From a bacterium BMS3Abin03 (GTDB lineage: Bacteria > Bacteroidota > Ignavibacteria > Ignavibacteriales > Ignavibacteriaceae), in the NCBI GenBank assembly GCA_002898075.1, contig BDSV01000190.1:1-45661 (forward strand): a stretch of 45,661 bases of DNA, in the 5' to 3' direction. Within the stretch, counting starts at the first letter, position 1, and each line of letters begins with the position of its first letter. Made by a program: the position numbers and the translations under genes. Below are positions 1-45,661 of this stretch, in pieces. Below the pieces are notes generated by a model. That model saw only the letters and a list, made by a program, of their open reading frames with translations, was not told the origin of the DNA and made no database searches.

Positions 1-288
1 GCTCGATGAACTTGGCAGCCGTTATGGTTGGACAAGATCAAACAGCCAGCTCGATGAACTTGGCAGCCGTTATGGTTGGGCAAGATCAAACAGCCAGCTC
101 GATGAACTTGGCAGCCGTTATGGTTGGACAAGATCAAACAGCCAGCTCGATGAACTTGGCAGCCGTTATGGTTGGGCAAGATCAAACAGCCAGCTCGATG
201 AACTTGGCAGCCGTTATGGTTGGGCAAGATCAAACAGCCAGCTCGATGAACTTGGCAGTCGTTATGGCTGGGCAAGATAAGTCCTTAC
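1..288. repeat. Tandem 48-bp repeat array (six units)
   Basis: Six head-to-tail 48-bp units begin at 1, 49, 97, 145, 193 and 241. Units 1-5 are identical except for one A/G site (A in units 1 and 3, G in 2, 4 and 5). That pattern suggests units 1-2 and 3-4 arose by a 96-bp duplication. Unit 6 carries extra changes and breaks off near 280. The array starts exactly on a unit boundary at the window edge, so more copies may lie to the left. The near-identity points to recent expansion or homogenisation. Confidence 0.97.
2..280 (+). CDS. 3' end of a repeat-containing protein (partial, tentative)
   Basis: Reading from base 2, the frame is open across all six repeats and stops at TAA 278-280. It encodes the 16-residue unit LDELGSRYGWARSNSQ; the fifth-last residue before RSNSQ is Thr in units 1 and 3 and Ala elsewhere. 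I prefer this frame because two of the substitutions in the last unit (AGC to AGT and GGT to GGC) are silent here but change amino acids in the alternative frame (6-302, unit MNLAAVMVGQDQTASS). The evidence is mixed: the recurring A/G variant is silent in the other frame and Thr/Ala here. A strong terminator at 368-399 fits a gene ending here. The protein starts outside the window, and I do not recognise the repeat or its function. The array may also be non-coding. Confidence 0.4.
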   Translation, partial: LDELGSRYGWTRSNSQLDELGSRYGWARSNSQLDELGSRYGWTRSNSQLDELGSRYGWARSNSQLDELGSRYGWARSNSQLDELGSRYGWAR

Positions 289-367
289 CTGAATTCATTT
301 AGGTATGGTAAAACCATAAAGGGTTTTTTACGGTAATAATGAATTAGTTCTCCAAATTGCCTACTTT

Positions 368-399
368 AAAAAGCCTTCATGTTCATGAAGGCTTTTTTT
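368..399 (+). terminator. Rho-independent terminator
   Basis: A 13-bp perfect stem (368-380 with 385-397) closes a GTTC loop and runs into a T tract. The A-rich 5' side and T-rich 3' side make it usable in both directions. It lies about 90 bases after the stop of the repeat-encoding frame and before the next gene, so it probably ends that transcript. Confidence 0.9.
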
Positions 400-533
400 A
401 TTAATCGACAAGTATATTTTTTTCGAATAGACTTTTTATTATAAATAGATAAAACGTATTTTTTGTATATACATTTTTTTTATTTAATTTATAATTTTTG
501 TAAATATTAATCATTATTTCTTTTTCCTATCAC

Positions 534-3500
534 ATGATTAAATACTTGTTACTATTCCTCTTGTTAACCTCATCGACGAATTACTCTCAGGAAATTATAA
601 ATATTAGTATTTCTAAGCAGGGCAGTGAACTCTTAGCACCATCATATAATTATGACGGCTCGATCTATATTTCGCTTAAGCATTTATCGAACGCTGTTGA
701 TGCAGGATACAACTATGATAGAAATACCGGGAAAATCGTAATAAGGTTTTCTAAATATACCCTGACGGCAACTGCAAATAATCCTTATTTAATTGTAAAG
801 GAAAATGCTACCGGCAAATTTAAAACCTTTCAACTTCCGACATCTATACATTTAGTAGGCAGTCAATTATTTGTTCCATTAAATTCTGTTCTGAATATAT
901 TTAATCAAATCTCTGATGCAAGGATTGCTATAATAAGTCCCGGGAAGTTATTTATAAAGGAAAAAACCAACCTGTTTGGGAATGAATTGCTGAATGTGCA
1001 GGTTGAAAATCAGAAGGATCAATCTGATGTAAAAGTAGAAACGATAAACAGAGCCAAGTATTCAATTCAAAGATATAACAAGAACACATATTATATCTTA
1101 TTAAGAAACTCATCCATATTTCCCGATGTTAAAAAACATTTAATCTCGACCGGTATAGTCAATGAAATAAATATTGAAGAGTTTGGTAAAGATGTTTTAT
1201 TAAAGATAAAATTCAGCGATGTTTCTACTGCTCTTGATATTATAGAAGCACCGAATAAAAGCGAGGTTAGTTTTCGTTTTTTCAAAAGAGAGAAATCGGG
1301 CTGGTATGAGAAAGAGAGTAAACATTTTAAGGTTATTTACCGTGAAAGCCATGCCCATCTTGTTAATCATATTCTAAGCAGTGCAGAGAATGCGCTGAGA
1401 AGATTGAGAACTATTTTTAACTATACTCCAACCGAAAAGATAGTTATTAATACTTATGATGTAAGTGATTATGGCTTCGGCGCAACTACCACGGTTCCTC
1501 AAAATTATATCCGGTTGGAAATCGAATCGTTGGAGCCGGGTTATGAAGCTGTTCTGTATAACGAAAGAATTCAATGGTTGATAAGCCATGAATTAGTTCA
1601 CATTGTAGTTAATGATCAGGCATCGAGTCTTGAAAATGCTTTTCGTAGTATATTCGGAAAAGTTCCGCCCGAGAAAATACAGCCGTTTACAATAATCTAT
1701 AGTATATTAACAAATTTTACACGTTATTCCCCCCGCTGGTACCAGGAAGGTATTGCGGTGTTTATGGAAACATGGCTTAGCGGCGGCTATGGCAGAACCC
1801 TCGGTAATTTTGATGAGATGTATTTTCGTACTTTGGTTTTCGAAGGAAAACAAATCCCTTCTTATTGGGATATCGAAACAATTCTCACGCATAATTCTAT
1901 ATTTCTGCAGAGCATTTATTATTTCTATGGAACACGGTTTGTATCTTACCTGGCAATAAAATATGGTGTTCAGAAATTAATAAATTGGTATAAGACTTAT
2001 CCTAATCAAAATCTTCAGGGGTTCATAGGCAAGTTTAAAGAAGTTTTTAACCTGAATTTTTATGCTGCCTGGGATGATTTTGCTAAAACCGAAGTCACAT
2101 TTCAAAAAGAAAATTTAAGGATCCTTAAAGGAGCAAATTTAACCAAAACAAGAACTCTTACTCCGGATGTTTTTGGATGGGTCACAGATCCGTATTTTGA
2201 TCAGCGGACTTTATCAATCATTTATGGGTATCATCGTTCCGGTCATCTGGCAACTTTGCAGAAGTTTCACTTGCTAACCAAAGAGTCCGAAGATATCGTT
2301 ACGTTGCCGACTCCAAGTATGTTCCAGGTAGCATCAACAGCGTTTGATGAAAATAACAACCTGTTCTTTTTTACTACAAATAACAATAGATTATTCCGCG
2401 ATGTTTGGGTAGTTGATCTAAGAACCAGAGATAAAAAAATTCTATTTCCCGATAGCAGAATTGGAAATATTACGGTAAGTTCATCTACACATGATCTTTG
2501 GGGTGTACAGCAGCGGGGCGGTATTTCCACGCTAATTGTTTCACCTTATCCGTATAATTCTCTCATACCTGTTATGTCGTTTAACTTTGGAGAAGAATTA
2601 AGCCATTTAGCAGTTACACCTTCGGGTAAAAAACTTGCGGCTGTTTTGCACAGAGCTACCGGTGAACAATCAATCATAATATTTAATACAAAAGATTTAG
2701 TTGAAGACGGTCCCGTCTCTTTTGAAACAATTACCTCATCGGGGTCACCGGAAAATCCATCCTGGAACAAAGATGAAAGCACATTGTTTTGGAATGCTTA
2801 TACTAACGGTGTATCTAATATTTATAGATATGATTTTAATGATTCAGCGAAGGTAGCCCTTACTAATTGTTTAACAGGTATTTTCAAACCTATAGCGCTT
2901 AGCCCGGATTCTCTCTTTGCATTCAAATTTACTCTTGATGGTTTTGTGCCCGTAATTATTGCCAATAAAAAAGCCGACTACCTGCCTGCAATTCACTATT
3001 ACGGTCAGAAGATACTGGATAAAGATCCGGAAGTGATTAATTGGGTTTTGAAAGATGCCGAGAAATCTGTTAATCAAAAAAGTTTTACTAAAGAAAAACC
3101 TTATAATCCCCTGGCAAACCTTCACCTGCATTCATTGGTTCCTGTTATAAGCGGCTTTCAGAGCCAGATAGTGTTAGGAGTATTTACACATATTTCCGAT
3201 CCGTTATTGATACATGATTTTACCATGGAAATTGGTGTATCCCCGTTTAACGAAACACCGAGTTATCCGTTCTTCCATTTAAGTTTAAAATATAACTATC
3301 TGCAAAGATTCTTTATAGAATATGTTTACAACGGTGCTGATTTCTTCGATCTGTTTAATTCAAGAAAAAGAGGTATGATAGGTTCTAAATTTAAACTTGG
3401 GAATTATTATTATTGGCTGTACGATAAACCTCATACGATTAAACAATCAACCTCACTAACTCTTTTTAGGGGAGTGGAATTTATAAATGATAACCTTGTC

Positions 3501-4166
3501 AGAGTTTCACAACCCGATTTTTTGGTACTTGCTACAAATATAACTTCAAAATATTTGCGGAGAACTATAGGTAGTTCCGACTATGAACAGGGAAATACGA
3601 TTTCCTTAACTTTTACATTATACGCTACAAAGTTCGAAAACCCTCAATTTTTACCTAACAGCTACCTGGAATATGACAGATATTTATTATGGATAGCGAA
3701 TCATAATGTGCTTCATCTGAAATTAGCCGGCGGATATTTACTGGATAATGAAAGTGTTATTCAAGGTAAGTTTTATTTTGGCGGATTCGGTAACAGAGCT
3801 GTTGATAACGGTTTGATTCGACAATTCCGTAAAGTTTTCCGGTATCCCGGTCTTCCTATCTACAGCTTGATGACAGGTAAATTTTTCAAATTTATGTTAG
3901 AAAATGACTTTCCGCCGATCCGCGTGAGTGGCTGGGCTTTGTGGAATCAGTATATCAATCATTTCGATTTTTCAATTTATTCCCAAACACTCATAACTCA
4001 GAGCGATATAGGGAATTATTGGGTTGATTTAGGTGCCCAAATGGATATAAAATTCAAACATTGGTTTAACCTGGAGTCAACTTTGTCGGCAGGAATTGCC
4101 AAAGCATGGTCTGAAAAGATGAATAATTGGGAATGGTTTATATCGTTAAAACTTCTCAAAGATTAA
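534..4166 (+). CDS. Secreted MA-type metallopeptidase with beta-propeller and barrel-like C-terminus
   Basis: This 1210-residue exported protein appears to fuse several modules. Residues 1-19 form a signal peptide. About 30-135 resembles the copper-amine-oxidase N-terminal-like stalk domain, and about 150-255 is AMIN-like. A gluzincin-type peptidase region (about 258-545) carries SHELVHIVV with H352, E353 and H356, and WYQEG with E405 as the likely third zinc ligand, as in peptidase MA families. About 545-840 has repeated WD40/TolB-like propeller strands. About 890-1210 is rich in alternating aromatic strands, like an outer-membrane beta-barrel, and ends in KLLKD rather than a terminal Phe. 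It would therefore sit at the outer membrane with a periplasmic or surface protease. There is no Shine-Dalgarno before the ATG. The substrate is unknown. The domain order is my reading; the HExxH/E motif is the firmest part. Confidence 0.85.
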   Translation: MIKYLLLFLLLTSSTNYSQEIINISISKQGSELLAPSYNYDGSIYISLKHLSNAVDAGYNYDRNTGKIVIRFSKYTLTATANNPYLIVKENATGKFKTFQLPTSIHLVGSQLFVPLNSVLNIFNQISDARIAIISPGKLFIKEKTNLFGNELLNVQVENQKDQSDVKVETINRAKYSIQRYNKNTYYILLRNSSIFPDVKKHLISTGIVNEINIEEFGKDVLLKIKFSDVSTALDIIEAPNKSEVSFRFFKREKSGWYEKESKHFKVIYRESHAHLVNHILSSAENALRRLRTIFNYTPTEKIVINTYDVSDYGFGATTTVPQNYIRLEIESLEPGYEAVLYNERIQWLISHELVHIVVNDQASSLENAFRSIFGKVPPEKIQPFTIIYSILTNFTRYSPRWYQEGIAVFMETWLSGGYGRTLGNFDEMYFRTLVFEGKQIPSYWDIETILTHNSIFLQSIYYFYGTRFVSYLAIKYGVQKLINWYKTYPNQNLQGFIGKFKEVFNLNFYAAWDDFAKTEVTFQKENLRILKGANLTKTRTLTPDVFGWVTDPYFDQRTLSIIYGYHRSGHLATLQKFHLLTKESEDIVTLPTPSMFQVASTAFDENNNLFFFTTNNNRLFRDVWVVDLRTRDKKILFPDSRIGNITVSSSTHDLWGVQQRGGISTLIVSPYPYNSLIPVMSFNFGEELSHLAVTPSGKKLAAVLHRATGEQSIIIFNTKDLVEDGPVSFETITSSGSPENPSWNKDESTLFWNAYTNGVSNIYRYDFNDSAKVALTNCLTGIFKPIALSPDSLFAFKFTLDGFVPVIIANKKADYLPAIHYYGQKILDKDPEVINWVLKDAEKSVNQKSFTKEKPYNPLANLHLHSLVPVISGFQSQIVLGVFTHISDPLLIHDFTMEIGVSPFNETPSYPFFHLSLKYNYLQRFFIEYVYNGADFFDLFNSRKRGMIGSKFKLGNYYYWLYDKPHTIKQSTSLTLFRGVEFINDNLVRVSQPDFLVLATNITSKYLRRTIGSSDYEQGNTISLTFTLYATKFENPQFLPNSYLEYDRYLLWIANHNVLHLKLAGGYLLDNESVIQGKFYFGGFGNRAVDNGLIRQFRKVFRYPGLPIYSLMTGKFFKFMLENDFPPIRVSGWALWNQYINHFDFSIYSQTLITQSDIGNYWVDLGAQMDIKFKHWFNLESTLSAGIAKAWSEKMNNWEWFISLKLLKD

Positions 4167-4187
4167 CTATTCCATTAGGTATAAAAT

Positions 4188-4216
4188 TTGTTTGTAATTA
4201 GTTTGTATTCTATAAT
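4188..4216 (+). promoter_or_regulatory. Candidate sigma-70-type promoter
   Basis: TTGTTT (4188-4193) is separated by 17 bases from a perfect TATAAT (4211-4216), 42 bases before the ATG of the GAF-kinase gene at 4258. The spacing is ideal, but the region is AT-rich, so chance matches are likely. Confidence 0.4.
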
Positions 4217-4257
4217 ATATATCTCTAAATAATTGAGACAATACTGATCGGACGAAA

Positions 4258-5571
4258 ATGAAATTCTCTGAGTTCAAAAAAAATATAGACGACGGGTTTA
4301 GAGGCTCTATTACCGGTGAAGAAACATCAGAAAAAGTAAAGAACCTTGAAGCAATTCTTAATATCATTAATACTATCAATCGTACTCTTATCCTTAATGA
4401 TGTTCTTGAACTTGTGCTGAAAAATGCAATCCGGCTTACAAATTCAGAAAGAGGATTTATTGTTCTTGAGAATGATGATAAAAAGTTGGAATATAAGTTG
4501 GGACTCGATTCAAATAATAATGAGCTTGACGAGGAGTTATTTAAAGTAAGCAATACCGTAGTTAAAGATGTTTTTACAACGGGTCAATCTTTATTCCTCG
4601 AAGGAGCGCAAAGCGATATTGAATTCAATACGACAAAAAGTATTTTAAAACTCGACTTGCAGACAATCCTCTGTTCTCCCTTAATTACCGACAGTAAAAA
4701 GATCGGTGTTATTTATGTCGATAGCAAACACCTTCAGAAAATAAAAGTAAGAGAAATAACCGGTACTTTTGAGATACTTGCAGGACAGGCAGCAGTTGCA
4801 ATAAGAAATGCACAATTATATGACGGACAGATTGAAGCTTACAATGCATTGCAGGAAGCAAATACCCTGTTAATTGAAGCGGAAAGAAAAACATTAAAAT
4901 CAAGTATCGATGCCGAGATCGGGCAATCTCTTCAGGGGCTTGTACATCTCGCACTGCTTGAAACCGAAAGCTTGATGAGAACTATTGAGAGGACTCAGAA
5001 AGATTTTGAATCGAAGGTTACTAACAACGGTGAATCTTTGTTGTTTGACCGGTTGAAATTAAAATCGAAAGTTGCGATTGACAGTATAAGAAGCATCCAA
5101 AAGTATGCGCAGGTTCTGCTTGAAACATCCATATTGAATTTAAATATGGATACCGGGGACTTGAACAGAACTATTCAATCTGTAATTAAGTATCTATCCC
5201 CGATGAAAAAATACAACCTTGCAACTTTTAAAACCGAGTTTAATAATATTCCGACTTTAAATTATGATTCTGAACAAATACAACATCTACTGGTCCATCT
5301 TTTTGAAAATGCAGTGGATGTTAAAAGAGATGCTACTATTACTATAAAAACTTCCGAAAAAGATAAAAAGATAATAATTGATATTGAAGATAACGGTCCC
5401 GGATTTCCGCCGGAAATGATTAAATCTCCGTTCGGAAATTTCGTTAACAATAAAGGAAGCTACGGGCTTTTCCTCTGCAAGAGTATTGTTAACAGGCATA
5501 AGGGTGAAATAAATATTATCGATTCGAAAAAAGGAGCACTAATAAGAATCTCTCTACCGGTAAATCAATAA
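4258..5571 (+). CDS. GAF-domain sensor with HATPase (histidine-kinase-like)
   Basis: This 437-residue protein has no signal peptide or membrane segment, so it is probably a cytoplasmic sensor. A GAF domain covers about residues 30-190 (for example RGFIVLENDD and IGVIYVDSK). A helical region follows at about 195-300. A C-terminal HATPase has an N-box (LFENAVDV), a G1 box (DIEDNGPGFPPE) and a G2-like box (GSYGLFLCKSIV). I see no canonical SHELRTP-type H-box in the helical region; HLALLETE near residue 237 is a possible but unconvincing acceptor site. The stop TAA shares its last base with the ATG of the next kinase gene (TAATG), so the two are probably translationally coupled and work together. 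The GAF ligand cannot be told from the sequence. Confidence 0.88.
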   Translation: MKFSEFKKNIDDGFRGSITGEETSEKVKNLEAILNIINTINRTLILNDVLELVLKNAIRLTNSERGFIVLENDDKKLEYKLGLDSNNNELDEELFKVSNTVVKDVFTTGQSLFLEGAQSDIEFNTTKSILKLDLQTILCSPLITDSKKIGVIYVDSKHLQKIKVREITGTFEILAGQAAVAIRNAQLYDGQIEAYNALQEANTLLIEAERKTLKSSIDAEIGQSLQGLVHLALLETESLMRTIERTQKDFESKVTNNGESLLFDRLKLKSKVAIDSIRSIQKYAQVLLETSILNLNMDTGDLNRTIQSVIKYLSPMKKYNLATFKTEFNNIPTLNYDSEQIQHLLVHLFENAVDVKRDATITIKTSEKDKKIIIDIEDNGPGFPPEMIKSPFGNFVNNKGSYGLFLCKSIVNRHKGEINIIDSKKGALIRISLPVNQ

Positions 5572-7085
5572 TGACAGATTCATTTTTAAAATATTTTAAA
5601 ATACTTTATGATCAAATTCGCTTTCCTATACAGGTTGTGAATGTAGATGGAAACATTGTTTATGTAAATGAAGTATTTACTATCCAGTGGGGCTATACTT
5701 TTTCGGAGCTAAAAGAATATAATGTATTTAGTGATCCCGAACTTGGCAGGAACGGTGTGCAAGATCTTATAAAGAAAGCTTTGGATGATAAAAAATATTC
5801 TACGGCGGAAAACTATTCAGACTCGTTGTTGGTAAACAGGGATGTCGCCGTTCCGTTATTGCGCTCCAGCATCTTCCCGGTAGAATTTGACGATGAATCA
5901 TTTGCAGTTCTTTTGCATGAAGATAAAACGGAAGCCGTTCTTACCGAAGAGGAAATAAAAAAAGCAAGGGACGCTAGCCATGAATCCGAAAGACTTAAAA
6001 ATACATTTCTAAATGTTTTATCGCATGAATTAAGAACTCCCTTAAATATCATACTTGGTTATTCTACTATTATCAGAGAGAATTTGAAGGATAAATTTAG
6101 CGCGGAAGAAAAAGTATATCTGGATAATCTCTATTCCGGCAGTTCCCGTTTGTTTAAAAGTATTACTCAAATGCTTGAGTTTGCTCAAATTGAAGCCGGC
6201 AATTACAGAATGAGCGTTGACTCTTATGATTTAGTTGAAGTTGTAAATGGATGCATAAATAAGAACAGGCAGAATGCATTAGACAAGAAAATAGATATCA
6301 AAGCCAAGTTTGCAAAAAAGAAAATTTTTGTGGATATGGATTTGCAGTGTACCGAAACTGCAATAAATAATCTAATGGATAATGCCATTAAGTTTACACT
6401 GCAGGGGTTTATCGATATTGAAGTTGAGCTTCTTGCAGAACGCGGTCTTGCAACATGTAAAATTAAAGATACGGGAATAGGAATCTCCTCCGAATACCTG
6501 GATCATTTATATCAGCCCTTTAGCCAGGAAGAAATGAACATAGGCAGAAATTTTGAAGGCAATGGTTTAGGGTTAGCATTATCAAAAAGATATATAGAAA
6601 AAATGGGCGGTTCGATTCTTGTAGATAGTATTAAAGGTGTTGGAACTACGTTTACAATTACTTTGCCGCTGTCAAAAGTACAGCATCCTGATATTCATGA
6701 ACAGCCGGGTACCGAGACCTCGGGAGCAAATAAAATATTAATGCTCGATGAATCTGGCGAATCATTTGAACTGATAAAAGCGTTTCTAAAAGGCGAATAT
6801 CAATTTGAAATTAGAAAGTTTAGAGATTTCAATATCGCTACCATAGCCGATGATGAATATTCATTTTTGATTTTGGATGTTCCGCAGAATTTCTGGGATA
6901 AGAGTCTTAAGCTGGTCAAGCAAATAAAAGATACCGATCCTTACAAACGTCCGATACTCGTTCTATCGAGCGAATTTATGCATGATAAGATTGCACAGTT
7001 TTATCAAGCCGGCGCCGACAAGTTTTTAGTGAAACCGTTTACCAGAAATGATTTGATAACGGCTATAGGAAAAATATCCGCATAA
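5571..7085 (+). CDS. Hybrid histidine kinase (PAS-HisKA-HATPase-REC)
   Basis: This is a 504-residue cytoplasmic hybrid kinase. A PAS domain lies at about 10-125 (VVNVDGNIVYVNEVF). HisKA has the H-box SHELRTPLN with phospho-acceptor H152. The HATPase at about 250-370 shows the N-box NNLMDNAIKFT, G1 KDTGIGIS and G2 GLGLALSKRYIE. A C-terminal receiver at about 385-504 keeps an acidic start (MLDES), probable phospho-acceptor D436 (LILDVP) and K488 (FLVKPF). All catalytic elements look intact. It overlaps the upstream GAF-HATPase gene by one base. No separate response regulator or output gene lies alongside, so the phosphate may stay within this pair or pass to a regulator elsewhere. Confidence 0.92.
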   Translation: MTDSFLKYFKILYDQIRFPIQVVNVDGNIVYVNEVFTIQWGYTFSELKEYNVFSDPELGRNGVQDLIKKALDDKKYSTAENYSDSLLVNRDVAVPLLRSSIFPVEFDDESFAVLLHEDKTEAVLTEEEIKKARDASHESERLKNTFLNVLSHELRTPLNIILGYSTIIRENLKDKFSAEEKVYLDNLYSGSSRLFKSITQMLEFAQIEAGNYRMSVDSYDLVEVVNGCINKNRQNALDKKIDIKAKFAKKKIFVDMDLQCTETAINNLMDNAIKFTLQGFIDIEVELLAERGLATCKIKDTGIGISSEYLDHLYQPFSQEEMNIGRNFEGNGLGLALSKRYIEKMGGSILVDSIKGVGTTFTITLPLSKVQHPDIHEQPGTETSGANKILMLDESGESFELIKAFLKGEYQFEIRKFRDFNIATIADDEYSFLILDVPQNFWDKSLKLVKQIKDTDPYKRPILVLSSEFMHDKIAQFYQAGADKFLVKPFTRNDLITAIGKISA

Positions 7086-7135
7086 TTAATCTATCCTTTT
7101 AATTTATTATTCCGTTGGAAAGTTTAAAATAAAAA

Positions 7136-7209
7136 AACCCGGCAGCGGGGTGTCTACCGGGTTGACTCTATAATTGTTCCAGACGATGGGGGTACATCTG
7201 GAAGAGTCA
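7136..7209 (+). other. Hairpin-rich non-coding stretch (possible structured RNA)
   Basis: Two adjacent hairpins follow the kinase operon. Stem 1 pairs AACCCGG (7136-7142) with CCGGGTT (7157-7163) around a G-rich 14-base loop. Stem 2 is two-part: TTCCAGA (7177-7183) with TCTGGAA (7197-7203), stacked on TGACTC (7163-7168) with GAGTCA (7204-7209), leaving an 8-base bulge on the 5' side only. There is no T tract directly after either stem; the nearest is about 15 bases further on (7224-7230). It is therefore not a classic terminator, though it could act as one. I recognise no known RNA family. The strand is assumed from the flanking genes. Confidence 0.45.
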
Positions 7210-7346
7210 TTCGAAAAATAAAATTTTTTTACCATTTATTCAAATAAAGTGCCGAATAATATTTCACCCTTCGATTTTTGTATGTTCACTGCGGGATTTA
7301 TATTGCATCGTCCAAAATTAATGTTATTAATGAAATCGATACAACA

Positions 7347-8798
7347 ATGTACAATAGAATAATTCAATCTTTTTCCTGTTTAACAAATAGTCACATCTTA
7401 TTTTTTGTTCTGTTGATCGTATCCGCAAATGTATTACGTGCACAGGATGAAGTTCCATTAGAAGGGAAATGGACAGGTAAATTATCTGTCGGAGGAATAA
7501 AGCTGTTATTGGTTTTCAACGTTAGCAAAGATGATAGTAACGGTTATACTGCTACTATGGACAGCCCCGATCAAAATGCTTTTGGTATCCCGGTTTCTTC
7601 GGTTACCATTAATGGCGATAAAGTTCTATTTGAAGTTGAATCGATCTCCGGTATTTATAAAGGTGTATTTGACACTGATAGCGCAGCTATTACGGGCAAC
7701 TGGATACAAGGCGGCGGCAACTACCCTGTACGTTTAACTAAAATCGGTAAAGTTGAAGTACCTAACAGACCACAAAATCCAAAAGAACCTTTTCCATATA
7801 AAAGCGAAAGGGTTAATTTCCGGAATGAAGTTGATAGCATTACTCTTGCAGGTACGCTAACCTATCCGGATAAAGATAGCATCAGGGCAGTAGCCGTTTT
7901 AATTTCCGGTTCAGGTCCGCAGGATAGAGACGAGACAATTTTAAGGCACAAACCGTTTCTCGTACTCTCAGATTATTTAACAAGAAACGGCATTGCCTGT
8001 TTAAGGGTTGATGACCGGGGTGTTGGAGAATCTGAGGGCGATTTTAGCACTGCCACAACATTTGATTTTGTAACCGACGTTCGAGCTGCCGTTAATTATT
8101 TGAGAACCCGGAACGAATTGGCAAATGTAAAAATTGGTCTCATCGGGCATAGCGAAGGCGGGCTGATAGCACCTCTGGTAGCCGGGAATGATCCCGATAT
8201 ATTTTTTATTGTGCTAATGGCTGCTCCCGGTGTTAGAGGAGATAGTCTTCTTTTACTACAGCAAAGAGCGATTGGCAAAGCTTCCGGCTTTACGGAGGAT
8301 AGAATAAATGAGAATGAATCGGTAAATAGAAAAATATTTAATTTGATTCTGAATAACGATAACGATGAAATTATTAAACCGCAAATAAAACATATACTAT
8401 CCGGTTATCTTAAATGGATGATGGAAGAGAATTATATAGATGATGAGTCCGACTATAATTATATAAACGGGCAGTTAGAAATACTTTTATCTCCCTGGTT
8501 TAAAACATTTCTCAGGTACAATCCCGAACCGGCACTGGAAAAATTAAAATGCTATGTATTGGCAATTAACGGTGAAAAAGATGTGCAGGTCCCTCCCGAA
8601 GAAAATTTACATGCAATTGAACAAGCTCTGTTAAAAGGAGGCAACAATAAATCGTTAGTAAAGGAATTAAAAGGATTAAATCACTTGTTTCAAACTGCTG
8701 ATACCGGGCTGCCTTCGGAGTACGGTACAATTGAAGAAACAATTTCACCCGATGTGCTGAAATTAATCGGCGATTGGATCAAAAATATCACCCGATAG
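7347..8798 (+). CDS. Exported alpha/beta hydrolase (S33-like)
   Basis: This secreted serine hydrolase has 483 residues from the ATG at 7347. I chose that start over an in-frame ATG at 7278 because it begins a typical signal peptide (hydrophobic core LFFVLLIVSANVL, cleavage near RAQ). An N-terminal beta-rich domain with the GKWTGKL motif resembles modules found before bacterial alpha/beta hydrolases. The catalytic domain has the nucleophile elbow GHSEGG (S269), Asp in GEKDVQVP (D412) and His in LKGLNHLF (H446), giving a full triad. The substrate is unknown; related proteins are esterases or peptidases. Short gaps to the next two genes suggest one transcript. Confidence 0.88.
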   Translation: MYNRIIQSFSCLTNSHILFFVLLIVSANVLRAQDEVPLEGKWTGKLSVGGIKLLLVFNVSKDDSNGYTATMDSPDQNAFGIPVSSVTINGDKVLFEVESISGIYKGVFDTDSAAITGNWIQGGGNYPVRLTKIGKVEVPNRPQNPKEPFPYKSERVNFRNEVDSITLAGTLTYPDKDSIRAVAVLISGSGPQDRDETILRHKPFLVLSDYLTRNGIACLRVDDRGVGESEGDFSTATTFDFVTDVRAAVNYLRTRNELANVKIGLIGHSEGGLIAPLVAGNDPDIFFIVLMAAPGVRGDSLLLLQQRAIGKASGFTEDRINENESVNRKIFNLILNNDNDEIIKPQIKHILSGYLKWMMEENYIDDESDYNYINGQLEILLSPWFKTFLRYNPEPALEKLKCYVLAINGEKDVQVPPEENLHAIEQALLKGGNNKSLVKELKGLNHLFQTADTGLPSEYGTIEETISPDVLKLIGDWIKNITR

Positions 8799-8820
8799 TA
8801 TTTTTAAGAAAATTAATTTT

Positions 8821-9525
8821 ATGAGTTTAGCAGAATTAAAGAGAGAAATTAAAAACCAATCAAATGTAGAGCACGCAAAAACGATGCAATGGTTTTTTAA
8901 AACAGGTAAAGGTGAATATGGCGAAGGTGATATATTTGTCGGTATTAAAGTTCCGGTACAAAGAAAAATAGCGAAGAAGTTCATTGAATTAAATTATACT
9001 GATTTACAGGAATTATTAAATTCCCCTGTTCACGAAGAAAGATTAATTGCGCTGCTGATTTTGGTAGAAAAATATTTGAAGGCAGAGGAAAATGGGAAAA
9101 TAAGGGTCTATAAATTTTGGCTTAAAAACATAAAGCGAATTAATAATTGGGATTTGGTTGATTTATCTGCTCCGAAAATATTGGGCGCTCACCTTCAAAA
9201 CCGCGATAAAAAACTTTTATTTAAATTGGCCAAATCTAAAAACTTATGGGAAAGAAGAATTGCAATCGTAACAACTTACAGCTTTATTAAAGCCGGAGAC
9301 CTTATAACAACATTTGAAATAGCGAAGATTCTTTTAAATGACGAGCATGATCTCATCCATAAAGCTGTCGGCTGGATGCTTAGAGAAACCGGCAAAATAG
9401 ATAAATATTTGTTGGAAGAGTTTCTTAAACCCCGTTACAAAAAAATGCCGAGAACAATGCTTCGTTATTCAATTGAAAAATTTCCCGAAGAATTAAGGCA
9501 AAAATATTTAAAGGGGATGGTTTAA
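8821..9525 (+). CDS. AlkD-like DNA alkylation repair protein
   Basis: This 234-residue, all-alpha protein belongs to the HEAT-like-repeat DNA glycosylase family (AlkC/AlkD). These enzymes remove N3- and N7-alkylated purines from DNA without flipping out the base. Family-typical stretches are KTGKGEYGEGDIFVGIKVP near the N-terminus, NNWDLVDLSAPKILG in the middle, LWERRIAIVTTYSFI, and HKAVGWMLRETGK. Length is normal for the family. The gene starts 22 bases after the hydrolase and ends 6 bases before the RidA gene, so the three are probably co-transcribed, although their functions are not obviously linked. Confidence 0.93.
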   Translation: MSLAELKREIKNQSNVEHAKTMQWFFKTGKGEYGEGDIFVGIKVPVQRKIAKKFIELNYTDLQELLNSPVHEERLIALLILVEKYLKAEENGKIRVYKFWLKNIKRINNWDLVDLSAPKILGAHLQNRDKKLLFKLAKSKNLWERRIAIVTTYSFIKAGDLITTFEIAKILLNDEHDLIHKAVGWMLRETGKIDKYLLEEFLKPRYKKMPRTMLRYSIEKFPEELRQKYLKGMV

Positions 9526-9531
9526 AATAAC

Positions 9532-9924
9532 ATGCTAAAAAGAATATGTATTTCATCCGGTGCTGTTTGGGAAGATAAAGTTGGCTATTCAAGAGCGGTA
9601 AGGGTAGGCAATATTATTGAAGTGTCGGGAACTACCGCAATAGAAGGTGAAAAAGTAATTGGTAAGGGCGATCCTTTTCTTCAGACAAAAACAATCATCG
9701 AAAAAATTAAAGCCGCTTTATTAAAAGCAGGCAGCTCGCTTGAAGATGTTACGATGGTACGGATATATGTGACCGATATAAATAATTGGGAAGAAATTGG
9801 AAAAGCTCTTTCGGAATATTTTCAAAAAATAAAACCGGCTGCAACTTTGGTGCAGGTTAGTGCATTAATTGATCCTGATTTGCTGGTAGAAATTGAGGCA
9901 AAGGCAATTACATCTGACAACTGA
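9532..9924 (+). CDS. RidA/YjgF-family protein
   Basis: This 130-residue protein belongs to the RidA/Rid family, whose best-known members hydrolyse reactive enamine/imine intermediates from PLP enzymes. It shows the family layout: EVSGTTA, the central segment DVTMVRIYVTDI with the conserved Arg that binds the substrate carboxylate in active members, and a C-terminal LVEIEAKAI with the conserved Glu. The family normally acts as a cytoplasmic trimer. The gene starts 6 bases after the AlkD-like gene. The exact subfamily, and hence activity, cannot be fixed by eye. Confidence 0.93.
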   Translation: MLKRICISSGAVWEDKVGYSRAVRVGNIIEVSGTTAIEGEKVIGKGDPFLQTKTIIEKIKAALLKAGSSLEDVTMVRIYVTDINNWEEIGKALSEYFQKIKPAATLVQVSALIDPDLLVEIEAKAITSDN

Positions 9925-10127
9925 AAATATGAGGTAATTCATTCGTTTTAATGAGTTATATTAAAACCATTGAATTTGAAAGATTCGAACTAATGATTGA
10001 ACAGAGATAAACTGAACTCTCCCTGCGGTTTATTAACTTTGCCTACAATATTCGTAGCTAAAATTGAGTTTTGCAAATTTCCGCCACAATCTTAAATTAC
10101 AGTTTTTATAAAAAAAGTATAATTAAT

Positions 10128-12620
10128 ATGAGCGATAAAGAAAATACAAACAAAGAGCAATCTATATTTTTCACCGATGCTGAAGACCCGAGAACGTATT
10201 CACTCTCAAATCAATTTGCAGAGCACCTTGAATTTGAACTGGTACGCGACCGTATAACAGCAACGGGTGACGATGCTTTCTTTGCCCTTGCTCTTGCGGT
10301 TAGAGACAGGTTGGTGAGAAAATGGCTGCGAACACAGCATCAGTATATAGAAAAAGATGTTAAACGGGTTTATTATCTTTCACTCGAATATTTAATGGGC
10401 AGAATGCTGGGCAACACACTTATTAATATGGATCTTTACGATGAATGTTACAATATTCTCAAACAAGATGGTTACAGTCTCGAAGAAATAAGAGACTTTG
10501 AAAAGGATATGGGATTAGGCAACGGCGGTCTCGGACGGTTAGCTGCATGTTATCTCGATTCTATGGCTACGCTTGAGTTACCTGCCTTTGGATACGGTAT
10601 CAGGTATGAGTACGGAATTTTTGAGCAGGAGATTGAAAACGGCTACCAGGTTGAATACGCTGACAGCTGGCTTATCGGTGGTAATCCATGGGATATAATA
10701 CGTAAAGACCTAGAATACAGAGTACTGTTCTACGGCAAAGTAGAAAAAAATGTGAATCCTGACGGAAGCTACTCTTTTAATTGGGTGGATGCCGAAAATG
10801 TTTTAGCCGTTGCTTACGATGTGCCGGTTCCCGGTTATAAAAACAATACCGTAAATAACCTTAGACTCTGGCAGGCAAAGGCATGTAAAGATTTTAATTT
10901 TAAAGATTTCAATGTAGGTAATTATGTGGCTGCTGTTGCCGGAAAGAATGAATCGGAGAATATATCCAAAGTACTTTATCCGAATGACAGCTATGTTGAG
11001 GGAAAATTTCTCAGGTTAAAGCAGCAATACTTCTTTGTCTCGGCAACTCTGCAGGATATCATCCGGAAGTATAAAATAAATCACGATACATTTGATGAGT
11101 TTGCCGATAAAACATCCATCCAGCTTAACGATACCCATCCTGTTATTGCTATTCCCGAATTAATGAGAATATTTATTGATCAAGAAAAGCTTACATGGGA
11201 AAAAGCATGGGGAATAACATCAAAAACTTTTGCATATACTAATCATACAGTTGTACCCGAAGCACTTGAAGAATGGTCTCTCCCGATTTTCAAGGAACTT
11301 TTGCCTAGGCATTTGCAGATTATTTATGAGATCAACAGAAGGTTCATCGAATATGTGAAGAAAAATTATACAACCGATGAACGGATAATTTCAAAAATTT
11401 CTATAATAGGAGAATACAACGGGAAAACTGTTAGGATGGCTAACCTGGCAATTGTTGGAAGCTTTGCAGTTAATGGAGTAGCAGCGCTTCACACAGAGAT
11501 TCTGAAAAAAAGAATTTTCCCGGACTTCTGTAAAATTTATCCAGGGAAGTTTATTAATATAACTAACGGTATAACTCCCCGTAGATGGCTGCGGTCTGCA
11601 AATCCTTTCCTTTCGAAAATCATTTCGGAAAAGATAGGCGAGGAGTGGGTTAGATATCTGGATCAGTTGAGGAAGTTAGAACAATTTATTGATGATAAAG
11701 ATTTTCGTGCGAATTGGCGGAGTGCAAAATGGCTGAATAAAAAATTGTTGATCGATTATATTGAAAAAGAATCTGATATGAAAATTAATCCCGAATCAAT
11801 ATTCGATGTTCAGATAAAAAGATTTCACGAATATAAAAGACAACTGCTTAATGTTTTACATATTGTAACCTTGTATAACCGCATTAAAGCAAATCCAAAA
11901 ATTGATATGGTTCCAAGGACAGTAATATTCGGTGGGAAAGCGGCACCTGCTTATGCAATGGCAAAGCTTATTATAAAACTGATAAACTCGGTTGCCGACA
12001 TAGTGAATAACGATAAGGATATTGGTAACAAATTGAAGATTGTATTCATAAAAAATTATTCTGTTTCACTTGCAGAAAAAATAATTCCAGCATCCGATCT
12101 ATCCGAACAAATATCGATGGCTGGGTTGGAGGCATCTGGAACGGGCAACATGAAATTTGCTCTTAACGGCGCTCTTACAATCGGAACGATGGACGGAGCG
12201 AACATCGAAATTAGAGAAGAAGTCGGTGAGGATAACATATTTATTTTCGGTTTACTTGCAGACGAAGTGGTGAAATTGAAGGAGAGCGGTTATAATCCTA
12301 AACAATATTATGAAAGCAATAAAGAATTGAAGAAAGTTATCAATATGATTTCAGCAGATTATTTTAATAAACGCGAGCCGGGTATCTTCAAACCGATTAT
12401 TGATAGTTTAATGGGTAGTGATTATTACTGCCTTTTTGCCGATTACCAATCTTATATCAACAAACAGGAAGAGGTTAGCAAACTGTATCTGGATGAAGAG
12501 GAATGGACGAAGAAATCTATTTATAATGTAGCAAGGATAGGTAAATTCTCGAGTGACAGATCTGTTAAAGAATATGCGGAAAATATCTGGAAGGTTAAAC
12601 CCATTTCTATAAAACAATAA
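10128..12620 (+). CDS. glgP: Glycogen (alpha-glucan) phosphorylase
   Basis: This 830-residue GT35 enzyme releases glucose-1-phosphate from glycogen or maltodextrin using pyridoxal phosphate. The PLP site is clear: EASGTGNMKFALNGALTIG with the Schiff-base lysine K676. Other hallmarks are NGGLGRLAACYLDSMATL, NDTHPVIAIPELMR and NITNGITPRRWL. I start at ATG 10128 (MSDKENTNKEQ); the in-frame ATG at 10071 would add 19 residues not expected in the family. Length matches bacterial glycogen phosphorylases. The gene stands alone, with about 200 bases of upstream DNA, which probably holds its promoter. It implies internal glucan storage or use, alongside the exported amylase at 37575. Confidence 0.97.
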   Translation: MSDKENTNKEQSIFFTDAEDPRTYSLSNQFAEHLEFELVRDRITATGDDAFFALALAVRDRLVRKWLRTQHQYIEKDVKRVYYLSLEYLMGRMLGNTLINMDLYDECYNILKQDGYSLEEIRDFEKDMGLGNGGLGRLAACYLDSMATLELPAFGYGIRYEYGIFEQEIENGYQVEYADSWLIGGNPWDIIRKDLEYRVLFYGKVEKNVNPDGSYSFNWVDAENVLAVAYDVPVPGYKNNTVNNLRLWQAKACKDFNFKDFNVGNYVAAVAGKNESENISKVLYPNDSYVEGKFLRLKQQYFFVSATLQDIIRKYKINHDTFDEFADKTSIQLNDTHPVIAIPELMRIFIDQEKLTWEKAWGITSKTFAYTNHTVVPEALEEWSLPIFKELLPRHLQIIYEINRRFIEYVKKNYTTDERIISKISIIGEYNGKTVRMANLAIVGSFAVNGVAALHTEILKKRIFPDFCKIYPGKFINITNGITPRRWLRSANPFLSKIISEKIGEEWVRYLDQLRKLEQFIDDKDFRANWRSAKWLNKKLLIDYIEKESDMKINPESIFDVQIKRFHEYKRQLLNVLHIVTLYNRIKANPKIDMVPRTVIFGGKAAPAYAMAKLIIKLINSVADIVNNDKDIGNKLKIVFIKNYSVSLAEKIIPASDLSEQISMAGLEASGTGNMKFALNGALTIGTMDGANIEIREEVGEDNIFIFGLLADEVVKLKESGYNPKQYYESNKELKKVINMISADYFNKREPGIFKPIIDSLMGSDYYCLFADYQSYINKQEEVSKLYLDEEEWTKKSIYNVARIGKFSSDRSVKEYAENIWKVKPISIKQ

Positions 12621-12770
12621 TAATATAGAAATACAGATAATGATGAAGATGATTAATTATATTTATGGAATGAATTAGCTTATATAAAACGATTGGTTTC
12701 GATGTTAATGAAAATTGTTTTAATTGCTCGACAAATTTTTGAAGAAATTAAAATATTGGAAGAATGATTT

Positions 12771-13265
12771 ATGAATTACGAAATTCACCCTCAGGCAAGA
12801 ATAGGACATGTTCATTTAACAGTGGGTGATCTTGATAGAGCCGTTAGATTCTACCGTGATATGCTCGGATTTCTGGTTACAGCACGCTTCGGCAAGTCCG
12901 CTGCATTTTTATCTTCCGGTGATTATCATCATCACATTGGGCTTAATACATGGGCAGGACCAAATGTAACCCCGCCGCCTGAAGGTCATTCAGGTTTATA
13001 TCACTTTGCAATTCTTTATCCGAACAGGCATGAACTTGCCAAAGCTTTTAAAATCCTTTGGGAAGCAAAATATCCGATTGATGGCGCCTCCGATCATGGC
13101 GTATCGGAATCAATTTATATTAACGATCCGGATGGAAACGGTATTGAGCTGTATTGTGACAGACCGAGAGAGGAATGGCCTACGGACCAGGATGGTAATC
13201 TTATTCTTCTTACAAAACCACTAAACCTACCCGATTTACTATCGGAACTTAACATTCAGGGCTAA
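12771..13265 (+). CDS. VOC-family dioxygenase-like protein
   Basis: This 164-residue protein has two paired beta-alpha-beta modules of the vicinal-oxygen-chelate fold. Likely metal ligands are H in IGHVHLTV, H in ASDHGVSES and E in GNGIELYCDRP, the pattern of the catechol-2,3-dioxygenase (CatE-like) branch. The end DRPREEWP is also characteristic of that branch. True catechol dioxygenases of this branch are usually about 280 residues, so this shorter protein may be a related lyase, glyoxalase or dioxygenase. No aromatic-degradation genes lie nearby. The function is therefore assigned only at family level. Confidence 0.88.
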   Translation: MNYEIHPQARIGHVHLTVGDLDRAVRFYRDMLGFLVTARFGKSAAFLSSGDYHHHIGLNTWAGPNVTPPPEGHSGLYHFAILYPNRHELAKAFKILWEAKYPIDGASDHGVSESIYINDPDGNGIELYCDRPREEWPTDQDGNLILLTKPLNLPDLLSELNIQG

Positions 13266-13348
13266 ATATTTTGTTCTTTTTTAATTGAAAATCATTATAT
13301 TTAGTTTAGTTATATAAATAATAACGTAAGCATTTACATAAAATTATA

Positions 13349-14293
13349 ATGATTCAAAATTTCAGTTATCTGTTTCTCGGCAGTAAGTTAAAGCAATTCG
13401 GTGAAAAAATATCATCCCAGATAAACAAAATTCTTAAAGATTACGAAATCAGTTTCGAACCGAGAAGTTTATGGCTGATAAATATTTTGTATAACGATTC
13501 TCCGGTAAGCATTAATTCTTTAGCAGAAGTGTTAAATATGACACACCCTGCCATTGTTCAAATGATTAATAAACTTCGGAAAGAAGAAATTGTTGAAGCA
13601 GAAAAATCGGAAGACGATAAAAGAGTAACGCTGGTTAAACTTACTACTAAAGGTGCCGATGAATTTGAAAGAATTTTGCCTTTATTGCAGGATATTGAAT
13701 CAGTCATCCAATCTTACATTGAAGATACAGGATTAGATGGACAATACTTGTTGAGCAATTCAGACAGGATTTTCGATTTCCGTACTATAAAGAACGATGT
13801 TGAGAAGAAATATAAAGATAGACTTCTCAAAGAAATTAAAATAGTTCCCTATGAGAGAAAGTATAAGAAAGCTTTTAAACAGCTTAATTACGAATGGCTA
13901 AAAAAGTATTTTGAAATTGAAAAAGAGGATAAACGAATACTTTCTTATCCCGAAGAAGAAATAATTAAAAAAGGAGGAGAGATATTTTTCGCAATGTTGA
14001 AAAAAGAAGCGGTAGGAACCTGTGCTGTAATTAGAGTTAACGCGAACACTTATGAATTGTTAAAAATGGCTGTTAAAGAAAGTGCGAGAGGAAAGCAAGT
14101 TGGTAAAAAACTCGTATTAACTTCAATAGGGTTTGCAGCAACAAAAAAAGCAAAGAAACTAATTCTTTTGACAAGCAAAAAATTATTTGCTGCAAACAGA
14201 TTGTATAAAACTCTCGGTTTTATTGAGATGAAAAAGGAACAAGACAAGGAATACAAGAGAGAGTTAATTTATATGGAACTAAATCTGGAATAA
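13349..14293 (+). CDS. MarR-type regulator fused to GNAT acetyltransferase
   Basis: The 314-residue protein has an N-terminal MarR winged helix (about 1-145; PVSINSLAEVLNMTHPAIVQMINKLRKE is the HTH region, cut here by its wing KSEDDKRVTLVKLT). It continues into a GNAT acetyltransferase (about 150-310), whose acetyl-CoA site is seen in KMAVKESARGKQVGKKL. Such fusions are a recognised bacterial family. They may sense a small molecule through the acetyltransferase half and control transcription through the other. No obvious divergent target gene adjoins it. The substrate and regulon are unknown. Confidence 0.92.
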   Translation: MIQNFSYLFLGSKLKQFGEKISSQINKILKDYEISFEPRSLWLINILYNDSPVSINSLAEVLNMTHPAIVQMINKLRKEEIVEAEKSEDDKRVTLVKLTTKGADEFERILPLLQDIESVIQSYIEDTGLDGQYLLSNSDRIFDFRTIKNDVEKKYKDRLLKEIKIVPYERKYKKAFKQLNYEWLKKYFEIEKEDKRILSYPEEEIIKKGGEIFFAMLKKEAVGTCAVIRVNANTYELLKMAVKESARGKQVGKKLVLTSIGFAATKKAKKLILLTSKKLFAANRLYKTLGFIEMKKEQDKEYKRELIYMELNLE

Positions 14294-14362
14294 ATTTTTA
14301 TATTTAAATGTTTAAAACATTACAACAGTTTTTTTCTTTATTAAATAATCGGGAAACGAAAA

Positions 14363-14851
14363 ATGTTTGAATATCTGAAAAAAGCATTAGCAGTAAATGG
14401 CACTGAACAAAATGCTGCGGATACAACCGGGACAAAACCCGCTGGAATTGATTCAACAAAAAAGTTGCAGATTGCAACTGCGGCGCTGTTTATAGAAATG
14501 GCAAAATCCGACGGTAAATTCTCCGCTGAGGAAAGAGAAAGAATAATCGGGATAATGAAAAACAGATTTAATCTTGACGATGAATGTGTTAAGGAATTAA
14601 TCGATCTTTCGGAAATACAGCTTGAAGAAAGTATAAGTCTGTATGGTTTTGCAGATATCATTAATAAACAATTAACCACGGCTGATAAAAAAGTACTAAT
14701 AAAAAATCTTTGGAGATTAATTTATACAGATGCCAGGTTGGATAAGTATGAAGACCATTTAATAAAACTGATAGGCGGAATGCTTAATCTCGAGCACAAG
14801 CAGATTATTGATGCAAAAATGCTTGTCAGGTACGAGCTGGGTATTGATTGA
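14363..14851 (+). CDS. TerB-like (tellurite-resistance/DnaJ co-factor type) protein
   Basis: This is a 162-residue, mostly helical soluble protein. Residues about 30-150 match the TerB-like fold: an acidic pattern MAKSDGKFSAEERERI, and its repeat in the second half, DARLDKYEDHLI. These two Asp-rich motifs are the family signature and may bind metal. TerB-domain proteins are widespread and often have no role in tellurite resistance, so no phenotype should be inferred. The N-terminal 30 residues are low-complexity. The gene is followed convergently by a small minus-strand gene. Confidence 0.85.
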   Translation: MFEYLKKALAVNGTEQNAADTTGTKPAGIDSTKKLQIATAALFIEMAKSDGKFSAEERERIIGIMKNRFNLDDECVKELIDLSEIQLEESISLYGFADIINKQLTTADKKVLIKNLWRLIYTDARLDKYEDHLIKLIGGMLNLEHKQIIDAKMLVRYELGID

Positions 14852-14903
14852 ACGGTAAAATATGCTGTGGCTATCTTTTTAGAGTGAACTCATTCTTTAA
14901 TTA

Positions 14904-15209
14904 TTAAGTTTTGTTATGCCGTACAACGTCCATTAAAAGGCAGGAACTAATTGGTTCGTATCCGGAATTGCGGCGTTGTTTATAAAATTTAGATCCGGTA
15001 AGCTGACCGATAATGAATGCTGCTATTAAAATCGGGTATGTGTAAAGCCGGAAGCCGATATCCGAATAAATTCTTAACAGGATAATAAAAGGAATTGGCA
15101 AATGAATTGCTAATATCCACTGAACTGAAAACCTCTTCACATTCTCTCTCCAATAACCGAACGGAATATTAAATAATAAAACAATAATAGCAACAACAAA
15201 AACTCTCAT
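14904..15209 (-). CDS. Small membrane protein, unknown function
   Basis: This 101-residue protein has three apparent membrane segments: about 2-17 (VFVVAIIVLLFNIPFG), 30-46 (WILAIHLPIPFIILLRI) and 56-70 (TYPILIAAFIIGQLTG). A basic C-terminal tail follows (KFYKQRRNSG). I do not recognise a family. Hydrophobic periodicity, an ATG start and lack of a competing frame make it a plausible gene. It lies downstream of pta on the same strand, but about 305 bases away with a long inverted repeat between, so it is probably transcribed separately. Confidence 0.6.
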   Translation of the reverse strand: MRVFVVAIIVLLFNIPFGYWRENVKRFSVQWILAIHLPIPFIILLRIYSDIGFRLYTYPILIAAFIIGQLTGSKFYKQRRNSGYEPISSCLLMDVVRHNKT

Positions 15210-15514
15210 TTAATTAATCACTTTATTTTTAATAAAACATAATCAAAATAATATGATAGTGCAATCACAAAAACAATTATCAGGGTAACATTGGATTAGA
15301 AAAGTGATAATTGGTCTCATATATGCACTATTTTAATTGGCTTTCGGATTTTACAATAAACTCATCTTTTTTTACCTGTCTCGACTTTTGCGGGAATAGA
15401 AGATAAAGGTGAGTTTATAATAAAACCAAAATCCGAAAACCAATTTGTAAAAGGTATATTTATAATTTCTTGTTTTGATTATGCGGAAATCTTCCCGATT
15501 AAGCGGTACTCGTT
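15210..15514. other. 305-base intergenic region with a long inverted repeat
   Basis: This AT-rich stretch lies between pta and the small membrane gene, both on the minus strand. I see no coding frame worth calling. Its only clear structure is the imperfect inverted repeat at 15336-15446, annotated separately. The 3' end of pta and the promoter of the membrane gene should both fall here. Confidence 0.7.
15336..15446. repeat. Imperfect long inverted repeat
   Basis: The left arm (15336-15369) and the reverse complement of the right arm (15407-15446) share two blocks. One is 18 bases, AATTGGYTTTCGGATTTT, with one difference. The other is 13 bases, ATAAACTCAYCTT, with one difference. The right arm has 6 extra bases between them. 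The centre spans about 37 bases. It could fold into a long hairpin that ends pta transcription, or it may be a remnant of a small non-autonomous mobile element. I saw no convincing target-site duplication. Confidence 0.75.
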
Positions 15515-16492
15515 TCAACTCATTAAAGCAGCAATGGAAGCCGTGTTAACAATATCATCGACACTGCATCCACGACTTAAATCGAAACAAGGTTTTTTTA
15601 GCCCCTGTACAAGAGGCCCCACGGCTTCCGCACCACCGAGGCGCTGTGCTATTTTGTATCCGATATTTCCGGCATTCAAATCAGGAAAAACCAAAACATT
15701 TGCTTTGCCTGCAACCGGACTGTCTGGTGCTTTTCTTTTTCCAATCGATTCAATTATAGCAGCATCAAATTGAAGCTCTCCATCGACGTTGATATCCGGT
15801 CTTTTCTCTTTTACTATTTTCGTAGCTCTGAGAACTTTGTCTATCAACTCGTGTTTTGCGCTTCCTTTGGTTGAAAAAGAAAGCATTGCAACAAACGGTT
15901 CCTCTTCTGTAAGCTTCCGGTGATTATCTGCTGTAGAGATTGCAATATCCGCAAGCTGATTAGCATCCGGATCGGGAACAACCGCACAATCGGCAAAGCT
16001 GTAATACTTATCCGGGAAAAGCATAAGGAAAAAACTCGATACAATTGAAATTCCTTCCGGCATTCCAACGCATTGAATAGCAGCACGCATTACGTCTGCG
16101 GTCGAAGCGGATGAACCCCCTACACTTGCGTCAGCCATTCTTTCTCTCACCATCATAGCGGCAAAAAACAAATCGCGCTGCATTGCCTCTCTTGCCTGGT
16201 CGATAGTTATTCCTTTATGCTTTCTTAAGTTGAAATATATATTTGTGAACTCGCTTAACTTATCCGATTTGGAAGGATCGATAATTCTTACACCAGTCAA
16301 ATCAACATTCAAACGCCCGGCATCATTTCTTATTCTATCTTCATTTCCAAGTGTAATGACGGCTACTATTTTCTCTTTTGTTAATGTTCCGGCAGCTTTT
16401 AAAACCCTTTCATCGTGTGATTCGGGCAGGACAATGGTTTTTTTTAATCCTGCAGTTTTACTTTTTATTTTTTCCAGCAATTCGATTGACAT
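15515..16492 (-). CDS. pta: Phosphate acetyltransferase
   Basis: This 325-residue enzyme interconverts acetyl-CoA plus phosphate with acetyl phosphate plus CoA, in acetate metabolism. Family motifs include KTIVLPESHDERVLKAA at the N-terminus, ADASVGGSSASTADVMRAA, the central CAVVPDPDANQLADIAI, DGELQFDAAI and NVLVFPDLNAGNIGYKIAQR near the C-terminus. The length is that of the short, single-domain Pta. A GGAG Shine-Dalgarno lies about 6 bases before the ATG. No acetate kinase gene (ackA) is adjacent, although the two often pair. It is divergent from yggS. Confidence 0.95.
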   Translation of the reverse strand: MSIELLEKIKSKTAGLKKTIVLPESHDERVLKAAGTLTKEKIVAVITLGNEDRIRNDAGRLNVDLTGVRIIDPSKSDKLSEFTNIYFNLRKHKGITIDQAREAMQRDLFFAAMMVRERMADASVGGSSASTADVMRAAIQCVGMPEGISIVSSFFLMLFPDKYYSFADCAVVPDPDANQLADIAISTADNHRKLTEEEPFVAMLSFSTKGSAKHELIDKVLRATKIVKEKRPDINVDGELQFDAAIIESIGKRKAPDSPVAGKANVLVFPDLNAGNIGYKIAQRLGGAEAVGPLVQGLKKPCFDLSRGCSVDDIVNTASIAALMS

Positions 16493-16520
16493 TTTATTCT
16501 CCGTATAAAATTTTAAATTA

Positions 16521-16528
16521 CAAATATA
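16521..16528 (-). promoter_or_regulatory. Possible Bacteroidetes-type -7 element for pta
   Basis: On the minus strand this reads TATATTTG, a full match to the TAnnTTTG -7 consensus of Bacteroidetes, 29 bases upstream of the pta start. No convincing TTTG element sits at the expected upstream distance, and whether this organism uses that consensus is unknown. Confidence 0.25.
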
Positions 16529-16714
16529 AAGTTATAAAATTTAAGTTTGATTCGTGCTTAAACGGAATAAAATTGAACAATATTTTAATAAGGAATTAAC
16601 AGGTTGATTAAATTTTATCTATTTTAACCATATAGAGTTGCAGATATAGAATTTCTGTTCATTACATTGATTTTTGATACTAAAACCAATACATTCACAC
16701 TCTTAATTTTTACT

Positions 16715-17416
16715 ATGATTGCTGAAAATATAAAGCGGCTTCGCGAAGAGATTCAGAATACTTGTATGGCTTCGGGCAGGAACCCCGATGAGATAAAGTT
16801 GGTTGCGGTTTCAAAATATTTTGGCATCAAAGCAATTACCGAAGCAGGCAATAATGGCATTACCGACTTTGGTGAGAATAAAGCCCAGGAACTTAGAGAT
16901 AAATACAAGATACTCGGTAACAAAGTAACCTGGCATTTTATAGGCACTTTACAAAAGAATAAAGTCAAGTATGTGGTAAATGCTGCAGCACTAATTCATT
17001 CGGTAGATTCGCAGCAGCTTGTAGATGAAATAAATAAGCAGGCAATAAAGCTTGGTAAAGTGCAGGATATTCTTCTGGAAGTAAAAACTTCTTCAGAAGA
17101 AACCAAGGGCGGTATTATCGGCGAGGAGAAGATTTTTCAGCTTGCCGAATATTGTACGGTTTTAGCAAATGTTAATCTTATCGGTTTGATGACTATGGCT
17201 CCGTTTACAGATGATAAAACAGCGATAAGGAAAAGTTTCAAAGAATTGCGTAACTTAAAAGATAATTTGAATAAACAGGGATACAAACTAACCGGACTTT
17301 CAATGGGAATGACGAGTGATTATAAAATAGCAATTGAAGAGGGTTCGACAATAATTAGAATTGGTACGGCTATTTTCGGTCCAAGAGATTATTCCAAAGA
17401 TTGGAGGGAATTATGA
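16715..17416 (+). CDS. yggS: YggS-family PLP homeostasis protein
   Basis: This 233-residue protein is a single-domain, alanine-racemase-fold PLP-binding protein that keeps the cellular pyridoxal-phosphate pool in balance. The PLP lysine is K34 in KLVAVSKYF. Other family motifs are DFGENKAQELRDK, WHFIGTLQKNKVK, LIHSVDS, GLMTMAPFTDD, LSMGMTSDYKIAIEEG, and the C-terminal IRIGTAIFGPRDY. I start at ATG 16715 (MIAENIKRLREEI), the normal family start, not at the ATG at 16667. The stop overlaps the divIVA start, and yggS beside divIVA is a common arrangement. It opens the plus-strand block running to cysS. Confidence 0.95.
   Translation: MIAENIKRLREEIQNTCMASGRNPDEIKLVAVSKYFGIKAITEAGNNGITDFGENKAQELRDKYKILGNKVTWHFIGTLQKNKVKYVVNAAALIHSVDSQQLVDEINKQAIKLGKVQDILLEVKTSSEETKGGIIGEEKIFQLAEYCTVLANVNLIGLMTMAPFTDDKTAIRKSFKELRNLKDNLNKQGYKLTGLSMGMTSDYKIAIEEGSTIIRIGTAIFGPRDYSKDWREL
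17403..17408 (+). promoter_or_regulatory. Strong Shine-Dalgarno deciding the divIVA start
   Basis: GGAGGG sits 4 bases before ATG 17413, inside the last codons of yggS. It supports ATG 17413 as the divIVA start, not the TTG at 17401, and suggests coupled translation across the overlap. Confidence 0.7.
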
Positions 17417-17949
17417 AACTTACCCCGCTAAATATTAAAACACAAGAATTCACTAAATCTCTCCGGGGATACGACATTGATGAGGTTAAAGATTATCTTG
17501 AAGAGCTTTCCAATGAAGTTGAATCCTTAATGCAGGAAAACGATGAGTTAAAAGAAGAAATCGAAATCTTAACTAAGAAATTAGATGAGTTTGCAAAAAT
17601 AGAAAAGAACCTGCAGAATACCTTGATTAAAGCGCAGGATTCCACATCGCGTACATTGGAATCTGCCAAGAAACAAACGGGCATGATGATTAAAGAAGCT
17701 GAGCTAAAAGCTTCACAAATTATTGAAAATGCAAAGCAGACGGCTGACGAAATAAGAGATGCGGTAATAAATCTAAGAGAAGAAAAAAACCTGTTTATTT
17801 CCAGGTTAAGAGCTATTGTTAATTCACAGGCGAGTCTGCTGGAAGGCAAAATACAGCAAGCGGATGATGAACCGGAAGAGCAGAAAAAACAGGGCGATAA
17901 AAGCCAGTTTAACATAGATGTTGACGGAATTGTTGATAAATTACTGTAA
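17413..17949 (+). CDS. divIVA: DivIVA-domain protein
   Basis: This 178-residue coiled-coil protein is of the DivIVA/GpsB type. The N-terminal membrane-binding module is clear (MKLTPLNIKTQEF, then LRGYDIDEVKDYLEEL). A long coiled coil covers about 28-145. The C-terminal 30 residues are polar and end in VDGIVDKLL. In Gram-positive bacteria DivIVA binds curved membrane and organises division or polar growth; in this group its role is little known. The start overlaps the yggS stop by 4 bases (ATGA), and the PNP gene follows after 5 bases. The neighbourhood matches that of classical divIVA genes. Confidence 0.9.
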   Translation: MKLTPLNIKTQEFTKSLRGYDIDEVKDYLEELSNEVESLMQENDELKEEIEILTKKLDEFAKIEKNLQNTLIKAQDSTSRTLESAKKQTGMMIKEAELKASQIIENAKQTADEIRDAVINLREEKNLFISRLRAIVNSQASLLEGKIQQADDEPEEQKKQGDKSQFNIDVDGIVDKLL

Positions 17950-17954
17950 AAATT

Positions 17955-18776
17955 ATGAGTGAACTTATTAATAAAATAGATGAAACATTATCTGTAATTA
18001 GAAAGGTTACCGGTAAGGAATATCCTGTCGGGATAATTTTGGGAACCGGCTTGGGAGGACTCGTTAAAGAAATTGAAATCGAGCATCAAATAAATTACGG
18101 CGATTTGCCGCACTTCTCTCTTTCCACGGTAGAGTCTCATCAGGGAAAACTTATCTTTGGAAAGATTGAAGATAAAGAGGTAGTGGCGATGCAGGGAAGA
18201 TTTCATTATTACGAAGGGTATTCGATGAAGCAGATTACATATCCGGTTCGTGTAATGAAATTTTTAGGCGTAAAAACGTTGCTGGTATCAAATGCGTGCG
18301 GCGGAATGAACCCGTTATACAGGCGCGGCGATATTATGCTGATGGCAGATCACATTAATTTGTTAGGCGACAACCCGTTGATTGGGAAGAACGAGGATGA
18401 ACTCGGTCCCCGTTTCCCGGATATGAGCGAACCTTACAATGAAGAACTGATAAAGATTGCAGAAGAAGTAGCGCTCGAAAATAAAGTGAAGCTTCAGAAG
18501 GGCGTTTATGTAGCGGTTCCGGGTCCTAACCTGGAAACGAAAGCTGAGTACAGATTTCTGCGCAGTATCGGTGCCGATGTGGTGGGTATGTCAACCATCC
18601 CGGAAAACATCGTTGCAAATCACATGGGAATAAAAGTATTGGGAATAAGCATCGTTACCGATGAATGTTTCCCCGATAGTTTACAACCCGTGGATATTCA
18701 GGAAATTATTAAGACCGCTATGAAGGCAGAACCCAAAATGACTTTAATTATGAAGGAAGTCATAAAGAGGATATAA
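17955..18776 (+). CDS. punA: Purine nucleoside phosphorylase (trimeric type)
   Basis: This 273-residue enzyme of the NP-I family cleaves purine (deoxy)nucleosides with phosphate to the base and (deoxy)ribose-1-phosphate. Clear marks of the trimeric, mammalian-like class are the phosphate loop IILGTGLGGL, QGRFHYYEGY, SNACGGMNP, VAVPGPNLETKAEYRFL and GADVVGMSTIPE, followed by VLGISIVTDEC. Length is typical. It starts 5 bases after divIVA, and its TAA shares a base with the next ATG (TAATG), so it lies within an operon. Substrate preference (inosine/guanosine) follows from the family only. Confidence 0.94.
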   Translation: MSELINKIDETLSVIRKVTGKEYPVGIILGTGLGGLVKEIEIEHQINYGDLPHFSLSTVESHQGKLIFGKIEDKEVVAMQGRFHYYEGYSMKQITYPVRVMKFLGVKTLLVSNACGGMNPLYRRGDIMLMADHINLLGDNPLIGKNEDELGPRFPDMSEPYNEELIKIAEEVALENKVKLQKGVYVAVPGPNLETKAEYRFLRSIGADVVGMSTIPENIVANHMGIKVLGISIVTDECFPDSLQPVDIQEIIKTAMKAEPKMTLIMKEVIKRI

Positions 18777-19387
18777 TGAAAAAGAAAGAATTACTTAATT
18801 ATTCGGCTGTGGTATTATTGGGAGTGCTCATCTTTGCCTCCGATTTTCTTAATACCGATCTGTTTAATTTTGGCGAACAAAACTTTGCCGTATGGTTTGT
18901 ACTTTCGATACTTTGCTTTTCCAGCGGATGGTATATTAATAAAGCTTTTGGCTGGCACTTTGGCGGCAAGGCGGTTTTTGCTATGATAATTGCAGTTACG
19001 GCTATTAGTATTTTTTTAATTACCTTCTTTGCAGATTATTTCGGCGCTAATGAAATCCTTACAGAAAATCTCATCCTGTACAGTTTGAGAAATATAACTT
19101 TAGGTTCGATGGCTTTCTTTGGAATGGCAATCCAGGAAGTTATAAGCACGAGAAAAGATACGCAGTTGCTACAGGATAAAGTGGATCTTCTTCAGAAGGA
19201 TTCCGAATTATCTAAACGGGAAGCAAATGTTATTATTGAAGAAGCAAAAGTTAAAGCAGGAAAAATTATAAACGATGCCGAAGCAAAAGCTAAAAACATA
19301 ATACTTAAAAAAGAACGTATTGAAAAAGAATTAAAAGAGTTTATTCAAATTGAAAAAGAATTAATCAAAAGATACGAAGGGAAATGA
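18776..19387 (+). CDS. Membrane protein with C-terminal coiled coil, unknown function
   Basis: I do not recognise this 203-residue protein. It has four predicted membrane segments (about 9-27, 38-57, 66-87 and 103-122), then a cytoplasmic, highly charged coiled coil (about 125-203). That tail has EEAKVKAGKIINDAEAKAKN, much like the EAELKASQIIENAK stretch in the DivIVA protein two genes upstream. It overlaps the PNP stop by one base and precedes ileS by 32 bases. A membrane-anchored coiled coil beside divIVA suggests, as inference only, a role with DivIVA at the membrane. Confidence 0.85.
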   Translation: MKKKELLNYSAVVLLGVLIFASDFLNTDLFNFGEQNFAVWFVLSILCFSSGWYINKAFGWHFGGKAVFAMIIAVTAISIFLITFFADYFGANEILTENLILYSLRNITLGSMAFFGMAIQEVISTRKDTQLLQDKVDLLQKDSELSKREANVIIEEAKVKAGKIINDAEAKAKNIILKKERIEKELKEFIQIEKELIKRYEGK

Positions 19388-19419
19388 TTCTTTCAACCGA
19401 TTGAATTTTAACAAGAAAC

Positions 19420-22400
19420 ATGTTTAAGCAGAATACTGAAAAAATAAATTATCCCGAAATCGAAAAAGAGATACTGAAGTTTTGGGAAAAGAATAAAGTA
19501 TTAGAGAAAAGTATTTCCTCGAGAAGCGAGAAAAAATTATTTATTTTCTATGAAGGACCTCCTACGGCAAACGGTAAACCGGGAATTCATCACGTTATTG
19601 CCCGTACGCTTAAAGATCTTGTTTGCCGTTACAAAACATTACAAGGTTACCGGGTAGAAAGAAAAGCCGGGTGGGATACCCACGGGCTTCCTGTTGAAAT
19701 TGAAGTTGAAAAGAAAATCGGTATTAAACATAAAAGTGAAGTTGCAGAATACGGAATAGAAAAGTATAACCAGGCATGCCGCGAATCTGTTTTTACTTAT
19801 CTCGATCTTTGGGAAAAGATGACAACGCGCATGGGCTATTGGATCGATCTTGATTCGGCATATATTACCTTGAAAAATGAATACATCGAATCTGTTTGGT
19901 GGGCACTGAAAACTTTATTCGATAAAGGTTTTATATACAAGGATTATAAAATAGTTCCACAGGATCCTAAATCGGAAACCGTTCTTTCGTCACACGAGCT
20001 TGCACTCGGATACAGGGAAACAAAAGACCCCTCGGTTTATGTTCTTTTTAAAATTAAAGAGAGAGATAATGAATATTTCCTCGTGTGGACAACAACCCCC
20101 TGGACGTTGATTTCAAATGTTGCTCTTGCTGTAGGTCCGAATTTAGATTATGTTAAAATTAAAGTCGATGATAAAAAAATTATTCTTGCAAAAGAAAGAC
20201 TGAGCGTTATCAACGGTGAATATGAAATAATTGAGGAAATGAAAGGCAGCGATTTAGAAGGAATAGAATACGAGCAATTGTTTGATTACGTAAAGGTTAA
20301 CAAAAAAGCTTTTTATGTTGTGCCGGGTGGTTTTGTTAGTATCGCTGACGGGTCGGGAATTGTTCATGTTGCACCTGCTTTCGGGGCTGATGACTACGAT
20401 CTTCTGAAGCAGTTTGCTCTGCCTATGCTGCAGCCGGTAACAAGAAGCGGATTGTTTACCGAAGACGTAACCGATTTCGCGGGAATGTTCGTGAAAGATG
20501 CCGATAAGGATATTATTTATAAAATGAAGCAGGAAGGTAAATTATATAAGAAGGAAACCATAACACACACTTATCCTTTTAGCTGGCGTAACGAAGATGT
20601 TCCTGTTATTTATTATGCGAGGGAATCCTGGTTTATCAGAACTACCTCAATAGCAGACCGGATGGTTGAACTGAATAAAACAATCAACTGGCAGCCGCCC
20701 GAAGTAGGCGCCGGCAGGTTTGGTAACTGGCTTGAAGAAAATAAAGACTGGGCATTATCGAGAGACCGCTTTTGGGCAACTCCGTTACCGATTTGGGTTA
20801 GTGATGACGGTGATATGTTTGCAGTCGGCAGCATCGAGGAACTTAAAGAAGGGTTCATTGAGGAGAACGGTAAAAGGAAATCTGTGGGCGAATTTGAAAA
20901 TATTGATCTGCACAAACCTTTTGTGGATAATATCATCTTTGAAAGAAACGGTAAAATATTTAAACGCACTCCGGAAGTAATTGATGCTTGGTTCGACTCT
21001 GGCTCTATGCCCTTTGCCCAGTATCATTATCCTTTTGAAAACAAAGAATTATTCGAGAAGAATTATTTTCCGGCAGATTTTATATGCGAAGGAATTGACC
21101 AGACGCGAGGCTGGTTTTATACGCTTCATGCTATTGCAACAATGTTATTCGATAATATTGCCTTCAAAAATGTAATTGTTAACGAGCTAATCCTCGATAA
21201 GAGCGGACAGAAGATGTCTAAATCCAAAGGCAACACTGTCGATCCGTTTGTGCTATTCGAAAAGTACGGTGCAGATGCAACGAGATGGTACCTGGTAACC
21301 AGCAGTCCGCCATGGCGCCCAACATTATTTGATGAGGATGGACTGGTTGAAGTTCAGCGTAAGTTTTTCGGTACACTCGTAAATACATATTCTTTCTTTG
21401 CACTTTATGCTAACATTGATGAGTTTAATTACAGCGAAGAAAGCGTGCCGATGGAAAGAAGGGATGAAATTGACCGGTGGATAATATCAAAGTTAAATTC
21501 TCTTGTTGTTGAATATGAAAAATTAATGGACAACTATGATGTTACAAAAGCTGCCAGGGCGGTTTCTAACTTTACCATAGACCAGCTTTCCAATTGGTAT
21601 GTGAGAAGAAGCAGGCGTCGTTTCTGGAAATCGGAAATGAACGAAAACAAACTTGCAGCTTATCAAACATTGTACGATTGTTTAATTACGGTTTGTAAGC
21701 TTACTGCTCCCTTTGCGCCTTTTATTTCGGAGGAAATTTATCATAATTTGAATTCTGCTACGGGCAGAGAAAAATATGAATCTGTGCACCTGTCTGAATA
21801 TCCATCTGTGGATTTTATAGACAAAGACCTTGAGCTGAAAATGGAAGTAGCGCAGCAGGTGGTTTATCTTACACGTGCAATAAGGGCAAAATCGAATTTG
21901 AAAGTAAGGCAGCCGCTCAGGAAAATTATGGTTGTTGTTGATAAAGAAAAACGTAATGCACTTTCGGAAATGAAAGACGTCATATTGGAAGAAGTGAACA
22001 TAAAAGAATTGATTATTCTTGAAGATGATTCGGAGATTGTGAATAAATCGGCAAAAGCGAATTTTAAAACGCTTGGTCCAAAATTTGGTAAAAAAGTTAA
22101 AGTAATTGCGCCGATGATAAAAGAATTCGGAAAAGAAGAAATCAGCAAATTAGAAAACGGCGAAAACGTAACTCTATCGGTCGATGGCGAAGACGTTGAA
22201 ATACTTTTAGATGATGTTGAAATTATAAGCTCGGAGATAACCGGTTGGGTTGTTGAATCGGATAACGGAGTTACAGTTGCAATCGATACCGACCTCGATG
22301 AAAATTTAATAGCCGAAGGGTTGGCGAGGGAGTTTGTTAATAGAATCCAGAATATGAGGAAGGATGCGGGATTTGAGGTAACCGATAAAATTAATATTAG

Positions 22401-22575
22401 GTTTACGGGGAGTGAAGAAATAAAAAATGCAATTAAATCCTTTACAGATTATGTAGCCGCCGAAACGCTTGCAGAACATGTTGAAAATTCGGAAAAATTG
22501 AACGGCGGTTTTAAACAGGATTGGGAAATTGGCGATCAGTCCTGTTCTATTCAGATTGAGAAAGTGAATATTTAA
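19420..22575 (+). CDS. ileS: Isoleucyl-tRNA synthetase
   Basis: This 1051-residue class I synthetase charges tRNA-Ile. The HIGH-type motif reads PTANGKPGIHH (about 48-58), and the KMSKS loop is at 598-602 (GQKMSKSKGNTVDPF). The editing (CP1) domain shows WTTTPWTLISN and the following IVHVAPAFGADDYD. RGWFYTLHA precedes the KMSKS loop. The long C-terminus lacks the Cys-rich zinc finger of the E. coli type, consistent with the type-2 (eukaryote-like) IleRS branch that often shows mupirocin tolerance; that classification is inference. It lies between the membrane/coiled-coil gene and the DksA-type gene. Confidence 0.97.
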   Translation: MFKQNTEKINYPEIEKEILKFWEKNKVLEKSISSRSEKKLFIFYEGPPTANGKPGIHHVIARTLKDLVCRYKTLQGYRVERKAGWDTHGLPVEIEVEKKIGIKHKSEVAEYGIEKYNQACRESVFTYLDLWEKMTTRMGYWIDLDSAYITLKNEYIESVWWALKTLFDKGFIYKDYKIVPQDPKSETVLSSHELALGYRETKDPSVYVLFKIKERDNEYFLVWTTTPWTLISNVALAVGPNLDYVKIKVDDKKIILAKERLSVINGEYEIIEEMKGSDLEGIEYEQLFDYVKVNKKAFYVVPGGFVSIADGSGIVHVAPAFGADDYDLLKQFALPMLQPVTRSGLFTEDVTDFAGMFVKDADKDIIYKMKQEGKLYKKETITHTYPFSWRNEDVPVIYYARESWFIRTTSIADRMVELNKTINWQPPEVGAGRFGNWLEENKDWALSRDRFWATPLPIWVSDDGDMFAVGSIEELKEGFIEENGKRKSVGEFENIDLHKPFVDNIIFERNGKIFKRTPEVIDAWFDSGSMPFAQYHYPFENKELFEKNYFPADFICEGIDQTRGWFYTLHAIATMLFDNIAFKNVIVNELILDKSGQKMSKSKGNTVDPFVLFEKYGADATRWYLVTSSPPWRPTLFDEDGLVEVQRKFFGTLVNTYSFFALYANIDEFNYSEESVPMERRDEIDRWIISKLNSLVVEYEKLMDNYDVTKAARAVSNFTIDQLSNWYVRRSRRRFWKSEMNENKLAAYQTLYDCLITVCKLTAPFAPFISEEIYHNLNSATGREKYESVHLSEYPSVDFIDKDLELKMEVAQQVVYLTRAIRAKSNLKVRQPLRKIMVVVDKEKRNALSEMKDVILEEVNIKELIILEDDSEIVNKSAKANFKTLGPKFGKKVKVIAPMIKEFGKEEISKLENGENVTLSVDGEDVEILLDDVEIISSEITGWVVESDNGVTVAIDTDLDENLIAEGLAREFVNRIQNMRKDAGFEVTDKINIRFTGSEEIKNAIKSFTDYVAAETLAEHVENSEKLNGGFKQDWEIGDQSCSIQIEKVNI

Positions 22576-22592
22576 TAGAAGGAGTTTTATAA

Positions 22593-23429
22593 ATGGCTGA
22601 GAAAACCACAACAAAAAAGAAAACAACTAAAAAATCTTCAGTGAAGGGAAAGAGCAAAGTGACGAAGAAGAAAACAATAATGAAAACGGCACCGAAGACT
22701 ACTGCTAAAAAGAAAGCAACGAAAAAAGCGGTGACCGGGAAAACAACAACTAAAAAAACAGCAGCAAAAAAACACGCTGCAAAAAAAACCACTGCTAAAA
22801 AGGCAGTTTCCAAGAAGAAAACCACTGCTAAAAAGGCAGTTTCCAAGAAGAAAACAACTGCTAAAAAAGCAGGCACTAAAAAACCGGTTACTAAAAAAGC
22901 TGCCGCAGTAAAAAAACCGGCTGCTAAAACTATCGAAACAAAAACCAGGAAAAAAGCAGCAATGAAAGTAAGAGAAGAAAAAACTCCGGTGCAAACAAGA
23001 GCCGAGGCAATAAAGAAAATTAAAGGTTACAGTAAAAAGGATCTTGAGCATTTTAAATCAATCATTCTTGAAAAACGCGAAGAAATTCTCGATGACCTCC
23101 AAAGCTTAAAAGAGCAAATGCTCGACCCGGCTACCGGCGAGTATATAAATGAAAATTCACCTTATTCGCTGCACATGGCTGAGCAGGGAACCGATGCAAT
23201 GGAAAGAGAAAAAACTTTTCTGTATGCTCAGAGAGAAAATAAATTTTTGGGCTACCTCGATGCTGCTTTGAAACGGATCGAGTTAGGTACGTATGGTATA
23301 TGCATCGAGTGTATCGAAGAACCACAGCATCTTTGCGAAACCTGTCCGCTTGTTCCAAAAGCAAGATTAGAAGCGGTTCCGCATACACAGCACTGTTTAC
23401 CAATTAAACAAAGAAAAGATAAACGCTGA
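22593..23429 (+). CDS. DksA/TraR-type zinc-finger protein with lysine-rich N-terminal tail
   Basis: The 278-residue protein has two parts. Residues 1-130 are almost only Lys, Thr, Ala and Val, with repeats such as KKTTAKKAVSKK, like the tails of histone H1-like proteins. Residues about 145-278 form a DksA/TraR domain: a coiled coil (KKDLEHFKSIILEKREEILD), then a zinc finger with Cys pairs CIEC and CETC and a final Cys in HTQHC. DksA proteins act in the RNA polymerase secondary channel. The basic tail probably binds DNA or RNA. A good Shine-Dalgarno (AAGGAG) precedes the ATG. Placement between ileS and lspA is suggestive of a conserved operon. Cys spacing differs from E. coli DksA, so ppGpp response should not be assumed. 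Confidence 0.9.
   Translation: MAEKTTTKKKTTKKSSVKGKSKVTKKKTIMKTAPKTTAKKKATKKAVTGKTTTKKTAAKKHAAKKTTAKKAVSKKKTTAKKAVSKKKTTAKKAGTKKPVTKKAAAVKKPAAKTIETKTRKKAAMKVREEKTPVQTRAEAIKKIKGYSKKDLEHFKSIILEKREEILDDLQSLKEQMLDPATGEYINENSPYSLHMAEQGTDAMEREKTFLYAQRENKFLGYLDAALKRIELGTYGICIECIEEPQHLCETCPLVPKARLEAVPHTQHCLPIKQRKDKR
22785..22850 (+). repeat. 33-bp exact tandem repeat inside the lysine-rich tail
   Basis: Two identical 33-base copies (22785-22817 and 22818-22850) encode an 11-residue unit rich in Lys, Thr and Ala. A third, partial and diverged copy follows. Identity at silent positions points to a recent duplication, so the tail length probably varies between strains. Confidence 0.9.
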
Positions 23430-23444
23430 TTTATAAAAACATTT

Positions 23445-23468
23445 CCGGCTTTATATTATGCCGGTTTA
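23445..23468 (+). terminator. Weak hairpin between the DksA-type gene and lspA
   Basis: CCGGC (23445-23449) pairs with GCCGG (23460-23464) around a 10-base loop and is followed by only three T residues. This may attenuate rather than stop transcription into lspA. Confidence 0.35.
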
Positions 23469-23490
23469 AAATGATAACAACAGGTTTGAT

Positions 23491-24072
23491 TTGAAATTAC
23501 TATTCATTTCGTTTCTAATTTTTTTAGCGGATCAATTTTCCAAGCTTTATGTAAAGGGATTTAACTTCCCGCTATTTGATTTTAGCCACGCAGGGTTGCC
23601 GCAGAGCAGGAGCATTCCGCTCATCCATAATTTTTTTTACATCACCCCGGTTGAAAACCCGGGAATTGCATTCGGTCTTGATTTCGGACCGCAGTTTAAA
23701 TTGATAATTTCTATTTTTACAATTTTAGCAACGCTTGGTTTGTTCGTTTATTTTGTTAAAATAAAGAGACACAATTTTAATCATCGTTTTGCTGTTGCAT
23801 TAATCTTAGGCGGTGCATTCGGAAACCTGACTGACAGAATATTTTACGGAATGCTTTATGGCTACGGAAGCTTGCTTTCCGGTAGTGTAGTGGATTTTCT
23901 CGATCTACGGCTGTTCACTTTTTTTCTTCTAAATAAAACTTTTGGCATATACGTTTTTAATTTAGCGGATGTGGCTATTACTATAGGGGTAAGCTTATTA
24001 ATCTTTTCTTTGATTAAGGACAGGAAAACAAAGCTCAAAGAATTGTCGGAAGCTGAAAGCACAATAGTTTAA
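23491..24072 (+). CDS. lspA: Lipoprotein signal peptidase, first copy
   Basis: This 193-residue inner-membrane aspartyl peptidase removes signal peptides from prolipoproteins. All family motifs are present: ADQFSK (D14), VENPGIAFG, GGAFGNLTDR, VVDFLD with catalytic D135 and FNLADVAI with catalytic D160. Four membrane segments are evident. There is no ATG in frame, so translation starts at TTG 23491; the protein aligns from that residue with the second copy, which supports the call. The gene is followed after 12 bases by a second lspA. Confidence 0.93.
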   Translation: MKLLFISFLIFLADQFSKLYVKGFNFPLFDFSHAGLPQSRSIPLIHNFFYITPVENPGIAFGLDFGPQFKLIISIFTILATLGLFVYFVKIKRHNFNHRFAVALILGGAFGNLTDRIFYGMLYGYGSLLSGSVVDFLDLRLFTFFLLNKTFGIYVFNLADVAITIGVSLLIFSLIKDRKTKLKELSEAESTIV

Positions 24073-24084
24073 TTAGGATTGATA

Positions 24085-24774
24085 TTGAGAGTATTATATT
24101 TAACGCTTTCCGTACTTATAATTGATCAGGTTTCGAAATTTTATATAAAAGGGATAAAAATTCCTTTCCTGAATTTCAACCATATCGGTATGTATCCCGG
24201 TGAATCGATACCGGTGATAGGAAACTTCTTTAAGATTACATTCATAGAAAATCCGGGAATGGCATTCGGCTTTAATCCCGGTTCAGACTACAAGCTGTTG
24301 ATCTCTTTATTCTCTGTCGCTGCAAGTATTGCGTTGTTGATTTATCTCTATGCCGAAAGAAATAAGCAGCTAAGTTTACGTATATCACTTGCATTAATTT
24401 TAGGCGGCGCTATAGGTAATGTAATCGACAGGACCTTTTATGGAATTATCTATAAATATGCACCGCTTTTTTACGGTAAAGTTGTGGATTTTTTAGATTT
24501 TGATTTCTTTAATTTTACGATATTAGGTAGAAGTTATGATAGGTGGCCTGTTTTTAATCTTGCTGATGTATCAGTTACAATAGGTGTGCTGATCTTAATT
24601 CTTTTCTACAGGCATCATGAGGAAGACACAGAAACCAGTGCGGTTTCAGAAGATGATAATAATTCTTCACAACCGGCTGTGGAAGGAACAGAAGAAAACA
24701 AAAGAGATATGAATAATTCAACCGGGAATACCGACGATGTCGAAAATGATAAAGGAGAAGAAATATCGCTTTGA
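24085..24774 (+). CDS. lspA: Lipoprotein signal peptidase, second copy
   Basis: This 229-residue paralogue of the preceding gene also has every catalytic motif: IDQVSK (D14), IENPGMAFG, GNVIDR, VVDFLD (D135) and FNLADVSV (D161). It, too, uses TTG as start; I choose TTG 24085 over TTG 24079 because it aligns with copy 1 and leaves AGGA 6 bases upstream. Unlike copy 1, it carries an extra acidic, disordered C-terminal tail of about 50 residues (from about residue 178), whose last 38 bases overlap the rluD-like gene. Both copies look functional, so they may serve different lipoproteins or act redundantly. Confidence 0.92.
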   Translation: MRVLYLTLSVLIIDQVSKFYIKGIKIPFLNFNHIGMYPGESIPVIGNFFKITFIENPGMAFGFNPGSDYKLLISLFSVAASIALLIYLYAERNKQLSLRISLALILGGAIGNVIDRTFYGIIYKYAPLFYGKVVDFLDFDFFNFTILGRSYDRWPVFNLADVSVTIGVLILILFYRHHEEDTETSAVSEDDNNSSQPAVEGTEENKRDMNNSTGNTDDVENDKGEEISL

Positions 24775-25744
24775 GGTTCCGGAAGGAAAAACGAAAGAAA
24801 GAATAGATACTTTTCTTACCAGCTCAATCGAAAACGCAACCCGATCTAAAGTTCAAAAAGTAATTGAAGCCGGACTCGTTAAAGTAAACGGTAAAGTTGT
24901 TAAAGCAAATTACCGTATAAAACCCGGCGACACAATTGAAGCTATTCAACCGATATCACCCCGCCCCGAAGATATAGAACCCGAGGATATTCCTCTTAAT
25001 ATTATTTATGAAGACGAGTATTTATTGGTTGTCAACAAGCCAGCCGGTATGGTCGCCCATCCTGCATATTCAAATTATACAGGCACGCTGGTTAATGCAC
25101 TGCTGCATCACACTAAAAATTTAAGCAGTGTAAGCGAACCCGTAAGACCCGGCATTGTACACCGGCTGGATAAAGATACGAGCGGATTATTGGTTGTAGC
25201 CAAAGATGACTGGGTTCATGCTAAGTTAGCCGGGCAATTCTCAAAACATTCTGTAAAAAGGGAATATCACGCTGTTTGCTGGGGAAAGTTTCAAGTTAAT
25301 AAGGGAATCATTGAAACTAACATTGCAAGGAGCAAAAGAGATCGGAAGAAGTTTACCGTAAGCGATTCCGAAGGTAAAACAGCAGCGACACTTTATGAAG
25401 TGATTGAGGAGTTTGAATTTACTTCCTACATAAAGCTTAATCTTAAAACGGGCAGAACCCACCAAATAAGGGTTCATCTTTCAAGCATCGGGAGACCGCT
25501 TTTCGGTGATCCGACTTACGGTGGAAGGCAGATAAGATACGGTTCTGATTTGCCTAAGATAAAAAGCAGGGTAAATGATCTTCTTGAAATTATGCAGCGG
25601 CAGGCATTACATGCTAAAACTTTGGGATTCATTCATCCCAAATCAAAAGAGTTTATGAGGTTTGATTCGGAACTCCCGGCAGATTTTAAATCACTGCTGA
25701 AAAAACTAAAAACTAATTCTGATGATTCGGAAATAAGTAATTGA
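24737..25744 (+). CDS. rluD: RluA/RluD-family pseudouridine synthase
   Basis: This 335-residue enzyme converts uridine to pseudouridine in RNA. An S4 RNA-binding domain covers about 20-80 (RSKVQKVIEAGLVKVNGK). The catalytic domain has GIVHRLDKDTSGLLVVAK with catalytic D145, and the later LKTGRTHQIRVHL. S4 plus RluA domains, and a position next to lspA, are typical of RluD, which modifies 23S rRNA helix 69; the exact target is inference. It starts inside the lspA tail; ATG 24746 is an alternative start 9 bases on. No clear Shine-Dalgarno is seen, so translation is probably coupled to lspA. Confidence 0.93.
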   Translation: MSKMIKEKKYRFEVPEGKTKERIDTFLTSSIENATRSKVQKVIEAGLVKVNGKVVKANYRIKPGDTIEAIQPISPRPEDIEPEDIPLNIIYEDEYLLVVNKPAGMVAHPAYSNYTGTLVNALLHHTKNLSSVSEPVRPGIVHRLDKDTSGLLVVAKDDWVHAKLAGQFSKHSVKREYHAVCWGKFQVNKGIIETNIARSKRDRKKFTVSDSEGKTAATLYEVIEEFEFTSYIKLNLKTGRTHQIRVHLSSIGRPLFGDPTYGGRQIRYGSDLPKIKSRVNDLLEIMQRQALHAKTLGFIHPKSKEFMRFDSELPADFKSLLKKLKTNSDDSEISN

Positions 25745-25806
25745 TTATATTTACAGAAATAATTTTTTGAAAAGTATGAAAATTACTTGTGAAAACGGAG
25801 TAGCAA

Positions 25807-27222
25807 ATGCTTACAATTTATAACACGCTTACAAAGAAGAAGGAAAAGTTTGAGCCGATTAACCCGCCCGATGTGAAAATGTACACATGCGGTCCGACTG
25901 TTTATGATTATTTCCACATCGGTAATGCCCGCTCTTTTGTAATGGCTGATATGGTTCGCCGGTATCTTGAATTTAAAGGGTATAATGTTACGTTCGTTAT
26001 GAATTTAACGGATGTGGATGACAAGATAATTAAAAAGTCCAGGGAAGAGCAGCTCAATTTCAACGAAGTATCAAAAAAATATATCAAAGCATTTTTTGAG
26101 GATATAAAAAAACTTAAAATCAAAAAAGCCGACATCTATCCTAAGGCAACCGAAAATATTAATGATATTATTAAGATGATTGAAATTCTGGAAGAAAAAG
26201 GTTTTGCGTATAATGTAGATGGAAATGTTTTTTATGATGTGGCAAAGTTTAAAGAATATGGTAAGCTGAGCGGTAAGAATATTGACGAGCTTGTATCCGG
26301 ATCGCGGATTGAAATAAATGAAGAAAAGAAGAATCCGCTCGATTTCGCACTCTGGAAAAAAGCGAAAGAAGGCGAACCGTATTGGGAAAGCAAATGGGGC
26401 AAAGGCAGACCGGGATGGCATATCGAATGCTCGGCAATGAGCTGCAAACATTTAGGCGGGTATTTTGATATTCACGCAGGAGGAAATGATCTGATCTTTC
26501 CGCACCACGAAAATGAAATTGCACAAAGCGTTGCCGCAAACGATAAACCTTTCGTTAAATACTGGCTTCATTTCGGGTTCTTAAATATCGAAGATGAAAA
26601 GATGTCTAAGTCACTCGGTAATTTTTTTACTACGAGAGAAGTTCTTAAAAAATATTCTGCAGAAGCGATAAGATTATTTTTTGCACAGGCATATTACAGG
26701 GGACCTTTAAACTTTAGTTATGAGTTATTAGATGCGGCAGAACGAGGTGCTTCAAAATTGAAAAATCTTGCAGAAATAATCAATCGGGAAATTAAAAAAA
26801 ACCGAACCGATGGAAATCTACCAGCAATCAATATAAGTATATTTGAAGAAAAATTTACCGCAGCAATGGATGACGATTTTAACACGGCTCAGGGAGTTGC
26901 AGTTATTTTTGATTTCGCAAAAGAAGTAAACCGTTTAATTGCTGAGAACGAAAAGATAAAGGCAGATTTTTATTTGAACGTGAAAAATTTTCTTGAAAGA
27001 ACCGCTGCGGGAGTTTTAGGTATAATAGATTTTGAAGCTGCCAAAACTGTTGCAGGTGAAGGATTGAGCAGTGACTTGATCGAATTACTCATTGAAATAA
27101 GATTGAATGCAAAGAAAAATAAAAACTTCGCTCTTGCTGATGAAATACGTAATAAGCTAAAGAAACTCGGTGTTGAATTACGCGATTCAAAAGAAGGAAC
27201 AACTTATAAAATGGTGAAATAA
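25807..27222 (+). CDS. cysS: Cysteinyl-tRNA synthetase
   Basis: This 471-residue class I synthetase charges tRNA-Cys. Zinc ligand C28 lies in YTCGPTVYDYFHIGNARS, which also holds the HIGH-type motif (H37-N40). Further zinc and catalytic residues are in WHIECSAMS and GGNDLIFPHHENE. The KMSKS loop is EKMSKSLGNF. The C-terminal helical domain ends in the usual KLGVELRDSKEGTTYKMV. Length is typical. It is the last gene of the plus-strand block, and a restriction-modification locus begins only 11 bases after the stop. Confidence 0.97.
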   Translation: MLTIYNTLTKKKEKFEPINPPDVKMYTCGPTVYDYFHIGNARSFVMADMVRRYLEFKGYNVTFVMNLTDVDDKIIKKSREEQLNFNEVSKKYIKAFFEDIKKLKIKKADIYPKATENINDIIKMIEILEEKGFAYNVDGNVFYDVAKFKEYGKLSGKNIDELVSGSRIEINEEKKNPLDFALWKKAKEGEPYWESKWGKGRPGWHIECSAMSCKHLGGYFDIHAGGNDLIFPHHENEIAQSVAANDKPFVKYWLHFGFLNIEDEKMSKSLGNFFTTREVLKKYSAEAIRLFFAQAYYRGPLNFSYELLDAAERGASKLKNLAEIINREIKKNRTDGNLPAINISIFEEKFTAAMDDDFNTAQGVAVIFDFAKEVNRLIAENEKIKADFYLNVKNFLERTAAGVLGIIDFEAAKTVAGEGLSSDLIELLIEIRLNAKKNKNFALADEIRNKLKKLGVELRDSKEGTTYKMVK

Positions 27223-27233
27223 GCACATAATAA

Positions 27234-28145
27234 TTTAAAGTTAGAAAACAAATTAGGTCTTCTTTAGCTGAAGATTTACAACGAACCAAAACGCAGTTAG
27301 GTGAATTTAAAAATATTACTCTAAGAGTTTTGGATTATTTGCCGGATGTAATTAATGAAGAAACAAAGTATAACAATTATATCCTTTGTGCTTCGAATAT
27401 TGCCGGTACACGAAAGCAGTTACGTCCTTTTAATAGTGAATTGTTTATCAGAAATTCAAACAGATTTAAAGAAAATTATGATCGGCTTACAAACATTCTG
27501 AATAGACTTCAAAAAGGGGAAAGAACTTTTACCCCGAAGGAATACGATATTGTTGACAGTGTAATTTATTCAATCTAACAAGCAATCGGGATTGGGTTGG
27601 ATTTGATGGTTGAATCGAATAGTGCCCGGAAACAAGTTGGTACCAGGTTTGAAGAATTAATCAGGTCAACTATTAGTTCATTGGATATTTCTTTGAAAAA
27701 GATAGTCTTAAATATTCCTTATGATACTGAAGAAGGACAAAAATATTATAAATGCGAAACAGATATTGTAATATCTCCTTTTAAATCTGTTAAATCAGAT
27801 TCGAAGACTATTCATCCTAATGAAGTTGTTATATCTTTGAAAACAACGACAAAAGATAGAATGCCCAAAATATTTATTGATAAGATGCTGTTAGAAAATT
27901 TTGTCGGTCATTCAGTTAAAGTTGTGGGCATTTCCCAGAATGATATTCAAAGAAAGGGTGATTCGGAAATAAGTTATACATTTGTATCTCATCTATTTAT
28001 GGTTTACACAAGATTTTTAATTCAATTGGAAGGTTATTACTATTTGGATCGTCCTGCCAGAGCTTTTGAATCGCCTTATAATCAGTACATATTCCCATTT
28101 TCAAAATTTATTATTAAGGATATATGGGCTTTGCTAAGACCTTAG
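27234..28145 (+). pseudogene. Type II restriction endonuclease, interrupted by an in-frame stop
   Basis: A single frame is open from 27234 to 28145 except for one TAA at 27576-27578. Read through, the join gives VIYSI-stop-QAIGIGLDLM and then SNSARKQVGTRFEEL, a stretch I associate with type II endonucleases. The TAA is one base from CAA (Gln). The catalytic core looks like PD-(D/E)xK: CETDIVIS, then VVISLKTTTKDR with the likely catalytic Lys. The region 27234-27329 has coding character but no ATG, GTG or TTG; the first is TTG 27330. So the start seems lost, too. The 3' end overlaps the convergent methyltransferase gene by 12 bases. Reinitiation at TTG 27597 or ATG 27606 could still make a C-terminal fragment of about 180 residues. 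The recognition site is unknown. Confidence 0.72.
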
Positions 28146-29198
28146 CTTTATCCTTCTTCTAACTGCTTCTATCTCATCTTTTGATGAAGCAATTCTATTT
28201 ATATTTTTTGAATCGCTTAATCTTTCTTTGATAATCTGGCAATATTCTTTACTTAACTCTGTGCCTATCCATTTTCGTTTGAATGCTTCTGCAACTGCAA
28301 AAGTAGTACCCGAACCACCGAAAGGATCAAGTACTCTATTTCCCTCTTTTGATGAGGATAAAACACACCTTCGCACTAACTCTACCGGTTTCTGCGTTTT
28401 GTGTTCGGGTTTTTCCCAGGAGCCATTAGAAAGAGTTGGAATTTCCAATACATCTTTTGGTTTAGCTCCTCTGGGATTTGGCTCCCAAATATATTTTCTA
28501 CCATTTCCGTTATTGTATTGTGAGCTATCAGACTGAGGATGGACCGGGTATTTTAGCGTATGCGCGTTATACGGAATTCTCACTTCGTCCATGTTAAAAG
28601 TGAAGTCTTTACTTTTCCTAAAATGTAACAAACTTTCATGAGACCGTCCCCAATCTTTTCCTAAATTTGCTTTGTTTCTATAGAACCAAACTAACCATTT
28701 ACATCCTTTGAATAAATGACTTGCTGCCCATTTGAGATCCGCGAGAATTTCAGAGAACCCGCAAATGTACAAAGTGCCGGTCGGTCGTAAAACTCTCTGA
28801 GCTTCTTTAATCCAGAGCATGCTCCACTCGACATATTGCTTTTGTGATTGGAAACTGTCCCACTCGGCTTTATGTATGTTGTAAGGTGGATCAGCAAAAA
28901 TCAAATCGATGGATTCGTTTTCAATTGATTTTAAAAATTCTACGGCATCTAAATTGTATAATTCACCAAGCGCAGTTTTAAAATACGGTTCGGGTAAATT
29001 TTTTGTACGGGTTGGGATTGCAAATTCTAATTGTAATTCCTTTACTAAATTGTTTACCTGTTCCTCTGAATAAACCCTGTAATTATTAATTGGATGGCGG
29101 GATGACGTAAACTTGCCATTCTTATCCCATCGTCTGAGAGTTTCTTTGTTAACGCCGATAATTTCAGCAGCTTTACTTATAGTATATAGTTTTTTCAT
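28134..29198 (-). CDS. DNA methyltransferase (beta class, N4/N6) with MerR-like HTH
   Basis: This is a 354-residue amino-methyltransferase. A MerR-type helix-turn-helix occupies about 3-55 (TISKAAEIIGVNKETLRRWD, and the wing HPINNYRVYSEEQ). The catalytic motif DPPYN (LIFADPPYNIHKAEWD, motif IV) comes before the SAM-binding motif FGGSGTT (LDPFGGSGTTFAVAEA, motif I), the order of beta-class N6-adenine or N4-cytosine enzymes. All key residues are present. It lies tail-to-tail with the endonuclease remnant. Operator-like repeats in its own promoter (29181-29249) suggest the HTH lets the enzyme repress itself. It may persist as an orphan, protecting the genome or regulating genes. Confidence 0.93.
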   Translation of the reverse strand: MKKLYTISKAAEIIGVNKETLRRWDKNGKFTSSRHPINNYRVYSEEQVNNLVKELQLEFAIPTRTKNLPEPYFKTALGELYNLDAVEFLKSIENESIDLIFADPPYNIHKAEWDSFQSQKQYVEWSMLWIKEAQRVLRPTGTLYICGFSEILADLKWAASHLFKGCKWLVWFYRNKANLGKDWGRSHESLLHFRKSKDFTFNMDEVRIPYNAHTLKYPVHPQSDSSQYNNGNGRKYIWEPNPRGAKPKDVLEIPTLSNGSWEKPEHKTQKPVELVRRCVLSSSKEGNRVLDPFGGSGTTFAVAEAFKRKWIGTELSKEYCQIIKERLSDSKNINRIASSKDEIEAVRRRIKLRS

Positions 29199-29249
29199 GC
29201 TCGTTTCATATCATACGAAAGTTTATACAACATTATACAACTATATACT
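29181..29249 (-). promoter_or_regulatory. Candidate autoregulatory operator and promoter of the methyltransferase
   Basis: AGTATATAGTT (29181-29191, just inside the coding start) has an exact inverted copy, AACTATATACT, at 29239-29249. Between them lie two direct copies of TTATACAAC (29223-29231 and 29233-29241), 10 bases apart, one helical turn. On the minus strand the second copy contains TATAAT (plus positions 29232-29237), a perfect -10 hexamer. Repeats covering a -10 element upstream of a protein with its own MerR-like HTH fit negative autoregulation. Binding is inferred. Confidence 0.55.
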
Positions 29250-29409
29250 AATTTAAGATAAGATTATTGTTAAGAAAATGATTTGTAAAGCTAATTTTTG
29301 CTTGAAATTTGATCCTGACTTTTAATGCGATTACTTTAAATAGATCAATTAAAAATTTCCTATTGCAGTTTCATCAAAAAATGCACTCATTGAACAGGGA
29401 GCATTTCAA

Positions 29410-30882
29410 TTAAGTACTCTTAAAAATATTCCCCACTCCTAATATATAATTCGGGTCGAGTTTCTTTTTTAATGCTTTCATCTTGTCGATGTTTTCCATG
29501 CCGTACATTTCAATTAGCAGGTCTGTTTTGTTTTTCCCGACTCCATGTTCTGCTGAAAACGTACCTCCTGATCTAATGGCAGAAAGACAGATTTGCTTAT
29601 AAAGCTTTTGTCCCTTTTCAAATTCCTCATCGGTTTTTGGCAGCATATTAAGATGTATATGCGAATTCCCGAAGTGACCATAAGTAACATAATCGATTTG
29701 TTCGGACTCAACAAGCTTCTTTGTTGAATAATAAAAAGTAATGAATTTCTCATCCGGCACCGCCACATCTGTACCGAGTTTTCTGAAGTTGTTTCTGCTT
29801 ATGTATTCATTCACATTCTCGGAAATAGCATGTCTGAATTGTTTTAAAGATCTTTTTTCTTTTTCGTCGAGCGCAATCCAAACATCTTCTTCATTTCCGT
29901 TATGCTTATTAATTAAACTTAACCATAATTCCAGGTACAAATCTTCTTCACCTTCATATTCCTGTTCAAACCAGATTGCAGCTTGTGCACTTCCGGGGAT
30001 GTTCGGGTAATCCGCCAAAAGAAATTCTAAAGCATTGTGGTCAAAAAACTCGAGTGCTGTTGCATCGATTGAGTTTATCCTGTTTTCACTTCTTGTCCGG
30101 TAGGATTCATCTCTAACTTCAGTTAAAAAATTAAGAGCATCGTTTTCACTGTTGAAAAAGACCACACAGGATATGATATTTTTTGGTTTGAATAATAGTT
30201 TTAACCCTATCTTTGTAATTACACCCAACGTTCCTTCCGAACCGATAAACAGATCTACCGCATCCATATTTCTTTTGCAATAGTAACCGGAAGCATTTTT
30301 TGTTTTAGGCATTTCATAATCCGGAAGTGTAAGCTCTATCTTTTTATAACTGTCGGTAGTTAGTGTAAGATTAAATCCATCGGCAATGTTTTCAGATCTT
30401 TTAAGATGAATTAATTCTCCTTCAGGAAGCACTATTTCCAGCTCTTCAACATAATTCCGGGTAGGTCCGTATTTAAATGTTCTCGCACCGGAGGCATTAG
30501 TTGCAATCGTTCCCCCTATAAAACAATTTAGCTCGGTAGGATCCGGCGGGTAGAACAAATCTTTGCTTTCAACTTCATTTTTTAAATCAGAAAGCAAAAT
30601 GCCCGGCTCTAATAAAAGTGATTTTTCTTTAATATCCAGGTCTAAAAATCTGTTAAGTTTTTCGGTGGATAAAACTATGCCGCCTTTCGGTACGCACGCA
30701 CCGGTTAATCCTGTTCGATTACCGGACACAGTGACGGATAGTTTTTTACTGTTTGCTTCTTTTAATACTTCGATAACTTCGTCAACATTTTCCGGAATAT
30801 ATACCGCTTCACAAAATCCTTTTGTGTTCGAGGCATCGACAAGATAATTCTGTATTTCATCCTTTGCTGATTTTATAATCAT
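29410..30882 (-). CDS. FAD-linked oxidase / D-2-hydroxyacid dehydrogenase (GlcD-like)
   Basis: This 490-residue cytoplasmic flavoprotein belongs to the FAD-binding PCMH family, with a GlcD/D-lactate-dehydrogenase-like layout. The FAD-binding half (about 20-220) has SGNRTGLTGACVPKGG, PPDPTELNCFIGGTIATNAS and GSEGTLGVITK. The C-terminal substrate domain has GHFGNSHIHLNMLP and SAEHGVGKNK, which carry the conserved His and Glu residues. There are no iron-sulphur motifs, so it is the single-domain type. The true substrate (lactate, glycolate or another 2-hydroxyacid) cannot be told. It overlaps the upstream glycosyltransferase gene by 4 bases (ATGA). Confidence 0.92.
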   Translation of the reverse strand: MIIKSAKDEIQNYLVDASNTKGFCEAVYIPENVDEVIEVLKEANSKKLSVTVSGNRTGLTGACVPKGGIVLSTEKLNRFLDLDIKEKSLLLEPGILLSDLKNEVESKDLFYPPDPTELNCFIGGTIATNASGARTFKYGPTRNYVEELEIVLPEGELIHLKRSENIADGFNLTLTTDSYKKIELTLPDYEMPKTKNASGYYCKRNMDAVDLFIGSEGTLGVITKIGLKLLFKPKNIISCVVFFNSENDALNFLTEVRDESYRTRSENRINSIDATALEFFDHNALEFLLADYPNIPGSAQAAIWFEQEYEGEEDLYLELWLSLINKHNGNEEDVWIALDEKEKRSLKQFRHAISENVNEYISRNNFRKLGTDVAVPDEKFITFYYSTKKLVESEQIDYVTYGHFGNSHIHLNMLPKTDEEFEKGQKLYKQICLSAIRSGGTFSAEHGVGKNKTDLLIEMYGMENIDKMKALKKKLDPNYILGVGNIFKST

Positions 30883-32249
30883 CTGATTATTTGCAATCGA
30901 TGTTTAAAATTATTTTTTTCAAGTTCTCTTAATTTATGTAAATATTTCCGTTGTAGATCTAACGATGGTATGTCATTCCTGTTCCTGTTCAATATGAAAT
31001 CGGTATCGGTCATATTAAAAAATTTGTCCAAAGCATCAAACATATTTATTTCCGGGAAAGCATTATCTCTAAGATGGTGAATTAGTTTTAAAGTTCGAAA
31101 TCCGTCGAACCAGAATTTTTTTTGACGGGCAAGCTGTTCAGCGGTTTTACTGTTATCGATTATGTTCTCCCACTGTTTTTGAAATCCTTGCCCGGTTAAA
31201 AAATTATATATCCCGGGATGAATATCTTCAGAGTTTTTTAATAATTCTTTAATGTTATCATCGCTGGATCCGGAAAATAATTGAAGCCATGACTTTAATT
31301 TTTCAAATACTTCCGGGTTGTAAAGCAAATATTCATTTCGCTTGCCATTCAGGTATCTCGTTACTCTCTGCCCGGTTCCGAATGGAACCCGCCAAGAACT
31401 TCGTTTGGATGGATAAACAATTACAGAGTCGATATTTTCAATCCTGTAATTCTTTGCAAGTTTTTCAAGGAAATAAAAATCTTCAGCAGCTTTCTTTTTA
31501 TTCATTCCCCCGATTTTAATGTATGCATCGCTGTCGCATATAATTGTGGAACCGATGGTATGAAACGCATAAGGAGATTTTGCGTACTGCAACCCGCCAA
31601 CATAGTATCTTAAAAATATTTCGTAGCAAATAATTGCCGCCGTATTCTTGTCGTTCCCTGTAATATCGTGTTCGAAATTTGTATAACCGGCGTTCATATT
31701 ATTTTTGTTGAACCGTTGAATTACTTCACTCAAATAATTCGGCGAGAGGTGTGCATCTGCATCTGTACAGAACAGGATGTTCTTGCCGGGTTCTTCGTAA
31801 TCAAAAACTGCAAGCGCTGCATCCATCCCGGCTTTTCTTGAAAGTCCCACTCCGCCGGTTTTTTCGTCAAGCTCTTTACCCTCTGAAGCTGCATCGACAA
31901 TACCAAAATTTAGTTTTGAATTAATCACATTTTTAACAAACTTATCTTCACTTCGTCTGTGGATTATCGATCTTAATAATTTTAAGCTTTTCCGATTATT
32001 CAATTTAACATTATCATTCGAGGATTTGAGATTATTTATAACAAAGATTATTAATGTTTGCTGGAAATGTCTGTCATCATTTTTAATTAATGAGTTAATT
32101 ATTTTTGGAATATTTTCATACTCTGCAATTGCGGGAATCACAACAATGTTTTTAATTCCACCGGAAGAATTCCATTCGAGATTATAATTCTTTAGCGAAT
32201 GTTTTTGCAGGTAAGTAACAACTTTACCAGGCAGGTGTTTCATTTTCAC
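30879..32249 (-). CDS. Family-2-like glycosyltransferase
   Basis: This 456-residue protein starts with a GT-A-type nucleotide-sugar region (about 30-270): IVVIPAIAEYENIPKIINSL, then GGVGLSRKAGMDAAL, and a DxD-like metal site in LFCTDADAHLSPNYLSE. No membrane segment is obvious, so it is probably cytoplasmic or peripheral. The remainder is helical and unfamiliar to me. The sugar donor and acceptor are unknown. It overlaps miaA by 26 bases and the oxidase gene by 4, so the three are translated from one message. ATG 32243 is an alternative start. Confidence 0.85.
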   Translation of the reverse strand: MKMKHLPGKVVTYLQKHSLKNYNLEWNSSGGIKNIVVIPAIAEYENIPKIINSLIKNDDRHFQQTLIIFVINNLKSSNDNVKLNNRKSLKLLRSIIHRRSEDKFVKNVINSKLNFGIVDAASEGKELDEKTGGVGLSRKAGMDAALAVFDYEEPGKNILFCTDADAHLSPNYLSEVIQRFNKNNMNAGYTNFEHDITGNDKNTAAIICYEIFLRYYVGGLQYAKSPYAFHTIGSTIICDSDAYIKIGGMNKKKAAEDFYFLEKLAKNYRIENIDSVIVYPSKRSSWRVPFGTGQRVTRYLNGKRNEYLLYNPEVFEKLKSWLQLFSGSSDDNIKELLKNSEDIHPGIYNFLTGQGFQKQWENIIDNSKTAEQLARQKKFWFDGFRTLKLIHHLRDNAFPEINMFDALDKFFNMTDTDFILNRNRNDIPSLDLQRKYLHKLRELEKNNFKHRLQIIR

Positions 32250-33147
32250 CTAATTTCATTTCAATAAATTTCCTGATTTTTTCATAATCATTTCCACCGA
32301 ACCAATTAATTGGAACACCTTCCCTTTCCATCTTTCTGAACCATGTCATTTGTCTCTTTGCAAATTTATGAATAGCGCTGTTAAGTTTCTGATACATATC
32401 GTTGTAGCTCAGCTTGCCCTGTAAATATAAGCTGAGGTATTTATATTCTAATCCGAAGAACCGGAGTTTTTCATGTGTTACTCCCATATCGAGCAGTTTT
32501 TTAACTTCCTCGATCATTCCCGATTCCAATCGTTTCCTAAGCCGTTCTGTTATTCTGCTTTTTATTATATCGCGGTCAAATCTATTTCCAATGTTTAGTG
32601 ATTTAATTTCAACATCATTATTCAGCGGCTCGGCTTCTGATTCCGCAACGATTATAGCTTTAATGATTCTACCTTTATCCTCTAAATCGGTTACATTGTG
32701 CTGCTTAGGTTTTAAATCGACCAGGATGTTGCGTAGTGAATCTAATGACAATTTTTTTAACTGTGAAATCCTTTCTTCTGTAAACTGTGCTTTATGAAGA
32801 TCATACTTCTGAATTACCGAGCTTAAATAAAGTCCGGTTCCTCCCGCTAAAAATGGAAATTTATCCCTCGAAATTATATCAGAATAAGCTCGCTGAAAAT
32901 CGTGATGAAATTGGAAAAGATTATATTCTTCTGTTGGTTCGATAATATCAATCAGATGATAAGGAATTTTTCTCTCCCGGCAAATATAATCATCATAATC
33001 TTTACCGGTGCCGATGTCCATATACTTATACACCTGTCTTGAATCTGCTGATATTATTTCTCCGTTGAAGTGATAAGCAAGGTATGCTGCTAATTTTGTT
33101 TTGCCTGTGGCAGTGGGACCGAGAATGGTAATAAGATTATAGTTCAT
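32224..33147 (-). CDS. miaA: tRNA dimethylallyltransferase
   Basis: This 307-residue enzyme adds a dimethylallyl group to A37 of tRNAs that read codons starting with U. The P-loop GPTATGKT (10-17), the following IISADSRQVYKYMDIGTGK, and PYHLIDIIEP are family signatures. GGTGLYLSSVI and the C-terminal KRQMTWFRK complete the picture. Length is typical. The 3' end runs 26 bases into the glycosyltransferase gene, and the sensor gene lies 38 bases upstream on the same strand. Confidence 0.96.
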   Translation of the reverse strand: MNYNLITILGPTATGKTKLAAYLAYHFNGEIISADSRQVYKYMDIGTGKDYDDYICRERKIPYHLIDIIEPTEEYNLFQFHHDFQRAYSDIISRDKFPFLAGGTGLYLSSVIQKYDLHKAQFTEERISQLKKLSLDSLRNILVDLKPKQHNVTDLEDKGRIIKAIIVAESEAEPLNNDVEIKSLNIGNRFDRDIIKSRITERLRKRLESGMIEEVKKLLDMGVTHEKLRFFGLEYKYLSLYLQGKLSYNDMYQKLNSAIHKFAKRQMTWFRKMEREGVPINWFGGNDYEKIRKFIEMKLGENETPAW

Positions 33148-33185
33148 GGTTAATCAATTTGGCATCGGGATAGCCGCATAAATTT

Positions 33186-35114
33186 TCATTTCGTTTCATT
33201 TACAATTGGCAAACTGATAGTAAATACTACGCCCTTTCCTTCTTCACTTTCAACAGTTAAGTTACCTTTGTTTTCTTGTATTAAAGTTTTCGCGAGAAGC
33301 AAACCTATTTTTTCAATTTTATTTTCTTCGGAAGATCGAGGTTCGAGAATTTCATTTATTTCTTCCGGAGATATGTTTCGCTGCTCATCTTTGATAGTTA
33401 AAATTGCTGCGTCTTCATTTTTATCGGTGCTGATAAACAGCTTGCCGTTACTATCCGAATTATCACAGGCATTTTTTATTAATTGGTAAATTGCCATAAA
33501 AAATTTTCCCGGGTCGATATTAACTTGAACATCTTCCCCGGTTTTTCTGAACAGATCGATATTTCTTGTGATGCAGTATTCCGAAAGTAATTCGGATACC
33601 TCACTTAAAAAAGAATTAATATTTACTGTTTCAAAACTTAGATCATAATCATCAACAGCATATTCAAAGGTTGATTGGATAATATCTAAAAAAGAGTTCG
33701 ATTGTTTTTGCAGCATTGTAATAATCTCTTTAACCTTCTGCGAAAATTCTTCTTTGTTTAGAAGGTTGGAATAATTATTTATTATTTTAACCGGTATAGT
33801 TAAATTGTCCGATAAAAACCGGGCGATCTCTTTAATTGAACTTTTTTTCTCTTTAAGTATTATTTCTTCTGCTTCTGAAGATCTTTGAAGCGCTAATGCA
33901 ATCTGGTTTGAAATGAGTTTTAAATTCGAAATCTCTTCTTTTGAATAGCGCTCATTATTACGGGCTAATTGCAAAACGGCAACAAGCTCGTTCTTATCAT
34001 TTTCAACCGGGAAGTAAAGGATTCTATCGAGTTTAACCTGACCCGGCTGATCTATTTCCGGAACAAACCTGCTGTCTTCCGATGGGTCCTCAAAATTGAT
34101 TATTTTTTTCTGAAGCGCACAGGTTCCGGTTAATCCTTCGGATATTTTGCTTTCAATACAATCAAAACTTTCCCCGGTATTTCTGTATCTTCTCATGCTT
34201 CCCGTGTGCTCATCAATTAAGAATAATTCAGCCGTATCCGACGATGTTAATTGTGTAAGCGTATCTTTAACAGATTGGATTGTACCGGTTAGCCGGTTTT
34301 TATTATGTATTGAAAGAAGCGTAGCCAAAAGATGCTTCATATTTGCATTCGAGGCAGCCGGACTTATTTCCGGGTTAGTCTTCCGGCTAAATTCTTCGGC
34401 CGTTTCGGTTATTGCTTCATTCAAAGCACTATCGACATCTATATTTTCTGCTGTAATATCATCATCAAGTTCAATATTAAGCGAAGGTTTCTCTTCCTGT
34501 TCAACAGTAGATTCAAAAATGTCCTCCGTATTTTGAACACCGAATGGATTTTGTTCTTCCAGAATACCTGTAATTGTATCTGTAATCAGGTCATTCTCAA
34601 CCGGGGCATCGTCCAGTGAGTTATCTTGTTTTTCTTTGTTTGAAATAGCTTTGAATGAAATGGGTTTGGATGATTGAACAAATCCCAATTCACCTGTAGT
34701 ATTTGACTGCATTTCCGGAAGCTCCAGGTCGCCGTAAGTTTCAAGATTCTTTTTTAGGGTTTGAGATTTCTCGATGAACGATTTAAAAATATCTTTATCA
34801 ATTAAATATACAAGGCAACGGGTATCGGCAACTGCAGATGATATCCTTCGAGTATTGTCGATAATTTCTTTCTCGCCGAAAAAATCATTAAAGATCTTGT
34901 TGCTTATATAGTGCTGCGAAGGAAACTTAATTTTTACGTCGCCTCTAAGCAGAAGATAAAGATAATTTGCTTCATCGCCGGTTTGATATATAATTTCACC
35001 CTCGTTTACATCTTTAAAATTCTCAAGCTTGAAGATTTTACCTACCGAAGTTTCATTTATTCCGGTAAAAATTTTGTTTAATGTGACTTCTTTCTTAGTT
35101 CTAATTGTTGTCAT
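33186..35114 (-). CDS. cNMP-binding/GAF sensor with degenerate histidine-kinase core
   Basis: From ATG 35114 this is a 642-residue protein; a GTG at 35156 would add 14 residues. A cyclic-nucleotide-binding domain covers about 15-125 (NEGEIIYQTGDEANYLYLLLRGDV, cut here as GDEANYLYLLLRGDV). An acidic, disordered linker spans about 140-245 and a GAF domain about 250-405. The C-terminus resembles HisKA-HATPase, but the H-box position reads FLSDNLTIPV, with D436 where His is expected. The G1 box reads IKDEQRNIS, not DxGxG; the N-box Asn (LIKNACDN) and part of G2 (IGLLLAKT) remain. It may be a pseudokinase or a partner that binds, but does not phosphorylate. It is the first gene of a minus-strand run with miaA. 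Confidence 0.85.
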   Translation of the reverse strand: MTTIRTKKEVTLNKIFTGINETSVGKIFKLENFKDVNEGEIIYQTGDEANYLYLLLRGDVKIKFPSQHYISNKIFNDFFGEKEIIDNTRRISSAVADTRCLVYLIDKDIFKSFIEKSQTLKKNLETYGDLELPEMQSNTTGELGFVQSSKPISFKAISNKEKQDNSLDDAPVENDLITDTITGILEEQNPFGVQNTEDIFESTVEQEEKPSLNIELDDDITAENIDVDSALNEAITETAEEFSRKTNPEISPAASNANMKHLLATLLSIHNKNRLTGTIQSVKDTLTQLTSSDTAELFLIDEHTGSMRRYRNTGESFDCIESKISEGLTGTCALQKKIINFEDPSEDSRFVPEIDQPGQVKLDRILYFPVENDKNELVAVLQLARNNERYSKEEISNLKLISNQIALALQRSSEAEEIILKEKKSSIKEIARFLSDNLTIPVKIINNYSNLLNKEEFSQKVKEIITMLQKQSNSFLDIIQSTFEYAVDDYDLSFETVNINSFLSEVSELLSEYCITRNIDLFRKTGEDVQVNIDPGKFFMAIYQLIKNACDNSDSNGKLFISTDKNEDAAILTIKDEQRNISPEEINEILEPRSSEENKIEKIGLLLAKTLIQENKGNLTVESEEGKGVVFTISLPIVNETK

Positions 35115-35318
35115 AACAGATTTTGTAATAAATTGATTTAATGATGATTGACGCACATTAATTACAATAACTATCGAAAATAATAATTTGTTGGTAAAAT
35201 GACTAATAACAAAATACGAGCCAATATTAATTATTAAATACTGCTGTTTAATCGTAAATTATATTATTAAGTTTAACAAATTTTTTAGAAACCAAACTGT
35301 AAAAATCGCATCTCACTA

Positions 35319-35879
35319 ATGAACGAATCAGAGCTAATTCATAAAGCGCAGAACGGCAATAAAAAAGCTCTCGCGCAATTAGTAAAAGCTTACGAACAAA
35401 CAATTTATAATTTTGCTTTTAAGATTTGCCGCGATAAAAATAAAGCCGAACATATAATGCAGGAGACCTTTTACAGTATGGTAAAGTCGCTGCATCAATT
35501 CGACGGTAAATCGAAATTATCCACCTGGTTATATAGAATAGTTTCGAACCATTGTTTGATGTTAGCCAGGAAAATGAAAAACCGCCCCTTTGTTTCGCTT
35601 GAAGATGATGACGGCTTGTTCGAAAATAAGTATGCAGCAGATTGGAGCACATTACCTTATAAAAATACTGAGAATGAAGAGCTTAAAGAAATCCTCGATT
35701 ATGCTATCAACAAGTTATCACCGGAATATAGAATGATATTTTTACTTCGTGATGTTGAAGGATTATCTACGGAAGAAACCGCCCAGGCAACCGATCTTTC
35801 CGTGCCCGCGGTAAAATCAAGATTGCATAGAGCCAGAGCATTTTTAAGAAAAGAACTTAACGAGGCGTTTCAGCGATGA
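35319..35879 (+). CDS. ECF-type RNA polymerase sigma factor
   Basis: This 186-residue protein has only sigma regions 2 and 4, as in extracytoplasmic-function sigma factors. Region 2 (about 8-80) includes DKNKAEHIMQETFYSMVKSL and KSKLSTWLYRIVSNHCLML. Region 4 (about 125-182) has LSPEYRMIFLLRDVEGLSTE and then LSVPAVKSRLHRARAFLRKE, the -35-binding HTH. It overlaps the following zinc-finger gene by 4 bases (ATGA), the standard sigma/anti-sigma layout. A GAAACC at 35289-35294, 17 bases before TCTCA, could be an ECF-type autoregulated promoter, but it would place transcription start almost on the ATG. Confidence 0.94.
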   Translation: MNESELIHKAQNGNKKALAQLVKAYEQTIYNFAFKICRDKNKAEHIMQETFYSMVKSLHQFDGKSKLSTWLYRIVSNHCLMLARKMKNRPFVSLEDDDGLFENKYAADWSTLPYKNTENEELKEILDYAINKLSPEYRMIFLLRDVEGLSTEETAQATDLSVPAVKSRLHRARAFLRKELNEAFQR

Positions 35880-36118
35880 GTAAAGAAAAAATTTCCTGTA
35901 AAGAAGTTATGCAGCATATTTGCAATACTCTCGGCGAAGACCTCGAATCGGAAAGATGTTTAGATATTAAAAAACATCTCGATGAATGTTCAGGTTGTAA
36001 AAGTTATTTCAAAACTGTTGAAATAACAATAGATTATTACAAAAAGTATAATGTGGAAATGCCTGACGGTGCGCATGAAAGGTTGATGAAATTCCTTGAC
36101 CTAGATGATTGCGATTAA
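35876..36118 (+). CDS. Zinc-binding anti-sigma factor (ZAS type), soluble
   Basis: This 80-residue protein has the anti-sigma HxxxCxxC zinc motif at H34, C38 and C41 (KKHLDECSGCKSYF); C8 is another likely ligand. It has no membrane segment, so it is a soluble anti-sigma like those that lose zinc and release sigma on thiol oxidation (RsrA/ChrR type). It overlaps the sigma gene by 4 bases and precedes the OsmC gene by 22 bases. Its redox role is inference from motif and context. Confidence 0.88.
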   Translation: MSKEKISCKEVMQHICNTLGEDLESERCLDIKKHLDECSGCKSYFKTVEITIDYYKKYNVEMPDGAHERLMKFLDLDDCD

Positions 36119-36140
36119 TATTTTAACTGCCTGATTACGA

Positions 36141-36572
36141 ATGGAAGATTCTTATTGGTATTATACTTCTGTAAAGTGGGATGAGGGAAGGGTAGGAACT
36201 TTATCCGCTCCCGGTTTAGATCCTATTAAAGTTGCAACTCCCCCGGAATTTCCGAAAGGAGTTCCGAATATCTGGTCTCCCGAGCATACGTTTGTAGCTT
36301 CGGTAAATGTCTGTTTGATGACTACTTTTATTGCGATAGCTGAAAATTCAAAACTTGAGATTGAAGATTATTCCTGCAATGCAAGCGGCAAGATAGAAAA
36401 GGTCGATGGAAAATTTATGTTCAGCAGGATTGAATTGAATCCGGTTATAAAAATAAAATTTGAAAAAGATATCGAAAGAGCCGGAAGAATTATTCGGAAG
36501 GCAGAAAATATTTGTCTTATCTCAAATTCAATTAAAAGTGAAATTATTCTTACACCACGAATAATTACCTAA
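36141..36572 (+). CDS. OsmC/Ohr-family protein (probable peroxide reductase)
   Basis: This 143-residue protein belongs to the OsmC family, whose members reduce organic hydroperoxides with two cysteines. The two expected cysteines are present: C58 in FVASVNVCLMTTF and C125 in KAENICLISNSI. The SPEHTFVASVNVC stretch is family-typical. It follows the sigma/anti-sigma pair by 22 bases, so it is probably part of their operon and may be the main output of that stress response. There is a third Cys (C79). Confidence 0.9.
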   Translation: MEDSYWYYTSVKWDEGRVGTLSAPGLDPIKVATPPEFPKGVPNIWSPEHTFVASVNVCLMTTFIAIAENSKLEIEDYSCNASGKIEKVDGKFMFSRIELNPVIKIKFEKDIERAGRIIRKAENICLISNSIKSEIILTPRIIT

Positions 36573-36603
36573 TTATTACAAATAAAATTCTTAAATTTAC
36601 CTG

Positions 36604-36718
36604 AGTTGACCGCCCAAAATATTAAACTTTTAAAACAGTTAATAATTCAAGTTATCGTGTTTAAAAAAATAATAACAATTTAACCGTTTGAACGGTTTAC
36701 TAAAGCTAACGGTCAACT
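36604..36718. repeat. Inverted repeats between the stress unit and the rhodanese gene
   Basis: AGTTGACCG (36604-36612) has an exact inverted copy, CGGTCAACT, at 36710-36718. Inside lies a near-palindrome: AACCGTT (36682-36688), TG, AACGGTT (36691-36697). They could form a long paired RNA or bind a dimeric regulator. No coding frame is evident. Confidence 0.6.
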
Positions 36719-36729
36719 TGAGACCTTTA

Positions 36730-36747
36730 AAAAGGCATTTGCCTTTT
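36730..36747 (+). terminator. Candidate terminator of the sigma/OsmC unit
   Basis: AAAAGGC (36730-36736) pairs with GCCTTTT (36741-36747) around an ATTT loop. The T tract is short and part of the stem. It is about 160 bases after the OsmC stop, so the assignment is tentative. Confidence 0.4.
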
Positions 36748-36763
36748 ATCATTAAATTAGTAA

Positions 36764-36816
36764 CCTCACAGGAGCGGTCGCTAGCAGTAAATTGAAAAAC
36801 AAGTATTTAAGTGAGG
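36764..36816 (+). other. Possible structured leader of the rhodanese gene
   Basis: CCTCAC (36764-36769) can pair with GTGAGG (36811-36816), closing a 41-base region with the GC-rich segment GGAGCGGTCGCTAGCAG. The stretch ends 50 bases before the rhodanese ATG. No known riboswitch motif was recognised. Confidence 0.35.
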
Positions 36817-36865
36817 CAATACTTTATCTTTTTCAAAACACGAATGTTAAATGAAGGAGCAAAAT

Positions 36866-37258
36866 ATGAAACTACCTGCTGCAATTGTGCTGAGCTTGAT
36901 ATTAATATCAATGTTTTCTTTAAGCTGGGCGCAAATCGAAAAAAAACAATCTATTACTGTAAATGAATTTCGTGAAATGATGAAAACGGATTCAAACTTA
37001 GTTGTGCTCGATGTAAGAAATCCACAGGAACTAAAAGATAAAACACTCGGGCATATCGAAGGAGTAATTAACATACCCGTTCAGGTTCTCGAATCGAGGA
37101 TAAAAGAGTTAGATGATTATAAAGATAAAGATATTGCAGTAATTTGCAGGTCTGGACGCAGATCGAAAATAGCAACTGAAATACTTTTGAAATATGGTTT
37201 TAACGCATTTAATGTAGAGGGGGGAATGATTAAATACCGTGCGACGGAGAAAAAATGA
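36866..37258 (+). CDS. Periplasmic rhodanese-like protein
   Basis: This 130-residue single-domain rhodanese has a signal peptide (MKLPAAIVLSLILISMFSLS, cleaved near WAQ). The domain has LVVLDVRNPQELKDK, GHIEGVINIPV and the active loop VICRSGRRSKIA, whose Cys would carry the persulfide. Secreted rhodaneses handle sulfane sulphur or thiosulfate; the substrate here is unknown. I start at ATG 36866 because AAGGAG lies 6 bases upstream and the signal peptide begins there; ATG 36851 would add five polar residues. A terminator follows directly. Confidence 0.92.
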   Translation: MKLPAAIVLSLILISMFSLSWAQIEKKQSITVNEFREMMKTDSNLVVLDVRNPQELKDKTLGHIEGVINIPVQVLESRIKELDDYKDKDIAVICRSGRRSKIATEILLKYGFNAFNVEGGMIKYRATEKK

Positions 37259-37268
37259 TTGTCTTTGG

Positions 37269-37305
37269 GAGCTGTTGGTTTAATCCGACAGCTCTTTCAA
37301 TTTTC
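37269..37305 (+). terminator. Rho-independent terminator after the rhodanese gene
   Basis: GAGCTGT (37269-37275) pairs with ACAGCTC (37288-37294), with two further G-C pairs inside, and is followed by TTTCAATTTT. It starts 10 bases after the rhodanese stop. Confidence 0.8.
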
Positions 37306-37574
37306 CCCCCGGCTTTTTGTTTTGAAAATTTATCCCTGAAATCCACTCCCGGAAATTCCAATACTTTCAATATAAACTTTTCGGAATTCTCCGGATTTGT
37401 GTCTGGCATGCCGCCAAAAATGGTTCGGCGAAAAATCCATCAACCTAAGAATGAATTTATTTTATAATTTAGCTGATAGTATTTTTGTAGCTTTAATGAA
37501 TCGCTTTTCTTCTGATTGTAAATGAATTATTTTTGGAACTAATAAAATCAAACCATGGTCATGGTGAAGTTGAA
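37306..37574. other. Intergenic region before the amylase gene
   Basis: With the terminator before it, this gives a gap of about 316 bases between the rhodanese stop and the amylase start. I see no convincing gene or repeat. A plus-strand frame through 37255-37467 has no coding character. The amylase promoter should lie in the AT-rich part after 37450, but I could not pick one. Confidence 0.6.
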
Positions 37575-39458
37575 ATGAAATTACTAATCAGACTGATAAT
37601 TTTTACATTTTTGTATTATTCATTTACTTTAGCTCAGGATGATAATATGAAAAAGAAATCTAGCGGGCATCCGTTTCTTATAAAAAACGAGTTTGTTCCC
37701 GGCTGGGCAAAGAAAGTAGTTTGGTATCAAATTTTTCCCGGGAGGTTTAGAAACGGTGACCCGGCTAACGATCCTACATTAGAGAGCATCAAAGGAGCGT
37801 TTCCACACGATACGACTTCACCATGGAAAATCCATCGCTGGACATCCGATTGGTACGAGCTTCAACCATACGAAAAGAAAAGCCGGAAAGATATTTGGTT
37901 TAATATTCAAAGAAGAAGATACGGCGGAGACTTGCAGGGGATAATAGACAAACTGGATTATTTGAAAGACCTCGGAATAGGAGCTATCTACCTCAACCCC
38001 GTTTTCTGGTCTCCATCTTCTCATAAATACGATGCGGCAACTTATCATCATATCGATCCTTACTTTGGTCCCGACCCCGATGGTGATAAAAAATTAATTG
38101 CAAATGAAACACCGGATGATCCATCTACATGGGTTTGGACTTCGGCAGATAAACTTTTTCTTAAGTTAATTGAAGAAGTTCACAACCGCCAGATGAAAAT
38201 AATTATGGACGGTGTGTTCAATCATATGGGAATAAATAGCTGGGCGTTCAGGGATGTTGCCGAAAATCAGCAGGAATCCAGGTATAAGGATTGGTTTAAT
38301 ATTACCTCGTGGGATGATTCTGTTAAAGGAACCACGTTTCAATATAAGGGCTGGTATGGTGTGAAAGAATTACCCGAGCTTAAACAAAATAGCGATGGCA
38401 TTGTTGACTTACCGAAGAAATATATTTTTAACATCACAAAAAGATGGATGGACCCCGACGGAAATGGTAACCCTTCAGACGGTATAGACGGCTGGCGGCT
38501 AGACGTTGCATTTATGATCAAGCACAATTTCTGGAAAGAATGGCGGAAGCTTGTTAAGTCGATCAATGCGCAAGCTTTTCTAACCGCTGAAATTGTAGAT
38601 GATATTAAAATATTACAAACTTATCTTAAAGGCGATGAATTTGATGCGGTTATGAATTACAATTTTCTTTTTACAACTGCCGAATATTTTATAGATGATA
38701 CAACAGCCATATCTACAAGTGAATTTAATGAAAAGCTGAAAGAGCTTAGAGATGTCTTACCTCCGGCTGTAAGCTACGTGCAGATGAACCTGTTCGACAG
38801 CCACGATACGCAAAGATTGGCTTCGCATATTGTAAACAGAGACAAATATAAAATTCGTGATTGGGCAAAAAGTTTCAATTTAACAAAAGGGTCGAATCCG
38901 GATTACGATACCCGCAAGCCGGATAATGATGAAATAAAGTTGATGAAGCTTATGTTAATATTTCAGATGACTTATGTGGGTGCGCCTTATATTTATTACG
39001 GTGATGAAGCCGGTATGTGGGGCGCTAACGACCCCGATTGCCGCAAGCCGATGGTTTGGGCAGACATGCAGTATGATACCGAAGTTTACTTGCCTGATCA
39101 AACAAAAAAAGACCCTGCCGATTCTGTCTTTTTCAATAATGACTTATTCGATTTTTATAAAAAATTAATCCGTATCAGGAATAATTATGAAGTGCTTCAA
39201 TTAGGTGAATTTAACGTGCTGGCAATCAGCGATGAATTGGGTATTTATGTTTACGAAAGAAAATATGGCAAACAGAAAATAATTGTTGCACTGAATAAAG
39301 GCAAAAAGAAAGAGTTGGTAAGTTTAAATATTAATCATAAAGGGTTTCTTAAAGACTTATTAAACCCTAACAGAAAAGTAAGAGCAGCGGGCGGTATGAT
39401 AGTTTTTTCAATCAGACCGAAAGAAGGTCGTATTCTGTTGGTAGATGATTCTAAATAA
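37575..39458 (+). CDS. Secreted GH13 alpha-amylase-family enzyme
   Basis: This 627-residue glycoside hydrolase is exported (signal peptide MKLLIRLIIFTFLYYSFTLA, then Q). The TIM-barrel has all GH13 catalytic residues: nucleophile D310 (GWRLDVAF), acid/base E339 (LTAEIVDD) and D411 (DSHDTQR). Earlier conserved regions are IIMDGVFNHMG and the N-terminal QIFPGRFRNGDPAND, the latter like neopullulanase and cyclomaltodextrinase types. A C-terminal beta domain (from about 540) ends the protein. It probably cleaves starch, maltodextrin or related glucans in the periplasm or outside. I start at ATG 37575, not the TTG at 37533, because the signal peptide begins there. Confidence 0.94.
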   Translation: MKLLIRLIIFTFLYYSFTLAQDDNMKKKSSGHPFLIKNEFVPGWAKKVVWYQIFPGRFRNGDPANDPTLESIKGAFPHDTTSPWKIHRWTSDWYELQPYEKKSRKDIWFNIQRRRYGGDLQGIIDKLDYLKDLGIGAIYLNPVFWSPSSHKYDAATYHHIDPYFGPDPDGDKKLIANETPDDPSTWVWTSADKLFLKLIEEVHNRQMKIIMDGVFNHMGINSWAFRDVAENQQESRYKDWFNITSWDDSVKGTTFQYKGWYGVKELPELKQNSDGIVDLPKKYIFNITKRWMDPDGNGNPSDGIDGWRLDVAFMIKHNFWKEWRKLVKSINAQAFLTAEIVDDIKILQTYLKGDEFDAVMNYNFLFTTAEYFIDDTTAISTSEFNEKLKELRDVLPPAVSYVQMNLFDSHDTQRLASHIVNRDKYKIRDWAKSFNLTKGSNPDYDTRKPDNDEIKLMKLMLIFQMTYVGAPYIYYGDEAGMWGANDPDCRKPMVWADMQYDTEVYLPDQTKKDPADSVFFNNDLFDFYKKLIRIRNNYEVLQLGEFNVLAISDELGIYVYERKYGKQKIIVALNKGKKKELVSLNINHKGFLKDLLNPNRKVRAAGGMIVFSIRPKEGRILLVDDSK

Positions 39459-39485
39459 AAAGTGAGTAAGTCTTTATAAGATATT

Positions 39486-39770
39486 TTAATCTTTTATCTT
39501 CACTCCTTTCCAGAAAGCCACATAGTTTTTTATTTGCAAGGCAGCGTCTTTCGGGTTTGGATAATACCAGGCAGCATCTTGATTCACGTTTCCGTCAACC
39601 TCAATTGTGTAGTAACTTGCCTCACCTTTCCATGGACAGGTTGTATGAGTTGAACTGTTTTTGAAATATTCTTTGTTCATGGAACCGGGTGGAAAGTAAT
39701 GATTCCGTTCCACAATAATTGTTACGTCACTTTCGGCGAGCACTTTATTATTCCATATTGCTTTGGGCAT
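39486..39770 (-). CDS. DUF427-domain protein
   Basis: This 94-residue small protein fits the DUF427 family, recognised by AIWNNKVLAESD, YFPPGSMNKEYF, TTCPWKGEASYYTIEVDG and AAWYYPNPKDAA. Members are small, beta-rich, and of unknown function. It converges with the amylase gene with a 27-base gap. Its own upstream region is shared with a 430-base gap before the TonB receptor gene. Confidence 0.92.
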   Translation of the reverse strand: MPKAIWNNKVLAESDVTIIVERNHYFPPGSMNKEYFKNSSTHTTCPWKGEASYYTIEVDGNVNQDAAWYYPNPKDAALQIKNYVAFWKGVKIKD

Positions 39771-40202
39771 TTCGCATCCATTTTTTAACTGATATTTATT
39801 TTCCTGGTGTAATCTAACAAGAAATAAAGAAAAAGCAGAACCGGCAAACGACCTTATTTTTTTAGGTTACCGTAACAATATTTTTGCAACAGAAAGTAAA
39901 ATTTTTTTTATTAAATTGAATTTAAAATATCTTTTACTAAATTCAGTTTTAAGTTTAAATAAATTAATAGTGAAGCCGAATAACTCGGCTTTTTATGTAA
40001 TTGTAAACGCTCTTTAAAAAGTAACTTACTTCAACAAAAATATTTTTGGCTTTGAGTTTTAAATAATTGTGAATACTTTTGCCGCAATTTAAAAAGAATA
40101 TTTGGTTTGGTCTTTTATTAAAGGTTATGTAATGACAAAAAGCAATCTTAATTTTTCATTGAGTGATTCTATAGAGAATTCTTTTACCGTCCGGAGGTAT
40201 AT
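39771..40202. other. 432-base intergenic region before the TonB receptor
   Basis: This very AT-rich region divides the minus-strand DUF427 gene from the plus-strand receptor gene. It holds a small palindrome GTTACCGTAAC near 39868 and an isolated terminator-like hairpin (39973-39995), annotated separately. No coding frame is evident. Promoters for both flanking genes must lie here. Confidence 0.65.
39973..39995 (+). terminator. Isolated terminator-like hairpin
   Basis: AAGCCGA (39973-39979) pairs with TCGGCTT (39985-39991) around an ATAAC loop, then three more T residues. The nearest plus-strand gene upstream ends more than 500 bases earlier, so it may end a small RNA or act as an attenuator in a long leader for the receptor gene. 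Confidence 0.55.
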
Positions 40203-42956
40203 ATGAGAAAAATTTTACAGTTAATTATTCTTACATTTCTCTTCTTACTACATAGTCTAACATTTGCTCAGACGGGCAAGATTACCGGTAGAGTGGTCGA
40301 CGGCATGACAAACGAACCATTGCCATTTGTAAACATTATTATTATCGGCACAAGCATAGGCGCAGCTACAGATATAGACGGATACTATACTATAATCGGT
40401 GTAAGACCGGGTACTTATTCTGTCAAAGCATCTGCAATCGGTTATAATTCTGTTATTTCTGAAAATGTAAAAGTTTCAATAGACCTTACTACTAAAATTG
40501 ATTTCCAACTTTTTGAAACAAGTGTTGAGCTGAAGGAAGAGGTTGTAGTTATTGCAAAAAAGCCGCTCGTTACAAAGGACTTAACATCGACAACGGCGAT
40601 AATAAGTTCTGATGAAATTAAAGTTCTGCCTGTAACTGAATTTCAGGAAGTTCTAAGACTGAAAGCAGGGATTGTCGGCGGTAGTGTGCGCGGTGGTAGA
40701 AGAGGCGAAGTTGTTTATGCTATTGACGGGGTTCCTGTAACAGATGTGTATGACGGCTCTACGGTGGTAGATGTTAATGTTAATTCAATTGACGAGCTGC
40801 AATTTGTAAGCGGTGCGTTTAATGCAGAATACGGCAGGGCTCTTTCGGGGTATGTTAATATTGCAACTAAAGAAGGCGGGAACCGGTTTACCGGTGTAGT
40901 TACTTCCTATATCGGAGATTACGTGAGTACAGGGACAAATATTTTTCGTGGTATCGATAAAATCAACCCGGCGTCGATTCACGACTTCGAAGGAAACCTG
41001 AGCGGTCCTATCATATCTAATATGTTAACTTTCTACGCTAATGTAAGATATATTTACTTTGGCGGGTGGTTAAATGCCAAAAGAGTTTTTCAACCCTGGG
41101 ATATTACAATTAATAATGGTCCATCGCTGCCTGTTGAAGAAAGATATAGTATAGATTCTACCGGTGACGGTAAGTTTGTGTCTATGAACTCGAATGAAAA
41201 AAAGTACGGACAGGCAAAACTGACTTTTAAACCTTTTGTCGGTATAAAAATAAATTATAACCTGATTATGGATTATGTTAAATATAGAGATTATGACCAT
41301 ATGTTTAGCTATAATCCTGATGGAGACTTTAAAAAATTCCGTACCGGTATTACAAATATTCTTTCACTTATTCACACTTTAAGTTCCAAAACTTTTTATC
41401 AGGCGAACTTCACTTATTTCTTTAAAAGGTTCAGACAATTTGTTTACGAAGACCCCAACGACCCGCGGTGGACGCATGATAAGCTGCTGGATCAGGAACC
41501 TAAGGATGTACCGAGTTTTAAGACCGGGGGGACGAAAAGCTCGCAATTCAAGCGCACGACAAATACGTATGGATTTAAAATCGATTTAACTTCACAGGTA
41601 AATCGCGTTAACCTTGTAAAATTAGGGTTCGAGTTTAACACACACACGCTGTCATTTGATAATATTAATCTTCTTCAGGATGCATCGATTGCCGACCCGC
41701 AGGAAACCGGTAACCCTTTTGTTAAACGTCATATCCCAGACCTTTTGGACCCTAATGAAAACCTTTCAATCGACCGGTACATCAGAAAACCTATAGAAAT
41801 ATCGGGATATATTCAGGATAAATTAGAATTCGATGCATTTATAATTAATGCCGGAGTTCGTGTCGATTATTTTAAAACGGATGGACTTATTCTTAATGAT
41901 CCGACCGACCCGGATATTTACCGCCCTAGGAGACCGGAAAATTTAGCGCTCACACTTGAAGAGCGAAAAGCCAAATGGTACCGCAATCCCCAATCGAGCT
42001 TACAGTTCAGCCCCCGTTTGGGGGTGGCATTCCCGATTACCGATCGCGGTGTTGTACATTTTTCCTATGGTCACTTTTTCCAGATCCCGAACTTCGAACT
42101 GCTCTATACAAATCCGGAATATAAATTTGGGCAGGGTACCGGCAACCTCGGAATTGCTGGTAACCCCGAGCTGAAACCCCAGCAAACGATTAGTGGTGAA
42201 GTCGGCGTCCAGCAAGCTTTCTCCGATGATATTTCAATCGATCTAACAATGTACTTCAGAGATATTAGAAACCTTGCGGGTACAAGAGCCGATGAGATCA
42301 GACTGTTTGGCGGCTCGGCATCTTACAGCCAGTATGTAAATAGCGATTTTGGTTCGGTATTGGGAGTAGTTTTTACGCTGACCAAAAGATTATCGAATAA
42401 TTGGGCTGCTACTATTGATTACACATTTCAACAAGCTAAAGGCAATGCATCCGACCCTGCTGCAACACGAAACCAAATTGCCGGTGGCGAACAGCCCGAA
42501 ATACAGCTTGTTCGGTTAAACTGGGATCAAACCCATACTTTGAATTTTACTTTTTCTTACAATACAGAAGACCTGTGGGGTTTTGCATTTATTGGTAGAT
42601 ACGGAAGCGGCTTTCCATATACCCCGGATTTCTCTCTGAATGTATCGTCATTACTCACTAATGCTTCCCTTAAACCGCCTACATTCAATGTCGATTTAAG
42701 AGCGTATAAAGATTTTATGTTGGGGTCTTCGTTAAGACTCAGTTTCTTCATGCGTGTTTATAATTTGTTTGATATTCGGAATGAAATTAATGTTTATAAC
42801 GATAGCGGAACAGCCGATTTTACAATTGAAGAATTTTTAAGAAGAAATGACGGCAACCCGAATTTTCTTGTTAATTCATTGGATGAATACTACAGGAATC
42901 CTACATTCTATTCGGAACCGAGAAGAGTTGAAGTAGGTGCCAGTTTCTTTTTCTAA
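40203..42956 (+). CDS. TonB-dependent receptor with carboxypeptidase-regulatory-like domain
   Basis: This 917-residue outer-membrane protein has a signal peptide (about 1-22), a carboxypeptidase-regulatory-like beta-sandwich (about 24-115: KITGRVVDGMTNEPLPFVN, DGYYTIIGVRPGTYSVKAS), a plug domain (about 120-230, with GGRRGEVVYAIDGVPVTD), and a C-terminal 22-stranded-type barrel ending in Phe (VEVGASFFF). It takes up a substrate using TonB energy; the ligand is unknown. GGAGG lies 5 bases before the ATG. The next gene starts 35 bases on, and pairs of receptor and large secreted partner are common in this group. It lacks the SusC-type gene order with a SusD lipoprotein. Confidence 0.94.
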   Translation: MRKILQLIILTFLFLLHSLTFAQTGKITGRVVDGMTNEPLPFVNIIIIGTSIGAATDIDGYYTIIGVRPGTYSVKASAIGYNSVISENVKVSIDLTTKIDFQLFETSVELKEEVVVIAKKPLVTKDLTSTTAIISSDEIKVLPVTEFQEVLRLKAGIVGGSVRGGRRGEVVYAIDGVPVTDVYDGSTVVDVNVNSIDELQFVSGAFNAEYGRALSGYVNIATKEGGNRFTGVVTSYIGDYVSTGTNIFRGIDKINPASIHDFEGNLSGPIISNMLTFYANVRYIYFGGWLNAKRVFQPWDITINNGPSLPVEERYSIDSTGDGKFVSMNSNEKKYGQAKLTFKPFVGIKINYNLIMDYVKYRDYDHMFSYNPDGDFKKFRTGITNILSLIHTLSSKTFYQANFTYFFKRFRQFVYEDPNDPRWTHDKLLDQEPKDVPSFKTGGTKSSQFKRTTNTYGFKIDLTSQVNRVNLVKLGFEFNTHTLSFDNINLLQDASIADPQETGNPFVKRHIPDLLDPNENLSIDRYIRKPIEISGYIQDKLEFDAFIINAGVRVDYFKTDGLILNDPTDPDIYRPRRPENLALTLEERKAKWYRNPQSSLQFSPRLGVAFPITDRGVVHFSYGHFFQIPNFELLYTNPEYKFGQGTGNLGIAGNPELKPQQTISGEVGVQQAFSDDISIDLTMYFRDIRNLAGTRADEIRLFGGSASYSQYVNSDFGSVLGVVFTLTKRLSNNWAATIDYTFQQAKGNASDPAATRNQIAGGEQPEIQLVRLNWDQTHTLNFTFSYNTEDLWGFAFIGRYGSGFPYTPDFSLNVSSLLTNASLKPPTFNVDLRAYKDFMLGSSLRLSFFMRVYNLFDIRNEINVYNDSGTADFTIEEFLRRNDGNPNFLVNSLDEYYRNPTFYSEPRRVEVGASFFF

Positions 42957-42991
42957 AATAAGAAGAAAGGTTTAATTAACGGATTACAATT

Positions 42992-45661
42992 ATGATGAAG
43001 TTCAGATATCTTTTTATTATATCCTTATTTGTATTTTTAATTCAGGACAACTTTATTGCTCAGGTAAGGGTAACTGAGCGTGGAACCAGTACGTTCAGAA
43101 AAGTTGGTATTCACCGGGGCAACAGGGTGCGCACTGTATTTTCAAATTGGGGAGTTATTGCGCAACCCGGCAATGAAGGTCCACGTGGTGCATGGAAATT
43201 TGACGCTGACGGCTATGTTGGTGATGTCTCTCCTTTAGTAGGAATAAGATTACCGATAAGAGACTATATTAATGCGTCTTCCGATACTCTGGACGGTATT
43301 CCCGACACGATATTTTCAGTTGTCATTACACCGGTTGACAGACCTGGCGGCGGTGAAAGCGGTTCCGGTAAATTCTGGGGCTTCGAACCTATTCCCGGCT
43401 TTGCAGATCCTATATTGGATGAACTCGGTAAAGGCGTTGCCATGAGTCATTTACCCGAAACCTGGCCTCCTTCCTGGCCAGAGCATCCCGATTGGACATA
43501 TTCCGGCGAGCCGATTATTAAGGACGGAGTTGATGTAACTCCCGATGTTGATTGGAACGGTTTCTTTGGACGTGCACAAATGAATGCTGATCAGGAAAGT
43601 TACTTTTGGATGGATGATAATAACGATGAAGAATGGTACCAAAGGCATCAGTTCCTTCCTGACTCTTTTGATATTTTACGCAGGGGTGCGGCTCTTCAAG
43701 TTTCTGTAAGAGGTTTACAATGGTCGAACTTCCTTGCACAAGACGTAATATTCTGGTTGTATAATATCATGAATGATGGAACTTCTACCTATGATCAAGC
43801 AGTCTTCGGAACCTTGGTTGGAACTTATGTGGGAGTGGAAACCCCCGAATGGAACGACGATGCATCATTCTTTAACGTAAGAGATGCAATAACATATACC
43901 TGGGATTTCGATCACTACATTTCCCCGGCTGCTAATCCCCTCTGGCAGCCCGATCCCACAGCAGTCGGTTACATTTTCTATGCGTTCCTCGAGTCTCCGG
44001 GTAATCCGTTCGACGGTATTGATAACGACGGCGATAACAAAGAATTTGCTCTAAACGCACCTTTCTTTAGTGAAAACGATTTTGTTGAAAGGACAATAAC
44101 TGCCGGGGAGAAGATTATTTTAATAGATAAAAATACTTTTGAACGTTCCGATTTTTTTGTGCCAAATGATACCGTTACTGTTTATTCTATGGGCGTACCG
44201 TTTTTTATTGAACCTGGAGTTACAAAGTTAGTTGAAGGCAATATAAACTTTAGCTCCGGTAGTGTATTTAAAAACGCAAGAGACGGAATAGATAATGACC
44301 TGGACGGTTTGATAGATGAAAACTTTCAAATTCATTATAAACAGTTCAAAAAATCGCCACAGGGTGTTGTATTAATCGATACTCTTAATCCGGTTCAATA
44401 TAAAGATTATGTTAGCAATATAGGTTTAAACGACCCAATGATAGATGAAGCGCGGGATGATTTGATTGATAACGACGGGGATTGGAATATTGAGTTTGAT
44501 GACGTCGGTCAGGATGGAAAACCGAATACCGGTGATTTTGGAGAAGGCGACGGAATACCTACGCCGGGCGAACCGAATTTTGATCAAACAGATGTGGATG
44601 AATCCGATCAGCTTGGCTTAACAAGCTTTCAGTATTTTGTTCCGGCTGGCGATATAACTATGAGCAACGATATTGATATGTGGAACAGGTTAACACCCGG
44701 ATATTACGATGTGCCCTCATCCGTTGTAAATAATGTGGCAACGAGAGGTGAAGATGGCGACTTTATGTTTGGGTCGGGATATTTTCCGCTATTACCCGGT
44801 AAAACACAGCGTTTTTCCCTGGCATTGGGATTCGGGGAAGATTTAAACGGTGCTATAAAAACTAAAAGAATCGCCCAAATTATTTACAATGCAAATTATA
44901 ATTTCCCCCGACCTCCGGAAAAACCCACTCTAACTGTAGTGCCGAGCGATGGAAAAGTTACTTTGTACTGGAACCGGGTTGCCGAAAATTCGGTTGATCC
45001 CACATTAAAGGTGAAAGATTTTGAAGGATACAAAATATATAAAGGTACCGATCCCGATCTGACCGATGCTTTAAAGATTACTGATGTAAAAGGACAAAAG
45101 GTCTTTTATGCACCTATATTTCAAACAGATTTGGATAACGGAATAAATGGACTTTTCCTCGCATCTCCGGAACTTTATGCATTAACTGATGGTGCACCGT
45201 TTTATCTTGGCGATGATTCGGGTATTCAAAACTTTTATGTTGATAATGATGTGATAAATGGAAGGACATACTATTATGCGCTTGTAGCGTATGACCGTGG
45301 TGATGCAAGTAAAGATATTTTTCCATCTGAAAATTCCAGGTTTATCTCGAAAGATGCGCTTGGCAGAATAACAACAGATAAAAATACGGCTGCGGTTATT
45401 CCCAATGCCCCGGTTGCCGGTTACGTTCCTCCGCCTACAGGTAAGTTATTAGAAAGGGTTTCCGGCATCTCGGATAGCGAACCGTTTTTCGAGGTGATGG
45501 ATCCTTTCGCTATTCAGGATTCTGCATATACGGTTGAGTTCAGCGACTCGCTGGTGCAGGGCGTTCATTTGGCATATTCGTATAATATTTTAAATAGTGT
45601 TTCCGGTAGCTATATACTAACCGATGCCCCGATGTCTCCCGATAACGGGGATGTATTTAAC
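42992..45661 (+). CDS. Large secreted protein with Asp-rich repeats (3' end outside the window)
   Basis: The frame from ATG 42992 is open to the window end: 890 codons, no stop. A signal peptide is clear (KFRYLFIISLFVFLIQ). At least three Asp-rich, thrombospondin-3-like segments appear: FDGIDNDGDN (340-349), DGIDNDLDGLIDE (431-443), and DLIDNDGDW (490-498); these probably bind calcium. A fibronectin-III-like region is seen at about 645-735 (KPTLTVVPSDGKVTLYWN, EGYKIYKGTD). I do not recognise the function. Its spacing after the receptor gene suggests one operon, and a surface or secreted role with that receptor. A C-terminal sorting domain would lie past the edge. Confidence 0.9.
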   Translation, partial: MMKFRYLFIISLFVFLIQDNFIAQVRVTERGTSTFRKVGIHRGNRVRTVFSNWGVIAQPGNEGPRGAWKFDADGYVGDVSPLVGIRLPIRDYINASSDTLDGIPDTIFSVVITPVDRPGGGESGSGKFWGFEPIPGFADPILDELGKGVAMSHLPETWPPSWPEHPDWTYSGEPIIKDGVDVTPDVDWNGFFGRAQMNADQESYFWMDDNNDEEWYQRHQFLPDSFDILRRGAALQVSVRGLQWSNFLAQDVIFWLYNIMNDGTSTYDQAVFGTLVGTYVGVETPEWNDDASFFNVRDAITYTWDFDHYISPAANPLWQPDPTAVGYIFYAFLESPGNPFDGIDNDGDNKEFALNAPFFSENDFVERTITAGEKIILIDKNTFERSDFFVPNDTVTVYSMGVPFFIEPGVTKLVEGNINFSSGSVFKNARDGIDNDLDGLIDENFQIHYKQFKKSPQGVVLIDTLNPVQYKDYVSNIGLNDPMIDEARDDLIDNDGDWNIEFDDVGQDGKPNTGDFGEGDGIPTPGEPNFDQTDVDESDQLGLTSFQYFVPAGDITMSNDIDMWNRLTPGYYDVPSSVVNNVATRGEDGDFMFGSGYFPLLPGKTQRFSLALGFGEDLNGAIKTKRIAQIIYNANYNFPRPPEKPTLTVVPSDGKVTLYWNRVAENSVDPTLKVKDFEGYKIYKGTDPDLTDALKITDVKGQKVFYAPIFQTDLDNGINGLFLASPELYALTDGAPFYLGDDSGIQNFYVDNDVINGRTYYYALVAYDRGDASKDIFPSENSRFISKDALGRITTDKNTAAVIPNAPVAGYVPPPTGKLLERVSGISDSEPFFEVMDPFAIQDSAYTVEFSDSLVQGVHLAYSYNILNSVSGSYILTDAPMSPDNGDVFN

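What the first reader, a model, noticed from the sequence alone, without database searches (positions are those of the whole stretch)
28134..29249. Methyltransferase with its own MerR-like repressor domain and facing operator repeats
Fusion of an HTH to the enzyme, plus direct repeats on the -10 region and an exact inverted pair (29181-29191 and 29239-29249), suggest that the enzyme controls its own level without a separate C protein. With the endonuclease decayed, it may now serve as a regulator by methylation.
Basis: partly seen in the sequence, partly recalled or inferred. Interest (0 to 1): 0.55.

Follow-up and report, generated by a model that had tools for sequence, protein, structure and literature searches.

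The report
Self-repressing DNA methyltransferase with repeat operator
A bacterial DNA-modifying enzyme carries a built-in DNA-binding head, and its relatives that have this head share three short tandem repeats at the start of the gene, which suggests that the enzyme switches off its own gene without a separate regulator.

Summary
ORF 28134-29198(-) joins a MerR-type winged helix (residues 5-51) to an N6-adenine-type methyltransferase (97-325), beside a convergent type II endonuclease gene that is broken in the window. The operator differs from the one proposed: the exact inverted pair exists in the window but in none of 18 other homologous loci. What is conserved is three tandem 10-bp direct repeats (29221-29250, -) at the -10 edge and predicted start site. 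All 19 distinct HTH-bearing loci have it (L020 weakly); 7 HTH-less homologous loci do not. Lag-10 self-match over the 19 loci is 13.7 sd above shuffles. Exact matches occur in 11 of 19 carrier genomes, only at this gene, and in 0 of 20 non-carriers. Best reading: the HTH binds head to tail, as in CarH and BldC, and represses its own gene, a new variant of methyltransferases autoregulated through an N-terminal HTH (SsoII, EcoRII). Binding and repression are inferred. 'Regulator by methylation after decay' is unsupported: the endonuclease frame shows little sign of relaxed constraint.

The parts
28134..29198 (-). MerR-like wHTH (residues ~1-55) + variable linker (~55-77) + N6-adenine-type DNA methyltransferase (78-330), 354 aa
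   Evidence: Pfam MerR_1 and N6_N4_Mtase; 18 of 18 homologues scanned match both; nearest solved structure M.MboIIA 1g60 E 1.3e-35; DPPYN (103-107) before DPFGGSGTT (291-299) read in the sequence
29037..29198 (-). winged-helix DNA-binding head (residues 1-54)
   Evidence: predicted H7-14, H18-26, E41-44, H45-59, block pLDDT 67-85 up to residue 50; BldC 6ama Z 7.8, 33% id, CarH 5c8d Z 7.7, 27% id (Z under 8, fold level only); phmmer hits CarA 2jml (name recalled), CarH 5c8d, 6ama/6amk
29241..29250 (-). operator unit 1 (TAGTATATAG; degenerate in the window)
   Evidence: seen in most homologues as TTGYRTANNG
29231..29240 (-). operator unit 2 (TTGTATAATG)
29221..29230 (-). operator unit 3 (TTGTATAAAC)
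29245..29273 (-). predicted promoter TTAACA-17-TAGTAT; the -10 hexamer lies inside unit 1
   Evidence: consensus scan; 15 of 19 distinct loci have a TTGA-type -35 16-17 nt before the best hexamer near this place; not significant in the window alone (32 of 300 shuffles)
29180..29191 (.). left arm of the inverted pair (inside the first codons of the gene); window-only
   Evidence: exact 12-nt match to 29239-29250, not conserved in 18 other loci
27258..28145 (+). convergent type II restriction endonuclease, pseudogene in the window (no standard start codon, TAA at 27576-27578); 12-bp stop-codon overlap with the methyltransferase
   Evidence: PADLOC REase_II PDLC03436 E 2.6e-16 for the part 27597-28145; 66% identical to the intact 299-aa gene of L011; that intact homologue matches PDB 6ekr E 1e-9, 3-sequence profile E 3.7e-13; lesions and overlap

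Best explanation
This is the modification half of a chromosomal type II restriction-modification system, and the methyltransferase is its own repressor. Several molecules bind by their N-terminal MerR-like winged helices, side by side and head to tail, to three 10-bp repeats that lie about one helical turn apart across the -10 edge and start site of the methyltransferase gene. This blocks RNA polymerase. When the system enters a naive cell no repressor is present, so the promoter fires and the genome is methylated early; as enzyme accumulates, repression holds it at a level that does not methylate incoming phage DNA. The endonuclease gene, convergent and without a clear operator, is not directly controlled. 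Shown: fusion, operator conservation, co-occurrence of HTH and operator, lack of other convincing operators. Inferred: binding, oligomer geometry, repression, timing.
For: Three tandem 10-bp repeats upstream of 19 of 19 distinct HTH-bearing loci (22 locus records, 3 duplicates). Against TTGTATAAKGTTGTWTAA the 22 records show 0 mismatches in 13, 1 in 5, 2 in 3 and 4 in one (L020); dinucleotide shuffles reach the observed value in 0 of 300 for 21 records and 2 of 300 for L020 (the pattern came from the same loci). Pattern-free test over the 19 loci: lag-10 self-match z 13.7, lag-20 z 5.2, every other lag from 5 to 21 between -2.7 and 2.2. Controls on the sense strand: 7 HTH-less homologous loci (no HTH by Pfam) have 6-8 mismatches; 21 endonuclease upstream records (19 distinct, one of them from HTH-less L026) have 5-8. 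Exact sites: 11 of 19 carrier genomes, each only at this gene; 0 of 20 genomes lacking the gene. HTH mean pairwise identity 0.73 against 0.43 for the linker over 17 loci. On the other strand 53 of 57 units contain TnnRCA; CarH operators are 11-bp tandem repeats nnnnTnnACAn, three for T. thermophilus CarH, over -35 or -10 elements (PMC9304148, passages read). Head-to-tail binding of direct repeats by a MerR-like wHTH is established for BldC (PMC5859096, passages read), and a methyltransferase repressing itself through an N-terminal HTH for SsoII-like enzymes (PMC3978073, PMC3874152, passages read).
Against: No binding or expression data. The repeat finder listed no direct-repeat family in the window region. 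Period 10 differs from CarH (11) and BldC (9), and the TnnRCA core is short enough for a chance match. A similar fold does not fix the geometry: CvkR (7xn2, Z 7.4) binds an inverted repeat (PMC9938897, passages). Unit 1 is degenerate in the window (TATACT on the reverse strand) and L020 keeps only one good unit; on the reverse strand the upstream of the L020 endonuclease gene has a 4-mismatch match, as good as that locus's methyltransferase site. In 8 of 19 carrier genomes no exact site exists and in G235 none within 2 mismatches. Promoter hexamers in single loci are mostly no better than shuffles. Structure model good only for the HTH. Loci share descent, so 19 is not 19 independent events.
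Confidence: 0.8

Rival explanations
1. The HTH is a classical MerR-like dimer that binds the inverted pair 29181-29191 / 29239-29249, or the pair forms an mRNA hairpin around the start codon.
For: The 12-nt exact pair is beyond shuffles in the window (0 of 300); the 98-nt leader folds at -18.3 kcal/mol; some MerR-type repressors bind inverted repeats (CvkR, PMC9938897, passages).
Against: 18 of 18 other distinct loci have only 5-8 nt inverted matches, shuffle level; one arm lies inside the coding sequence; the RNA fold is z -1.65 with 11 of 200 shuffles as stable; no Pfam dimerisation domain was listed between HTH and methyltransferase.
Confidence: 0.06
2. The HTH is an auxiliary target-recognition or DNA-tethering domain for methylation, and the repeats are bound by some other host regulator.
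For: Accessory DNA-binding domains are common; nothing here shows binding.
Against: Repeats and HTH occur together in 19 of 19 distinct loci and both are missing in 7 of 7 homologous loci; exact repeats are found only at this gene, and the array is shared by genomes of four families (f1, f2, f24, f32), which a host regulator would not readily explain.
Confidence: 0.08
3. After endonuclease loss the methyltransferase is an orphan that regulates host genes by methylation.
For: Endonuclease frame broken at two places, methyltransferase frame intact. First-codon-position differences in the endonuclease are somewhat higher for the window's two pairs (0.28 each) than for two intact pairs (0.19 each), so slight relaxation is possible.
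Against: Endonuclease amino-acid identity to 13 outgroup loci is 0.627, against 0.618, 0.605 and 0.575 for intact sisters, so loss is recent; 1 of the 6 genomes of the genus listed has the gene; the lesions could include draft-assembly errors.
Confidence: 0.05

Closest known systems
M.SsoII / M.Ecl18kI (and EcoRII-type) autoregulatory methyltransferases
   Same: Methyltransferase with N-terminal HTH region that represses its own promoter, no C protein (PMC3978073, PMC3874152, passages read)
   Different: M.SsoII is a C5-cytosine enzyme with a 15-bp quasi-palindromic site in the intergenic region, and its repression indirectly raises the endonuclease; here an N6-adenine-type enzyme, MerR-like wHTH, three direct repeats, convergent genes
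CarH / CarA (MerR-like wHTH with B12-type domain)
   Same: Tandem direct repeats over promoter elements, TnnACA core, three repeats for T. thermophilus CarH (PMC9304148, passages); wHTH sequence and fold similarity
   Different: 11-bp period, light and B12 control, effector domain instead of an enzyme
BldC family
   Same: MerR-like wHTH without coiled coil, head to tail on direct repeats (PMC5859096, passages); 33% and 35% identity over 55 and 52 aligned residues (6ama, 6amk)
   Different: Free-standing 68-residue protein, 9-bp repeat, regulon of developmental genes
RptR, repressor of type I restriction-modification operons
   Different: Separate small homodimeric protein; its minimal site is a 6-bp palindrome; type I system
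C.Kpn2I-controlled restriction-modification system
   Same: Only the methyltransferase is repressed, with no effect on the endonuclease (PMC6237814, passages). The endonuclease here is distantly related to PDB 6ekr, which I recall as Kpn2I; one search did not confirm that name
   Different: Separate C protein; C5 methyltransferase (recalled)
M.MboIIA-type beta-class N6-adenine methyltransferases
   Same: Catalytic domain; class name and motif order recalled
   Different: The MboIIA match begins at residue 78; HTH-less relatives show no HTH

Membership tests
Autoregulatory methyltransferases with N-terminal HTH (SsoII/EcoRII kind) | HTH fused N-terminally to the methyltransferase | tested here: met
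   Pfam in 18 of 18 homologues scanned; the 19th distinct locus, L017, by tblastn
Autoregulatory methyltransferases with N-terminal HTH (SsoII/EcoRII kind) | Operator overlapping its own promoter | tested here: met
   Conserved repeats at the -10 / start region by sequence only; occupancy not tested
Autoregulatory methyltransferases with N-terminal HTH (SsoII/EcoRII kind) | C5-cytosine catalytic domain with palindromic regulatory site (as in SsoII) | tested here: not met
   PF01555 N6_N4_Mtase with DPPYN; tandem repeats
BldC family | Free-standing small wHTH protein | tested here: not met
   Fused to a methyltransferase
BldC family | wHTH fold without a MerR coiled-coil dimerisation domain | tested here: met
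   AF2 model of the first ~59 residues and VIA match to 6ama/6amk (fold only, Z under 8); only a ~25-residue variable linker before the catalytic domain
BldC family | 9-bp direct repeat bound head to tail | tested here: not met
   Period is 10 bp; head-to-tail binding itself not testable here
CarH/CarA | Tandem 11-bp nnnnTnnACAn operators | tested here: inconclusive
   Core TnnRCA in 53 of 57 units but 10-bp period
CarH/CarA | B12-binding C-terminal domain | tested here: not met
   C-terminal domain is N6_N4_Mtase
C-protein-controlled restriction-modification | Separate small HTH controller gene next to the system | tested here: not met
   Immediate flanks too short in the window, L009 and L011; L010 starts near a contig end and is not decisive; a distant controller was not searched for
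Type II restriction-modification | Endonuclease gene next to the methyltransferase | tested here: met
   Endonuclease homologue beside the gene in the window and in 21 of 21 other HTH-bearing locus records; no in-frame stop in those 21, L030 being partial at a contig end; broken in the window. Activity not testable

The most novel reading that the evidence does not exclude
The enzyme is a one-component methylation thermostat: the same molecules are shared between unmethylated target sites and a cooperative three-unit operator, so invading or newly replicated unmethylated DNA pulls the enzyme off its operator and raises its own synthesis. That would make a MerR/CarH-type direct-repeat repressor whose 'ligand' is unmethylated DNA, fused to the enzyme that removes it.
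Probability: 0.2. Interest if true: 0.7.

Novelty: new variant of a known kind. Interest (0 to 1): 0.5.

Why it matters
It would extend autoregulation by methyltransferases from C5 enzymes with palindromic sites to an adenine-type enzyme with a CarH/BldC-like head on direct repeats. It gives a compact natural repressor-enzyme with a predicted, phylogenetically supported operator that one gel shift can test. In five full-text searches, judged from their listings with three papers opened in part, I saw no report of a MerR-type domain fused to a DNA methyltransferase acting as its repressor; that library lacks most subscription journals.

Tried and rejected
Inverted pair as operator: real in the window, not conserved. 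Second operator in the genome: the one near-match with a triple array (G000:C161:26596-26623, 1 mismatch) lies over the start of a gene that looks by eye like fliS. The 18-mer TTGTATAATTTTGCATAA of that site also occurs in genus member G399, which lacks the gene (that it is the same gene there was not checked), and up to 2 mismatches the pattern is no commoner than its reversed control (80 against 91 hits summed over 19 carriers), so I treat it as a coding coincidence. Single-mismatch sites elsewhere: G087:C68 and G460:C146 among carriers, four sites in G397, G152 and G236 among non-carriers.

Target sequence by palindrome avoidance: partial samples of 40-337 kb from 6 carriers (G353, G475, G274, G412, G263, G070), 2 non-carriers (G132, G396) and G000; L245 of G148 was fetched but left out. 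Among the six most depleted hexamers printed per genome I saw none shared by the carriers and absent from the non-carriers; TCCGGA was near expectation except 56 against 78 in G353. GGCC was depleted in 5 of 6 carriers and G000 but also in non-carrier G132. Inconclusive.

Pfam and NCBIfam gave no family for the window endonuclease, Pfam none for three intact relatives. Plasmid records held 8 endonuclease and 7 methyltransferase relatives, the latter matching from residue 60 onward only; phage records none at E 1e-30. Of 80 viral-contig loci kept (167 confirmed) a tblastn with residues 1-62 found no HTH fusion. AF2 models of the full protein (mean pLDDT 39) and endonuclease (45) were too poor beyond the HTH. 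Tree: HTH rows need one change of label, support 73/86, 80% of bootstraps, so a single gain is compatible but not shown.

Full report
WHAT IS THERE. The ORF at 28134-29198(-), 354 aa, joins a MerR-type winged helix (MerR_1, residues 5-51) to a PF01555 methyltransferase (97-325). The catalytic part is nearest to M.MboIIA among solved structures (1g60, E 1.3e-35) and has DPPYN before DPFGGSGTT, the beta-class order (order recalled). Beside it, convergent and with a 12-bp stop-codon overlap, lies a type II endonuclease gene (PADLOC REase_II for 27597-28145). In the window that gene has an in-frame TAA at 27576-27578 and no ATG/GTG/TTG start between the upstream stops and the conserved beginning; the 22 other endonuclease records examined (3 duplicates; L030 partial; L026 from an HTH-less system) show no in-frame stop in the aligned part.

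HOMOLOGUES. A survey of 395 genomes of the phylum found a related methyltransferase (E 1e-60 or better) in 15, of which 10 carry the HTH and 5 do not; of 164 genomes of the order, 17 have it, 16 with the HTH. Three named loci (L009-L011) are Ignavibacteriota metagenome assemblies. Of the 6 genomes of the window's genus listed, only G000 has the system, and the window copy groups with copies of another family in the tree (support 88/80), as expected for a mobile restriction system.

THE OPERATOR. Upstream of the gene the most conserved block is a run of three 10-bp direct repeats, consensus TTGYRTANNG | TTGTATAAKG | TTGTWTAA, with 3 to 30 nt between the third unit and the ATG. Against TTGTATAAKGTTGTWTAA the 22 records show 0 mismatches in 13, 1 in 5, 2 in 3 and 4 in one (L020). 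Because that pattern came from the loci themselves, I ran a pattern-free test: over the 19 distinct loci the mean best self-match in 20-nt windows at lag 10 was 14.63 against 9.96 (sd 0.34) in 200 sets of dinucleotide shuffles, z 13.7; lag 20 gave z 5.2; every other lag from 5 to 21 lay between -2.7 and 2.2. So the array is periodic and tandem, not inverted. The general repeat finder, run on the window alone, had listed no direct repeat here. In the window the units are 29241-29250, 29231-29240 and 29221-29230 on the minus strand; unit 1 has drifted. The predicted promoter is TTAACA-17-TAGTAT (29273-29245). In 14 of 19 loci the best -10-like hexamer ends on the first base of unit 1 and 15 of 19 have a TTGA-type -35 16-17 nt upstream, though the search was confined to this area and single loci, the window included, are mostly no better than shuffles. 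Bound protein would cover the edge of the -10 and the start site.

CONTROLS. Seven homologous methyltransferase loci without HTH (Pfam; two are near-identical copies in one genome) have 6-8 mismatches; 21 endonuclease upstream records have 5-8 on the sense strand. On the reverse strand the L020 endonuclease upstream has 4, an exception I cannot interpret. Whole-genome scans found exact sites in 11 of 19 carrier genomes, in each case only at the methyltransferase gene; of the other 8, seven have 1-2 mismatches at the gene and G235 none within 2. None of 20 related genomes without the gene has an exact site. At up to 2 mismatches the background equals the reversed-pattern control. The regulator thus appears to have one operator: its own.

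THE INVERTED PAIR. It is exact over 12 nt in the window and exceeds shuffles there, but the other 18 distinct loci have 5-8 nt. As mRNA it could pair around the start codon (z -1.65). I regard it as window-specific, probably made by drift of unit 1 and the first codons.

HOW IT MOST LIKELY WORKS. The head is a wHTH followed by a short variable linker, with no listed dimerisation domain. Its sequence and predicted fold lie near CarA/CarH and BldC (Z values under 8 show the fold only), and CarH and BldC bind tandem direct repeats (PMC9304148; PMC5859096; passages read). Not all such heads do: CvkR binds an inverted repeat (PMC9938897, passages). On the other strand 53 of 57 units contain TnnRCA, close to the TnnACA core reported for CarH, with a period of 10 instead of 11; a core this short could match by chance, so this is a pointer. 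I infer cooperative head-to-tail binding by three enzyme molecules joined to their catalytic domains by the linker (identity 0.43 against 0.73 for the HTH and 0.79 for the catalytic domain, 17 loci). The consequence would be early expression in a naive cell and later self-limitation, the negative feedback described for SsoII and, through a separate protein, for Kpn2I, where also only the methyltransferase and not the endonuclease is repressed.

THE 'DECAYED ENDONUCLEASE'. Two lesions are present, yet its identity to 13 outgroup loci (0.627) is not below that of intact sisters (0.618, 0.605, 0.575). First-codon-position differences are somewhat higher in the window's two pairs (0.28) than in two intact pairs (0.19), so slight relaxation is possible. 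Loss is recent, or partly an assembly error; it gives no support to a new epigenetic role.

NOVELTY. Known kind: methyltransferases that repress themselves through an N-terminal HTH. New here: adenine-type enzyme, MerR/CarH/BldC-like head, triple direct-repeat operator, convergent genes, found in four families of one phylum. I found no prior description in the searches listed under Why it matters.

Noticed in passing
G000:C161:26596-26623 (L048:6597-6624, -): A near-operator with three tandem units lies over the start of a gene that looks by eye like fliS, next to a flagellin-like gene in the same genome; probably a coding coincidence.
   Followed up: partly
L017 (G361:C26): The HTH-methyltransferase frame has a TGA at about codon 125 while the endonuclease frame beside it is open; harmful if both readings are real, so perhaps a sequencing error.
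   Followed up: no
L020 (G235:C47), endonuclease upstream: A 4-mismatch match to the operator pattern on the reverse strand of the endonuclease upstream, the only one that close among 21 records.
   Followed up: no
L012:3980-4705: A similar MerR-like head (54% over 48 residues) is fused to a different protein, by eye an ATPase-like domain, in a Moraniibacteriota assembly.
   Followed up: no
L024 and L027 (G284:C5): Two near-identical HTH-less copies of the methyltransferase with tandem endonuclease genes lie about 9 kb apart in one genome.
   Followed up: no
G000, sampled ~243 kb: Depletion of CAGCTG (3 against 44.5 expected), GAGCTC (2 against 19.2) and GGCC (23 against 336.5) suggests other restriction pressures on this lineage.
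   Followed up: no
L026 (G364:C1): An HTH-less relative is nevertheless convergent with its endonuclease and is placed next to the HTH clade on a long branch, so gene order may have changed before the HTH was gained.
   Followed up: partly
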